Below the pieces are notes generated by a model. That model was given only the letters and a program-made list of their open reading frames with translations. It was not told the DNA's origin and made no database searches. DNA of 54,763 bases from positions 1 through 54,763 of the IMG/VR virus record IMGVR_UViG_3300028394_000094; one strand, 5' to 3'. This document shows positions 1 to 54,763 of this stretch, piece by piece (the first letter of the stretch is position 1; the number at the start of each line of letters is the position of its first letter). The stretch is from a virus. A program made the position numbers and the translations under genes.

Positions 1-214
1 TATTTTTATGCTTAGACCGTTTAGTAGCCCTGTTTACAGCACGTTCTTCAGCTGTCATATTATCCCGTTTCTTACCATTTGCGGTTAATGTTTTACCATC
101 CGTTTTTAAATCACCACGTTTTTTAAGTATATTAATAGCTAAAGGTTTAGACTTTACTTGCGCCGCAAGCCTATTAACTAATTCATTTTTCCCCATAAAT
201 TTTTGCGTAGCCAT
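1..214 (-). CDS. Small basic protein downstream of terL (partial, cut by left edge)
   Basis: An ATG at 214-212 overlaps the terL stop as TGATG and opens a frame that runs off the left edge after 71 codons. The product begins MATQKFMGKNEL and is Lys/Arg rich, with ILKKRGDL, GKKRDNMT and a KRSKHKN run. I cannot assign a function; small basic proteins of this kind often sit next to terL in uncultured phages. If the window ends are joined directly, the frame reaches a stop about five codons later, so nearly all of the protein is probably here. Confidence 0.65.
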   Translation of the reverse strand, partial: MATQKFMGKNELVNRLAAQVKSKPLAINILKKRGDLKTDGKTLTANGKKRDNMTAEERAVNRATKRSKHKN

Positions 215-1758
215 CAATAGTATCCCTTGCGCCGCCCAGATTTAAAGTATTTAAGTTGTTCTGGTTCATCGGACGGCAGCCTAATAAACCCACCCTGTCT
301 AAATCGCATCAATGCCATTACCGTAGAGTCTACTAAGTCATCGTTACTCATAAACGGAAACCCAGCAACTTCCTCCACTACTTCTTCAGCCCAACGAGTT
401 TCAGGAACCCATACAAGTCCTGTACGTATAATATCAGCAACCGAATTTAAGCGGGCTAATTTATCGCCTGACCCCCTATGTGGAGTGTACTCCGAGACAG
501 GTATTCCTGTCCTACGTAATTCTTGATAAAGTGCTGTACCGGCGGATTTTTTCTCCACTATAAACGAATCGGGTTCCCACTCAGTCCACTCTTCAAAAGC
601 CAAGGCTTTTAAATCAGGAAACTCTAACCGTCTTTTGATGGAGTTTAGTAAAATTATGTTGTACGCATCGGTGTCCTCGTTGAGGAACACTCCCCATGTT
701 GTTATGGCTGTATAGTCAGCACGGTTGTGCGTTTCTGCCGCAGCGTCAAGCGACATAATAATATACTCAGTATCAGGAGGTTTTTCTGACTTCCACCAAT
801 TCCACCACTCCCGTTTAACTACCGAGGCTTCTTCTGCTGTCGGATTCTGTTGATACTGGGCGTTCCACTGAAATAGTGGCATTGAAGCTTTAGTTCTATA
901 TAGTGCCTCTAGGTCATAGAAGGCGGGCCAAAGCGCCCTAGGCTGTTCAGTATTTGCATCAAAGATTGCTGGGAACTCAATAATCTCGTACTTATCAGAC
1001 TGATCATTATTAATCATATCCCGAGTTACCCGCCCCGTCAGGTCATCCATATGCCAACGGGTTTGTACCAAAGCCACCCTACCGCCCGGCATCAAACGTG
1101 TTCGTGCTCCGTAGGTGAACCACTCGTACGCTTTCTCGAATACATCGAAGTTCCCGTTAATAATGTCTTGCTCGTTATGTGGGTCGTCCACCAAGAGTAA
1201 ATCCGCACCACGACCAGCCAAAGCGGAACCAACACCACAAGCATAATACTCACCACCCATGTTAGTGTTCCAACGACCAGCAGACTTACTATCAACCGCC
1301 AAAGTGACTGTTGGGAATATTGTTTTGTATTCTTGGTTATCAACGATGTTCCTCACTTTCCGTCCAAAGTCTACCGCTAAATCTGTGGTGTGTGACACCA
1401 TAAGTACCTTCTTATTAGGGTATCTACCTAGAAACCATGCAGGAAAATAGATAGAAACAAGCTGGCTTTTACCGTGTCTAGGGGGTATATTCACGCAAAT
1501 TCGGTCCTTTCTACCCTCGGAAAGGTCCATTAACATCCTTGCTAACACCTTATGGTGCTCACCAACCTTGTAATCTGGCTGCATTTTCTTACAAAACGCT
1601 AGTAAATCATCCCTACAAGCCTTCGAATCACGCCTTTTCTGTATCTCTACAGCAATAATCTCTACTTCTGACTGTTCTTCTAGCGTAAATTTGTCTAAAT
1701 TCTGCAATAAATAGTCTAATTCTGCGTCAGTTAACTCAGAATAGTCAGTTTCAAGCAT
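214..1758 (-). CDS. terL: Terminase large subunit (packaging ATPase/nuclease)
   Basis: TerL is the motor that pumps genomic DNA into the procapsid and cuts it. The N-terminal ATPase half shows a Walker A motif, PPRHGKS (about residues 92-98 from the chosen start), and a Walker B motif, LLLVDDPHNEQD. The C-terminal half looks like the RNase H-fold nuclease, with an acidic strand IIMSLDAAAE followed by ADYTAITTWG. The length, 514 residues, is normal for the family. I chose the ATG at 1758 because GAGG lies 6 nt upstream; a TTG at 1770 is an alternative. The start overlaps the terS end by 8 nt, so the two are translationally linked. The call is secure; the packaging subtype (headful, cos or direct repeats) cannot be read here. 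Confidence 0.95.
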   Translation of the reverse strand: MLETDYSELTDAELDYLLQNLDKFTLEEQSEVEIIAVEIQKRRDSKACRDDLLAFCKKMQPDYKVGEHHKVLARMLMDLSEGRKDRICVNIPPRHGKSQLVSIYFPAWFLGRYPNKKVLMVSHTTDLAVDFGRKVRNIVDNQEYKTIFPTVTLAVDSKSAGRWNTNMGGEYYACGVGSALAGRGADLLLVDDPHNEQDIINGNFDVFEKAYEWFTYGARTRLMPGGRVALVQTRWHMDDLTGRVTRDMINNDQSDKYEIIEFPAIFDANTEQPRALWPAFYDLEALYRTKASMPLFQWNAQYQQNPTAEEASVVKREWWNWWKSEKPPDTEYIIMSLDAAAETHNRADYTAITTWGVFLNEDTDAYNIILLNSIKRRLEFPDLKALAFEEWTEWEPDSFIVEKKSAGTALYQELRRTGIPVSEYTPHRGSGDKLARLNSVADIIRTGLVWVPETRWAEEVVEEVAGFPFMSNDDLVDSTVMALMRFRQGGFIRLPSDEPEQLKYFKSGRRKGYY

Positions 1759-2371
1759 CTGTATCCTCAAGTTCTTCTAACTCATCGTCTTCTAGACCTA
1801 ATTCTTCGGCTACATTGATTGGTTCATTGTTTACCTGCACCGATTCCACGTCAATTACCCCAGCTGGGTTCATTAGTTTCTGTATCTTATCCCGTAATGA
1901 GTTAGTTAACTCTTCGGTAGACCTATTAATAATAGTAACTTCTGATTTTTCAGCAAATAAACCCACATCAGAAATCTTACCAAGCAGTTCTAAGGCACGA
2001 ATACGTATTTTGGGGTCTGGATTGGTTGATTCTATGAGTAACTTGTTTGTTACTACAAGCCGAATTTGCGAGGAAGTGTCTACTACCCGCACAGCAAACT
2101 CTTCTAAGATGTGACTAACTAGAGTAACAGTACCTAGTGTCAACGCCGAAGCCTTCTTAGTTGTTAATTTCTGATTGGCTTTGGTTTCATCTGCAGCAAC
2201 AGCATAAGCAATCGCTTCCGCTACTTCTTTATCTTCATCCGTTATTTCTGGCTGTATTTCTAGCAGTTGTGCAGTATTACAGGCAGCCTGTGCCCTTTCC
2301 CGAAAACTGGATAAGACCCAATTATCTTCAGGCATTTCAATACCAAAGTCAGGATTACATATATAAGACAT
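1751..2371 (-). CDS. terS: Terminase small subunit (probable)
   Basis: The 206-residue protein directly precedes terL in the same transcript and overlaps it, the usual place of the DNA-recognition subunit. The C-terminal half has the RALELLGKISDVGLFAEKSE pattern familiar from phage small terminases, then an acidic tail (GLEDDELEELEDTDA). The N-terminal half is helical and Ala/Glu rich, with no classical HTH that I can pick out by eye. It is the first gene of the leftward late operon; a sigma-70-like promoter lies about 30 bp upstream. The call rests on position and the C-terminal pattern. Its N-terminal DNA-binding part is not verified. Confidence 0.75.
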   Translation of the reverse strand: MSYICNPDFGIEMPEDNWVLSSFRERAQAACNTAQLLEIQPEITDEDKEVAEAIAYAVAADETKANQKLTTKKASALTLGTVTLVSHILEEFAVRVVDTSSQIRLVVTNKLLIESTNPDPKIRIRALELLGKISDVGLFAEKSEVTIINRSTEELTNSLRDKIQKLMNPAGVIDVESVQVNNEPINVAEELGLEDDELEELEDTDA

Positions 2372-2401
2372 AGACGCAGACCAATTAAGGTGAATACAGA
2401 A

Positions 2402-2429
2402 AGTATATATGATTTTTAAAATTTTGCAA
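2402..2429 (-). promoter_or_regulatory. Candidate late promoter for terS operon
   Basis: Read on the minus strand, TTGCAA (2429-2424) is followed 16 bp later by TATACT (2407-2402). Start would fall about 20-25 bp before terS. The stretch is very A/T rich, so chance matches are likely. The support is position: it lies at the head of the leftward gene block. Confidence 0.45.
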
Positions 2430-2713
2430 AAAAAATTTTTAGGGGGGTAGGTACTTAAGAAGGCATGGGGGTGGGTCTAGAACTCGCCAGCTTTTTTACC
2501 AACCGGCGAACACAAAATAATATGTAATGTAATCAAGGACTTACAACAATTCGGCATTAAGTACGCTAGAGTTAAGAGGTGGATTTAAGAAAATAGGTAA
2601 TCATTTGTACGGAATAGCAATATAAGGCGGCGTACAGTCCCTTAGACTAAAAGCCTTGGTGGTGGGGTAGTGGGTTAGTTCAAAGTAACTTTACTATTAA
2701 ATACTATCAAGGG

Positions 2714-2743
2714 TTGACAATCTATAACAAATTAAAGTAAAAT
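2714..2743 (+). promoter_or_regulatory. Early promoter P1
   Basis: TTGACA at 2714-2719 is followed after 18 bp by TAAAAT at 2738-2743, a near-consensus sigma-70 promoter for the first rightward gene. An AGTAA-NN-TTACT palindrome lies 18 bp upstream of the -35 box, a place where an activator or repressor could act. Confidence 0.75.
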
Positions 2744-2813
2744 ATACTTAATGAATCGGGAAACTAATTCATTATTTAACTAAACCCTTAATATCTTAGA
2801 AAGGATATTTAAA

Positions 2814-3470
2814 ATGAAACAAGTAATTAAAACCCCTGTAACAATCAACCCTGTTATTGCATCAATGATTGCCCCTGTTATTGCCCCTGTTGTTACTGTA
2901 GGAAAATTCGATTTATTCCCTGTTAGTAACGATGTAAACAGCCCCTATGTTTTGGTATCTCAATTCGGTAAAAATGGTATTGAGCATGATGCTATTAAGT
3001 CTAAGATGCAAGATGTTTTATACGCAAATGGTTATCGTGCTTGTAATTTTGACCGAAGCGATAAAAGCGAAATTGCAATTAAATTTCACGATAGTATCAA
3101 ACAGTTGTTTATATCCCAAATGGATACACAAGCACAAGAGTTACTTGCTAAACCATTGGAAGGGTTAAACGATATGCAAAAAGCAATTAGAACTAACTTG
3201 TTAGAAAAGGTAGGCACATTGTTTGGTAACTTGCACAAGGCAATTAAGGCAATGGAAACGCCAAAGGTAGTAACCACTGAAACAACAGTATCAGGAAAAT
3301 TAGTACCTGTTACTGGCAATCAATTAGTATGCCGTACCATTATGGAACAAATTGTAAAGTTACAAGCAATCAAAACACCATGTGACAAAAATGTAGACAT
3401 TATTAAAACATTGCAATCAGTGGTTAAGATGTTTAATGATTGTGGAATTGTGGCATCGGTTAAAAAATAA
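2814..3470 (+). CDS. Stand-alone early protein of unknown function
   Basis: This 218-residue protein is not recognised. AAAGGA about 10 nt upstream supports the ATG. The N-terminus holds a hydrophobic Pro/Val/Ile stretch (INPVIASMIAPVIAPVV), not clearly a membrane segment. A charged helical middle follows (HDSIKQLF, AQELLAKPLEGLNDMQKAIRTNLLEKV) and a C-terminal part with three Cys (CRTIMEQ, TPCDKN, NDCGIV). It has its own promoter and is followed by two terminators, so it is transcribed alone and probably very early. A host-takeover or regulatory role would fit that place, but nothing in the sequence proves it. Confidence 0.75.
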   Translation: MKQVIKTPVTINPVIASMIAPVIAPVVTVGKFDLFPVSNDVNSPYVLVSQFGKNGIEHDAIKSKMQDVLYANGYRACNFDRSDKSEIAIKFHDSIKQLFISQMDTQAQELLAKPLEGLNDMQKAIRTNLLEKVGTLFGNLHKAIKAMETPKVVTTETTVSGKLVPVTGNQLVCRTIMEQIVKLQAIKTPCDKNVDIIKTLQSVVKMFNDCGIVASVKK

Positions 3471-3490
3471 CCTGTAGTATCTTTACTTTA

Positions 3491-3516
3491 AACCCTGAGC
3501 AATCAGGGTTTTTTTT
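3491..3516 (+). terminator. Rho-independent terminator 1 after the stand-alone gene
   Basis: AACCCTGA (3491-3498), loop GCAA, TCAGGGTT (3503-3510), with a T-run 3509-3516. This perfect 8-bp stem plus U-tract lies 21 nt after the stop of the 2814 gene. Confidence 0.95.
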
Positions 3517-3517
3517 C

Positions 3518-3541
3518 GCCCTAATTTTTAGGGCTTTTTTT
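3518..3541 (+). terminator. Rho-independent terminator 2 (tandem)
   Basis: GCCCTAA (3518-3524), loop TTT, TTAGGGC (3528-3534), then seven T. It directly follows terminator 1, so readthrough from the first gene would be very low. Confidence 0.93.
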
Positions 3542-3593
3542 GGTTCAACATTTTATTAATAGTATATTTACTACCAACATCTTACCGAATGAT

Positions 3594-3731
3594 ACCAGTC
3601 ACCTTAGTAGCGTACCACATGGGATTCATTGGCTAGGTGTTATGCTGAGTTCAGCATAACATATTTTTCAAAGGTTTGTCGGCTTTATAGTAACTTTACT
3701 TTAAAAGAAACCAGTCACCTTAGTAGCGTAC
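3594..3731. repeat. 22-bp direct repeat, two copies
   Basis: An identical 22-mer beginning ACCAGTCACC and ending TAGCGTAC occurs at 3594-3615 and 3710-3731. Similarity continues weakly downstream (CACATGGGATT against CACAGGATT). The copies flank the 3639-3660 dyad and sit just before the iteron array. Confidence 0.85.
3639..3669. other. Perfect dyad followed by T-run (hairpin or operator)
   Basis: GTTATGCTGA (3639-3648) and TCAGCATAAC (3651-3660) are perfect inverted arms around GT. As RNA it forms at least a 9-bp stem with loop AGTT, followed by ATATTTTTC. It may be a third terminator or a protein-binding operator. Confidence 0.6.
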
Positions 3732-3745
3732 TGCACAGGATTTAT

Positions 3746-4016
3746 AAGTTCCAAATATTCTTGGAACTTTATGAGCAAAGTTCTTTTTTAAGTCGTTGAT
3801 TTATAAGCAAAGTTCCATAAGTTCCGAAAGTTCCGTGTTTTTTGAGGTATCTCCTACTTTTAAAATTTTAAAATATTTCGCAGGATTTCGACTCTCTAAT
3901 CGCAATGTAGCGAAATCCTCTATAAAGCAGGAACTTTCGGAACTTTCGGAACTTAACTGCAGAATCAATGACTTACAAACATAAAAAAAAGAACTTATAA
4001 AGAACTTTAGGAACTT
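3746..4016. repeat. AAGTTCC/GGAACTT iteron-like array with nested dyads (origin candidate)
   Basis: A perfect inverted pair comes first: AAGTTCCAA 3746-3754 and TTGGAACTT 3761-3769. Then AAGTTCC occurs three times at exact 9-bp steps (3810, 3819, 3828), and its inverse GGAACTT three times at the same steps (3930, 3939, 3948); the 25-bp arms match at 23 positions. Between the arms lie the A/T palindrome 3858-3873 and the inverted pair AGGATTTCG 3882-3890 / CGAAATCCT 3911-3919. Further GAACTT copies are at 3991, 4002 and 4011. The spacing and symmetry resemble iteron origins or cooperative operator arrays. Which of these it is cannot be decided from sequence. Confidence 0.8.
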
Positions 4017-4081
4017 TATAGGGGGTAGTAGAATACTTTAATAAACCTTACTAGGGTTTGATAAGCCTTACCACAAAACGC

Positions 4082-4110
4082 TTGACTTTACAAGGTATTT
4101 GTTGTAAAAT
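4082..4110 (+). promoter_or_regulatory. Early promoter P2
   Basis: TTGACT (4082-4087), 17 bp, TAAAAT (4105-4110), followed by AGTAGTAGG. It shares the block GTTGTAAAATAGTAGT with promoter P3. It drives the gene string starting at 4200, with a leader of about 80 nt that carries one AGTAA-NN-TTACT palindrome. Confidence 0.8.
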
Positions 4111-4199
4111 AGTAGTAGGAATTGAGAAACACAAAACGAAGTGCTTAGTTCCCAAAGTTCTTTTATTTCATAGTAAGTTTACTTTCAAGGAGAATCAAA

Positions 4200-4340
4200 A
4201 TGGTCGTAAAAACTAATAGTCTTATGTTTAACCTATGCTCACTTATCCCTGCATCATGGAACATCATTCGGTTGTCGTATGTTCGTGTCGGTGATGATTA
4301 TCTCAACTATGCCGTAATCAAACTCGGTGGCTACAAATGA
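4200..4340 (+). CDS. Small early protein (46 aa), unknown
   Basis: The ATG at 4200 has a strong AAGGAG site and is the first gene after promoter P2. The product has a hydrophobic, aromatic centre (FNLCSLIPASWNIIRL) and a hydrophilic end. It may be a small membrane-associated peptide. Its stop overlaps the next start as ATGA. Function unknown. Confidence 0.6.
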   Translation: MVVKTNSLMFNLCSLIPASWNIIRLSYVRVGDDYLNYAVIKLGGYK

Positions 4341-4543
4341 AAAACCATAGGACATTCTGCCGTATGTGTGGCGATGTAGTTGCTCATAAGCGTAGTGCTT
4401 TAGGTTATAAACTGTGCTTATTATGTGGTGACGAGATGGCACACCAAAGGAAGTTCACCATTGCCTGTAACAACAAGCAAGGTTACGAACTGATTACTGA
4501 CTTATCAATGCTTAAACAACTTAACCCAAAGAGGACAACATGA
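4337..4543 (+). CDS. Small zinc-finger-like protein (68 aa)
   Basis: Two Cys pairs, CRMCGD and CLLCGD, are spaced by about 20 residues around HKRSALGYK. This is a CxxC-x(n)-CxxC zinc ribbon of the kind seen in small phage regulators. The C-terminus is short and basic. It overlaps both neighbours by ATGA junctions, so it is translated in series with them. Zinc binding is likely; the target is unknown. Confidence 0.7.
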   Translation: MKNHRTFCRMCGDVVAHKRSALGYKLCLLCGDEMAHQRKFTIACNNKQGYELITDLSMLKQLNPKRTT

Positions 4544-4782
4544 AACAACATAAACGAACTACCCCATACGAAGGCGATGATATTGCCGAGTTCACCCATA
4601 ACAACAAGTTTCACCGTTCAACGGACGAGGCTTTCCGAACTGCCAATTACGCTAGTAGTTTCGAGGGTGATGCCGAGATGACGGATTGCAAACGCTTTAT
4701 CGGTGAGTTTGTGTTCGTATGTTTACCAGTAATCTTACTATTCGCCTATTTTATGTACCTGTTGTTAGGATGGTTAGCATGA
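4540..4782 (+). CDS. Small protein with C-terminal membrane helix (80 aa)
   Basis: A hydrophilic N-terminal part (HKRTTPYEGDDIAEF) is followed by one strongly hydrophobic segment at the C-terminus, FVFVCLPVILLFAYFMYLLL. This suggests a tail-anchored inner-membrane protein with most of its mass in the cytoplasm. It is joined to its neighbours by ATGA overlaps. An early membrane protein could serve superinfection exclusion or host modification, but that is only inference from place and topology. Confidence 0.7.
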   Translation: MKQHKRTTPYEGDDIAEFTHNNKFHRSTDEAFRTANYASSFEGDAEMTDCKRFIGEFVFVCLPVILLFAYFMYLLLGWLA

Positions 4783-5000
4783 AGAACGAACAAAAACAAA
4801 CCATAAAATCATGGCGATTTACCATTACTTGGTCAGATGGTAAAACCGAGGGTTTAGCCAGTTGTTTACCCGAGTATCTAGAAGAAGAATTGTTTATCTA
4901 CTTTAGAGAACTTGAAGACTTGCGTGAAGAGCATGATGCAGATATGCGTGATGAGCCATATAACTTTGAAGACGACACCGAAAAGGAGATTGAAGAATGA
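4779..5000 (+). CDS. Small acidic protein (73 aa), unknown
   Basis: Begins MKNEQKQTIKSWRFTITW. I chose the ATG at 4779, which overlaps the previous stop as ATGA; an in-frame start further upstream would run through the membrane segment of the previous gene. The C-terminal half is very acidic (REEHDADMRDEP, EDDTEKEIEE). Unknown function. Confidence 0.65.
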   Translation: MKNEQKQTIKSWRFTITWSDGKTEGLASCLPEYLEEELFIYFRELEDLREEHDADMRDEPYNFEDDTEKEIEE

Positions 5001-5158
5001 AGGGCATCAAGGTAGGTGACATCGTGCGGTTATACAAGCGGACATTCTGTGTGCTAAACATCCTAACGGATTATGTAGAACTGCAGTCAATGGATGAGGA
5101 ACGGTGGTTTATTACTGTGCCTCGCACAAAACTAATTGGGATAAAGAAAGGGGTATGA
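4997..5158 (+). CDS. Small beta-rich protein (53 aa), unknown
   Basis: Starts in an ATGA overlap with the preceding gene. The sequence (MKGIKVGDIVRLYKRTF... ERWFITVPRTKLIGI) looks like a small beta barrel of the SH3/KOW sort, but no family can be named. It ends one base before the next ATG. Confidence 0.6.
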   Translation: MKGIKVGDIVRLYKRTFCVLNILTDYVELQSMDEERWFITVPRTKLIGIKKGV

Positions 5159-5159
5159 G

Positions 5160-5621
5160 ATGGGATATAGGTCAGATGTTGCGTATGTTATTAACTTTAA
5201 GAATCGTGAGGTAAGGGACGACTTCATTGCCTTAATCATGGCTAAAGGTGGCGAGGAACTAAAAGCCTTGAAAGAGTGCGTGATACCCGAGGTTACCGAT
5301 AGCGAACATGAGGAGGAAAGTACGGCACAGATTAACTTTTTTGCATACCATGTGAAATGGTATCGGTCATTCCCTGATGTTAAATCTCACCACAATTTAA
5401 TGGAGTTTGCAGTCAAACAGTTTGAAGGTGATGCCGACTACAAGTTTGTTGAAGTGGGGGAGGACGGAAAGACCGAAGAAGAGGATAGCGATGGTGAGTA
5501 TGTGCCACATGACGACTTCCATACTGTGGCTTATATAGAGACACCGTTCGAAAAAGAGTATAAGCCAGTAGGTGATGACATAAGGGTTATGTATAAGTAT
5601 CAAACATTATCAAACACTTGA
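5160..5621 (+). CDS. Conserved phage protein beginning MGYRSDV (153 aa)
   Basis: The start MGYRSDVAYVI is one I recognise from many uncharacterised phage proteins. The middle has HVKWYRSFPDV and the C-terminal half is rich in Asp and Glu (EEEDSDGEYVPHDD). It has no catalytic motif that I can see. It is the last gene of the string begun at 4200. Its stop lies inside promoter P3, whose -35 box begins four bases before the gene ends. Function unknown. Confidence 0.75.
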   Translation: MGYRSDVAYVINFKNREVRDDFIALIMAKGGEELKALKECVIPEVTDSEHEEESTAQINFFAYHVKWYRSFPDVKSHHNLMEFAVKQFEGDADYKFVEVGEDGKTEEEDSDGEYVPHDDFHTVAYIETPFEKEYKPVGDDIRVMYKYQTLSNT

Positions 5622-5646
5622 CTTTTGTGACAAGTTGTTGTAAAAT
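5618..5646 (+). promoter_or_regulatory. Early promoter P3 for the MoxR/VWA module
   Basis: TTGACT (5618-5623), 17 bp, TAAAAT (5641-5646), followed by AGTAGTTAG. It is nearly identical to P2 from the -10 box onward. It overlaps the end of the preceding gene and leads into the 5698 gene. Confidence 0.8.
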
Positions 5647-5697
5647 AGTAGTTAGAAGTAGAGAGAAAGTAATTAACTAACCATAAGGAGTATTACC

Positions 5698-6579
5698 ATG
5701 AATCAGTTGAATCTTAGTAACATTACTACCCAAACACCGAGTATATCCTCGAGTGCTATGTTGGTAGAGTTGAACATATCTGTGTGGACAGGTAGGAAGT
5801 TTGACAAGGGTGTATCTGCTGAAGTCGCTTTCAACAAGCAAGCCGATAACAATTCAGGGAACTATAACAAGAAGTTATTCCCTAACAACCCAACCTTTGA
5901 TGCCATTACCAAGTACGCAGGTAACGCACGAACATACCACTACCATGCGACTATGCCTTGGTCAGATTCGGGAGTAAGGTTACTTACGACTGCAATGTAC
6001 TTTGATTATGCCAAGGAGATTAGCCGTATGCAGATGGAGTTTGATGCCTTGGTCGAGGACTTCTTAAAAGATTATTACAACCTTGTGCAGTCTAGCCAAG
6101 TGAAACTAGGCACGATGTTTGATGCTACCGACTACCCCGATGTCGAAGATGTTAGGGCGAAGTATCGGTTCAATGTCAGGTACTCACCTGTACCCGAGGT
6201 AGGTGATTGGCGAGTCGATGTAGGTAACGATGCCTTGAAAGAGTTGGCACAGTCTTATGAGTTGGCATACCAACAGAATCTAGAGACTGCCTATAAAGAT
6301 GTTTGGACAAGAACACATGAAGCGTTGTCTCGGATGTCCGATAAGTTGGCAGGTAATAACAAGCAGATATTCAGAGACACACTAGTAAGTAATGTTACTG
6401 AGATGGTGGACTTGTTGGATAAGTTCAATGTCACAGGTGATGCCGAGATGAGAAAAGCCAAGGACTTAATCAGCGATGCCCTCATGGGTATTACACCTGA
6501 TGCCTTGCGTGAAGATACATACTTACGGCAAGAAACTAAGAGCAAGGTAGATGCGCTCTTAAAAGAGTTTAGTTGGTAA
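5698..6579 (+). CDS. DUF3150-like partner of the MoxR/VWA module (293 aa)
   Basis: The protein has a mixed N-terminal part (LNISVWTGRKFDKGV, HYHATMPWSDSG) and a mostly helical, charged remainder ending in KSKVDALLKEF. Its place directly before a MoxR-type AAA+ ATPase and a VWA protein is the usual place of the DUF3150-type phage protein. I assign it on context and general look, not on a motif. AAGGAG precedes the ATG within a 15-base leader repeated before the next gene. It carries three exact AGTAA-NN-TTACT palindromes. Role inferred: substrate or adaptor of the ATPase. Confidence 0.6.
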   Translation: MNQLNLSNITTQTPSISSSAMLVELNISVWTGRKFDKGVSAEVAFNKQADNNSGNYNKKLFPNNPTFDAITKYAGNARTYHYHATMPWSDSGVRLLTTAMYFDYAKEISRMQMEFDALVEDFLKDYYNLVQSSQVKLGTMFDATDYPDVEDVRAKYRFNVRYSPVPEVGDWRVDVGNDALKELAQSYELAYQQNLETAYKDVWTRTHEALSRMSDKLAGNNKQIFRDTLVSNVTEMVDLLDKFNVTGDAEMRKAKDLISDALMGITPDALREDTYLRQETKSKVDALLKEFSW

Positions 6580-6623
6580 TCGTAGCAAAATATAAACACA
6601 TACACACATAAGGAGTATTACAA

Positions 6624-14295: not shown

Positions 14296-14519
14296 AAGCA
14301 TTTCCAAGTAGCGAAGCGATTTACAGAAACGATATAGTTGGTGTTAAAGAGAATAGCGGTATGGATTTAAGAGATTACTTTGCAGGTCAAGCCTTAGCAG
14401 GGGGTTTAGAGCAGGGTGTTGAAAATGATATGCAAACTAATTGGTGGCATAGTCCTGAACGTATAGCAAAACGTGCGTATGCAATTGCTGATGCAATGAT
14501 GGAAGAGAGGGATAAATGA
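14292..14519 (+). CDS. Conserved phage protein with DLRDYFAGQALAG motif (75 aa)
   Basis: The phrase GMDLRDYFAGQALAG and the ending RAYAIADAMMEER are typical of a very widespread phage and prophage protein of unknown function. The length fits. It lies in the accessory string before the polymerase, as its relatives commonly do. Confidence 0.75.
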   Translation: MKAFPSSEAIYRNDIVGVKENSGMDLRDYFAGQALAGGLEQGVENDMQTNWWHSPERIAKRAYAIADAMMEERDK

Positions 14520-14767
14520 GGAAAGATGGTCAACCCCGTGCTTTCTTAAGAGTTAAATTAAAAGACTTATATAAAGCAATCCAAAGTGGCGAATTAAGCG
14601 AAAGGTCATTTAAGGATTGGTTAATGGAATACAGAATTAAACATTATATTAAGGGAGATGGGGGAAATACAAGGGAAGAATTTCGTCAAGCGTGTCTTGA
14701 ATATAGAAAGAAAAAAGCAAGGGAAGTAATAGATAAATTAAAAATAAAGAAAGCGAGTGAGAAATGA
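14516..14767 (+). CDS. Small basic helical protein (83 aa), ends KASEK
   Basis: Begins MRKDGQPRAFLRVKLKDLYKAI and ends in a Lys-rich helix with the C-terminus IKKASEK. The last 22 bases, including the next ATG, are a repeat shared with the 14991-15012 junction. Unknown function; the basic charge fits nucleic acid contact. Confidence 0.62.
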   Translation: MRKDGQPRAFLRVKLKDLYKAIQSGELSERSFKDWLMEYRIKHYIKGDGGNTREEFRQACLEYRKKKAREVIDKLKIKKASEK

Positions 14768-15012
14768 GTGAACCAGTAGCGTGGAGAGCAACATATAAAG
14801 GTAAAACACTTTTAACTGATGACACTGATTTTATTTTAAAAATGTGGAAGCACAATGGTTTTAAAATAGAACCCCTTTATTTGTTGCGTGAACTAACTGA
14901 TGAGGAAATAAACGAAGTGTTTAAATCTATATACGGTCACAACAACAGTTATATCAACAGTAGTTTATTTAATTTTGCAAGAGCAATACTAAAGAAAGCG
15001 AGTGAGAAATGA
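14764..15012 (+). CDS. Conserved phage protein with EPVAWR/LTDEEI pattern (82 aa)
   Basis: MSEPVAWRATYKGKTL, then EPLYLLRELTDEEINEVF and FARAILKKASEK follow the layout of a common family of short phage proteins found in accessory strings. Function unknown. The coding end is a copy of the junction repeat. Confidence 0.7.
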   Translation: MSEPVAWRATYKGKTLLTDDTDFILKMWKHNGFKIEPLYLLRELTDEEINEVFKSIYGHNNSYINSSLFNFARAILKKASEK

Positions 15013-15260
15013 CTGAATCAAGAACTTATATAGTCGATGAATTGGCTGATATTCTAGATAGGCGAGGCGAAGACCGCCAACTAGAGGCGGCTAATATGCT
15101 ACGGAAACAACAGGCTGAAATAGAAGCGTTGAAACAACATTGGAGCGAACCACAGACGGACTTAATAGTTTTGCTACGAGAAGAGATAACGCTGATGCAA
15201 AAGTATTTACAGGAACAAAACTTGCGTGAACATTTTGTAGCGTGGAGGCAAGAGAAATGA
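15009..15260 (+). CDS. Coiled-coil protein (83 aa), unknown
   Basis: The product (MTESRTYIVDELADILDRRGED, then AANMLRKQQAEIEALKQH) is a helix typical of short phage proteins with ALKQ-type heptads. It ends VAWRQEK. No enzyme motif. ATGA overlaps on both sides. Confidence 0.65.
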   Translation: MTESRTYIVDELADILDRRGEDRQLEAANMLRKQQAEIEALKQHWSEPQTDLIVLLREEITLMQKYLQEQNLREHFVAWRQEK

Positions 15261-15424
15261 TTACCGCAACCATCGAAATCCAAGTGGACAAGACGCATAC
15301 ATTTGTACGAGTTTGGGGTGAAGGTATTGCATTGGAAATTGCCGAAGAACTAATAGAAATAGCACGGAACATGGATACCGAAACTTTGATGGGTATTCAA
15401 GTAATCAAGAAACAATCTAACTAA
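15257..15424 (+). CDS. Small alpha/beta protein (55 aa), unknown
   Basis: The ATG at 15257 overlaps the previous stop. MITATIEIQVDKTHTFVRVWGEGIALEIAEELIEIA reads as two strands and a helix. It ends just before the third copy of the junction repeat. Not recognised. Confidence 0.6.
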   Translation: MITATIEIQVDKTHTFVRVWGEGIALEIAEELIEIARNMDTETLMGIQVIKKQSN

Positions 15425-15439
15425 GAAAGCGAGTGAGAA

Positions 15440-15532
15440 ATGAATAAAGAAATTGTAATGAACCCTGACATCTTGCCTACGCTCGAAGAATGGCGACTAA
15501 TTTGTAAGATGGTTAAAGGTAGTAAGAAATGA
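15440..15532 (+). CDS. Tiny protein (30 aa), doubtful
   Basis: An ATG at 15440, within the junction repeat, opens MNKEIVMNPDILPTLEEW and ends GSKK in an ATGA overlap with the next gene. The overlap pattern is the only support. Confidence 0.4.
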   Translation: MNKEIVMNPDILPTLEEWRLICKMVKGSKK

Positions 15533-15723
15533 AAAAACATAGAAAGATGTCGGAGCAAATGGAAAAAGACATACAAGAGATTGTTGATTTCTATATGCAA
15601 TTCGTAACAGGCGAACATTTTTCAATAAGAGAAAGCCTTGAGTACTTTTGGAAGTGCATGAATGACTACACAATAGAAGATTATTTAAAGACTGTTCGTG
15701 AACGAAAAGCGAGTAAGAAATGA
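15529..15723 (+). CDS. Small protein (64 aa), unknown
   Basis: Begins MKKHRKMSEQMEKDIQEIV and ends RERKASKK. It is helical and charged, with aromatic residues (YMQFVTGEHFS, LEYFWKC). Its end carries the diverged fourth junction repeat. Unknown. Confidence 0.6.
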   Translation: MKKHRKMSEQMEKDIQEIVDFYMQFVTGEHFSIRESLEYFWKCMNDYTIEDYLKTVRERKASKK

Positions 15724-15797
15724 CCCACTACATTTGCGTACATTGTAAATCAAAGATACTAACCATACTAGTTAGATGTCCATACTGCCGTAAATGA
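15720..15797 (+). CDS. Tiny zinc-ribbon-like peptide (25 aa)
   Basis: MTHYICVHCKSKIL...VRCPYCRK has two CxxC pairs only 12 residues apart, the pattern of a minimal zinc ribbon. It starts in an ATGA overlap. Very short but well patterned, so probably real. Confidence 0.5.
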   Translation: MTHYICVHCKSKILTILVRCPYCRK

Positions 15798-15806
15798 GAA
15801 AAGTAA

Positions 15807-16004
15807 ATGCACGAAGAAGATGATGAAGATGAATACGAAGAACCTACAGATAAAGTACCACAAAACAACGAGGGGCATATGTCTCAACAGGAAGTAGCAG
15901 AGGTTTTGGGTATGTCTAGAAGCAGAGTTAGTGAACTTGAAAAGAAAGCACTTAGGAAATTTAAATATTATTTGTTAAAGAAATACAAGGAAGAAGATTT
16001 ATGA
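15807..16004 (+). CDS. Small protein with sigma-70 region 4-like helix-turn-helix (65 aa)
   Basis: Residues about 25-52 (MSQQEVAEVLGMSRSRVSEL then EKKALRKF) closely follow the sigma factor region 4 pattern (EVA..LG.SR.RV...E..AL.K). Region 4 reads the -35 box in sigma factors. Here it stands alone behind a very acidic N-terminus (HEEDDEDEYEEP). It may bind DNA as a regulator or compete with the host sigma factor. Stand-alone proteins of this kind are frequent in phages. It overlaps the next gene by ATGA. Confidence 0.75.
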   Translation: MHEEDDEDEYEEPTDKVPQNNEGHMSQQEVAEVLGMSRSRVSELEKKALRKFKYYLLKKYKEEDL

Positions 16005-16177
16005 ACAGTAAAGATATTAAGGCGGTGCTTATAACTAATATTAAGATAAAAGATAAAAAGCACAAGTTAACAGGTGATGAGCCGATTGATGCTTTAGTTG
16101 AACTAGCAAGTAGCGTAGGATTGGAAGTAACTATAGAAGTAATAGAACCTAATTTTGATATGGACGGTAGAGGATAA
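16001..16177 (+). CDS. Small protein (58 aa), unknown
   Basis: Begins MNSKDIKAVLITNIKIKDKKHK. Its end overlaps the polymerase start as TAATG, linking their translation. It has a strand-helix-strand look (VELASSVGLEVTIEVIE) and no known motif. Confidence 0.6.
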   Translation: MNSKDIKAVLITNIKIKDKKHKLTGDEPIDALVELASSVGLEVTIEVIEPNFDMDGRG

Positions 16178-18006
16178 TGGATTTAATAACTTATGATTTT
16201 GAAACATACTATGCGAAAGACTACGGTTTTAAAACGCATACGACAGAAGAGTATGTGCGTGACCAACGGTTTGAAGTTATCGGGGTTGCAGTCAAAGTAA
16301 ACGATGGGGAGACCGAGTGGGCTAGTGGTACATACGAAGAACTTAAAGTGTGGTTATCTAGATTCCGCTGGGGCAGCTCAATGGCACTAGCACACAATGC
16401 GATGTTTGACGGATTCATTCTGCACCATCATTTTGATATAAGACCGAAGATTCATCTTGATACTTTGTGCATGGCAAGAGCGTTGCATGGGGTTGAGGTT
16501 GGCGGTAGTCTCGGTGCGTTATCAGGTCGGTATAACATTGGCACAAAAGGAACTGAAGTAGAGAATGCTTTAGGGTTGCGTAGGGAAGATTTCCCCGAAG
16601 ACCAACTGAGTCGTTACGGTGATTACTGTATCAATGATGTGGAATTAACTTATCAGATATTTGATATTATGATGCGTAAGGGATTTCCTAAACCCGAACT
16701 AAAACTGATTGACTTAACTCTACGGATGTTTACTGAACCGAAACTAAAGTTAGACCTAGAGTTGTTAGAAAATCATTACCTAGATATTCGAGAGAAGAAA
16801 GAAAGCCTGTTGCTTGAGGCAGGTATTGAAGACAAAGCCGAGTTGATGAGTAACCCGAAGTTTGCCGAACTGCTAAAGAAACTTGGGGTTGAACCTCCGA
16901 TGAAGATTAGCCCGACTACAGGTAAAGAAACTCTAGCGTTGTCTAAGAACGATGAGGGATTTAAGGTATTAGCGGAACATCCTGACATAAGAGTGCAAAC
17001 CCTAGTCGCTGCCAGACTTGGGACTAAGAGTACGTTAGAAGAAACTAGGACAGAAAGATTTATTGGGATTGCCAAACGAGGGTTGATGCCAGTTCCTCTG
17101 AAGTATTATGCCGCCCATACAGGACGGTGGGGTGGTAGCGACCAACTGAACCTGCAGAATTTGCCGAGCCGAGGCGACAACGCAGGGAAGTTAAAAGCAT
17201 CAATCTGTGCGCCTGATGGGTATTACATTGTAGATGCGGATAGTTCACAGATTGAGGCAAGAGTTCTAGCATGGTTGGCAGGGCAGGACGATTTAGTTGA
17301 AGCATTTAGAAAGGGTGAAGATGTGTACAAAATCATGGCTTCGGCTATATATAACAAAGACGCAGAAGAAATTAGCAAAGAGGAACGCTTTGTCGGCAAG
17401 ACTACGATTCTCGGATGTGGCTACGGCATGGGCGCACCAAAATTCAAGGCACAACTCAAAACTTTCGGTGTGGAAATTTCGGAGGAACAAGCCCGTCATA
17501 TCGTCAGCGTTTACAGAACAACATACCCACAAATTACTCAGCTATGGAAACAGGCACAAGTTTCACTTGAAGCCTTACTAAAAGGTTCAACTACTGACTT
17601 AGGAAGAGATGATGTCTTAAAGCTTGATCCGGGAAGTAAGGGTATTGTATTACCCAATAAATTGTTAATGCGTTATGACGGACTCAAAGCATCCCGCAGC
17701 GAAAGTGGTATGCAATACACTTATAAGACTAGATATGGGGCGAACAAGATTTATGGCGGTAAGGTAATTGAGAATGTCTGCCAAGCAGTTGCTCGGTGCA
17801 TTATCGGTGAGCAGATGCTACGAGTAGCGAAAGAATACCCTATAGTCTTAACAGTACATGATGCGATAGCTTGTCTGGTCCCACAGGATAAAGTAGAAGA
17901 CGCTGTAAGATATATAGAGGAGTGTATGCGGTGGACACCAGAATGGTGTAGCGGACTGCCTGTTAATTGTGAGGTTGGTTATGGTAATAATTTGGGAGAG
18001 TGTTAG
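16177..18006 (+). CDS. DNA polymerase I family (family A) with 3'-5' exonuclease (609 aa)
   Basis: The replicative polymerase. The N-terminal exonuclease domain has DFETYY (D7, E9) and later SRYGDYCINDVELTYQI. The polymerase domain has motif A (VDADSSQIEAR, D355), a motif B-type helix (ERFVGKTTILGCGYG, about residues 402-416) and motif C (VHDAIA, H561 D562). There is no 5'-3' exonuclease domain, as is normal for phage family A enzymes. Its stop overlaps the next GTG start. Neighbouring nuclease, helicase and primase genes complete a self-made replisome. Confidence 0.96.
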   Translation: MDLITYDFETYYAKDYGFKTHTTEEYVRDQRFEVIGVAVKVNDGETEWASGTYEELKVWLSRFRWGSSMALAHNAMFDGFILHHHFDIRPKIHLDTLCMARALHGVEVGGSLGALSGRYNIGTKGTEVENALGLRREDFPEDQLSRYGDYCINDVELTYQIFDIMMRKGFPKPELKLIDLTLRMFTEPKLKLDLELLENHYLDIREKKESLLLEAGIEDKAELMSNPKFAELLKKLGVEPPMKISPTTGKETLALSKNDEGFKVLAEHPDIRVQTLVAARLGTKSTLEETRTERFIGIAKRGLMPVPLKYYAAHTGRWGGSDQLNLQNLPSRGDNAGKLKASICAPDGYYIVDADSSQIEARVLAWLAGQDDLVEAFRKGEDVYKIMASAIYNKDAEEISKEERFVGKTTILGCGYGMGAPKFKAQLKTFGVEISEEQARHIVSVYRTTYPQITQLWKQAQVSLEALLKGSTTDLGRDDVLKLDPGSKGIVLPNKLLMRYDGLKASRSESGMQYTYKTRYGANKIYGGKVIENVCQAVARCIIGEQMLRVAKEYPIVLTVHDAIACLVPQDKVEDAVRYIEECMRWTPEWCSGLPVNCEVGYGNNLGEC

Positions 18007-18674
18007 TGAGTAAGCCGATTTCATGGTCGTACTCAAGCATTAAGTTGTTTGACCAATGTCCTAAAAAGTATTACCACCTGCGTGTAGCCAAGGATGTTGT
18101 AGAACCTGAGACTGATGCAATGAACTACGGTACGCTATTCCATGAAGCGGCTGAACTATACATTAAAGACGGTACCCCCATCCCCCCACAATTTAACTTC
18201 GCAGTGGATGCTCTAAACAATTTAAAGAATTTAGAAGGGGAGAAGCATTGCGAGTTTATGATGGCATTAAACGAGAACCTAGAACCCTGCGACTTTAAAA
18301 GCCCCGATGTATGGTGGCGAGGCATAGCCGATTTGATTGTGATTAAGGGTGACGAGGCTAGGTGCTTAGATTATAAAACAGGGAAATCTGCAAAATATGC
18401 AGATAAAGGGCAGTTAGAACTGATGGCTTTGGCAATCTTTAAGTACTTTCCCTATGTCAAAAAGGTTAAAGCTGGGTTATTATTTGTAGTAGCGAGAGCG
18501 TTTATTAAGGATTCCTATTCTATAGAGAATGAGAGTAAACTATGGGGTAAATGGATAGCCGAACATAATAGGCTGAAGATTGCGTTCAAGACTGATGTTT
18601 GGAATCCTAGACCGAGTGGGCTTTGCAAGAAACATTGCTCAGTCCTAGAGTGCGCTCATAATGGGAGAAATTAA
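18006..18674 (+). CDS. Cas4/RecB-like PD-(D/E)xK nuclease (222 aa)
   Basis: A nuclease with the RecB/Cas4 set of residues: H46 (GTLFHEAAE), D109 (GIADLIVI), D122 and K124 (LDYKTGK), then Gln in GQLELMAL. Cys at both ends (FDQCPKKYY; CKKHCSVLEC) suggest the Fe-S cluster found in Cas4-type enzymes. I chose the GTG at 18006: it overlaps the polymerase stop as TAGTG and has GGGAG 5-6 nt upstream. There is no CRISPR array here, so a role in replication or recombination end processing is more likely than spacer capture. Confidence 0.88.
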   Translation: MSKPISWSYSSIKLFDQCPKKYYHLRVAKDVVEPETDAMNYGTLFHEAAELYIKDGTPIPPQFNFAVDALNNLKNLEGEKHCEFMMALNENLEPCDFKSPDVWWRGIADLIVIKGDEARCLDYKTGKSAKYADKGQLELMALAIFKYFPYVKKVKAGLLFVVARAFIKDSYSIENESKLWGKWIAEHNRLKIAFKTDVWNPRPSGLCKKHCSVLECAHNGRN

Positions 18675-18986
18675 ATGCCGTATGTTAACAAGCCAAGACC
18701 GTATGCAAAAGAGTACCAACAACAAAAAGCTAGGGAAGAACACCCTCGCAGGATGGAACGTCAGAAGGCAAGAAGAGAATTAGACAAGAAGGGCAAGGAT
18801 TTAAACGGTAATGGTAAAGCGGATATGCGTGAAGGTAAGGATGTAGCACACCGCAAAGCCTTGGACAAAGGGGGTAGTAATAAAGATGGTGTTTATATCA
18901 CAACCCCTGCGAAAAACAGGTCGTTTAGACGAGATGCAAAAAGTAATTTAGTTTCAGAAACTAGTAAAAAAGAACGAAAAAAGTAG
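18675..18986 (+). CDS. Small basic HNH-like (degenerate) protein (103 aa)
   Basis: MPYVNKPRPYAKEYQQQKAREE, then basic helices, then GKDVAHRKALDKGGSNKDG and KNRSFRRDAKSNLV. The latter resembles the core of small phage HNH-type proteins (DVDHxxPLxxGGxN...N), but the usual Asp-His pair reads Val-Ala-His. It may be a nuclease with a changed site or a DNA-binding virion/packaging factor. Starts one base after the previous stop. Confidence 0.6.
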   Translation: MPYVNKPRPYAKEYQQQKAREEHPRRMERQKARRELDKKGKDLNGNGKADMREGKDVAHRKALDKGGSNKDGVYITTPAKNRSFRRDAKSNLVSETSKKERKK

Positions 18987-18992
18987 TATAGT
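18987..18992 (+). promoter_or_regulatory. Weak promoter -10 candidate before the helicase gene
   Basis: TATAGT at 18987-18992, followed by TATAGTTGTA, resembles promoter P4 downstream of its -10 box. No convincing -35 box lies 16-18 bp upstream, so this is tentative. Confidence 0.3.
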
Positions 18993-19010
18993 TATAGTTG
19001 TATTTTTAGT

Positions 19011-19038
19011 AGGGCAATGTGGACACCCACTTTGTCCT
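19011..19038 (+). other. Long imperfect hairpin in the helicase leader
   Basis: AGGGCAATGTGG (19011-19022), loop ACAC, CCACTTTGTCCT (19027-19038): a 12-position stem with one G-T pair and one T-T mismatch. It lies 23 nt before the helicase ATG, just ahead of GGAGAGAG. No T-run follows, so it is more likely a leader structure than a terminator. Confidence 0.6.
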
Positions 19039-19061
19039 GATTAAGCATCACTGGAGAGAGA

Positions 19062-20600
19062 ATGCGAATTGTAGAGAACAAGGTTTTGGTTCTTAATTTA
19101 AAGAACCCGAACAAAGTAACGAGCATCATACCGAAGAGTAGAGTGCTGGGTACAGGTGAAGTTGCAGTTAACTGGGGATTAGAAGAAGCAAGGGTTTTAA
19201 ACAATCTTCAAATAAAAAACATCTCATCACCAATTGTAGGACAGTACGATTGGCCCGGGCTTCACAAACCGTTTGACCATCAAAAGGTTACGTCATCGTT
19301 TCTAACCCTACACCCTAGGGCATTTTGTTTGAACGAACAAGGCACAGGGAAGACCGGTTCGGTCATTTGGGCAGCGGATTACCTAATGAAGATTGGGAAA
19401 ATCAAACGGGTGTTAGTCATCTGCCCCCTATCTATTATGGATTCGGCTTGGCGAGCCGATTTGTTTAAGTTTGCCATGCACCGTAATGTAGATATTGCCT
19501 ATGGTTCTAGAGAGAAGAGAGAAGCAATTATCAATGGAGTAGCGGAATTTGTAATCATTAACTACGATGGGGTAGAGATTGTATCCGATGCGATATTTAA
19601 TGGTGGCTTTGACTTAATTGTTATTGACGAGGCTAACGCATACAAGAACGCACAGACTGCCCGATGGAAGACACTAAACAGGCTTTTGAAGCCCGATACT
19701 TGGTTGTGGATGCTAACAGGTACACCTGCCGCCCAAAGTCCTGTAGATGCGTATGGACTAGCTAAACTAGTAAACCCCAAGAATGTGCCGAAGTTCTTTA
19801 CATCTTTTAGAGAGATGGTAATGTATAAGATAACGCAGTTCCGGTGGATAAACCGCCCCAACGCTGACAAGATTGTGTTCGAGGCATTGCAACCTGCTAT
19901 CCGATTTACTAAGGAAGAGTGCCTAGACTTACCTGAGATGACCTATGTAATCAGGGATGTGGAACTTACTGCCCAACAGAAGAAGTATTATGAGCTTTTG
20001 CGTAAACAACTTGTGGTGCAAACATCAGGTGAACAGATTACGTCTGTTAACGCCGCAGTCGGTTTAAACAAACTCCTACAAATATCTTGTGGTGCGGTGT
20101 ACTCAGATAGCGGGCAGACTCTTACCTTTGACATTAAAAACAGATACAAGGTGCTGAAAGAGGTAGTCGAGGAGACTAAACAGAAAATATTGATATTTGT
20201 ACCGTTTAAGCACGTAATTCATATTTTACTAGAGCGACTGACTAATGATGGTTACACGGCTGAAGTTATTTCCGGTGAGGTATCAGCAAGTAAACGAACA
20301 GATATATTTGCAAGATTCCAACAGACTGCTGACCCAAAAATATTAATTATTCAACCACAAGCCGCAGCGCATGGAGTAACTTTAACTGCGGCTGATACCG
20401 TGATTTGGTGGGGTCCTGTACCGTCACTAGAAACCTATGCACAAGCAAATGCAAGGGTTCACAGGGCAGGGCAAAGACATCCTGTAACCATAATCAAGTT
20501 ACAAGGTTCTAATGCAGAAAAGCACATTTACAAAATGTTAGATAACAAAATAGACGATCACACAAAATTAGTTGATCTTTACAAGAATTTACTTGACTAA
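19062..20600 (+). CDS. SNF2/DEAD-type superfamily 2 helicase (512 aa)
   Basis: A two-domain SF2 helicase/translocase. Walker A is QGTGKTGS (about residues 93-100), motif II is DEAN (189-192), motif III is LTGTPA and motif VI is ANARVHRAGQR (near 461), the last typical of the SNF2 branch. The length fits a bare SNF2 core as found in phages. It would unwind or translocate on duplex DNA during replication or recombination; related genes are often found with VRR-NUC nucleases, and one is present at 12374. Its last codons carry promoter P4. Confidence 0.93.
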   Translation: MRIVENKVLVLNLKNPNKVTSIIPKSRVLGTGEVAVNWGLEEARVLNNLQIKNISSPIVGQYDWPGLHKPFDHQKVTSSFLTLHPRAFCLNEQGTGKTGSVIWAADYLMKIGKIKRVLVICPLSIMDSAWRADLFKFAMHRNVDIAYGSREKREAIINGVAEFVIINYDGVEIVSDAIFNGGFDLIVIDEANAYKNAQTARWKTLNRLLKPDTWLWMLTGTPAAQSPVDAYGLAKLVNPKNVPKFFTSFREMVMYKITQFRWINRPNADKIVFEALQPAIRFTKEECLDLPEMTYVIRDVELTAQQKKYYELLRKQLVVQTSGEQITSVNAAVGLNKLLQISCGAVYSDSGQTLTFDIKNRYKVLKEVVEETKQKILIFVPFKHVIHILLERLTNDGYTAEVISGEVSASKRTDIFARFQQTADPKILIIQPQAAAHGVTLTAADTVIWWGPVPSLETYAQANARVHRAGQRHPVTIIKLQGSNAEKHIYKMLDNKIDDHTKLVDLYKNLLD

Positions 20601-20621
20601 GTTAAAGTTTGATAGTATAGT
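20593..20621 (+). promoter_or_regulatory. Middle promoter P4
   Basis: TTGACT (20593-20598), 17 bp, TATAGT (20616-20621). The -35 box overlaps the helicase stop. It would give a leader of about 15-20 nt for the 20645 gene and the primase block. Confidence 0.75.
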
Positions 20622-20644
20622 TGTAGTTTTAGAGGAGAGAGAAG

Positions 20645-21052
20645 ATGGAAAATGAAGGAGTATCAATAGAATCACTTACCCGTGTTTACATCAAGATGCG
20701 GACTAAGAAAGAAGAAATGAACAAGGAACTTGAAGCTAAAATATCTGAACTTGAGGAAAAGATGAGAACTGTAAAAACAGCGATTCTTGAACACATGAAG
20801 GATGTTGGTGCCGAAAGTATTAGAACAGAGTCGGGAACTGTATATCGCACAGTATTAACACGCTATACGACAAACGATTGGACTTCTATGCACAAGTTTA
20901 TCCTTGAACATGAGGTGCCTGATTTATTGGAGAAGCGGTTGCAACAAACCAATTTGAAGGCTTTTTTAGAAGAGAATCCGGACATAATACCCCCCGGACT
21001 TAACGCTAACAACGAGTATTCAGTTACAGTAAAAAGGAGTAAAAATGGTTGA
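20645..21052 (+). CDS. Coiled-coil phage protein, Gp157-like pattern (135 aa)
   Basis: Residues about 18-45 form a strong coiled coil (KKEEMNKELEAKISELEEKM). A part with AILEHMKDVGAESIRTESGTV follows and the end is TVKRSKNG. The layout (helical start, then a small beta part) is like the siphovirus Gp157 group, often encoded next to recombination or SSB genes. The tie is by pattern only. GGAGAGAG precedes the ATG. It overlaps the next gene by 8 nt. Confidence 0.6.
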   Translation: MENEGVSIESLTRVYIKMRTKKEEMNKELEAKISELEEKMRTVKTAILEHMKDVGAESIRTESGTVYRTVLTRYTTNDWTSMHKFILEHEVPDLLEKRLQQTNLKAFLEENPDIIPPGLNANNEYSVTVKRSKNG

Positions 21053-21311
21053 TGATGCTTATGTCCCCATTGAAAAAGTAGCCGAACACTTTGCGGTGTC
21101 AGTTTCTACCGTAAGGACTTGGATACGAAACGAGGACATACCTGCCTTGAAGTTAGGAGGAATCTATCGCTTTAAGTTGTCTGAAGTAGAAGCGAAACTT
21201 CGTAACACAGAGGTAAGTGTTCCCCAAGAAGTAGCAATAGCAGTAGAAAAAGCAGTAAAAGAGCCAGTACAACTGGAATTTGATTTTAGCAATCCTGACA
21301 AGGATATTTAA
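21045..21311 (+). CDS. Excisionase/MerR-type helix-turn-helix protein (88 aa)
   Basis: VPIEKVAEHFAVSVSTVRTW, then IRNEDIPALKLGGIYRFKLSEVE, is the pattern of the HTH_17 excisionase-type DNA-binding domain (helix-turn-helix plus a wing). A short acidic tail follows. No integrase is present, so a transcription or replication regulator is more likely than an excisionase. It is a possible reader of one of the palindromic motifs in the early region. Confidence 0.83.
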   Translation: MVDDAYVPIEKVAEHFAVSVSTVRTWIRNEDIPALKLGGIYRFKLSEVEAKLRNTEVSVPQEVAIAVEKAVKEPVQLEFDFSNPDKDI

Positions 21312-21321
21312 GGAGAGAAGT

Positions 21322-22170
21322 ATGAGTGAGATGACTTTGTTTAAAGGTGGTTTACCTGCCTATTTAAAAGGTGAGATGGATGACGCTACCAACGCATTAG
21401 CGGGTGGTGATTTAGGTGCAAGACGTATTAGCATCAAGGGCGGTGTATTCCGTGAGTTTGTTGGTGGTAAGGAATACCGTGTATCAGAAGAGCGTTTTAT
21501 GAACGTAGTTATCGTCAAAGCCGCACCAAGTATTTCTCGGGTGTTCTATGCAGGTAGTTATGTTGAAGGCGAAGCTGTTGCCCCTGCTTGTTGGTCTGCT
21601 GATAATCAGCGTCCTGCACCGGAAGTAAAAGAGAAGCAAGCCGCCAACTGTCTAAGCTGCCCTAAAAATGTTAAAGGTTCTGGTCAAGGCGATGCTCGTG
21701 CTTGTAAGTATCAGCAACGGTTAGCATTAGTTATAGAGGGTGGGCAGGATGTGTATCAGTTAGTTCTACCTGCAACATCTGTATTCGGTGATGGCGAGAA
21801 GGGTAAGTTACCTTTGCAAGCATATGCACGGCATCTGAAAAACAATGGCACTCCGATTACAGGTGTCATTACTGAAATGCGGTTTGATACTTCAAGTCCT
21901 ACACCGAAGTTAACATTCAAGCCGATTCGTGTAGTTACTGAAGAAGAGTTTGAAGTAGTGAAACAGGCTAAAGATTCACAAGCCGCTTTATCGGCAGTTA
22001 TTTTAACCGTAGCACAGACTGATGGTGTTGGAGAGAAACCCAAAGCCCAGTTAGCCGCACCGAAAGAAGAAACTGAAATTGAGGAACCCAAGAAAGCCGT
22101 AGTTAAGAAGACAGCCGCTAAAGCTGAACCGGAATTAGCTGACTTAGTAGGCGAATGGGATGATGCTTAA
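21322..22170 (+). CDS. Replication-block protein with Cys cluster, SSB-like context (282 aa)
   Basis: I chose the ATG at 21322, which has AAGGAGAG just upstream. The protein has a beta-rich core (ARRISIKGGVFREFVGGKEYRV), a Cys cluster (ANCLSCPKNVKGSGQ then ARACKYQQRLALV) and an acidic/Ala-Lys tail ending LADLVGEWDDA. An acidic C-terminus after a beta core is typical of phage ssDNA-binding proteins, and the place before the primase-helicase fits. I do not recognise a specific SSB family, so this remains an inference. Confidence 0.6.
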   Translation: MSEMTLFKGGLPAYLKGEMDDATNALAGGDLGARRISIKGGVFREFVGGKEYRVSEERFMNVVIVKAAPSISRVFYAGSYVEGEAVAPACWSADNQRPAPEVKEKQAANCLSCPKNVKGSGQGDARACKYQQRLALVIEGGQDVYQLVLPATSVFGDGEKGKLPLQAYARHLKNNGTPITGVITEMRFDTSSPTPKLTFKPIRVVTEEEFEVVKQAKDSQAALSAVILTVAQTDGVGEKPKAQLAAPKEETEIEEPKKAVVKKTAAKAEPELADLVGEWDDA

Positions 22171-22277
22171 TTAATAGTTACGGGGGGAAAACGGGGAACA
22201 CGTTGGCTCGGCAACGCTAAATAGCCTGTACATCGAAGTTAATCAACACGTTAGTACCCCCACCTTCAAAGGTGGTT
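22171..22277 (+). promoter_or_regulatory. Structured leader of the primase-helicase gene
   Basis: A G-run (22182-22187), hairpin CGTTG/CAACG (22201-22205, 22212-22216) and a C-run (22257-22261) are followed by CCACCT TCAA AGGTGG (22260-22265, 22270-22275). The last hairpin holds the AAGG ribosome site of the gene. The C-run can pair either with the upstream G-run or partly in the site-hiding hairpin. This points to translational control. Confidence 0.6.
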
Positions 22278-25106
22278 ATGAACACACAATTATTTTTAGA
22301 AAAAATACTTGGGGACGAAGGATATTACTGCATTCTTGGACTAGCGCAGGATAAAGTAGTTCAAAAGTTTTATACCAAGCTTCAAGATGTTATTAAAGTG
22401 GCGGAGAATTTTAAGGAGAACGGATATGATGCGTACTACGCACTAGCTACATTTGAAGATGCCAAGTCGAGGATGGCAAGGAACGTAAAACAACTTAGGT
22501 CATTATTCCTAGATTTAGATTGTGGTGCGGAGAAACCTTATGCTAACCATGCAGAAGCATTAGTTGCACTGAGGAAGTTCTGTAAAGATATTAAGTTGCC
22601 CAAACCCACGATTGTTAATTCGGGTGGGGGTATACACGCATACTGGGCATTTACAGAACCTATATCTCGGGAAGAGTGGTTACCTGTTGCTAAGAAGTTT
22701 AAGAAGCTTTGTGACGAATGTGATTTACGGATTGATAGGGCTGTACCTGCCGATGCCGCTCGTATTTTAAGGATTCCGGGGACTTTGAACTTTAAGTTAG
22801 AGACTCCAAGAGATGTTAGCATTATTGGTGAACTAGCACAGAGTCTACCGTTTAGTTTCTTTAAAGGTATTATTGGTGAAGTAGTTGAGGCAGAAAAGAC
22901 TTATATACCCCGTGGTGAGATGGACGAAGTTACAAAATCTATTCTTGGTAACTTTACGAATAAATTTAAAACAATAATAGTAAAAACAATAGCAGGTGAA
23001 GGTTGCAAACAATTAGAGTATATTATTAAGAATCAAGCCACAATGAATGAGCCTATGTGGAGAGCAGGATTATCTATTGCCAAATTTTGTGTAGATGCTG
23101 ATACTGCCATGCACAAAATCTCTGCTGAGTACCCTGACTATACACCCGAAGGTACAGAAAAGAAGTTAATGGGTATCAAAGGAGGTCCTTATACTTGTGT
23201 GAAGTTTGAAGAGTATAACCCCGGAGGTTGTACGGGTTGCCCCAACAAGGGTAATGTTAAGTCTCCGATTGTTTTAGGTAGAGAAGTACAGGAAGCATCA
23301 GAGCAAGACAACATTGTTGAAGACACGGTATATGGTATTGACCAAGGGCATACACAGACTTATGTTATCCCTAAATATCCTGAGCCGTATTTTAGACCAA
23401 AGAATGGCGGTGTTTGTAAACGGATAATCAAGCAGGGAGATGAGATAGAGGTAATGATTTATCACAACGACTTGTATGTAACCCGTAGACTAATGGACTC
23501 CGACTTAGGTGAGGCAGCGGTTGTGCGGTTGCACTTACCAAAAGACGGTGTAAGAGAATATACAGTACCACTCTCGGCAATTACTTCTAAGGATGAGTTT
23601 AGAAAGCATATGTCCACCAAGGGTGTTGCCGTAATTAAAATGGACCAAATTATGAGTTATGTAAATACATGGGTTAATGAAATGCAATTTAAAGTTAAAG
23701 CAGATGTAGCACGGAGGCAGTTTGGTTGGACAGATAGCGAAAAATTTGAATCGTTTGTAGTTGGGGATAAAGAAGTTTATGCAGACCGTATAGACCATAA
23801 CCCCCCATCTATGGCTACGGCTAAGATGATTCGGGAAACCTTTATCTCCAAGGGTACGCTAGACGGTTGGAAAGAGACGATGGAGTTTTATAACAAGCCG
23901 AATATGGAGTTGCATCAGTTTGTTATCGGACTTGGTTTCGGCTCAATCTTTTCTGCGTTTACTTCTATTCATGGTGCGATACTGCACATTCATAGTAAGG
24001 AGACAGGGTTAGGTAAGACAACAGCAATGTTTGCAGCCGCTAGTATATGGGGGGACCCCGGGACTTTGGTGTTGAAAGAAAACGATACGGCTAACTCTAA
24101 ACTAAACCGTGTAGAACTACATAAAAATATACCTACGTTTGTAGACGAGGTTACAAACTCTATTCCTGTAGGGTTAAGTAATTTTGCATATAACTTTACT
24201 TCCGGCTCGCAACCTAATAGGATGTCTTCGGGTAGTAACCAAGAGCGTATTAGAGGGGCGAACTGGAAAACGACTTGTGTAACTACAGGTAATACAAGTA
24301 TGTTAGAACGAATTGCGGCATACAAGGCAATGCCGAAAGCAGAGGCGGCTCGAATATTAGAAGTAAAAGCCCACGAAGTTATTGGCTTATCTAAGGCAGA
24401 AGGGGATGAGTTTAGCGAGAAAATTAATAACAACTATGGTCACGCATATATACCGTTTCTACAATATGTAATGAATGACGTACCCGGGATAAGGGCGTTG
24501 TATAAGCAGACTCAACTTATTATAGATAAAAAGGCAGAGTTCAAGAACCCTGATAGGTTTCACTCCGTACTTATTACCAATGCGATTATGGGGTTGATGA
24601 TTGCTAAGAAGGTTGGATTAATAAGTTACGACATAAAGCCTGTACTTGCTTGGGCGCTGGGGAAGGTTAAAGAATCACAGACTACGCAGAACGAACTTGA
24701 TATAGATGCCGAGGGTATTCTGACTTCTTACTGGGCTGAGAACTATACCAATGTACTACGGATTAAAAGTACAGATGATGCACGGAATCCCACTTCCGGT
24801 GTAGACCATTTAGTTGTGCCTGACGGTTCACCAAGGGCTACCTTTGTAATGCGGTATGAATATGATATTAAGATGTTGTATCTATTTATGGCACCTTTAA
24901 AATCGTGGTGCGTTAAGCAACAGATAAACTATTCGGGATTTATTGAAGCACTCAAGAAGGGTAGAACGAAAGCAAAGATAGACAAGAAGCGTATGGGTAA
25001 GGGCACTAATAATAACTTACCATCACATAGCGTTTTGTTTGTAGATTGTATAGACTTTATGGAAGATGATGCAGAAATCCCCAAAATCAATAGCATTGAA
25101 ATTTGA
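22278..25106 (+). CDS. AEP-type primase fused to superfamily 3-like helicase (942 aa)
   Basis: A primase-helicase for phage replication. The N-terminal archaeo-eukaryotic primase domain shows FLDLDCG (D79, D81) and SGGGIHAYW (H120), the hhDhD and sxH marks of this fold. A Cys cluster (CTGCPNKG with an upstream Cys) follows. The C-terminal ATPase has Walker A TGLGKTT (K580) and an acidic FVDEV near residue 625, resembling DUF927/SF3-type helicases. I chose the ATG at 22278, with AAGG 5 nt upstream; a GTG at 22272 is possible. Its end overlaps the next gene by 41 nt. Confidence 0.9.
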   Translation: MNTQLFLEKILGDEGYYCILGLAQDKVVQKFYTKLQDVIKVAENFKENGYDAYYALATFEDAKSRMARNVKQLRSLFLDLDCGAEKPYANHAEALVALRKFCKDIKLPKPTIVNSGGGIHAYWAFTEPISREEWLPVAKKFKKLCDECDLRIDRAVPADAARILRIPGTLNFKLETPRDVSIIGELAQSLPFSFFKGIIGEVVEAEKTYIPRGEMDEVTKSILGNFTNKFKTIIVKTIAGEGCKQLEYIIKNQATMNEPMWRAGLSIAKFCVDADTAMHKISAEYPDYTPEGTEKKLMGIKGGPYTCVKFEEYNPGGCTGCPNKGNVKSPIVLGREVQEASEQDNIVEDTVYGIDQGHTQTYVIPKYPEPYFRPKNGGVCKRIIKQGDEIEVMIYHNDLYVTRRLMDSDLGEAAVVRLHLPKDGVREYTVPLSAITSKDEFRKHMSTKGVAVIKMDQIMSYVNTWVNEMQFKVKADVARRQFGWTDSEKFESFVVGDKEVYADRIDHNPPSMATAKMIRETFISKGTLDGWKETMEFYNKPNMELHQFVIGLGFGSIFSAFTSIHGAILHIHSKETGLGKTTAMFAAASIWGDPGTLVLKENDTANSKLNRVELHKNIPTFVDEVTNSIPVGLSNFAYNFTSGSQPNRMSSGSNQERIRGANWKTTCVTTGNTSMLERIAAYKAMPKAEAARILEVKAHEVIGLSKAEGDEFSEKINNNYGHAYIPFLQYVMNDVPGIRALYKQTQLIIDKKAEFKNPDRFHSVLITNAIMGLMIAKKVGLISYDIKPVLAWALGKVKESQTTQNELDIDAEGILTSYWAENYTNVLRIKSTDDARNPTSGVDHLVVPDGSPRATFVMRYEYDIKMLYLFMAPLKSWCVKQQINYSGFIEALKKGRTKAKIDKKRMGKGTNNNLPSHSVLFVDCIDFMEDDAEIPKINSIEI

Positions 25107-25308
25107 CCAACTTAGTCCTGATGGAGTACGGATTGAGGTTGATTGGGACAAGTTTGTTGTAGGAACGTCTACATTTATACCTGCAATCAATCTTACAAAG
25201 TTAAACAAAGAGATGCAAGAAGTAGCAAGGCTTAAGCAAATACAGCTAAAAGGGTTTGACCGGATAGAAAATGGTAAATTGGGGATGCGGTTTTGGAGAG
25301 TTCTGTGA
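25066..25308 (+). CDS. Small phage protein after primase-helicase (80 aa)
   Basis: Begins MMQKSPKSIALKFDQL (start at 25066 or 25069) with GGAAG just upstream, inside the end of the primase-helicase gene. It is alpha/beta (VRIEVDWDKFVVG) with a basic helix and ends GMRFWRVL. I know similar small proteins from phage replication blocks, but not their role. It is the last rightward gene. Confidence 0.65.
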   Translation: MMQKSPKSIALKFDQLSPDGVRIEVDWDKFVVGTSTFIPAINLTKLNKEMQEVARLKQIQLKGFDRIENGKLGMRFWRVL

Positions 25309-25366
25309 TATTATGATTGCACAATCACTCTCTCTCCGATTGTAAATGTAGTGCTCCTTCACTTTG

Positions 25367-25392
25367 CCCCCGCCCTTGCGGGGGATTTTTTT
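25367..25392 (+). terminator. Strong terminator between convergent gene blocks
   Basis: CCCCCGC (25367-25373), loop CCTT, GCGGGGG (25378-25384), then A and seven T, which run into the stop codon of the converging gene. It ends rightward transcripts. In the leftward direction no U-tract follows the stem, so leftward termination would be weak. Confidence 0.95.
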
Positions 25393-28300
25393 AGTTGTAT
25401 GCGGCGATGTTATCTAGCATCTCTTGTTCTAACTTCTTACTGTATTGAACACCATTTACCATCCGTTTACTTGCGTCAAGGAATGCACGACTTGATCTTT
25501 CAAATGTTTCTGCATTAATACCAAGACCCGGATGTTTACGATTAAGTTCCATTAATTTTTCTTTAGCTTCTTCTCTAGCCTCAACATCGCCAACACGGTC
25601 AGAAATGTTATAGCGTTGTAACAGTTTATTTTTCTCATCAAGAATTGCTTTTTCAATACCTTTGTTTTTAGCATTGATTGCTTGTTGTAAAGACAACTCA
25701 GCGGGGGTAAACCCTAATGCTTGTGCACCTATACTAAAGATACTGAAATCTTCAATCATTGGGTCACCACGCATTGTCGTAGCGCCCTCGGTACCGTACC
25801 GGAAACTCTTCATAGCGTTACCTAAGAAAGACGGAAGTATATCTTCAATACCACGTTCTATATTGCCTTCTTGTATCTTGCTTAACCCACGCATAATTTT
25901 AGAACCCGCACCGTAAGCTGGTCCGCCAAAGGTTTGTAAGAACGCATCTTGGAATGTTGCAGATTGAGATGTTGGGTTTGTTCTAAATATTAAATCACTT
26001 AAACCAATACGTCCGGCAACATCTAATCCAGTAATTTCATTAATCAAACCTTTGTATACAAACTCACCAATATATTTACGGGTTGCAGTTTCAAAGTCAT
26101 CTTCGTCATCATCTGCAAACAAGTTGTATACCATAGCAGCCATACCAAACATTGGTACCCCTTGTAGTCCTGAGAACAACGCAGCGGTACCATATATACC
26201 AGCAATTTGTCGCATAGCAGCTTTCTTCACCTCTTTATCTTGGTTTTGCAAAGCATCTCTTGTAATTTTAAATAGTAAATAGTACATGGATACCCCGTAC
26301 CCTTTGTACATAAACAGCACCTTACCTAAAGCATTTTTAGAAATAAGCGGTGCGTTACCTGCGGCTATATTACCGTTTGTTAATTTAGCTACATCTACAG
26401 CGTATCTGGCGGCAGCGTCTTCAGCTGCTTGACCCTTAATACCTTTACCGTGTAATTTAGCTAACTGTAAATTATATGCAGCCATTAAAGATATTTCACG
26501 ATTCATACGGTCAGCGTGATGAAACGCCCAGCCGGAAGTAGTATTTATTGTGTTAAGAATATTTTTACGCCCGTCAACTTCAAGCACATCATAGAATGAG
26601 GAACGGTTTAACTGTCCTTCTCCCGCTGCCAAATCATACAAAGTTTTTAACCTTCTAATTTCGGCAGGTAATTTAGCATTGTCAAAGTCGTAATTGCTCA
26701 TAGACGGCATAGCTTTACCAGTAACTTTTTCTTTACTACCAATCATCTCTGCGGTTTTAGCATACCCACTAGCAAAAAATGCTCTTCTAGCCGCACCTAC
26801 TTCTTTTATTGTATCTGTCCAACTATGGTCTCCGGCTAGATATGGCATTACTACCATTGGCAACTGCGCTAACTGCACAACTGCCGAGGACACGTTAAAC
26901 CCTAATTGATAGTTAAAAGTAAGTGTGTTAACAAGGTTAGCTGTTTTTGTTATGATATTGTTATTGTTCGCACTATTTGCGGCAATATGCTTTTCAAATA
27001 TTTTTATGTATTCATTAACTAGTTTATTATCTTTAGCGTCAGTACCCTTAGTCATCGCTTTAGATAATGTCTTCATGTCCGACATTAACTTGTTAATCTT
27101 TGCACCGTATATCATCCTACCAACTTGTTGAGTTGTACTATACAACCGGTCCCGTAGCGCTTCTACAGCATCCTCTTTGTAACCTAACACGTTTTGACGT
27201 TTTCTAAATGACTGAGCAAAAGATGTTTCCGGCAACGTACTAATGTATAGACGCATTACTTCTTCGGAGTTTTCTTCGTATTTTTCTAACGCTGCTTTAT
27301 GTTTTTCTTTTTGATTAGCCGTAGCATTATCGGGTAGTTTAGGTTTGTTGCTCTCTAATACTTGCAACACTTTATTAACAAAACTTCCTGATGGCGCACG
27401 GGTATATTGATACTCAGCTAGTTTAGAAAACTGCTCAATGTTAGAAGCACCTTCTTTTTTAAGTTCTTCTATGGCTCTAGTGCGAGCACGTTCATATTCA
27501 AACGCTTCGATATAAGTTTCTACCTGCCCACTTTTATCTCTCATGTTATACGACAACCAGTAATTACCTTTACGAGTTAAGGCAAAGTAAGGCTCAATCT
27601 TACCTTGTGCAACTAATTTAGCCATAATATCGGATTTAATTTTTGCTTTAATAGTGTCGTCTACGCTAAAGGTTTCAATTCTTTCATTGATTGCCCTAAC
27701 AATTTCATTGTATGTAGCGCTGTAAGCATTACGCATATCAACATATAACTTCTTACCAGACCCACTTAATCTGTTGTACTCGGCTTTTACCTTGTTGTAA
27801 TTTGCATCCCAAGTTTTATCTTTTTGCGTAGCCTCTGGATAATCTGTTTTTTCTTTAGTTGGGTCGGCTTTGCTTGTTGTACTACCGTATACAACAGAAT
27901 TAAATAATTTAACCATCTCAGGAGTTGCTTGTTTAACCCACGCTTCAGCCCTACGAACTAGCGGTTCAATTTTTTCATTTTGTCCGTTAATATATTGAGA
28001 TTGCTCGTCAATTAATTTACCAATGCCTGTAGCACCTTTTAACCCAACCCGTTCAGCTTCCATACCCAGCACATTAACAGGCAGGGAAGAAAGGATTGCA
28101 GTTAGTGCGTTGCCGAATACACCTTTCTTAAGTACCTCATGTAATGCGTTTGCACGGTTCTGATTCATAAACGGTGCGTTAGCTATCTTATCTATAAACC
28201 CATCAAATATAGATTGAGCATCTTCACCTGTAACTCCCGGAACATTGGGTTTATTACGAAGCGTAGCTTGTTGTTTCTCTACAGTTTCTGTATTTTTTGA

Positions 28301-31300
28301 CGGTATTCCTCTAAAGACTTGCTTTGCTGCAACATCTTCAACCCTTGATTTAACATTCCTAGATACTGCGAGGGGGCGTTCTCTTTTATCCCCAGACTTA
28401 ACCATGTCTGAAGGTACGTCTCCAGTTGCGGTTTGCTGTGAGCCATCTGTAAACTGCTTTCCAATAGATCGTGCGTCATTTTTCTTAGCCTCTTTATTTA
28501 TAAATACAAATATATCTTCATTATCTTGAAAAGATTTTAACAATTTATTTTCAAGGGCGTTTAAATCAAATCCTTTTGTAGCTTTTAAACTAAGGATAAT
28601 TTTTTGCATTTCAGCCGGAAATGCTGCATCGTGGCTTCTTACTTTATGATGTGCAAGTTCGTGAATCATTGTTCCAAACGTACCATATGCCGCTCGTGTT
28701 ACATCTGAAAATTCTGGTAAAGCTGGGTTAACAAATAATCCAATAAATGGTATACGAATACTAACACCACGATATTCTTTATCAAAAGATATACCAATAC
28801 CTTCTTTTTTTAAATCTTTATAATTAAGATGTTTGGCAACAGCATCTCGTAAATCTTTAAATACATCTCCAATTTCGTACATAAATTTGTCAAATCTGTC
28901 GCCAAATTTATACCTTGCTATATCTGTAATACTTGAATAAACAGTTAACCCAAATCCATTTAATTCATCGTCAGCTTTGTCTCTTTTTTCACGTATAGCA
29001 TATTTTTCGTTTCTTAAATTTTCCCTAAGTTTTTCTTGCTCTTTAGATTCCCAATCATCTTTTTCATAAGTAGCATCTACTTGTTTGTCTAAAGCATCCA
29101 TTTCTTGTTGAAATTTATCAATATCAGCTTTTATTTCTGCTTTAGTTCTTTCTATAGGAATTTCAAGATTATCATGTAACATGACTTTATCATTTTTAAT
29201 AGTTGATTGGTCAACTTTTAAAGAATCCGTATCTATAAATACTGATTCTAAATCTTTTGTATTTAATTCCGGAATTTTTCTACCATTAACTATTAGTTGC
29301 CCGTTTTCAACTTTTACCTCATCTCCAAGATTTATTGCAGATGCTGCTGTTTTTTCAGGACCTTTGGGTTCTATTTTTTCTTTAGCGGTTACTTTTATTT
29401 TTGAACCAATCATAGATGGTTCTAAATATTGAACGTATCCAAAATCTAACGCATCGCTAGTAAAATCAATTTGTCTATATAAAACAGAAATATAATTAAA
29501 TATTTTTTCAAAATCTTCTTGCGCTACTTTAGAAAATGATTGCCTACTTAATTCAAAAGGATATCCGGGGTCTTCTGCTTTTACTTTTGGTACAACATCT
29601 ATATAAAATTCTCTGCCAATTGGGTCCGACAGATAATCCATTGGGTTAGTTTTTATTTTTGTACTAAATTGCCATAATCCGTTTGATAAAATATGTGTAT
29701 TATTACCATATTTCTTTTGTTGATTTTTAGTAACGTAAATTCTAGCGGTACCCCAATTAAAATTAGCATTAGCAAAAGTTGTGTATTCGTCTATATCAAA
29801 GTTTTTACCAATATTTAATATTTTATTATTAAATTTAACTTCAATATTATCAAACAACGGGCTATACATTAAAACTTTATGATAGTAAAGGTCTCCATCA
29901 AAATCAATTTTTGTTTCTTCTCCAGTAGAAGAATTTATATATGTTTCAGGAATTGTAATTCTTATGTGGGTACCATGCCCTTCAGGAAACATTTTTAAAT
30001 CTGCGGCGGTTGGTTTTTCTACGTTAATATCTGGAGCAAACGATGGGTCGTCTAAAGCTTCGTATAAAGTTTCCCCCGTAGTGTCAAGTACGCTAACTTT
30101 ATTATTTTTTAACGTAGTAACTTTTAATTCTTTATTAGCAAATAAAAATAACATTTTAGCAATACCCAAACTACCTGATGGTCTAGTAGTTCCTTTTTTT
30201 GTTCCCGCAATTTGTAAAAATTCTTTGCCAAGCACTGCTGCTTCCATACCTGTACCGTTGTCTAGAATAGTAATAGACCTATCAGACTCGTTCATAGTAA
30301 TAGATATTTCCCCGTTTGTTATATCGCCAAGTTCTAAACCTTCTTTAATTGCATCAAAAGAATTTTGAATTAATTCTTTTATAGATACAGTCGCTATATA
30401 ATCTGGGTTGCCATATAATTTTGGACCAATTAATTTAGCTAACCTTCCTACATTTACACCGGGAGTAGATTTTATTATTTGAAATAATTTATTGCTACGT
30501 ATATTATCTAATGCTTGGGTTGCATTTTTTACAGACTGTTCGTAAGATTCTCCCGACTCAAGTGCTTCAAGCATTCTTCCAACGTCCGCATCGGTTATTT
30601 CTCCAGCCTCGGCTAATTTAATAATTTCATTTTTAATCTTATCAAATTCACGTTTCCCGGTAATATCCTTTAATTCTGTTAACTGTTGTTTAAATTTAAA
30701 ATTTTCACGTTGAATTTCTAATTTTTGTTTAGGGTCTTTAATTGTTTCTAAATAGTCATTGTTATTTTTAATTTGTCGTTCTAACCCTTCAATAGTTTCT
30801 GGTGCTTTTACTACTTTTGGCTCTGCCTTTTCTTCCGTCTTTGGCTTTGGCTCGGCTAGTTTAGCCCTTTCTTCTGCTAATTCTTTTCTTGCTTTAGATA
30901 CATCTTTTCCTTTAGCTTCATCTTTATTAAGATTACGTTCAGCTTGTAAAAGGGCTTTCTCCATATCAGTTAATGGTTTTTTAACTGGCGGTTTTAATGC
31001 ACTCGACTGTACCGCTTCTCCTGCTCCAAGTCCTGTAGCAACATTCTCAAAAACACCCACTCCTGCAGGTTTAATTGGCGCAGGTCTTCCGGCAGCGGGT
31101 GCTGGTCTGTTAGGTACAGGAACGCTCTTTCCATTTGGTCTACTGACAGTTGCGGCGGGTTTAGTTCCACGGGGTGCCTCCGTTAAAGGTAAAGATTGTT
31201 GTTTTGCTAATTCAGTAAATGCTTGGTTCCGTAGAAATTCTATCGGTGCTTGATTCATTCTTGTATTCTGTCTAGCTGCAGTTAACACCTGACCAAGTTT

Positions 31301-33172
31301 TATCTGGTCATCTGGGTTAGCCATATCTAAACCAAGTAGTTGTTTGTAATATCCTGACTGTGGTTTGAGACCAGTGTTTTTTAATGTTTCTGCATCAAGC
31401 ACAGTACTAATTTGCGGTTGCTGATATGTTAAATCTTCTTGCAAACTTTGCGTTTGCCCTTGGCGAATACCTTCTGTACGGGAAGGACGACCACGCTCAC
31501 CAAACAAGTCAGACTGCTGTTGAGCTGCAGGAGCACCGTTAGCTGTTGGCGGTCTAAAAGTTTTTTGTTCCGGAAGCAATCCGGCAAGATTAAGTTGTTG
31601 TTGGGCTTGAGATTGCCGTGCAATTTTTTCTACTTGGGCTTGCTTCTCTTGTACGGCTTGTTGATGCGCTAAATTAATTTCACGTAGTTTCTGTGCCGCT
31701 TGTAATTGCTCAGAAATCTGAGTACTAGGCTTGGCTTCCGGCGCAGGAGGCGCAAACTGTAATACACCTTGACGAGAGTTTGCTATACGAGGGTCAGCTA
31801 CTTCACCACTTTCAACAGAATACATTTTATCGTTCTGTTGTTCTGCACGGGCTTGTTCATAAGCTTGTCTAGTTGCTTGTGCAGGGGGCATACCTTTACT
31901 AACAAACTCTTCAAATAACTCCCGTGTACGTTGTGCTAAAGGGTCAACTTCTTTTGGTGCAGCTTGAGGAGGCTTTTGCTCTAAGTTTTTATAAAACCCT
32001 AACAAGTCAGGCTGCTGAGTTTCAAATGCGCTTTTTTCCCCAGCTGGAGGTTGATTAATTTGTGCTGGTGGTTGTACTGGTGGCTGCTGGGCTTTCTGTG
32101 CTGCAATATTAGCTAGTCTATCGGCTTTAACTTGAGACGCTTCAACAGCTGCTCCCGGCGCACCAACAATACCACCGCCTATAGTACCTTTAAACATACT
32201 AGTAATAATACGGTCTATGTTCTCAGGCGAGAAAAATGGGTCTTTACTTCCAGCTAATTGACTGGCAAAAATTTGTAATGAATCTTGCGCACCTTCAGTT
32301 AACCCTTCTCCTAAAGCTGTTGTACCTAATGCTTTACCAAATTCTTTTTTCCAAGTAGTAGGAACTACGCTGGATTTTTTAAGCATCTCTTCAGCTAATT
32401 TGGCTTTGCCTGCAGAACCAAGCTGACTTAAAAGTTTTGAAGGTAGATATGTATCAAGAGCCGCAACTAAAGAACCTATAGTAAGTGCAAGGTCAGGTCT
32501 TAATTCTCCAGTATCTTCATAAATACCTTGAAGCGTATCAGGTATATTTATACCAGCAGAAGCTGCGCCGAGTCCAATTTTACCGCCCAACTCTTTAGCG
32601 GACTTCTCAGCCAATGCACCTGTAACTTGTTTATTTATAACTTCTCTAGCTGCAGATAACTCAATACCTTTTCTAGCAGCTAATTTTCCAGCTAAACCCT
32701 CAACAACTTCTGCCGTACCTCTTCTTGCAAGCGCACCTGCACCAAATGAACCTGTTAACAAACTAGCAACAAATGCCGCTACATCTGGACCAAGTTCACC
32801 TAAAGTCTCGGCTCCAGCACCAAGAAAATTACCAAAACTGTCTACTTGTTTATAAGATTTAAATGCAGTTGGATTAGCTTGTTCAGCTTTCTGCATCCGT
32901 TCTTTATACTCGTCTAATTGTTGTTTGGCATAATCATCAGCACCGATAATAGAACCGCCCAAAGCAGGGAGTAGGTCAAGTGCTGTACCTTTAAGTCCTT
33001 CTAAAGAACGCTGGAACCCACTAGAAACTAACGCACCCAAACCTTGTTCTCTGTAATCAACAGGGGCAACCGCATATCTATCTCGGATTGCCCGAGCACT
33101 AGCCATTACTTCTTCATTAGTGCCGTCAGGAACCTCAACAATTCCTACCCCATCAATTTGAACTCTAGCCAT
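25391..33172 (-). CDS. Giant polyvalent/internal virion protein with GHKL ATPase and zincin motifs (2593 aa)
   Basis: The last and largest late gene. The N-terminal part has small-residue hydrophobic stretches (VAAFVASLLTGSFGAGAL), then a long Gln/Pro/Lys-rich region. Around 930-1010 it has a GHKL (Hsp90/MutL-type) ATPase: KELIQNSFDAIKE (932 on), DNGTGM (971-976), GSLG (1000-1003). A zincin motif MIHELAH follows, with HELAH at 1504-1508. The rest is long and helical, with VLFMYKGYGVSMY near the end. Its size and place resemble phage polyvalent proteins and ejected internal proteins that enter the cell with DNA. Ejection is inferred; the motifs are plain. Confidence 0.85.
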   Translation of the reverse strand: MARVQIDGVGIVEVPDGTNEEVMASARAIRDRYAVAPVDYREQGLGALVSSGFQRSLEGLKGTALDLLPALGGSIIGADDYAKQQLDEYKERMQKAEQANPTAFKSYKQVDSFGNFLGAGAETLGELGPDVAAFVASLLTGSFGAGALARRGTAEVVEGLAGKLAARKGIELSAAREVINKQVTGALAEKSAKELGGKIGLGAASAGINIPDTLQGIYEDTGELRPDLALTIGSLVAALDTYLPSKLLSQLGSAGKAKLAEEMLKKSSVVPTTWKKEFGKALGTTALGEGLTEGAQDSLQIFASQLAGSKDPFFSPENIDRIITSMFKGTIGGGIVGAPGAAVEASQVKADRLANIAAQKAQQPPVQPPAQINQPPAGEKSAFETQQPDLLGFYKNLEQKPPQAAPKEVDPLAQRTRELFEEFVSKGMPPAQATRQAYEQARAEQQNDKMYSVESGEVADPRIANSRQGVLQFAPPAPEAKPSTQISEQLQAAQKLREINLAHQQAVQEKQAQVEKIARQSQAQQQLNLAGLLPEQKTFRPPTANGAPAAQQQSDLFGERGRPSRTEGIRQGQTQSLQEDLTYQQPQISTVLDAETLKNTGLKPQSGYYKQLLGLDMANPDDQIKLGQVLTAARQNTRMNQAPIEFLRNQAFTELAKQQSLPLTEAPRGTKPAATVSRPNGKSVPVPNRPAPAAGRPAPIKPAGVGVFENVATGLGAGEAVQSSALKPPVKKPLTDMEKALLQAERNLNKDEAKGKDVSKARKELAEERAKLAEPKPKTEEKAEPKVVKAPETIEGLERQIKNNNDYLETIKDPKQKLEIQRENFKFKQQLTELKDITGKREFDKIKNEIIKLAEAGEITDADVGRMLEALESGESYEQSVKNATQALDNIRSNKLFQIIKSTPGVNVGRLAKLIGPKLYGNPDYIATVSIKELIQNSFDAIKEGLELGDITNGEISITMNESDRSITILDNGTGMEAAVLGKEFLQIAGTKKGTTRPSGSLGIAKMLFLFANKELKVTTLKNNKVSVLDTTGETLYEALDDPSFAPDINVEKPTAADLKMFPEGHGTHIRITIPETYINSSTGEETKIDFDGDLYYHKVLMYSPLFDNIEVKFNNKILNIGKNFDIDEYTTFANANFNWGTARIYVTKNQQKKYGNNTHILSNGLWQFSTKIKTNPMDYLSDPIGREFYIDVVPKVKAEDPGYPFELSRQSFSKVAQEDFEKIFNYISVLYRQIDFTSDALDFGYVQYLEPSMIGSKIKVTAKEKIEPKGPEKTAASAINLGDEVKVENGQLIVNGRKIPELNTKDLESVFIDTDSLKVDQSTIKNDKVMLHDNLEIPIERTKAEIKADIDKFQQEMDALDKQVDATYEKDDWESKEQEKLRENLRNEKYAIREKRDKADDELNGFGLTVYSSITDIARYKFGDRFDKFMYEIGDVFKDLRDAVAKHLNYKDLKKEGIGISFDKEYRGVSIRIPFIGLFVNPALPEFSDVTRAAYGTFGTMIHELAHHKVRSHDAAFPAEMQKIILSLKATKGFDLNALENKLLKSFQDNEDIFVFINKEAKKNDARSIGKQFTDGSQQTATGDVPSDMVKSGDKRERPLAVSRNVKSRVEDVAAKQVFRGIPSKNTETVEKQQATLRNKPNVPGVTGEDAQSIFDGFIDKIANAPFMNQNRANALHEVLKKGVFGNALTAILSSLPVNVLGMEAERVGLKGATGIGKLIDEQSQYINGQNEKIEPLVRRAEAWVKQATPEMVKLFNSVVYGSTTSKADPTKEKTDYPEATQKDKTWDANYNKVKAEYNRLSGSGKKLYVDMRNAYSATYNEIVRAINERIETFSVDDTIKAKIKSDIMAKLVAQGKIEPYFALTRKGNYWLSYNMRDKSGQVETYIEAFEYERARTRAIEELKKEGASNIEQFSKLAEYQYTRAPSGSFVNKVLQVLESNKPKLPDNATANQKEKHKAALEKYEENSEEVMRLYISTLPETSFAQSFRKRQNVLGYKEDAVEALRDRLYSTTQQVGRMIYGAKINKLMSDMKTLSKAMTKGTDAKDNKLVNEYIKIFEKHIAANSANNNNIITKTANLVNTLTFNYQLGFNVSSAVVQLAQLPMVVMPYLAGDHSWTDTIKEVGAARRAFFASGYAKTAEMIGSKEKVTGKAMPSMSNYDFDNAKLPAEIRRLKTLYDLAAGEGQLNRSSFYDVLEVDGRKNILNTINTTSGWAFHHADRMNREISLMAAYNLQLAKLHGKGIKGQAAEDAAARYAVDVAKLTNGNIAAGNAPLISKNALGKVLFMYKGYGVSMYYLLFKITRDALQNQDKEVKKAAMRQIAGIYGTAALFSGLQGVPMFGMAAMVYNLFADDDEDDFETATRKYIGEFVYKGLINEITGLDVAGRIGLSDLIFRTNPTSQSATFQDAFLQTFGGPAYGAGSKIMRGLSKIQEGNIERGIEDILPSFLGNAMKSFRYGTEGATTMRGDPMIEDFSIFSIGAQALGFTPAELSLQQAINAKNKGIEKAILDEKNKLLQRYNISDRVGDVEAREEAKEKLMELNRKHPGLGINAETFERSSRAFLDASKRMVNGVQYSKKLEQEMLDNIAAYN

Positions 33173-33174
33173 AG

Positions 33175-34800
33175 TTATTTAACTTGTTTTTTAGTTGCAA
33201 CAGCTCTTTCACCACGAAGATCACTAACATACCCATTGTATATGTCAGACTTAAATTTTTGTAAATCTTGAATTGCGCTATCATAATTTGCATTGCCGGG
33301 TTTTTTACCTATTCTAAGTTTTTCTTTTATTACATCTGCATTAGGTACAAAATCCCAAAATTCTGAATCTAATCTTGGTGAATTAACAAACTCGTTAATA
33401 TTTGTTTTAGCTTTTGTAATAGTTGATTCACTTAATGTAGTAGCACCTCTAAGATTACCAAGACCACCAGCACCAACATTAGCTGCTTTTTGATTTTGTG
33501 CTATGCCTGAAAGAGAATGGCTAGAAATAGTTGCTTGATCTTTTTGAACGTCTCTTGCAATTTTTTCTCTTTCATCAATATATTTTTTATAAGCTTCAAA
33601 ATTACCATTTTTAAAAGCAAACTCCGCTTTTCTATCAAGATTTTCAATCTCTTCTAATTTTAAAGATATAGCAATAGATTTTTCTCTGTTAGACGCATCA
33701 AGTGATCTTGCAGCACCACCTATATCAGTATCACTAAACCCTGCACCGGAACGTGCTCTTAACGCATCTTGTTTCATTAAACTAAGATTCTCATCCCAAG
33801 TACGGGGTCTATTATAAGATTTTTGAACTTCTTCTAATCGTGATGTACTTGTTTTAGGTAGCGCATTTAAACCACGCTTTTCTTTTTCGGCTTCTAGTTC
33901 TTCCATAGTTGGTACACTTGGTGGTTTTTGTTCAGTGTATTTATATATGTTATCTAGTGTTCTTCTTACGTCTTTATCTACTGCTGGAGCACCACCCCCA
34001 CCACCGGAGGGACCGCTAGGTAATATTTTTATATTTGCATTGGGGTCTTCAGTAGTTTGGGTGGTTATCTTTTGCCCCGAACCAGTATCTATACCTTGTT
34101 GCTCTTCTTTAGATAATTTAGAAGGAGGTTGAGTAAAATATTTATATATTGGTTTAGCTGCTGCTGCCGCCGCCGACCCTGCTACCCCCGCTGGACCAAG
34201 CGCTAGTCCTTCTAGTATAGAAGCAATTGTAGGATTATCTCTTTTAAAATTATGAAGTCTATTTCCAAAACTATCTAAGTCTTCTCTAAACGCAGACCTT
34301 GGTTTTGGTTCCGGTACTTGACTTTCATCTGTACCATCAAAGTGTACTACTCCACCGTGAGCATAGTCACTACGTCTAAACATATCAGGACGCATAGGTA
34401 ACTGCATTAACCCACCATTAGCTGCGGCTACTGGTTTAGGAGGCATTTGTGGCATCTGAGGCGGTGCTTGAGGAGGCATCTGTCCACCTTGTGGTGGGGG
34501 TGCTCCCGGCGACATACCTTGGGCTATACCTTGTGGTGGTGCCGGTGGTTTTTGTGCCATTTGGGCTGTTTGCTGCAAAACCGTTGGTGTATTATCGTTA
34601 GCACCTTGCGCTTGCTGGTTTTGTACCAAACGACTGCGCCTAGAAATTTCTCCTAGTGCTATATATCCGGGGATAGATGGTTCCAACCCTGTGGCATATT
34701 GTTGTAGTTTAGCTATGTCAATAGTGGGGTCTTGCAATCTTCTTTTGATTGCATCTAGTTCCGCAGGAGTAGTCGGTATAGGAGATGTAGAAATAGCCAT
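33175..34800 (-). CDS. Pro/Gln-rich virion-associated protein (541 aa)
   Basis: The N-terminal part is helical (LDAIKRRLQDPTIDIAKLQQ), followed by a Pro/Gln/Met-rich low-complexity block and two Gly-Gly motifs (NGGLMQLPMR; AHGGVVHFDG). A helical C-terminal half follows (LEEIENLDRKAEFAFKNGNF). Position and composition suit an internal or ejected virion protein packed with its large neighbours. No enzyme motif is seen. Two bases separate it from the giant gene. Confidence 0.65.
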   Translation of the reverse strand: MAISTSPIPTTPAELDAIKRRLQDPTIDIAKLQQYATGLEPSIPGYIALGEISRRSRLVQNQQAQGANDNTPTVLQQTAQMAQKPPAPPQGIAQGMSPGAPPPQGGQMPPQAPPQMPQMPPKPVAAANGGLMQLPMRPDMFRRSDYAHGGVVHFDGTDESQVPEPKPRSAFREDLDSFGNRLHNFKRDNPTIASILEGLALGPAGVAGSAAAAAAKPIYKYFTQPPSKLSKEEQQGIDTGSGQKITTQTTEDPNANIKILPSGPSGGGGGAPAVDKDVRRTLDNIYKYTEQKPPSVPTMEELEAEKEKRGLNALPKTSTSRLEEVQKSYNRPRTWDENLSLMKQDALRARSGAGFSDTDIGGAARSLDASNREKSIAISLKLEEIENLDRKAEFAFKNGNFEAYKKYIDEREKIARDVQKDQATISSHSLSGIAQNQKAANVGAGGLGNLRGATTLSESTITKAKTNINEFVNSPRLDSEFWDFVPNADVIKEKLRIGKKPGNANYDSAIQDLQKFKSDIYNGYVSDLRGERAVATKKQVK

Positions 34801-34810
34801 AGTTTATCCT

Positions 34811-35773
34811 TTAAGGCTTTGCGGGTGTAGTTGTAGACGCAGTTGCATTTTTAAACCAATCAGGGAACATCCCTTTAAGCAGGTCTATTGTATTACCCCC
34901 ACCGGTTACAGCCGAGTTAAACAGCGTTTGCGGCGCAGTGTAGTAGTTCTGCGTAGTAATTGGTAAACCTTGCAACAACGATTGCTGAAACTTAAGTTGA
35001 TTCTGTGGGTAAGCACGTTCCTCTTCAAACTGCTGTCTAGCAGCGTTATCGGCTTGTTGTTGCATATCTCGTTGTGCCGCACCAGCAGTAGACTGTGCGC
35101 CTAGGTTAGCTAAATTAGCTTGATTCTGTGTATTTGCTAATGAACCAATACCTTGTTGTGCTTGTAGCGCACGGTTCTGCTCGGCGTTATATTGTTGTTG
35201 AGCGTTGTTATAGGCTGTGTTGTATCCTTGACCGGTAATACTTGCTAAGTTTGTACCCAAATTACGCTGGGTTTCTGCATCCATAATAGCTTGTCTACCT
35301 CCACCATATGCCCCAGCACCAGCCAACTTAGAAGAATTTTGCATCTGTGTAATTTGAGATTGACGGCGAGCTTCTTCAAGCTGCGGGTTTAAAGACATTT
35401 GCAAATACGGGTTCATATACTGCTGGGCTTGTTGTGTACCAAAAGTATTATTAGCAATATTCTGCATACCTGTTTGTGCAGTACCAAATCCACTTGGCAT
35501 AGTTAACGAGCCGATACCAGAAAACGCTTTATTCTGTAAGTCTGAAGGACCCGCTACTAACTGTCCTGTATACGCTTGATACGGAGTAGAAGCAAGAGCT
35601 TGCCCTTTAGCCAGCATATCACTAACATAAGGCGCAGCATAATTAGATACCGTAGATTCCTGTGAAGTAATATTAGGAATGGTATTAGTTGCTGCCCCCG
35701 CCGCAGTTAACGGATTAGTAGCTGTCGGGGTAGGTGTTGTAGCTGTAGTTATAGGAGTAGTTGGGTCTGCCAT
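34811..35773 (-). CDS. Gln/Ala-rich ejection-type virion protein (320 aa)
   Basis: A Thr/Pro-rich start, then a helical Ala/Gln/Asn-rich body (PQLEEARRQSQITQMQ, AGAGAYGGGRQAIM, NAQQQYNAEQNRALQAQQ). The GAYGGGRQAI phrase occurs in many podovirus internal proteins that line the core or are ejected. The composition is like T7 gp14 or P22 gp7-type proteins, though no direct homology can be claimed. It is in series with the other large virion genes. Confidence 0.65.
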   Translation of the reverse strand: MADPTTPITTATTPTPTATNPLTAAGAATNTIPNITSQESTVSNYAAPYVSDMLAKGQALASTPYQAYTGQLVAGPSDLQNKAFSGIGSLTMPSGFGTAQTGMQNIANNTFGTQQAQQYMNPYLQMSLNPQLEEARRQSQITQMQNSSKLAGAGAYGGGRQAIMDAETQRNLGTNLASITGQGYNTAYNNAQQQYNAEQNRALQAQQGIGSLANTQNQANLANLGAQSTAGAAQRDMQQQADNAARQQFEEERAYPQNQLKFQQSLLQGLPITTQNYYTAPQTLFNSAVTGGGNTIDLLKGMFPDWFKNATASTTTPAKP

Positions 35774-35782
35774 AATTATTCC

Positions 35783-37285
35783 TTATCGGGGCATCAATTT
35801 CTGAGGGTTAATCTTTTTACCTTGCATCGCTTTACCGGTACGGGCTTTTCTAACTCTAGCCATCATATCGTATAACACTTTAGCACCTGCATCGCTAGAC
35901 CCATTACCTAAATGAGACACTACATCAGCAGGTATCACAAACTCATCTGTGGCTAATCTTGCGGGTTGTTTGCCAGCAATTGATGCCGGAATAGAATCAG
36001 ACATACCATCGCCCGGTCCTTTTAACATTCTACCCCCAGCAGCGTGAGTATAGCCACCTAAATCTGATAAACCACCATAAGCATACATAAGCACAGGGTT
36101 TTGTTCTAACGGTATATTAGCTAACCCACCTCCAGCAAATATAGGACCGTTATACTTCGGAGGTATTGGTAAGTCGGCGGGCATACTCCCACCCCCTACT
36201 GGCGTAGGTATCATGGGTATTGTTGCTCGGGGTTCTTCGTATTGTGGTGGATATGTAACTCGACCATTTTTATCTACTTCAGGTTCCATCATGTAATACG
36301 GAATATCTTTTCTATAGTTGTAGTTTATTTTTGGTTCTTGAGGTATTGGTTTTGGTTCTTGAGGTGGATAATCAGGTTGCCGTCCAACATCCATTGGAAA
36401 CGGTTGTGGTTCCGGAAATTCGTAAATAGGTTGTGGCGGTCTTGGTCTTCCTGTTTCATCAACACGGCTTGGTTCTTCAGGTTTTGGTTTTCTTAAACCT
36501 TCTAATCCACCACCTGTTACATTTACAGGTAAGTTTTGTGGTTCAGGAGTATTTGTATAAGTTGTTGGACTAAAGTATCGTTGTCCTTGTCCTGTGGCAG
36601 CACCTATAGGTTGGGTAATTTGCTGTCTATTAGCAACTAAAGGTGTAGGTGCGTCTTTTAATCCACGAGTACCTTCATCACCCTGCCGTCTATTTAACAT
36701 CCCAATAATTGCACCAATAGCTGGTGCTACGGGAGATACCTTACCATCGGGGGCGAATACACTTTTTAAAAACCCAGTAACACTTTCAGCATCTTTAGCT
36801 TTTTTAAAGTCTAAAAGACCTTGTGGAGAGGCTGGGGTTTGACTAAGTATTGAGCCGTCAGGTTTAAATGTAGTAGTACTACCATTTACATTCCTGCTTG
36901 TTATTGTTCCATCTGGGTTTTTAACTTGTATAGAACCGGGCTGGTATCCAGTTTTTGTGTCTACCCCAGTACCAGTAATTAATTTACCGGTTTCGTCATA
37001 ACTAGCAACAACTTTACCATTTTCACCATATACGGTACTCGCCCCTGAATCATCAGTTGCTCTCCAAGTACCACTTTCTGGGTCATAGACTGCTGTTAAC
37101 GGCACTCCCGGAGGTGGAGAAGGTCCGGGTTCAGGAATTACAATAGGGTCTCGGTCAACATTTGTAGGGTCGTTTGGGTTGTAAACATAAGGGTCTTCCT
37201 CTTCATTAACAATTTCTGGACCGGTGTCATCTATATAGGGGTTATCAAGGTTAGTATCATCAAAATCACCACTGTCAATTACCAT
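35783..37285 (-). CDS. Virion protein with conserved GPGDGMSDSIPA C-terminus (500 aa)
   Basis: An acidic, Pro-rich start, a central part of repeated loops (NPDGTITSRNVNGSTTTF) and a Pro-rich linker. The C-terminus holds a recognisable block (GPGDGMSDSIPAS, ATDEFVIPADVVSHLGNG, SSDAGAKVLYDMM) seen in many phage virion proteins. Several GG motifs precede it (AGGGLANIP, AAGGRML). AGGAG is present upstream. It probably belongs to the internal/tail complex; the exact role is unknown. Confidence 0.68.
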   Translation of the reverse strand: MVIDSGDFDDTNLDNPYIDDTGPEIVNEEEDPYVYNPNDPTNVDRDPIVIPEPGPSPPPGVPLTAVYDPESGTWRATDDSGASTVYGENGKVVASYDETGKLITGTGVDTKTGYQPGSIQVKNPDGTITSRNVNGSTTTFKPDGSILSQTPASPQGLLDFKKAKDAESVTGFLKSVFAPDGKVSPVAPAIGAIIGMLNRRQGDEGTRGLKDAPTPLVANRQQITQPIGAATGQGQRYFSPTTYTNTPEPQNLPVNVTGGGLEGLRKPKPEEPSRVDETGRPRPPQPIYEFPEPQPFPMDVGRQPDYPPQEPKPIPQEPKINYNYRKDIPYYMMEPEVDKNGRVTYPPQYEEPRATIPMIPTPVGGGSMPADLPIPPKYNGPIFAGGGLANIPLEQNPVLMYAYGGLSDLGGYTHAAGGRMLKGPGDGMSDSIPASIAGKQPARLATDEFVIPADVVSHLGNGSSDAGAKVLYDMMARVRKARTGKAMQGKKINPQKLMPR

Positions 37286-37318
37286 AACTTTCTCCTGTTA
37301 AGAGTTTTTTATATTGTA

Positions 37319-40255
37319 TCATTTAGACCTTCTATTTTGTGTAGTTAAGCTTGCCAAACCATGTTTTTTAGGCTTTAAAGTTGCCAATCCACCTTTTTGC
37401 ATTGGTATTTGGTTATAAACTTGTGCGGCTAAATCTGGAGCACCCAATAAACTAGCCAGCATATACCAATTATTGTTGTACTGCACCGGTGGAGGTGTTG
37501 GTGTAGTAGGCTTAACAGGCGGAGGAGGGGGAGGAGTAATTGGCGGTAAAGTAACTATAGGTGGTTTAACAGGTGTAACCGGCTTGACAGGGGTAGGTGT
37601 AACCGGCTTGACAGGCGTAACGGGGGGTACTTTTGGTGTAAACCCTGATTTAGTGCGAGCCGTTAGTTCCGGCACACCCTTCTTTAAATAAAAGTTATAT
37701 TTCTCTTCCGGCGTAGATTCAGGAGGAGGTTCTTCTTCTTCTGATTCGGGCGGTTCTTCGGGATTATCCCACGGGTCGAACGGTGGGTCAACTTCAGGAT
37801 TGTCCCACGGGTCAAACGGTTTTACAGGTCCGGGCGGTTCTACTACAGGTCCGGGCGGTTCTACTATAGGTTCTTTTGTATCTGTTGCCTCAGTAGCCCC
37901 TATAGTATTACCATCCTTATCATAAGTAATAGTACTACCATCATCATTAGTAACAGTATATGTACCGTCAGAATTTTTAATTGCGCCGGATGGAGGTGTC
38001 CAAGTTGTTGGTTTTACATCAGGTCCGGGCGGGTCAATTACAGGTTCAAGAGTTTCTGTTTCATCTGTAGGTTCTATAGTTGTAACAGTACCATCATCAT
38101 TAATTAAATATCTAATCCCAGTTTTAGGGTCAAGAAGAGTACCGTCCGGTTGCCGTTCAACATCATCAGGAATTACATCAGTATCTTTAGGTTCAGGAGT
38201 AACGTCTGTGGGTTCTTCTTTTGGTTCAACAGGTCCCGTTGTTACTGTTGGGTTTACAACAGGAGTTAAGTCGGACACAGTACCTTCAGGAACAATCTTA
38301 CCGCTATTAGATACTACCCCAATAGTTCCATCTGCTAAGGTAACTTTAGTTCCCGGCGCAGCATCAGACATATCCCCAATTTGCGGACCGGCTGGTGTCA
38401 CAGGAGTAACAGGCGTAACAGGTTTAACTTCCTCGGCTAGTCTACGTCTTTCTGCTTCATCAGCTAATCTAACTCTTTCTGCTTCCTCGGCTAGTCTACG
38501 TCTTTCTGCTTCATCAGCTAATCTAACTCTTTCGGCTTCTTCAGCAGCTAATCTAATTCTTTCGGATTCTTTAGTTGCTTCCTCGGCTAATCTAATTCTT
38601 TCGGCTTCTTCAGCAGCTTGTTTATCTGCTAGTGCTTTAGCTTCTTCCGCTTGTTTTGCTTTTAATTCTTCTGCCGCTTTAGCGGCGGCTTCTTCAGCTG
38701 CTTTCTTTTCTTCTCTAGTTTTTGCTTCTTGCGCCTCTTTAGCAGCTAATTCTTCTGCTAGTCTCTTTTCTTCAGCGTGTTTATCCGCTAGTGCTTTGGC
38801 TTCTTCCTCTTGTTTTTTTGCTAAATCTTTAGCTGCTTTATCTTCCGCAATTGCCCTATCTTCCGCTTCTTGAGCCTCTGCAATTTTTCTAATTCTTTCT
38901 TCCTCAGCAGCTTTAGCTTCTTGGTCAGCTTTAATAGTTTTAGCGGCTTCTGCGGCAATTTGTTCTGCTAATTCTTTGCCATATTTGGCTTCTAATTCTT
39001 CATAAGATTTTAATTTATCTGCAAGGTCTGTAGCTAACTTCTGAGTTTCACTATTAAGATTATTAGCTGTTGTTTCTAGTTCTTTAAGTTTGTTAGTCTG
39101 GGTATCAAATTTATTAGATACTGTAGTTATATACCTGTCAACAAAACCGTTATATTGATCTACTTGACCAACATAAGCATCAGAATATATTTTAGCAACA
39201 TTTGCGGTACTACTTGCATTAGTTGCATGAGCAGCTGCTAATCTTTCTCGATTAGCTTTAAGTTGATCTTTAGTTTGTCCTTCAAATCTAAAGTCATCAT
39301 CAACTCCCTGCCATACAGGGTTTCCGTCATCATCTGTCCAACTTTTCTTTTCTTCAAATCTTGTATACGAACCGCCTTCGCCATCATCATATGTTTTTGT
39401 TCTAAACTGTTCAGGTGCTATTTTTGTTAACCATTCGTCAATGTGAGTAGAATTAAATTTTTCTTCTTCATAACCGGCAACGTGTCGGTTAGTCATGTCA
39501 GTATAATAAGTGGCTTGATCAAACATAAGTTTAACATTAGCATATATACTATTAGCGCCGCCAATATTTCTTTGTAATTCGTCCCAAGTTTTTGTAGCTT
39601 CACCTCTTAACTCGTTATACGCATTTCCTATTTCTTGAAGCGTTTCGCTCTTTTCGTAAATTTCACCCCATATATCGCCAACAGCGGTTGAAGCTTGTTG
39701 TAAACCATAAGTAGTTAAACTATTAGCAGTAGACTTAGCTATAGCATCACCAATACTTTTACCATTTATTATGGCAGTGGTAGCACCATTTACAGCATTT
39801 GTTATAACTTGAGTACTTAAATCTTTAGGGTCAAAAGTCATATTATTTTCTGCGGCAAAATCTCTAAACTGGTTCATTACTAAACCTTGCACAGACCCAG
39901 TAAATCCTGCTTTAAGAACTTGATCTAAAGGCTTACCTTGAATAGCTGCTGTAGCCGCCGATGCCGAGGCACTTGTTAAAACATTTGTCATTAAATCGCC
40001 ACCCATGTTTGCCGATGCGTAAGCTTGTACAACAGAAATACCAACCTGTTGAATACTGCCGTGCCCATTAGCATAACTTGTTGTTGACATAGCAACGGTT
40101 GGGGGTACTCCCACATACATTAAGGCAGCTACTTCAATTGCTTCTAACGGATGGGTTATATAAAACTTTGCTTGGCTAATAGTACTTTCAATAGTGTTAT
40201 GCACCATATCGTCAAAACTAGCAAAGAAGTTTCCAATTGCACCACCGCAACCCAT
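37319..40255 (-). CDS. Large coiled-coil internal virion protein (978 aa)
   Basis: The N-terminal third is Ala/Gly-rich and moderately hydrophobic (ALMYVGVPPTVAMSTTSYANG), reminiscent of proteins that line a channel or membrane. The middle is a long Glu/Ala/Lys coiled coil with an 18-residue repeat (AERVRLADEAERRRLAEE), encoded by a 54-bp DNA repeat at 38431-38538. The C-terminal third is Pro/Thr-rich (VKPVTP repeats) and ends with the GG motif QKGGLATL and GLASL. An ejected or core protein is inferred. It overlaps the next upstream gene by one base. Confidence 0.68.
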   Translation of the reverse strand: MGCGGAIGNFFASFDDMVHNTIESTISQAKFYITHPLEAIEVAALMYVGVPPTVAMSTTSYANGHGSIQQVGISVVQAYASANMGGDLMTNVLTSASASAATAAIQGKPLDQVLKAGFTGSVQGLVMNQFRDFAAENNMTFDPKDLSTQVITNAVNGATTAIINGKSIGDAIAKSTANSLTTYGLQQASTAVGDIWGEIYEKSETLQEIGNAYNELRGEATKTWDELQRNIGGANSIYANVKLMFDQATYYTDMTNRHVAGYEEEKFNSTHIDEWLTKIAPEQFRTKTYDDGEGGSYTRFEEKKSWTDDDGNPVWQGVDDDFRFEGQTKDQLKANRERLAAAHATNASSTANVAKIYSDAYVGQVDQYNGFVDRYITTVSNKFDTQTNKLKELETTANNLNSETQKLATDLADKLKSYEELEAKYGKELAEQIAAEAAKTIKADQEAKAAEEERIRKIAEAQEAEDRAIAEDKAAKDLAKKQEEEAKALADKHAEEKRLAEELAAKEAQEAKTREEKKAAEEAAAKAAEELKAKQAEEAKALADKQAAEEAERIRLAEEATKESERIRLAAEEAERVRLADEAERRRLAEEAERVRLADEAERRRLAEEVKPVTPVTPVTPAGPQIGDMSDAAPGTKVTLADGTIGVVSNSGKIVPEGTVSDLTPVVNPTVTTGPVEPKEEPTDVTPEPKDTDVIPDDVERQPDGTLLDPKTGIRYLINDDGTVTTIEPTDETETLEPVIDPPGPDVKPTTWTPPSGAIKNSDGTYTVTNDDGSTITYDKDGNTIGATEATDTKEPIVEPPGPVVEPPGPVKPFDPWDNPEVDPPFDPWDNPEEPPESEEEEPPPESTPEEKYNFYLKKGVPELTARTKSGFTPKVPPVTPVKPVTPTPVKPVTPVKPPIVTLPPITPPPPPPVKPTTPTPPPVQYNNNWYMLASLLGAPDLAAQVYNQIPMQKGGLATLKPKKHGLASLTTQNRRSK
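38431..38538. repeat. 54-bp tandem repeat inside the coiled-coil gene
   Basis: Two near-identical 54-bp units start at 38431 and 38485 (CCTCGGCTAGTCTACG...). They encode 18 residues of the Glu/Ala/Arg coiled coil. Similar shorter echoes continue to about 38650. The repeats would allow in-frame length change. Confidence 0.8.
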
Positions 40256-40701
40256 TATTCGTCCTTTCTTATATCAACTTCTATTTGGTAGAAAGGAACA
40301 CCATTTTGATTTTTACCTGCTTCTCTAGATTGCACAGGGAACCTAGATTTAAGTATAGTAACTGTTTGAATGTTTGCGCCTTCAGCAGTTAGCCGATAAA
40401 ACCCAGCCTTCTCCATAGCACCACCAAACTCTATTATGTTACGAGCAAAAGTTTTATAACTTTTCTCGGCGTTAAATGTAGATATTAAATTTGCTTCATG
40501 TGGTTTTACTATTTCGTATAGAAACAGTGTATTGTTATTGCGCATTAATCGATATTTTGGAAACTGGATTGCCGAGTATATATAAGCATGGAACCTTTTC
40601 CAATCTACACCTGATTGTTTTACCTCGTCAGAGTTTTTGACAATATCCTCCATTGTCATTCGGTTTGGGTCAGGTTTATATTTTTGTTCTTTGGGTTTCA
40701 T
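40255..40701 (-). CDS. Unknown late protein (148 aa)
   Basis: A basic start (MKPKEQKYKPDPNRM), then an alpha/beta domain (VDWKRFHAYIYSAI, TLFLYEIVKP, FYQIEVDIRKDE). It looks like a small structural or acyl-transfer-like fold, but I cannot name it. Overlaps both neighbours by 1-4 nt, so it is translated with the virion genes. Confidence 0.65.
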   Translation of the reverse strand: MKPKEQKYKPDPNRMTMEDIVKNSDEVKQSGVDWKRFHAYIYSAIQFPKYRLMRNNNTLFLYEIVKPHEANLISTFNAEKSYKTFARNIIEFGGAMEKAGFYRLTAEGANIQTVTILKSRFPVQSREAGKNQNGVPFYQIEVDIRKDE

Positions 40702-41027
40702 GGCGTAGCAGTTCCTATTAAGCCTCTACCAGCAGTTCCTGATAAAGAAACTACAATTGTTGTTACGCCATCGGCGGTTTTCCAATTGGTACCGTTCCAC
40801 CAAATTGGTCTATCTATTGTTGTATCATAATAATATTGCCCTATCTGTAAGTCAAGGGCAGGTCTATTAGCGGATGTTCCCGAAGCCGGTGTAAGAAGAG
40901 AGCGTGTAGCACCGTCTAAGAAAGTAAAATATAACCGCAATACGCTAGAATACTGATCTTGGTAAGATTTCTGGTAGTCCTGAGTCGCAACCGGTAGCGC
41001 AGGAGGTTGAGGTAAAAATACCTGCAT
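40698..41027 (-). CDS. Small virion protein (109 aa)
   Basis: Begins MQVFLPQPPALPVATQDYQK. It contains GQYYYDTTIDRPIWWNGTNW, a beta-type phrase seen in fibre or tail-associated proteins, and ends in a Gly/Thr-rich stretch. It lies between the gp10-like protein and the 148-residue gene. A tail-associated role is likely. Confidence 0.65.
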   Translation of the reverse strand: MQVFLPQPPALPVATQDYQKSYQDQYSSVLRLYFTFLDGATRSLLTPASGTSANRPALDLQIGQYYYDTTIDRPIWWNGTNWKTADGVTTIVVSLSGTAGRGLIGTATP

Positions 41028-42883
41028 TATCTTCTACCATCAGCACGAATATCCATACGAGGCGCACCTAGTTGAAATGTTGAACCTATTTGATTAGACT
41101 GAACTTTAAATGACATCTGCCGTCCACGAACCCGAACATATAAATATTCTGTAAACGCTTCAACAGGATAACTAACACTCTGTACTACAGTACCATCATT
41201 AGTACCTCCAACGGATAACGGATTGTTATACCCCGAACCCGAGTTTTGTAATGGCAGTAAAGACATTGTTACTTGCGGTGCACTAGTTGTAGACCCGTTA
41301 AATGTTATATCCGGCACAATCCTCCAAACAAACCCAAAGGTATGCCCATCATCTATATCAAACTGAGAAGATGTTATGTAAGCATCTATAGCAACACCTG
41401 TTGCCGTAGTAAAGTCATCTAACCCATACTCTTGGTACACTAAGTTATTACTTGTTGTATTTAAGAATGTTGCCGCAAGTGGGTAATTTAATAATCCACT
41501 GTCTAACCATGCAGACCGGTTCATTGTGCCGTAAGACCAAATTTTTTCTAAGTAATTATAAATTACATAGCGATCAATTATTACACTAGTGGCAGAACAA
41601 TAAAACCACCAGACCTCGTTAAAGCCTTCATTAGTTGCAGCAAAAAACTGTTCTTTCTGGGCTAAGTTTATATCGTTGTAAACATATCTTCTTAAGTCAC
41701 AATTTAATGTTTGAACCTGTCCCGAATACGTATAGAACTTATCAAAACCCATCCAATAGGTAACCCCAGACGCAAGTGCTGCTGCGTTCGGTCCTACTAT
41801 AGAAATACTATCACCTAGTAATGTCGCACCCCAAACTCCCGAGGCGGCTCCTAAATACTGTAGAGAATAAAGACTTGAGTCAGTCCAAACTAAAATTTCT
41901 TGACGACTTTGTAAGGCAGTTACTATCCTAGACCCATGCGAAAGCCGTAAACTACCAGCCTGATTAGTAGCTGCTGGAGTCCATACAGTTACAGACTCTT
42001 GGTCGCCCCAACGAAGTAACATCGGGTCTTGCACGGAAGAAGAATAATCATCGCAACCAAACGCAAACACAAACCGATAGATGTCAGATATAAACACAAA
42101 ATTCTGAACTGTAGGACAGTCAGCATCGCCAATTGTGCTTAAGTTAATACCACGACCTGTTAATCCAATAGATGTAGTCCAATAATATATACCCCCACCA
42201 CGAGGTCCGAATACTAAATTTTCACCAAAATTGCTCTGACTCCATAGTTGTAATGAATTAAAGTTGGTTGTACCAGAACCCCAAAGACCTGACCCCCAAG
42301 GACCTGCGCCCCAGCCTACGTTAGGTACTACTACCGCCGGACCCACATTTAACTGATACGCAGCAGATACAGCCGAACCACCATAACTTCCAGCAGGGAT
42401 AACAGACGCAACGGTTATTGAATAGCTATTAACATTAATGTAAGTAATCTGATACTCTTGATTCCATGTTGTAGCGTAAGTACCTGTGGCACCACTAAAA
42501 GTTACAAAGTCCCCATTTACAGCACCGTGTGCTGTGGCTGTTACAGTAATAGTTGTTGTACCTGTAGAAACAAACGGGTTTGCACCCAACGTGGTAGTTA
42601 CTCGAATCGGCGTAATATCGTTATACGCACCACCACTTTCAATGTAAAACTTCAGGTTAGTGCCAACCGCAATAAGATTTGCTTGCCCTAATGTTGTCCA
42701 TGCCCATAGAGACCGACACACACCTTGATATGTTGCTCCAGAGATTCTAAGCCAGCCACCTATTTTTTCCGGCGTTCCTTGACGGAACCGAACCTTATCG
42801 CTTTCGTACCAGCCACCTTCGGTGGTGTACCTAGTATTCTCTCGATTAACTCCGGGTTTAAAAACAAGTTTCTTAAGCGGCAT
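41027..42883 (-). CDS. P22 gp10-like tail hub / DNA-stabilisation protein (618 aa)
   Basis: MPLKKLVFKPGVNRENTRYTTEG, then GGWYESDKVRFRQGTPEKIGGW, is the typical opening of a large phage tail protein like P22 gp10, which closes the portal channel. A beta-rich body follows (SLWAWTTLGQANLIAVGT, LYVRVRGRQMSFKVQS near the C-terminus). I chose the ATG at 42883 because the family starts with MPLKKL; a TTG at 42907 would add 8 residues. It overlaps the peptidase gene by 11 nt. Confidence 0.82.
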   Translation of the reverse strand: MPLKKLVFKPGVNRENTRYTTEGGWYESDKVRFRQGTPEKIGGWLRISGATYQGVCRSLWAWTTLGQANLIAVGTNLKFYIESGGAYNDITPIRVTTTLGANPFVSTGTTTITVTATAHGAVNGDFVTFSGATGTYATTWNQEYQITYINVNSYSITVASVIPAGSYGGSAVSAAYQLNVGPAVVVPNVGWGAGPWGSGLWGSGTTNFNSLQLWSQSNFGENLVFGPRGGGIYYWTTSIGLTGRGINLSTIGDADCPTVQNFVFISDIYRFVFAFGCDDYSSSVQDPMLLRWGDQESVTVWTPAATNQAGSLRLSHGSRIVTALQSRQEILVWTDSSLYSLQYLGAASGVWGATLLGDSISIVGPNAAALASGVTYWMGFDKFYTYSGQVQTLNCDLRRYVYNDINLAQKEQFFAATNEGFNEVWWFYCSATSVIIDRYVIYNYLEKIWSYGTMNRSAWLDSGLLNYPLAATFLNTTSNNLVYQEYGLDDFTTATGVAIDAYITSSQFDIDDGHTFGFVWRIVPDITFNGSTTSAPQVTMSLLPLQNSGSGYNNPLSVGGTNDGTVVQSVSYPVEAFTEYLYVRVRGRQMSFKVQSNQIGSTFQLGAPRMDIRADGRR

Positions 42884-43304
42884 ACAACCGAGTTCCCTGT
42901 TTGTCAATAATCAATGCTTGTTTACGGGGTGCGTTATGAATAGAGTTAGGGATACTAATGTGAGTCCATCTGTCAAACTCCCGGATAATCTGGTCATAGG
43001 GTAAACCCGAAGCTATTACAGCTTGCACAACTTCATCCGGAGTTACGCCCGGAACTCTTATGTCCGCAGCGCAACCAACCCTGTGCTGGCTAGTATCTTT
43101 AGAACCCACAGCATCATTAACCAATTTACTGCGGAAAGCGCTATTAACCATAATGGGTTTGCCCCCCAGAAGTGTTTTAACTTGTTCAAGAAACTCTGCA
43201 AGGCGGGTAAGGTTTTTAAGTTCATCATCATTTGGTGTGTTATCTAATGTGCGGTGGTCAGTATGTGTTAATTCATCAAGGGTAAAGTGAGCAGTTAAAT
43301 TCAT
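42873..43304 (-). CDS. M15-type peptidoglycan peptidase, endolysin (143 aa)
   Basis: A zinc D,D-carboxypeptidase-like domain (Peptidase_M15_3). The zinc ligands are visible: SQHRVGCAADI gives H74 and D81, and WTHISI gives H115. An upstream part, FTLDELTHTDH, is typical of the family. The full length, 143 residues, is a one-domain enzyme without signal peptide, so it would need a holin to reach the wall. Its gene is directly followed upstream by membrane-protein genes of a lysis cassette. Confidence 0.93.
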   Translation of the reverse strand: MNLTAHFTLDELTHTDHRTLDNTPNDDELKNLTRLAEFLEQVKTLLGGKPIMVNSAFRSKLVNDAVGSKDTSQHRVGCAADIRVPGVTPDEVVQAVIASGLPYDQIIREFDRWTHISIPNSIHNAPRKQALIIDKQGTRLYAA

Positions 43305-43699
43305 TTTTTACCCTTCATATCCATGATTTTCTCAAGGGTTCTACCGCCAAAGTAAAAGGACATAATGAGCATACCCCACTGCCCTAGGAGTTCAACATAG
43401 TTGTTGTTTACCTCAATATCCCATGCACTCATCATACCAAAAGTGGTATATGTTACCAAGATAAATATTAACGTCATAGGACGAATGTTCTTAGATAGCC
43501 AAGAGTCTGACATCATGTCGGCTTGAACCCGTTTAGTCAGTTCTTGCTGTTCATTCATGTCGGCTTGTAACTGCGCTAACTCACCATTCTTCTGCATCTC
43601 TAATAACTTGAGTTGGGCTTCTTGTTTAGCCTGTGGGTCTGGCACAAACTTATCCACAAGTTTCATGCCAACACTTAAAATATCATCTATTCCAAACAT
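43301..43699 (-). CDS. Holin-like membrane protein (132 aa)
   Basis: Begins MFGIDDILSVGMKLVDKFVPDPQAK, then has a helical charged part. Two hydrophobic segments lie in the second half (IRPMTLIFILVTYTTFGMM and LGQWGMLIMSFYFGG). The PDPQAKQEAQLKLLEMQ pattern fits GTA/3TM-type phage holins. It overlaps the endolysin by an ATGA joint, the expected place for a holin. Confidence 0.75.
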   Translation of the reverse strand: MFGIDDILSVGMKLVDKFVPDPQAKQEAQLKLLEMQKNGELAQLQADMNEQQELTKRVQADMMSDSWLSKNIRPMTLIFILVTYTTFGMMSAWDIEVNNNYVELLGQWGMLIMSFYFGGRTLEKIMDMKGKK

Positions 43700-43962
43700 T
43701 ATTTCCTCTTCTCTCGTTCTTCAAGCAACTGTACCTTGACTTGAAGTTGGTGTATGTCTTTATAAACTTCTTCTTTAAGTCTATGCCTTGCCTCGGCAGA
43801 CAAAGGTGAGTCAGTCGGCACGTTTTCTTTAGTGATTAGTGCTGGCATCTGCCCTTCAATCTTAGTCAGCCGTGTAGAAAAATCCGCAACCTGACCTAAT
43901 AGCCAAGCCAAACACGCTACAACAATAGGCAGTACCGCTTTTAGAACGTCTTGAATGTTCAT
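43699..43962 (-). CDS. Spanin-like membrane protein, N-terminal anchor and coiled coil (87 aa)
   Basis: One hydrophobic segment at the N-terminus (VLKAVLPIVVACLAWLLGQV) is followed by a charged coiled coil (LKEEVYKDIHQLQVKVQLLEE). This topology is that of an i-spanin (Rz). No lipoprotein partner is visible, so a gp28-type or unknown spanin plan, or another lysis role, is possible. One-base overlap with the holin-like gene. Confidence 0.65.
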   Translation of the reverse strand: MNIQDVLKAVLPIVVACLAWLLGQVADFSTRLTKIEGQMPALITKENVPTDSPLSAEARHRLKEEVYKDIHQLQVKVQLLEEREKRK

Positions 43963-44105
43963 TTCTTATTCCAAAGTTCAAACAGCGTCTTCACTTTTTC
44001 TTCGAGGACAGAAACTTTATTATCCATTTTGGCAAGCACAATAACAAGCGTTACAAACCCCACAAGCAGGGGCCAAATCTTTGCTAGGATGTCTACTGTT
44101 TCCAT
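43959..44105 (-). CDS. Small membrane protein of the lysis cassette (48 aa)
   Basis: METVDILAKIWPLLVGFVTLVIVLAKM has one membrane helix, followed by a short coiled coil (VSVLEEKVKTLFEL). It may be a second holin/antiholin or a holin-control protein. GGGGGAG lies just before the ATG but inside a hairpin. Its stop overlaps the next start as ATGA. Confidence 0.6.
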   Translation of the reverse strand: METVDILAKIWPLLVGFVTLVIVLAKMDNKVSVLEEKVKTLFELWNKK

Positions 44106-44109
44106 TGCT

Positions 44110-44133
44110 CCCCCTTAAAGGGGGTTGCCCCCC
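44110..44133 (-). promoter_or_regulatory. Competing G/C hairpins over a lysis-gene ribosome site
   Basis: On the minus strand the order is GGGGGG, CAA, CCCCC, TTTAA, GGGGG, AGCAATG. The C-run can pair either with the first G-run or with the second, which is the ribosome-binding site of the 48-residue protein. No U-tract follows. A translational switch is inferred. Confidence 0.55.
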
Positions 44134-44137
44134 GCCT

Positions 44138-44374
44138 TTACTGCACAGTCTCTTCAGATGCTTGTTCTACTGGAGCCTCTAAAGATTGTTTTAACATATT
44201 AACAAATGCTTGTTTTCCCACATTGAGTTGGTCAAGATTAAACTGCGATGATGCCATTTTCCGACTTAAATCATCAATGTGATTAACCATCATTTGTTGC
44301 TCGTTGGTCATATCGTCTATCAAATACTCTACTTCATCAATAGTTATGGCGGGCTTTTTAGTGTTTTCGCTCAT
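44138..44374 (-). CDS. Small conserved phage protein, DUF6447-like (78 aa)
   Basis: The phrase ITIDEVEYLIDDMTNEQQMM and the following helix (IDDLSRKMASSQFNLDQL) have the layout of DUF6447-type proteins, which commonly sit just downstream of tail fibre genes. An acidic tail follows. Function unknown. Confidence 0.65.
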   Translation of the reverse strand: MSENTKKPAITIDEVEYLIDDMTNEQQMMVNHIDDLSRKMASSQFNLDQLNVGKQAFVNMLKQSLEAPVEQASEETVQ

Positions 44375-44408
44375 GCTATTCTCCTAGGTTGTACTACGGT
44401 TTAAAAAT

Positions 44409-44726
44409 CTATGCGCTCCAAGGTAGCGGTGTATTTGCAGGGCTAACAGGTGGTGTAATTAGGCTGTCAATCTGCCCTTGTACACAAGACTGTGCGCTGT
44501 CTATTTGGTTCTCAGGAATCCAACCAATGACTAACGCCTCAGTTAGATTTGCATAAGGCACAAATGTAGTCTGGTCTGTAGAATCAAACTGTGTGTTGCC
44601 TTGAATAGAGGCAGTATAAGTGCCGTCTACTCCTGTTACTTCCCATAGTGCGTTAATCACATAGTTTGGGTCAGGCTGTTGTACTGTGTACATTGCGGTG
44701 ATTTTTGTTGTAAAGACTGTTGCCAT
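44409..44726 (-). CDS. Small fibre-associated protein (105 aa)
   Basis: I chose the ATG at 44726, preceded by AGGAG, over an upstream start in the fibre gene. MATVFTTKITAMYTV, NYVINALWEVTGVDGTYTASI and WIPENQIDS form a pattern familiar from small phage proteins located next to tail fibres. No function is established to my knowledge. Confidence 0.68.
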   Translation of the reverse strand: MATVFTTKITAMYTVQQPDPNYVINALWEVTGVDGTYTASIQGNTQFDSTDQTTFVPYANLTEALVIGWIPENQIDSAQSCVQGQIDSLITPPVSPANTPLPWSA

Positions 44727-44736
44727 TTTAATTCTC

Positions 44737-47700
44737 CTATCTAGATGCAAGTTGTTGTTTAAGTGAATCTACTTCTGCTTTTAATTCTTTTATTGCGTTA
44801 ATCATGTACCAAGTTAAGTTATCTGCATCTACAGACATTACGCCAGTTGATTCAGTCTTAACGCACTCAGGCAATACTTGTTGAAGTTCTTGGGCAATAA
44901 CACCAAGTTGAACACCAGTTTTTAAAATAGCGTCTGTAGATTTAAGTTCTGCATCAACTTCTTCAGGTAGACGATACTCAAAGTTACGCACTTGAATTGC
45001 ATTAATCTTATCTAAACCTGTGTTGTTATCTACAATGTTTTTCTTTAATCTACGGTCAGAAGTTGTAGACCAATTAGCGGAGTTATTGCCTTGATATACA
45101 CCACCAGTAGAAGGATAAATATACCCAGTAGATGAACCTTTACCAGTTATTCCAGTGGAGGCTGAAATTACAATCTCATAGTCATCACCTGCCGCACTAG
45201 GCTGTGCGTTATAACCTATCATTGTGGTATAAGAGCCAGTAGTTGTGTTATAACCAGCCTGTCTACCTACGGCTGTATTACTTACACCTATAGTATTTAA
45301 ATACAATGCATCTCTACCAACTGCTGTGTTACTGTTAGCGGTGGTGTTTGAGTAAAGGGCATTAAAACCAACTGCCGTGTTGTGAGATGCGTAGGTGTTT
45401 GCGAATAATGCTCTGTGTCCTACGGCTGTATTGTTTGTACCTGTAGTGTTGGCGTAAAGTGCGGCATATCCAGAGGCGGTATTTTCGTATCCTGTGCTGT
45501 TGTAATACAGTGCATAAGTACCAAGGGCTATATTTTCGTAACCTGTTGTATTGGTAAAAAGTGATTGTGTACCAATAGCAGTAACTCGTTCGCCTGTAGT
45601 TGAATATGCTGCTTGATAACCTACTGCTGTGTTATTAGAGGCGGTTACCCCTGATTGAAGTGCGCTTGCGCCTATAGCGGTATTTTGAGCACCTGTAGTG
45701 TTGTAGTACATAGCACTACAACCAAGCGCTGAATTGTTACTTCCTGTTGTATTTAAAGATAAAGATTGTCCGCCACAAGCAGTATTTTGAGCGCCTGTAG
45801 TATTAGCCCTTAAAGTTGTATGTCCAAGAGCGGCATTATCAGAACCTGTTGTGTTTGCCCTTAATGATTCAAAACCTACTGCGGTTATGTATGAGGCGGT
45901 AGTGTTTGATAAAAGCGCCCCATAACCTACTGCTACGTTATTAGATGCGGTTTGGCTTGTAAAAAGTGTTTGATGCCCAAGTGCTACGTTGTTGCCACCA
46001 GTAGTGTTACTATACAAAGAGAAAAAACCAACACCTATGTTGCTAGAGCCAGTTGTAGTGTTACTAACTGAATTTGCACCAAGTGCAGCGTTGTATTGCC
46101 CTGTTGTATTTAAAAACAATGCATATGAACCAACGCCTGTATTACTAGAGCCAGTAGTAACTGACAAAGCATTTGCACCAAACGCTGTGTTATCTGATGC
46201 TGTAGTATTGGCATATAAGGCTGAAGAGCCTGTTGCTGTATTACGAGTACCTGTCGTATTACTATAAAGTGCCGTATAACCTACTGCTGTGTTATTAGAT
46301 GCGGTGGTGTTAACCGATAATGCTCCTGTACCAACCGCTGTGTTGTTGCCACCAGTAGTGTTGTAATACAAAGCACCTAAAACTCCACCTGTATTATCCC
46401 ATCCACCAAGAGCGGTATTGGAAGTTCCTGTAGTGTTACTATAGCCAGCGGTTGCCCCAAGTGCTGTAATTGTACCTGTTGTATTTGAGTAAGCCGCTTG
46501 CCAACCTACTGCCGTATTGCGTGCGGAGGTGGTGTTTGAATATAAAGATTGATAACCTACTGCTGTGTTATTAGATGCGGTGGTGTTTGCGGTTAACGCA
46601 GAAGCACCTATTGCTGTGTTACTTGCTCCAGTTGTATTATTGTATAAAGCATTGATACCAAAAGCGGAGTTATCACCACCTGTAGTACTTGTTCTAAATG
46701 CTTGATGTCCAACTACGGTATTACTATTGGCTGTTGTATTTGAAAAAGCCGCTTGGTAGCCTATTGCTATGTTGTTAATACCAACAGTATTTTGACCTAA
46801 AGCACCTGAACCAACACCAATATTATAATTACCTGTAGTGTTATATCTTAATGCGGCAAGACCAAGGGCAGGCTCAGGTGAGCCAATAGCCACGTTATTT
46901 CTACCTGTGGTATTTGCATATAAAGTTCCTGCACCAACACCTACGTTTTGCTGTCCTGTAGTTGTACCGTATTGCGAATAAGAACCAATTGCTACATTAT
47001 CTGCTCCAGTAGTGTTGGAGTATCCTGCCTGATATCCTACTGCCGTGTTACCAGAGGCGGTGGTGTTAGATGTAAGCGCAGCAGAACCAATAGCTGTGTT
47101 GTATGCGCCCGAAGAATTAGTACCTAAAGCGGAATGACCAAATGCAGAATTGTCTGCCCCTGTATTTGGGTTGTACATTGCTTGATAGCCAACAGCGGTT
47201 GCCCTTAAACCTGTCTGAGCAAGATACCCAGCCCCGTAACCAACAAAAATGTTTTGAGTTCCAGTAGTATTGCTAAACCCTGCTTGATGCCCTATTGCTG
47301 TGTTGCCAGAAGCGGTTGTGTTTGCTGTTAACGCCTGATAACCTACCGCTACGTTGAAAGAGGCTGTGCTGTTTGAAACAAGCGAATTAGAACCAACAGC
47401 AACATTATAACTTCCAGTAGTATTTGTATTTAAAGCCAAATCACCGCCAGCAAAGTTGCTAGTTCCAGTTGTGTTTGAACTTAATGTTCTTGCACCAATC
47501 GCAGTACAGTATGTATCAGAGTTATTATTTCTTAAGGCTTGATAGCCTATGGCAGTTGCTAATTGCCCTGTTGTATTTGTATACAAGGCTTGATAGCCCA
47601 TCGCTGTATTTGAACCAGCAGTTGTAGTGCTATACCCCGCTTGGTAGCCAAAAAATGCTTGCCCTGTTCCAGTTGTGTTGCTGTACCCTGCTTGATAACC

Positions 47701-48531
47701 TACTGCTGTGTTGTTAGAGGCAGTAGTGTTTAATGCTAATGCCGCAGTCCCTATAGCCGTATTAGAACTACCTGAACTATTGGTAAATAAAGCGCCATAT
47801 GTTCCAGCATCTTGTGAGCCAACAGCAGTATTGTAAGAACCTGATGTAGTTAAATATAAAGCGTAATTACCAAGAGCCAAGTTGTTATTTCCACTTGTAA
47901 TACTTGCCAATCCACTAGCGCCTACTACGGTGTTATTACTAGCCGCAGCATTTCCACGCCCAACTCTTATTCCATAAACAGTTAAGTCAGTACCAGAGTA
48001 TAAAAGGTTGGCTGAGTCTGTTAGTAGCCCTGCGGTTGTGGCGTAAGTTACTCGACCACTTGTTAATCCTGCGTTTGTAATGGATGTAGCAGTAATTGCG
48101 CCTGTAGAGATTGAACTCGCATAATTAACCGCTTCTACTACGTTTGTACCGTTGTTATAGACAAACATGGACTTACCAGCAGCTACGGCAATCCCTGTCC
48201 CTGTTGTGTTCTTAACCGTTACTGCATCCGCTAGACCGTTATTAACGAGGTAGAGTTTCTCGATCTGACATCCTGAACCAAGGATTAAGTTCCTTGCACC
48301 GCCAGATGTACCTGTTAGATTAAGGCGTAAGTTACGGGCTGCTTGTGTAGTATTAGTATCTGTTAGTGTTATGGTTACATCCGCACTTGAGAAAGCTACG
48401 TCCGCTGAACCTGTTATTGCCTCACCTAAAGCAGCATCGCCTAGGTTTACGTTGGTTGTTGCGCCCCATGTTCCAGATTGTTCACCTGTAGCTATTAACT
48501 CTATCTTTAGTGCTGAATATGTGGATGCCAT
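44737..48531 (-). CDS. Tail fibre/spike with collagen-like-length repeats and S74 chaperone (1264 aa)
   Basis: An N-terminal virion-attachment part (MASTYSALKIELIATGEQSGTWG) is followed by about 900 residues of degenerate 20-25 residue repeats of the type NTTASNNTAVGYQAGYSNTTG, the pattern of YadA-head/trimeric beta-helix adhesins. The C-terminus is the intramolecular chaperone domain of endosialidase type (Peptidase_S74): STTSDRRLKKNI (S1158 at the likely self-cleavage site), then GVQLGVIAQELQQVLPECV, and a closing coiled coil. The chaperone folds the trimer and cuts itself off. The protein binds the host surface. Confidence 0.93.
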   Translation of the reverse strand: MASTYSALKIELIATGEQSGTWGATTNVNLGDAALGEAITGSADVAFSSADVTITLTDTNTTQAARNLRLNLTGTSGGARNLILGSGCQIEKLYLVNNGLADAVTVKNTTGTGIAVAAGKSMFVYNNGTNVVEAVNYASSISTGAITATSITNAGLTSGRVTYATTAGLLTDSANLLYSGTDLTVYGIRVGRGNAAASNNTVVGASGLASITSGNNNLALGNYALYLTTSGSYNTAVGSQDAGTYGALFTNSSGSSNTAIGTAALALNTTASNNTAVGYQAGYSNTTGTGQAFFGYQAGYSTTTAGSNTAMGYQALYTNTTGQLATAIGYQALRNNNSDTYCTAIGARTLSSNTTGTSNFAGGDLALNTNTTGSYNVAVGSNSLVSNSTASFNVAVGYQALTANTTASGNTAIGHQAGFSNTTGTQNIFVGYGAGYLAQTGLRATAVGYQAMYNPNTGADNSAFGHSALGTNSSGAYNTAIGSAALTSNTTASGNTAVGYQAGYSNTTGADNVAIGSYSQYGTTTGQQNVGVGAGTLYANTTGRNNVAIGSPEPALGLAALRYNTTGNYNIGVGSGALGQNTVGINNIAIGYQAAFSNTTANSNTVVGHQAFRTSTTGGDNSAFGINALYNNTTGASNTAIGASALTANTTASNNTAVGYQSLYSNTTSARNTAVGWQAAYSNTTGTITALGATAGYSNTTGTSNTALGGWDNTGGVLGALYYNTTGGNNTAVGTGALSVNTTASNNTAVGYTALYSNTTGTRNTATGSSALYANTTASDNTAFGANALSVTTGSSNTGVGSYALFLNTTGQYNAALGANSVSNTTTGSSNIGVGFFSLYSNTTGGNNVALGHQTLFTSQTASNNVAVGYGALLSNTTASYITAVGFESLRANTTGSDNAALGHTTLRANTTGAQNTACGGQSLSLNTTGSNNSALGCSAMYYNTTGAQNTAIGASALQSGVTASNNTAVGYQAAYSTTGERVTAIGTQSLFTNTTGYENIALGTYALYYNSTGYENTASGYAALYANTTGTNNTAVGHRALFANTYASHNTAVGFNALYSNTTANSNTAVGRDALYLNTIGVSNTAVGRQAGYNTTTGSYTTMIGYNAQPSAAGDDYEIVISASTGITGKGSSTGYIYPSTGGVYQGNNSANWSTTSDRRLKKNIVDNNTGLDKINAIQVRNFEYRLPEEVDAELKSTDAILKTGVQLGVIAQELQQVLPECVKTESTGVMSVDADNLTWYMINAIKELKAEVDSLKQQLASR
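45240..47940. repeat. Degenerate coding repeat array in the fibre gene
   Basis: Units of roughly 60-70 bp, with shared blocks such as ACTGCTGTGTT and TGATAACCTACTGC, recur through this span and encode the NTAVGYQA/SNTTG fibre repeats. Unit borders vary and unit length is not constant. Such arrays favour recombination that changes fibre length. Confidence 0.85.
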
Positions 48532-48540
48532 AATTATTCC

Positions 48541-49338
48541 TTAAAATGTTACTATTTCTTCCCAGTTAGGAGTATTTGCATTATTAATCTCTGCCCAATT
48601 TGGCGTTTGATCATCATTAATTACACTCCAGTAATAATACCCTAAATTACCCGTTTTTCCCACCGCATTAACACCTGTTAATGCTACCGTTATTCCACCG
48701 TTTGTTATTGTTCCTACTGCACCCGCTCCAGCAACTCCGGTTATTGTCTGTCCCGGAAATATAATACCAACTAAACCCGATGCGCCAACTCCAGTTAATG
48801 CTATTGAGATATTATCAGTCTCAACACCTACTAAGCCACTAGCCAATACACCTGTTAAAGCTGGTAAGTTATTGGCAACTACTGTTCCTACAGTTCCGCT
48901 TCCAACTACACCGGTTAAAGCTGCTTCTTTTGCTGCTGTTATAGAACCAACTGCGCCGCTTGCAAAATCTCCAGTTATAAATACAGACTTACCTTGCGTT
49001 ACCGTTCCTACTGCACCAGAACCTAAAACTCCTGTAAGTGCTTTTTCTTGTGCATACGATATAGTTCCAGCTAAGCCACTTGCATTTACACCTGTTAAGG
49101 CTATATTTAATTCTGGTAACGCTGTTCCTACAAACCCACTAGCAAATGTGCCGTCTTCATTCTCAGCCGCACTTGCTACTACTATCCCAACCGCTCCACT
49201 AGCCCCAACACCGGTCAAAGCTATGGTAATTGTTGGTACTTCTATTCCTACGAGACCAGTTCCTACTACGCCAGTTAACTCAAGCGTTCCGCCCCAACCA
49301 TTATCGCCCCACGCATTATTACCCCAGCCCAGAGCCAT
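48541..49338 (-). CDS. Gly/Ala-rich repeat virion protein (265 aa)
   Basis: Begins MALGWGNNAWGDNGWGGTLEL, then about ten repeats built on LTGVxASGxVGTV. The end has YYYWSVINDDQTPNWAEI. The repeats suggest a beta-solenoid fibre or decoration protein. It lies directly before the tail fibre gene in transcription. The call as a structural protein is by repeat type and place. Confidence 0.72.
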   Translation of the reverse strand: MALGWGNNAWGDNGWGGTLELTGVVGTGLVGIEVPTITIALTGVGASGAVGIVVASAAENEDGTFASGFVGTALPELNIALTGVNASGLAGTISYAQEKALTGVLGSGAVGTVTQGKSVFITGDFASGAVGSITAAKEAALTGVVGSGTVGTVVANNLPALTGVLASGLVGVETDNISIALTGVGASGLVGIIFPGQTITGVAGAGAVGTITNGGITVALTGVNAVGKTGNLGYYYWSVINDDQTPNWAEINNANTPNWEEIVTF

Positions 49339-49346
49339 ACGTCACC

Positions 49347-49826
49347 TTAAGTTGTTGATAAGCGTACTAAAGCAGTGGAAGTTGTATTCGATGGCATTGT
49401 TAAAGTAAAGTTACCAGCAGTAATTGTCTGTGAACCAAAGGTATACACGGCAACCGCCTTGTTAGACTGAGTTGAGTTATATAACAACATGGTGTCAAAT
49501 GCAGTAGACAGTGTTACTGTCGTGTAAGTAATACTTGCAGATGGTGTCCAATACCCTACGCCAGCCGTTGTAGATGAGTTTGTAGATGCGGGATTAGTTG
49601 CACCTGTAACCGTTACCCCACCAGCCGTATATCCTGTACCTGTTACTTCACCAGTTGCGCTATACGCAGTAGTAGAAGCATTAAGCGTAGCAGATGCTAG
49701 ATATAACGCCGCTTTAAATGTATTTGCTGTACTTGCAGTTTGCGCTGGATTAGCTGAACTAAAGTTATGGGTTGCGCTTAAAAGCTCACCCAAAAACGAA
49801 GTACACATTGATTGAGTATTTGCCAT
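49347..49826 (-). CDS. Beta-rich virion protein, paralogue 1 (159 aa)
   Basis: The beta-rich part has AYSATGEVTGTGYTAGGVTVTG, and the C-terminus AVYTFGSQTITAGNFTLTMPSN. The same layout is found in the 50028 gene, so the two are paralogues. Head- or tail-surface structural proteins of this design are common in uncultured phages. ATG start MANTQSMC. Confidence 0.7.
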   Translation of the reverse strand: MANTQSMCTSFLGELLSATHNFSSANPAQTASTANTFKAALYLASATLNASTTAYSATGEVTGTGYTAGGVTVTGATNPASTNSSTTAGVGYWTPSASITYTTVTLSTAFDTMLLYNSTQSNKAVAVYTFGSQTITAGNFTLTMPSNTTSTALVRLSTT

Positions 49827-49829
49827 GAT

Positions 49830-50021
49830 TTATCCTAAAGTTGCCCCGACTAGATCGGTAAATGGTGAAGTTTTAAGGGTTACATGAGCAGAACGGTGGA
49901 CTAGTTCACCATCTAGCCAATACTCTGTCCAAGTTGTGTATTCAACGTCATTATCAACTGAACCTTCTTTTTTTTCAAGAAGGGAGTCATCCATTTCGCC
50001 TTTTGTTGTTGTAACTAACAT
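49830..50021 (-). CDS. Small late protein (63 aa)
   Basis: Begins MLVTTTKGEMDDSLLEKKEG and contains YTTWTEYWLDGELVHRSAH. It lies between the two paralogous virion genes. A similar short protein often accompanies that pair. No function known. Confidence 0.62.
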   Translation of the reverse strand: MLVTTTKGEMDDSLLEKKEGSVDNDVEYTTWTEYWLDGELVHRSAHVTLKTSPFTDLVGATLG

Positions 50022-50027
50022 AGTATC

Positions 50028-50447
50028 CTAAGCCTGTCTAATTACTGCAGATGTTGATGTATTTGTTGGAAAAGTAATTTGGAACGTAGCATTACAGGTT
50101 TTATCTGCCCCAAAATTTAAAATAAATATTGAAGCATTACTCCTAGTAACATTATAAAACAAAGCACCCCTACAAGTAAATGCTGCAGGACTCCATAATA
50201 AGTTATCAAAACTAATATATAAAACGCCCGAGGCGGCATCAGTATTAATTGTTGTACCTGTAACAAGTTTACCCCCTGCTGTGTAGCCCGTACCTGTAAT
50301 CTCACCTACCGTTGTGTATGCTGTGGTAGCACCTGTTATATTAGCACCACCGTTATATAAAGCACAGTATATAGTATCAGTAGCTAAATTCTGTCCAGCT
50401 TGGACAGCTTGAGATTTAAAGGAAGTGGTGATGGTTTGAATTATCAT
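50028..50447 (-). CDS. Beta-rich virion protein, paralogue 2 (139 aa)
   Basis: TVGEITGTGYTAGGKLVTG, then FILNFGADKTCNATFQITFPTN, matches the layout of the 49347 product. It probably arose by duplication. It overlaps the preceding gene by 4 nt. Structural role inferred. Confidence 0.7.
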   Translation of the reverse strand: MIIQTITTSFKSQAVQAGQNLATDTIYCALYNGGANITGATTAYTTVGEITGTGYTAGGKLVTGTTINTDAASGVLYISFDNLLWSPAAFTCRGALFYNVTRSNASIFILNFGADKTCNATFQITFPTNTSTSAVIRQA

Positions 50448-51283
50448 TTAACTGGGTACCTAATCTGCCCATCTCTGTACGCATCACCACGTTCTTTACC
50501 ATCACCTAATTGTTTGAGTAACAACATTGCATCGCCATAGCGTTGAGCATACAAAGCCACAAGGTCAGCTTCACCTTTCATAAAGGTAATCGCTTCACAT
50601 AAACAGCCGTTTAACAAGGCTGTATCAAAGTTATCACCAAGCCAAGTAGTACCAGAAGTAACAATAGACTCTGGGTAGAAGAAATAATGTAACTCCATGT
50701 TGTAAGCTTTATCTGGAGTCGGTCCTAGTATAAGACTCAACTCAGCAGGGTATGTATATTGAGGTCCAAATATGGCGTAGTATTGGGGTAAACCCGTATA
50801 GTTTGGTAGTGTGTATGACTCACGAATAAAGTTAACATCTTTATCAAGCAAGTAATTATACTCACCTTGGAATATCATTGAACCTGATACTGTGCCACTA
50901 TTGACAACCGATAAAGAAATTGTAGTACTAGCAATACCAATTACTAAAGCACCTGTACCAATTCCGGTACCTGTAACAGACTGCCCTATAACAATATTAG
51001 TGTTACTAGATACAGTAATTGTGTTTAATCCAGATGTTCCAGTAGCCGTAGGAGTAGCGTAGGAGTAAATAGCTAAAGAAAATACAGACAAAAAATCATT
51101 CGGACAGGCTACATACTTGTTAGCCGGACTCGTAACCCCTATCACATTCTTTCGGAGTGATGGTAACTGAACAGAGTTATAAATCTTCTGTTCAGTCTGT
51201 TGGGTAAATGTAGCGAGTTCAGTAGCTGTAAAAGTGTTTTCTGTATAACTCTGAATTGCAGCACATAATTGTGTGTAGTTCAT
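50444..51283 (-). CDS. Tail adaptor/tubular-type protein (279 aa)
   Basis: MNYTQLCAAIQSYTENTF, then ATFTQQTEQKIYNSVQLPSLR, is the common start of adaptor or tail-tubular proteins of podovirus-like phages. A central beta insertion (GLNTITVSSNTNIVIGQSVTG) is followed by the conserved end (YFFYPESIV, LLNGCLCEAITFMKGE, LYAQRYGDAMLLLKQL). It would sit between head and tail. Family assignment is by pattern. Confidence 0.78.
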   Translation of the reverse strand: MNYTQLCAAIQSYTENTFTATELATFTQQTEQKIYNSVQLPSLRKNVIGVTSPANKYVACPNDFLSVFSLAIYSYATPTATGTSGLNTITVSSNTNIVIGQSVTGTGIGTGALVIGIASTTISLSVVNSGTVSGSMIFQGEYNYLLDKDVNFIRESYTLPNYTGLPQYYAIFGPQYTYPAELSLILGPTPDKAYNMELHYFFYPESIVTSGTTWLGDNFDTALLNGCLCEAITFMKGEADLVALYAQRYGDAMLLLKQLGDGKERGDAYRDGQIRYPVK

Positions 51284-51549
51284 TAGCCCATCGGTCCTCT
51301 AGCCATCACACCTTTAGTAGCAGCGCCTGTACCACGGATTTTAATAGCACCGTTAGGATTCTCTGGAGTATAACTTCCCTTACTAATTCCACCAGCAGAG
51401 ATGTTCATCTTATTCATGCGTTCAGCGCCAGTACTATACTTGCTATCTTCTTGAATAGAACTTTTCTTGCCGTTCATAGTATGTGGTTCGGCATAAACTT
51501 CTGCGTTACCAACTTCTTTACCCATTACTTTCTTAGAAAACTTTGCCAT
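51283..51549 (-). CDS. Small late protein (88 aa), unknown
   Basis: Begins MAKFSKKVMGKEVGNAEVYAEP and ends in Gly-rich KGVMARGPMG. It is basic. It overlaps the adaptor start by one base. It belongs to the run of small head/tail genes with no known role. Confidence 0.62.
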   Translation of the reverse strand: MAKFSKKVMGKEVGNAEVYAEPHTMNGKKSSIQEDSKYSTGAERMNKMNISAGGISKGSYTPENPNGAIKIRGTGAATKGVMARGPMG

Positions 51550-51737
51550 TATCTGCCCCTTTGTGCGGCTACTTTAGCCATGTTTCGTCCCATAGACTTC
51601 ATGTTGGAATTAATTTTACCAACACCATTCTTCATCGGTCCGTTTTCAATTTTTATATTTGGTCCAGAGTCACCAAGGTTTGTACCTTTAGTTTTTCCAG
51701 ATTTAGTTATGCCATCGGCTGCTTTTCTGAATCCCAT
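51549..51737 (-). CDS. Small basic late protein (62 aa), unknown
   Basis: MGFRKAADGITKSGKTKGTN, then GVGKINSNMKSMGRNMAKV: Lys/Gly/Met rich and low in complexity. Its stop abuts the next start. Not recognised. Confidence 0.6.
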   Translation of the reverse strand: MGFRKAADGITKSGKTKGTNLGDSGPNIKIENGPMKNGVGKINSNMKSMGRNMAKVAAQRGR

Positions 51738-51747
51738 TTTACACTCC

Positions 51748-52176
51748 TTAAGTTACTGTAATTGTTACATCTGATACTAGCCAAGCTGGTGCTAAATAGT
51801 TAGGTGTTAATCCTGCATCATTTGCTCTTGACCCACCAACAGGGTACCAACCCCATTGTATAATTCTACTACCTAATTCGGGATAACCGTTAGAATCTAC
51901 ACTATTATTATTCGCAACAGTTACTTGTAAACCACTTGTTCCAGAAGCATAATAACTTATATCAGGTCTTGGCTCCCTTACTGCTTGCGGGTCATTAACC
52001 GGATACATACCCAATCTTAACTGCGGTTGATCAGGTTCCCAACACTCAGGACATACTAAAATATTAACCGTTTTGGTTTTAATTACAAGCTTCTTTAATA
52101 CCTTGAGCATATACCGTTGACCACAACGATCACACTCCGCAATACTGTGTTTACCCGAAGCAAATCTATTAGGCAT
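51748..52176 (-). CDS. Zinc-ribbon virion protein (142 aa)
   Basis: MPNRFASGKHSIAECDRCGQRY and LVCPECWEPDQPQLRLGM give CxxC...CxxC, a zinc ribbon, then a Pro/Gly part. I recognise this layout (F.SGK..IAECDRCG) from many uncultured phage genomes, close to head-completion genes. Role unknown, likely head-tail joining. Confidence 0.72.
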   Translation of the reverse strand: MPNRFASGKHSIAECDRCGQRYMLKVLKKLVIKTKTVNILVCPECWEPDQPQLRLGMYPVNDPQAVREPRPDISYYASGTSGLQVTVANNNSVDSNGYPELGSRIIQWGWYPVGGSRANDAGLTPNYLAPAWLVSDVTITVT

Positions 52177-52179
52177 ATA

Positions 52180-53109
52180 TTACCTATAAAAAGACATACG
52201 AGGAACATATCTACTTGCTGCTTTTTCCCTATCTTCTTGAGCAGCTAAATCAAACTGTTGTTCATAATCAGCTTTTAACAATTGGGCACGGTTTGGGTCT
52301 ACTTCCGGTATCTTAATGCTTAAATAGTAAGCAAGCCCAGCCGCCATACATGGTATCCATCTAAACGGTATGTCCTGCATATATACACCCCCGCCTCCAG
52401 CATCCTGTATACGGCGCATCCTATAGTAAACAAAGGTGTAAGTAGTGCCTGTTTCAGGAGTGGGCCAAACATTAATATTTGGTAAGTAGTTAATAGATAC
52501 ATATGTTAATACAGGATGTGTAGCAGCAGTTGTACCGTTCTGCGCACGAGAACAATTTAATAGTTGATTATTTGCTGTACTTACCGCTTGGTAATAAATA
52601 GTTTCAGCGTCAATATTTACAAATCCGTTACTAGGAAGTAACGCAACATTGCTTACAGTAATTGTTGTAGCAGTAGTAGTTACAGCAGTTGCTACTGTAA
52701 CTGTTGTTGGGGAAATATTCCCGCTCTGTCTATTTACCCAAACTTGGATTGGTCTACCTGTAGTTGTCTTATTAGGAATCGTCATATAGGTAGGTTCAGA
52801 AATCCGACTAATATTAATATCTTGCTGGTTAACTTCACCATTATTAGTACGAGTTACCATGTCTAAAAGGTCTATGGTATCTACAGGGTATGGGTAGGAA
52901 GCTTGTCCTGACACTAAAGTAATTGCGCCTTGGTCAACTGTCCATAAGTTAATACCACGATTAGCCCATTCAATCGTTAGAATGTTCATACTACGGCGAG
53001 CAGTCTTCAGGTCGTAGCCTGTACGTAGCTGTTTACCACAACGCTCAAAAGCCTCTTCAACGAGGTTATTTAGGTCAAGGTCAAATGCGGAAGTGCCGCT
53101 AGTTGTCAT
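52180..53109 (-). CDS. P22 gp4-like head/tail completion protein (309 aa)
   Basis: Starts with LDLNNLVEEAFERCGKQLR, then LKTARRSMNILTIEWANRGINLW, the four-helix pattern of P22 gp4-type tail accessory factors that bind beneath the portal. A beta insertion (TVTVATAVTTTATTITVS) and a helical end (DYEQQFDLAAQEDREKA) follow. It overlaps the upstream gene's stop by one base. Homology is by pattern. Confidence 0.78.
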   Translation of the reverse strand: MTTSGTSAFDLDLNNLVEEAFERCGKQLRTGYDLKTARRSMNILTIEWANRGINLWTVDQGAITLVSGQASYPYPVDTIDLLDMVTRTNNGEVNQQDINISRISEPTYMTIPNKTTTGRPIQVWVNRQSGNISPTTVTVATAVTTTATTITVSNVALLPSNGFVNIDAETIYYQAVSTANNQLLNCSRAQNGTTAATHPVLTYVSINYLPNINVWPTPETGTTYTFVYYRMRRIQDAGGGGVYMQDIPFRWIPCMAAGLAYYLSIKIPEVDPNRAQLLKADYEQQFDLAAQEDREKAASRYVPRMSFYR

Positions 53110-53363
53110 TACTTCCTCTTTTTAGCCGTCTTTGCTGAATTGATGAAATCCATTGCGGAGGGAGCGCCTTTGGCTCCGACTTTCCGCATTTTCTCTTTAG
53201 AACCAGCAGCAATTCTTTTACGCTTTGCATTAATGTTTGCATATAAGCCCACCTTACCACCTTCAGCAAATTGAGTAAAATCCGTATCGTCTCTGCGGGC
53301 TTTCTTTTTACCACCCGGCATTTTGGATGGGTCTATTGCCCCCATTCCACGAGAGGCTCTCAT
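53109..53363 (-). CDS. Small basic protein with EGGKVGLYANI motif (84 aa)
   Basis: MRASRGMGAIDPSKMPGGKKK, then AEGGKVGLYANINAKRKRIA and VGAKGAPSAMDF. The EGGKVGLYANI block is a feature I know from many marine and freshwater phage genomes. Very basic; function unknown, probably a virion component. Confidence 0.68.
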   Translation of the reverse strand: MRASRGMGAIDPSKMPGGKKKARRDDTDFTQFAEGGKVGLYANINAKRKRIAAGSKEKMRKVGAKGAPSAMDFINSAKTAKKRK

Positions 53364-53650
53364 ACCATCTTCCCACGAGTTTTACCACGAACACAACAGC
53401 CATCAGCACGTTTAGAAGCAGAACCAACTTTACCACCTTTAGCATATTTCTCAGGGGTTATAGTTATTTCTTTCTCTATAGTAACTTCTTTCGCAGGTTC
53501 TTTTCCTTTTGATTTTGTTCTACGGGTTTTAGACTCTTCACGAGTCTCCCCACCAAGTTCTTCGTTAATAACTTCAACGGGATTGGCTAGACCTTTAGTA
53601 TCTAAAAAGTTACTAGCCTTATCGCTTAGACCTTTAATAAAATCTCTCAT
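53360..53650 (-). CDS. Small protein with AKGGKVGSASKRADG motif (96 aa)
   Basis: A helical start (MRDFIKGLSDKASNFLD) and acidic/basic middle precede the conserved ending AKGGKVGSASKRADG, CCVRGKTRGKMV. This ending repeats the Gly-Gly theme of the neighbouring genes. An ATGA overlap links it to the 53109 gene. Confidence 0.68.
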   Translation of the reverse strand: MRDFIKGLSDKASNFLDTKGLANPVEVINEELGGETREESKTRRTKSKGKEPAKEVTIEKEITITPEKYAKGGKVGSASKRADGCCVRGKTRGKMV

Positions 53651-53651
53651 G

Positions 53652-54233
53652 TTAGCAGTACCTTCCGCCTTTAGACATCTTAACCATTGTACCTTTAGTT
53701 AAACCTTTTTTAGCTACGCCATTAGCTGATTTACGGAATGTTCCGCCTTTAGCTAGTTTAAGGTCTGTACCTTTACCACCTTTGTGTTCTTGGGCATCGT
53801 GTTGTTTCATGGCTTTTTTGATCATTGCTTTATCTTGCGCTGTATCATTTTTAGCCATACCACCCATAGCCATTTTCTTGACCTTACCACCTTTTTTCAT
53901 CATTCCGGGAGTTCCGGGTTCAGGAGAACCAGTTTGCATCATTTGATTGTCCATACCCATGCGTCCGCCTACAGGAGCCATAGGTGCTCGTGGCATTGAT
54001 CTTGGGGGCATCATTGGTTTTTTCTTAGCCAATAATGCTGCCATCATTTTTGGGTCCATCTTAGGAGACATTTTTGAAGCCATCGTATCACCACCTTCAT
54101 TAAAAGTTTTGCCTTTGTCGGCAGTTGAAAAATCACGTCCCACGGATTGTGGAACACCTACCTTCTTAGCAAAAGCTTTATTATGAGCAATTGCTTCCAT
54201 AAATTTGTGTTGCTTTTTACTGCTACTTGGCAT
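53652..54233 (-). CDS. Small Met/Lys-rich protein with MPSSSKKQHKFMEA start (193 aa)
   Basis: The start MPSSSKKQHKFMEAIAHNKA, then FAKKVGVPQSVGRDF, is a conserved phage pattern. The middle is Met/Pro/Lys-rich, and the C-terminal part has several GG motifs (KKGGKVKKM, AKGGTFRKSANG, MSKGGRYC). It probably is a minor virion protein. Its start overlaps the membrane-protein gene. Confidence 0.7.
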   Translation of the reverse strand: MPSSSKKQHKFMEAIAHNKAFAKKVGVPQSVGRDFSTADKGKTFNEGGDTMASKMSPKMDPKMMAALLAKKKPMMPPRSMPRAPMAPVGGRMGMDNQMMQTGSPEPGTPGMMKKGGKVKKMAMGGMAKNDTAQDKAMIKKAMKQHDAQEHKGGKGTDLKLAKGGTFRKSANGVAKKGLTKGTMVKMSKGGRYC

Positions 54234-54411
54234 CTTTCTTTCCTAACCAGCCTTGAACTGTTTTAGTTTCGTAGATACGTATAGCCGTCCAGACTATAGT
54301 AAATATAGCGCCAATAGAGGGTAGCATATCCATTAATGTTCCTACTACAGTTACTAAAGATAAAGCATCAATTACATACTTTATGTTCTCATTTAAAGTG
54401 TCCATCAACAT
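54223..54411 (-). CDS. Small membrane protein, holin-like (62 aa)
   Basis: Two hydrophobic stretches, IDALSLVTVVGTLMDML and IGAIFTIVWTAIRIY, precede a hydrophilic tail (ETKTVQGWLGKKDAK). This is the size and shape of a class II holin. I chose the ATG at 54411 with AAGG 5 nt upstream; a GTG at 54417 and an ATG at 54405 are also possible. It lies among head genes, well away from the lysis cassette, so a virion or exclusion role is also possible. Confidence 0.62.
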   Translation of the reverse strand: MLMDTLNENIKYVIDALSLVTVVGTLMDMLPSIGAIFTIVWTAIRIYETKTVQGWLGKKDAK

Positions 54412-54662
54412 TTCCACCTTTTTAAACTTGCGGCTTTCCTAGTTGGTTTGCCGTTCTCGTCTTTCATTGGTCCGGGCATTCCTGACATCCTAGCGCAGAA
54501 TGACCTCTTTCTTGCACCGCCTTGCGGTTGCGGAGCCTTTAGATTAGACCCCGTAGCCGCATTGTACTTAGCTCTACCCTTGGCAGTAAGACCCGCCCCT
54601 TTAGATACAGGTAGCTTCTCACCCCTACCAATAGCAAGAGACGGACCTTTTTTCTTAGCCAT
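54405..54662 (-). CDS. Small basic protein, DUF6321-like (85 aa)
   Basis: MAKKKGPSLAIGRGEKLPVSKG, split here, then GLTAKGRAKYNAATGSNLK and RKRSFCARMSGM, ending LKRWKC. I recognise this pattern as a DUF6321-type phage protein found in head gene clusters. Its stop overlaps the next start as TGATG. Function unknown. Confidence 0.72.
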   Translation of the reverse strand: MAKKKGPSLAIGRGEKLPVSKGAGLTAKGRAKYNAATGSNLKAPQPQGGARKRSFCARMSGMPGPMKDENGKPTRKAASLKRWKC

Positions 54663-54763
54663 AAAATATAGTAATTCCAGTTACTGAACCTACACTCAAA
54701 GTTAAATATAAACCTTCTTTTGCTACAATCCCTTCACCGGGAATTAATATACAAGTTGTGTTT
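54655..54763 (-). CDS. C-terminal end of a small virion protein (partial, cut by right edge)
   Basis: The minus strand enters the window in a frame reading CILIPGEGIVAKEGLYLTL, then GSVTGITIFYG and a stop at 54657-54655 that overlaps the next ATG. The IPGEGI...YLTL...VTGITIFYG ending is a beta-type C-terminus seen in small phage decoration or head proteins. The N-terminal part lies outside the window. This frame does not continue from the gene cut at the left edge. Confidence 0.62.
   Translation of the reverse strand, partial: NTTCILIPGEGIVAKEGLYLTLSVGSVTGITIFYG

Follow-up and report, generated by a model that had tools for sequence, protein, structure and literature searches.

Two opposed GTTC-core iteron arms upstream of terL in an uncultured tailed phage: a proposed replication origin of the satellite kind

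What purpose is served by a dense array of short opposed repeats placed between the structural and the early genes of a tailed phage? The question is raised by positions 3,746 to 4,016 of IMGVR_UViG_3300028394_000094, a 54,763-base virus record in which no end repeats were found and which was analyzed over its whole length (hereafter, the window). The record comes from an uncultured tailed lake phage and encodes terminase, virion structural, and tail-spike proteins. Its leftward genes comprise the structural block and terL. Its replication genes run rightward, from approximately 4.2 to 25.3 kb, and encode an AAA ATPase, an HNH nuclease, a PolA-type polymerase, an exonuclease, an SNF2 helicase, an HTH_17 protein, and a 944-aa primase-helicase. 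The array lies upstream of terL, at a distance of approximately 2 kb (1.4 kb in the case of the gene next to terL); at 3.8–4.0 kb, it is 18 kb away from the primase-helicase gene (22.3–25.1 kb).

In our opinion, this array is very likely the replication origin of the phage, which two facing rings of its own primase-helicase would read through their C-terminal winged helices. A replication origin was the first of the functions offered for this locus by the initial annotation, and it is supported by three lines of evidence: conservation of the array in relatives, homology of the helicase to known initiators, and association of the layout with helicases in other elements.

Anatomy and conservation of the array

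The array is not a product of chance, because 9 of the 19 copies of AAGTTCC/GGAACTT found in the 54,763 bases fall within 281 bp, where 0.05 would be expected at the outside rate; because GTTC and GAAC triples at 9-bp steps occur in the window only as the two arms; and because 20,000 base shuffles of the surrounding 2 kb produced no AAGTTCC triple. The initial annotation had described three AAGTTCC and three inverted GGAACTT at exact 9-bp steps, forming 25-bp inverted repeats, and this description holds (heptamer starts in Table 1); the repeats match at 23 of 25 positions. The A/T palindrome reported between the arms is perfect, as is the 9-bp dyad at 3882–3890/3911–3919. The dyad reported as perfect at the left margin is perfect in its 9-bp arms and not in its 6-bp center, which is not palindromic. 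The flanking GAACTT copies were found at 3990, 4001, and 4010, and additional copies of the motif are located at 3778 and 4155. An outer 13-bp inverted element (TAAGTCGTTGATT/AATCAATGACTTA) had been missed. The core ranks at the 89th percentile of A+T content among the 95-bp windows of the record and is presumably the region that would melt.

Table 1. Features of the array, its flanks, and the candidate binding proteins
Feature	Coordinates	Strand	Remarks
Two terminator-like hairpins	3490..3534	+	close gene 2814-3470 ahead of the array
Third terminator-like hairpin	3637-3662		left of the array
Outer opposed site pair	3746..3769	.	AAGTTCCAA...TTGGAACTT
Outer inverted element, left copy	3789..3801	+	TAAGTCGTTGATT; conserved in G003, G004, L005
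Left iteron arm	3810..3834	+	AAGTTCC at 3810, 3819, 3828; 9-bp step
Core between the arms	3835..3929	.	95 bp, 67% A+T; contains TTTTAAAATTTTAAAA (3858-3873)
Right iteron arm	3930..3954	-	GGAACTT at 3930, 3939, 3948; 9-bp step
Outer inverted element, right copy	3963..3975	-	AATCAATGACTTA; pairs with the left copy, 12/13 matching
Three outer sites	3990..4016	-	AGAACTT at 3990, AGAACTT at 4001, GGAACTT at 4010
Promoter-like TTGACT-17-TAAAAT	4082..4110	+	before the rightward early genes; weak, promoter-like sites in the region being at chance number
Two sites, AGTTCC / AAGTTC	4147..4160	+	downstream of the possible early promoter
HTH_17 (excisionase-like) protein	21045..21311	+	88 aa; candidate alternative or accessory binder
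Primase-helicase	22272..25106	+	944 aa; AEP ~1-202; DUF927/SaPIbov1-Rep-type helicase ~366-800; predicted C-terminal winged helix ~810-935

Two further candidate features were considered and set aside. A hairpin in the core (z -2.1 in the window) was rejected as an essential part because four relatives have only a weak one or none (z -1.4 to 0.3). The GC-skew check proposed in the initial annotation is not decisive: a minimum does lie near the array, 1.3–2.1 kb to its left in four genomes, but it coincides with the switch in gene direction. Third-codon-position skew, compared between the genes to the left and to the right of the array, did not separate skew from gene direction, and GC skew was dropped as independent evidence for an origin, given that the minima sit at the switch.

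The first line of evidence concerns the relatives of the phage, in which the initial annotation had proposed to search for the array, treating its absence, along with the lack of a skew switch or depth peak, as a refutation. The array is present in close relatives. Eighty terL relatives were fetched, and most of those with enough upstream DNA contain a repeat cluster at approximately the same distance from terL. The family array keeps its position 2–4 kb upstream of terL, while the core sequence and the flanks of the motif drift; the heptamers of relatives are different but related (AAGTTCC, ATTGTTCG, AATGTTC, AAAGTTC, GGTTCAA, and others). Upstream DNA was sufficient at 33 terL loci (one being that of the window), and at 22 of them a GTTC/GAAC cluster is so dense that no more than 2 of 200 dinucleotide shuffles equal it. 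The 11 loci that miss this test include three (L012, L020, and L056) in which words other than GTTC rank highest, and also L009, in which the array is nevertheless plain by eye. Among 39 examined, the exact 3+3 layout with 9-bp steps is seen in the window and in L003, L004, L005, L007, and L045; three more (L008, L009, and L011) have a 3+2 or 2+2 arrangement. In an alignment of the window with four relatives, the arms and the outer elements are conserved and the core is not; neither the core dyad nor the A/T palindrome is conserved in these four. A kept position combined with a drifting motif and core would suit sites whose reader protein evolves along with them. Co-evolution is not claimed here, as motif flanks were compared with the winged helix by eye and the strongest divergence of the motif (GTACAA, AAGTACG, and CCAGACA) is seen in relatives from contigs that yielded no helicase.

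It should be noted that the GAAC triple is found in 6 of 32 primase-bearing records, most of which are fragments that possibly do not contain the region, so the count carries little weight. Three named phages whose primase or terL is related, Rollin (20000–61282 of 61282), RHph_TM3_14A (20000–60889 of 60889), and DSL-LC04 (1–50000 of 61547), contain no such array in the stretches examined, and no named phage matched the array region at the DNA level.

Other repeat arrangements were observed as well. G023 (55744–56100) and G025 (23121–23420) have 13–14 loosely spaced GTTC/GAAC sites per 350 bp, most of which point the same way; these array regions contain no 9-bp triples, despite the same primase-helicase type. 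The terL relative L048 has, approximately 2750–2410 bases upstream of terL, eleven copies of TGGAACA in one orientation, mostly at exact 24-bp steps, which makes a different iteron layout at the same place.

The primase-helicase and the distribution of the layout

The second line of evidence is the nature of the proposed initiator. The primase-helicase matches DUF927 (PF06048) with an E-value of 1.8e-22 and carries a Walker A motif, GLGKTT, at residues 579–584. A profile search of the PDB based on six homologues retrieved SaPIbov1 Rep (8tch, E 2.5e-14) and SCCmec Cch (5dgk, E 6.5e-12). The structure predicted from 40 sequences (mean pLDDT 76, pTM 0.49) aligns with Cch over 366–937 (Z 28.7, 480 residues, rmsd 12.8) and with SaPIbov1 Rep over 369–930 (Z 26.2, 440 residues, rmsd 13.5); the rmsd values imply that the placement of domains differs from that in both proteins. 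The predicted N-terminus resembles the PrimPol of cyanophage S-2L (Z 19.2, rmsd 2.5). The C-terminal 145 residues, predicted alone, form a helix-helix-strand-strand arrangement, which is read as a winged helix. The best match of this predicted domain among 600 re-aligned chains is Cch 439–553 (Z 8.0, rmsd 2.7), closely followed by SaPIbov1 Rep 452–558 (Z 7.9, rmsd 2.9); Z-scores near 8 are modest, and a relaxosome winged-helix protein ties at 7.6. A Foldseek search with the C-terminal domain alone gave nothing significant (best E 0.45), and HTH_56, the HTH of Cch, had no sequence match in the window's protein or its family (13 records searched). The primase-helicase was found in all five records of 58–66 kb among the 25 searched (52–65% identity) and was not seen in the 20 shorter ones.

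The third line of evidence comes from a scan in which viral and bacterial collections were searched for the layout itself; the query contained no protein. The pattern, GTTC-N5-GTTC-N(82-112)-GAAC-N5-GAAC-N5-GAAC, presupposes GTTC, and the frequency of other cores is outside its reach. One scan returned at least 119 stretches, many of them chance or repeat matches, and the genome-wide scan returned mostly such matches among those listed. Most of the listed matches are repeats inside genes; 68 are not inside an ORF of at least 100 aa, and 61 non-redundant ones remain after removal of the window-family loci (L154, L197, L204, L208, and L221) and of duplicates (L173 and L217). Among the matches listed, a helicase gene (VapE, DUF5906/D5_N, DUF927, or DUF3987) adjoins the array in 17 of the 61, and in 16 of these 17 the array is located directly downstream of the gene, at 2–205 bp (binomial p 3e-4), the placement known from SaPI origins; L286, with the array upstream, is the sole exception. 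No such helicase lies beside the array in the other 44 listed matches, many of which are probably unrelated repeats or short contigs.

Pfam assignments point in the same direction. The 69 ORFs located within 500 bp of the arrays, among the matches listed, include 10 with DUF5906, 5 with VapE, 5 with DUF927, 4 with D5_N, and 4 with the Cch HTH. None of these families has two or more members among 69 far ORFs, a seeded sample from 175 for which the best 25 families were tallied, so that a family with a single member could be hidden. The difference for DUF5906, 10/69 near versus at most 1/69 far (p 0.009), is moderate.

The association extends to whole records. Among the matches listed, nine viral records with a non-coding array reach 30 kb or more, and all nine encode such a helicase: in eight, it is detected by DUF5906, DUF927, or VapE, the families also run on the controls, and in L219 only by DUF3987. 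The controls were 24 viral records with the pattern in coding repeats, hand-picked before the result was known; the three families occur in 1 of the 20 controls of at least 30 kb and in 1 of 24 overall. The comparison of 8/9 with 1/20 (Fisher p 2e-5) involves records that are not all independent, as three of the nine (L115, L204, and L208) carry the DUF927 type of the window and are not independent of it. Non-coding viral loci among the matches listed number 29, or 26 after removal of L173, L217, and L221, and in 18 of these 26 a helicase is present in the record or beside the array. In L114, L121, L146, and L223, the array is not beside a helicase gene and DUF5906 is encoded elsewhere in the phage, as in the layout of the window; L114, classed as coding by the ORF filter and outside the 68, was added by eye to the record-wide helicase check.

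The placement of the array in unrelated elements also helps to weigh other explanations. It is unlikely that the array is a transcription operator, over which a repressor or activator, e.g., the HTH_17 protein, would spread to control the rightward early promoter. Such a role would agree with the location of the array immediately before the block of early genes, with the sites that flank a promoter-like sequence on both sides, and with the retention of the excisionase-like HTH_17 protein in five relatives (at 44–51%); tight 9–10-bp repeats also suit binders of the Xis/Cox type. In unrelated elements, however, the same layout is found downstream of helicase genes and not upstream of a gene; an operator does not need two opposed three-site arms approximately 100 bp apart; and promoter-like sites occur here at chance number.

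A packaging site of the pac or cos kind, read by the small terminase, is considerably less probable still. The layout directly adjoins helicase genes in unrelated elements, and L121, L146, and L223 encode DUF5906 elsewhere; these observations weigh against the proximity to terminase genes that would speak for packaging, i.e., the 2–4 kb that separate the array from terL in the window's family and the 1.1–1.2 kb between the arrays of L121, L146, and L195 and a Terminase_3 gene. A centromere-like partition site, which would keep an extrachromosomal prophage stable, is the least credible: short inverted repeat clusters can be parS-like, but no ParA/ParB domain was detected in the 20 window proteins scanned against Pfam, and the association of the array is with helicases.

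Two bacterial contigs contain a related arrangement that the ORF filter classed as coding: in L297 (~4609–4849) and L328 (~5625–5870), GGAACACNT arrays with a 9-bp step are located next to DUF927-like ORFs.

Comparison with known origins and proposed mechanism

Classic iterons of the RepA and lambda O type are arranged head-to-tail with a period of approximately 18–22 bp. The array, with its 9-bp step and opposed arms, is not an origin of this type; the initial annotation had rightly regarded the step as unusual for iterons of 21–22 bp, and the array is of the P4/SaPI kind rather than of the plasmid/lambda kind. Its layout resembles that of the origins of phage satellites such as P4 and the staphylococcal pathogenicity islands (SaPIs): short sites form two sets of opposite orientation, which could serve as the assembly platform of a self-loading primase-helicase. 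In dairy streptococcal phages (Sfi21), a related origin is located next to the primase.

The type 1 origin repeats annotated in the record of P4 are TGTTCACC-like, occur in both orientations, and contain GTTC in 13 of 16 cases. The crr site directly follows the alpha gene, and each of its halves begins with two forward copies at a 9-bp step; ori is located elsewhere. P4 and the window have in common short GTTC-core repeats in both orientations, a 9-bp step (in crr), a phage-coded primase-helicase, and an origin (in the window, the proposed one) away from the gene of this enzyme. The CACC flank of the P4 repeats is not shared; moreover, P4 is a satellite with two separate sites (ori and crr), and its alpha protein is a helicase of the SF3/D5 type, unlike the DUF927 type of the window. 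Judging by the annotated repeats, the motif core and step of the window fall within the range of P4's origin.

SaPI/PICI origins are described as two opposed iteron sets around an A+T-rich region, served by a DUF927-class initiator helicase with a C-terminal DNA-binding domain (PMC6092414, PMC7581432, PMC9894130). Both features are matched in the window, the second one as a predicted fold only. The C-terminal domain of SaPI Rep is described as binding the origin iterons (PMC6092414, PMC7581432, PMC9894130), and the repeats of opposite orientation as loading two head-to-head hexamers (PMC9894130). There are three differences. The origin of SaPIs and PICIs is located directly 3′ of the rep gene, whereas the array of the window is 18 kb from the helicase gene; they are satellites, whereas the window belongs to a tailed phage that itself encodes a terminase and virion proteins; and the primase of the window is an AEP domain fused to the helicase. 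The array would be a variant working like a PICI origin, and it is not filed as a PICI origin because it is not 3′ of the rep gene and because the phage has virion genes of its own. A statement of 2018 had the layout as common to PICIs and present in "no other known bacterial replicon". Among the open-licence papers listed, none was seen to report such a layout for a complete tailed phage, which is not proof of absence.

SCCmec Cch (5dgk) is the best structural match of the window's helicase. The Cch2 origin is described as containing three short iterons (PMC7581432); these are AAGTG, and the element is integrative and without virion genes. In SV40, opposed short sites load two head-to-head hexamers of large T antigen (PMC9894130); the host is unrelated and the origin-binding domain is N-terminal, so the likeness is one of working principle only.

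We infer binding, ring assembly, melting, and priming at the array. The C-terminal winged helix of the primase-helicase would recognize the GTTC-core heptamers, and the three head-to-tail sites of each arm would nucleate one helicase ring on each side. As the arms are opposed, the core would lie between two rings that face each other, an arrangement also proposed for SV40 and for SaPI origins, and the two motors would open it. The fused archaeo-eukaryotic primase (AEP) would then lay primers, which the PolA-type polymerase of the phage would extend. An accessory protein, with the HTH_17 protein as a candidate, may bind the outer 13-bp element, and initiation could be coupled to early transcription through the sites that flank the possible early promoter to the left and right.

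On a broader scale, we lean, with some reservation, toward the view that two opposed three-site GTTC arms with 9-bp steps, approximately 80–110 bp apart, serve as a general signature in cis for primase-helicases of the self-loading kind (DUF927, VapE, DUF5906/D5, and DUF3987) across tailed phages, satellites, and integrated elements. If so, a layout supposed to be confined to PICIs would be common among phages, could be recognized from the DNA sequence alone, and would sometimes be uncoupled from the helicase gene. The array would provide a testable origin for a large uncultured phage family that yielded no close named isolate in this analysis and would tie a DNA pattern to a class of initiators. 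Should the signature hold, the origins of many phages and satellites could be found by sequence alone, and a possible phage ancestry of PICI replication modules could be tested by comparing origins and helicases together.

Neighboring genes and repeats

Rfam and tRNA searches gave no match. Terminator-like sites near the array number 5 in 2.5 kb versus 1.3 expected. The proteins encoded at 1751–2371 and 2814–3470 are without matches among named phages. The second of these genes, which adjoins the array, has promoter-like and terminator-like signals of its own and evolves fast: it is 32–33% identical over 88–89 aa to its counterparts in G004 and G005, and none was found in G003, G023, and G025. 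The leftward ORF at 25391–33172 (2593 aa) has only partial matches in five relatives (35–55% over approximately 950–1200 aa). To the left of the array, there is a 42-bp direct repeat (83%), at 3588–3629 and 3704–3745, with the core CCAGTSACYTT; CCAGTGACTT is present at the same place in two copies in G003 and G005 and in one copy in G004.
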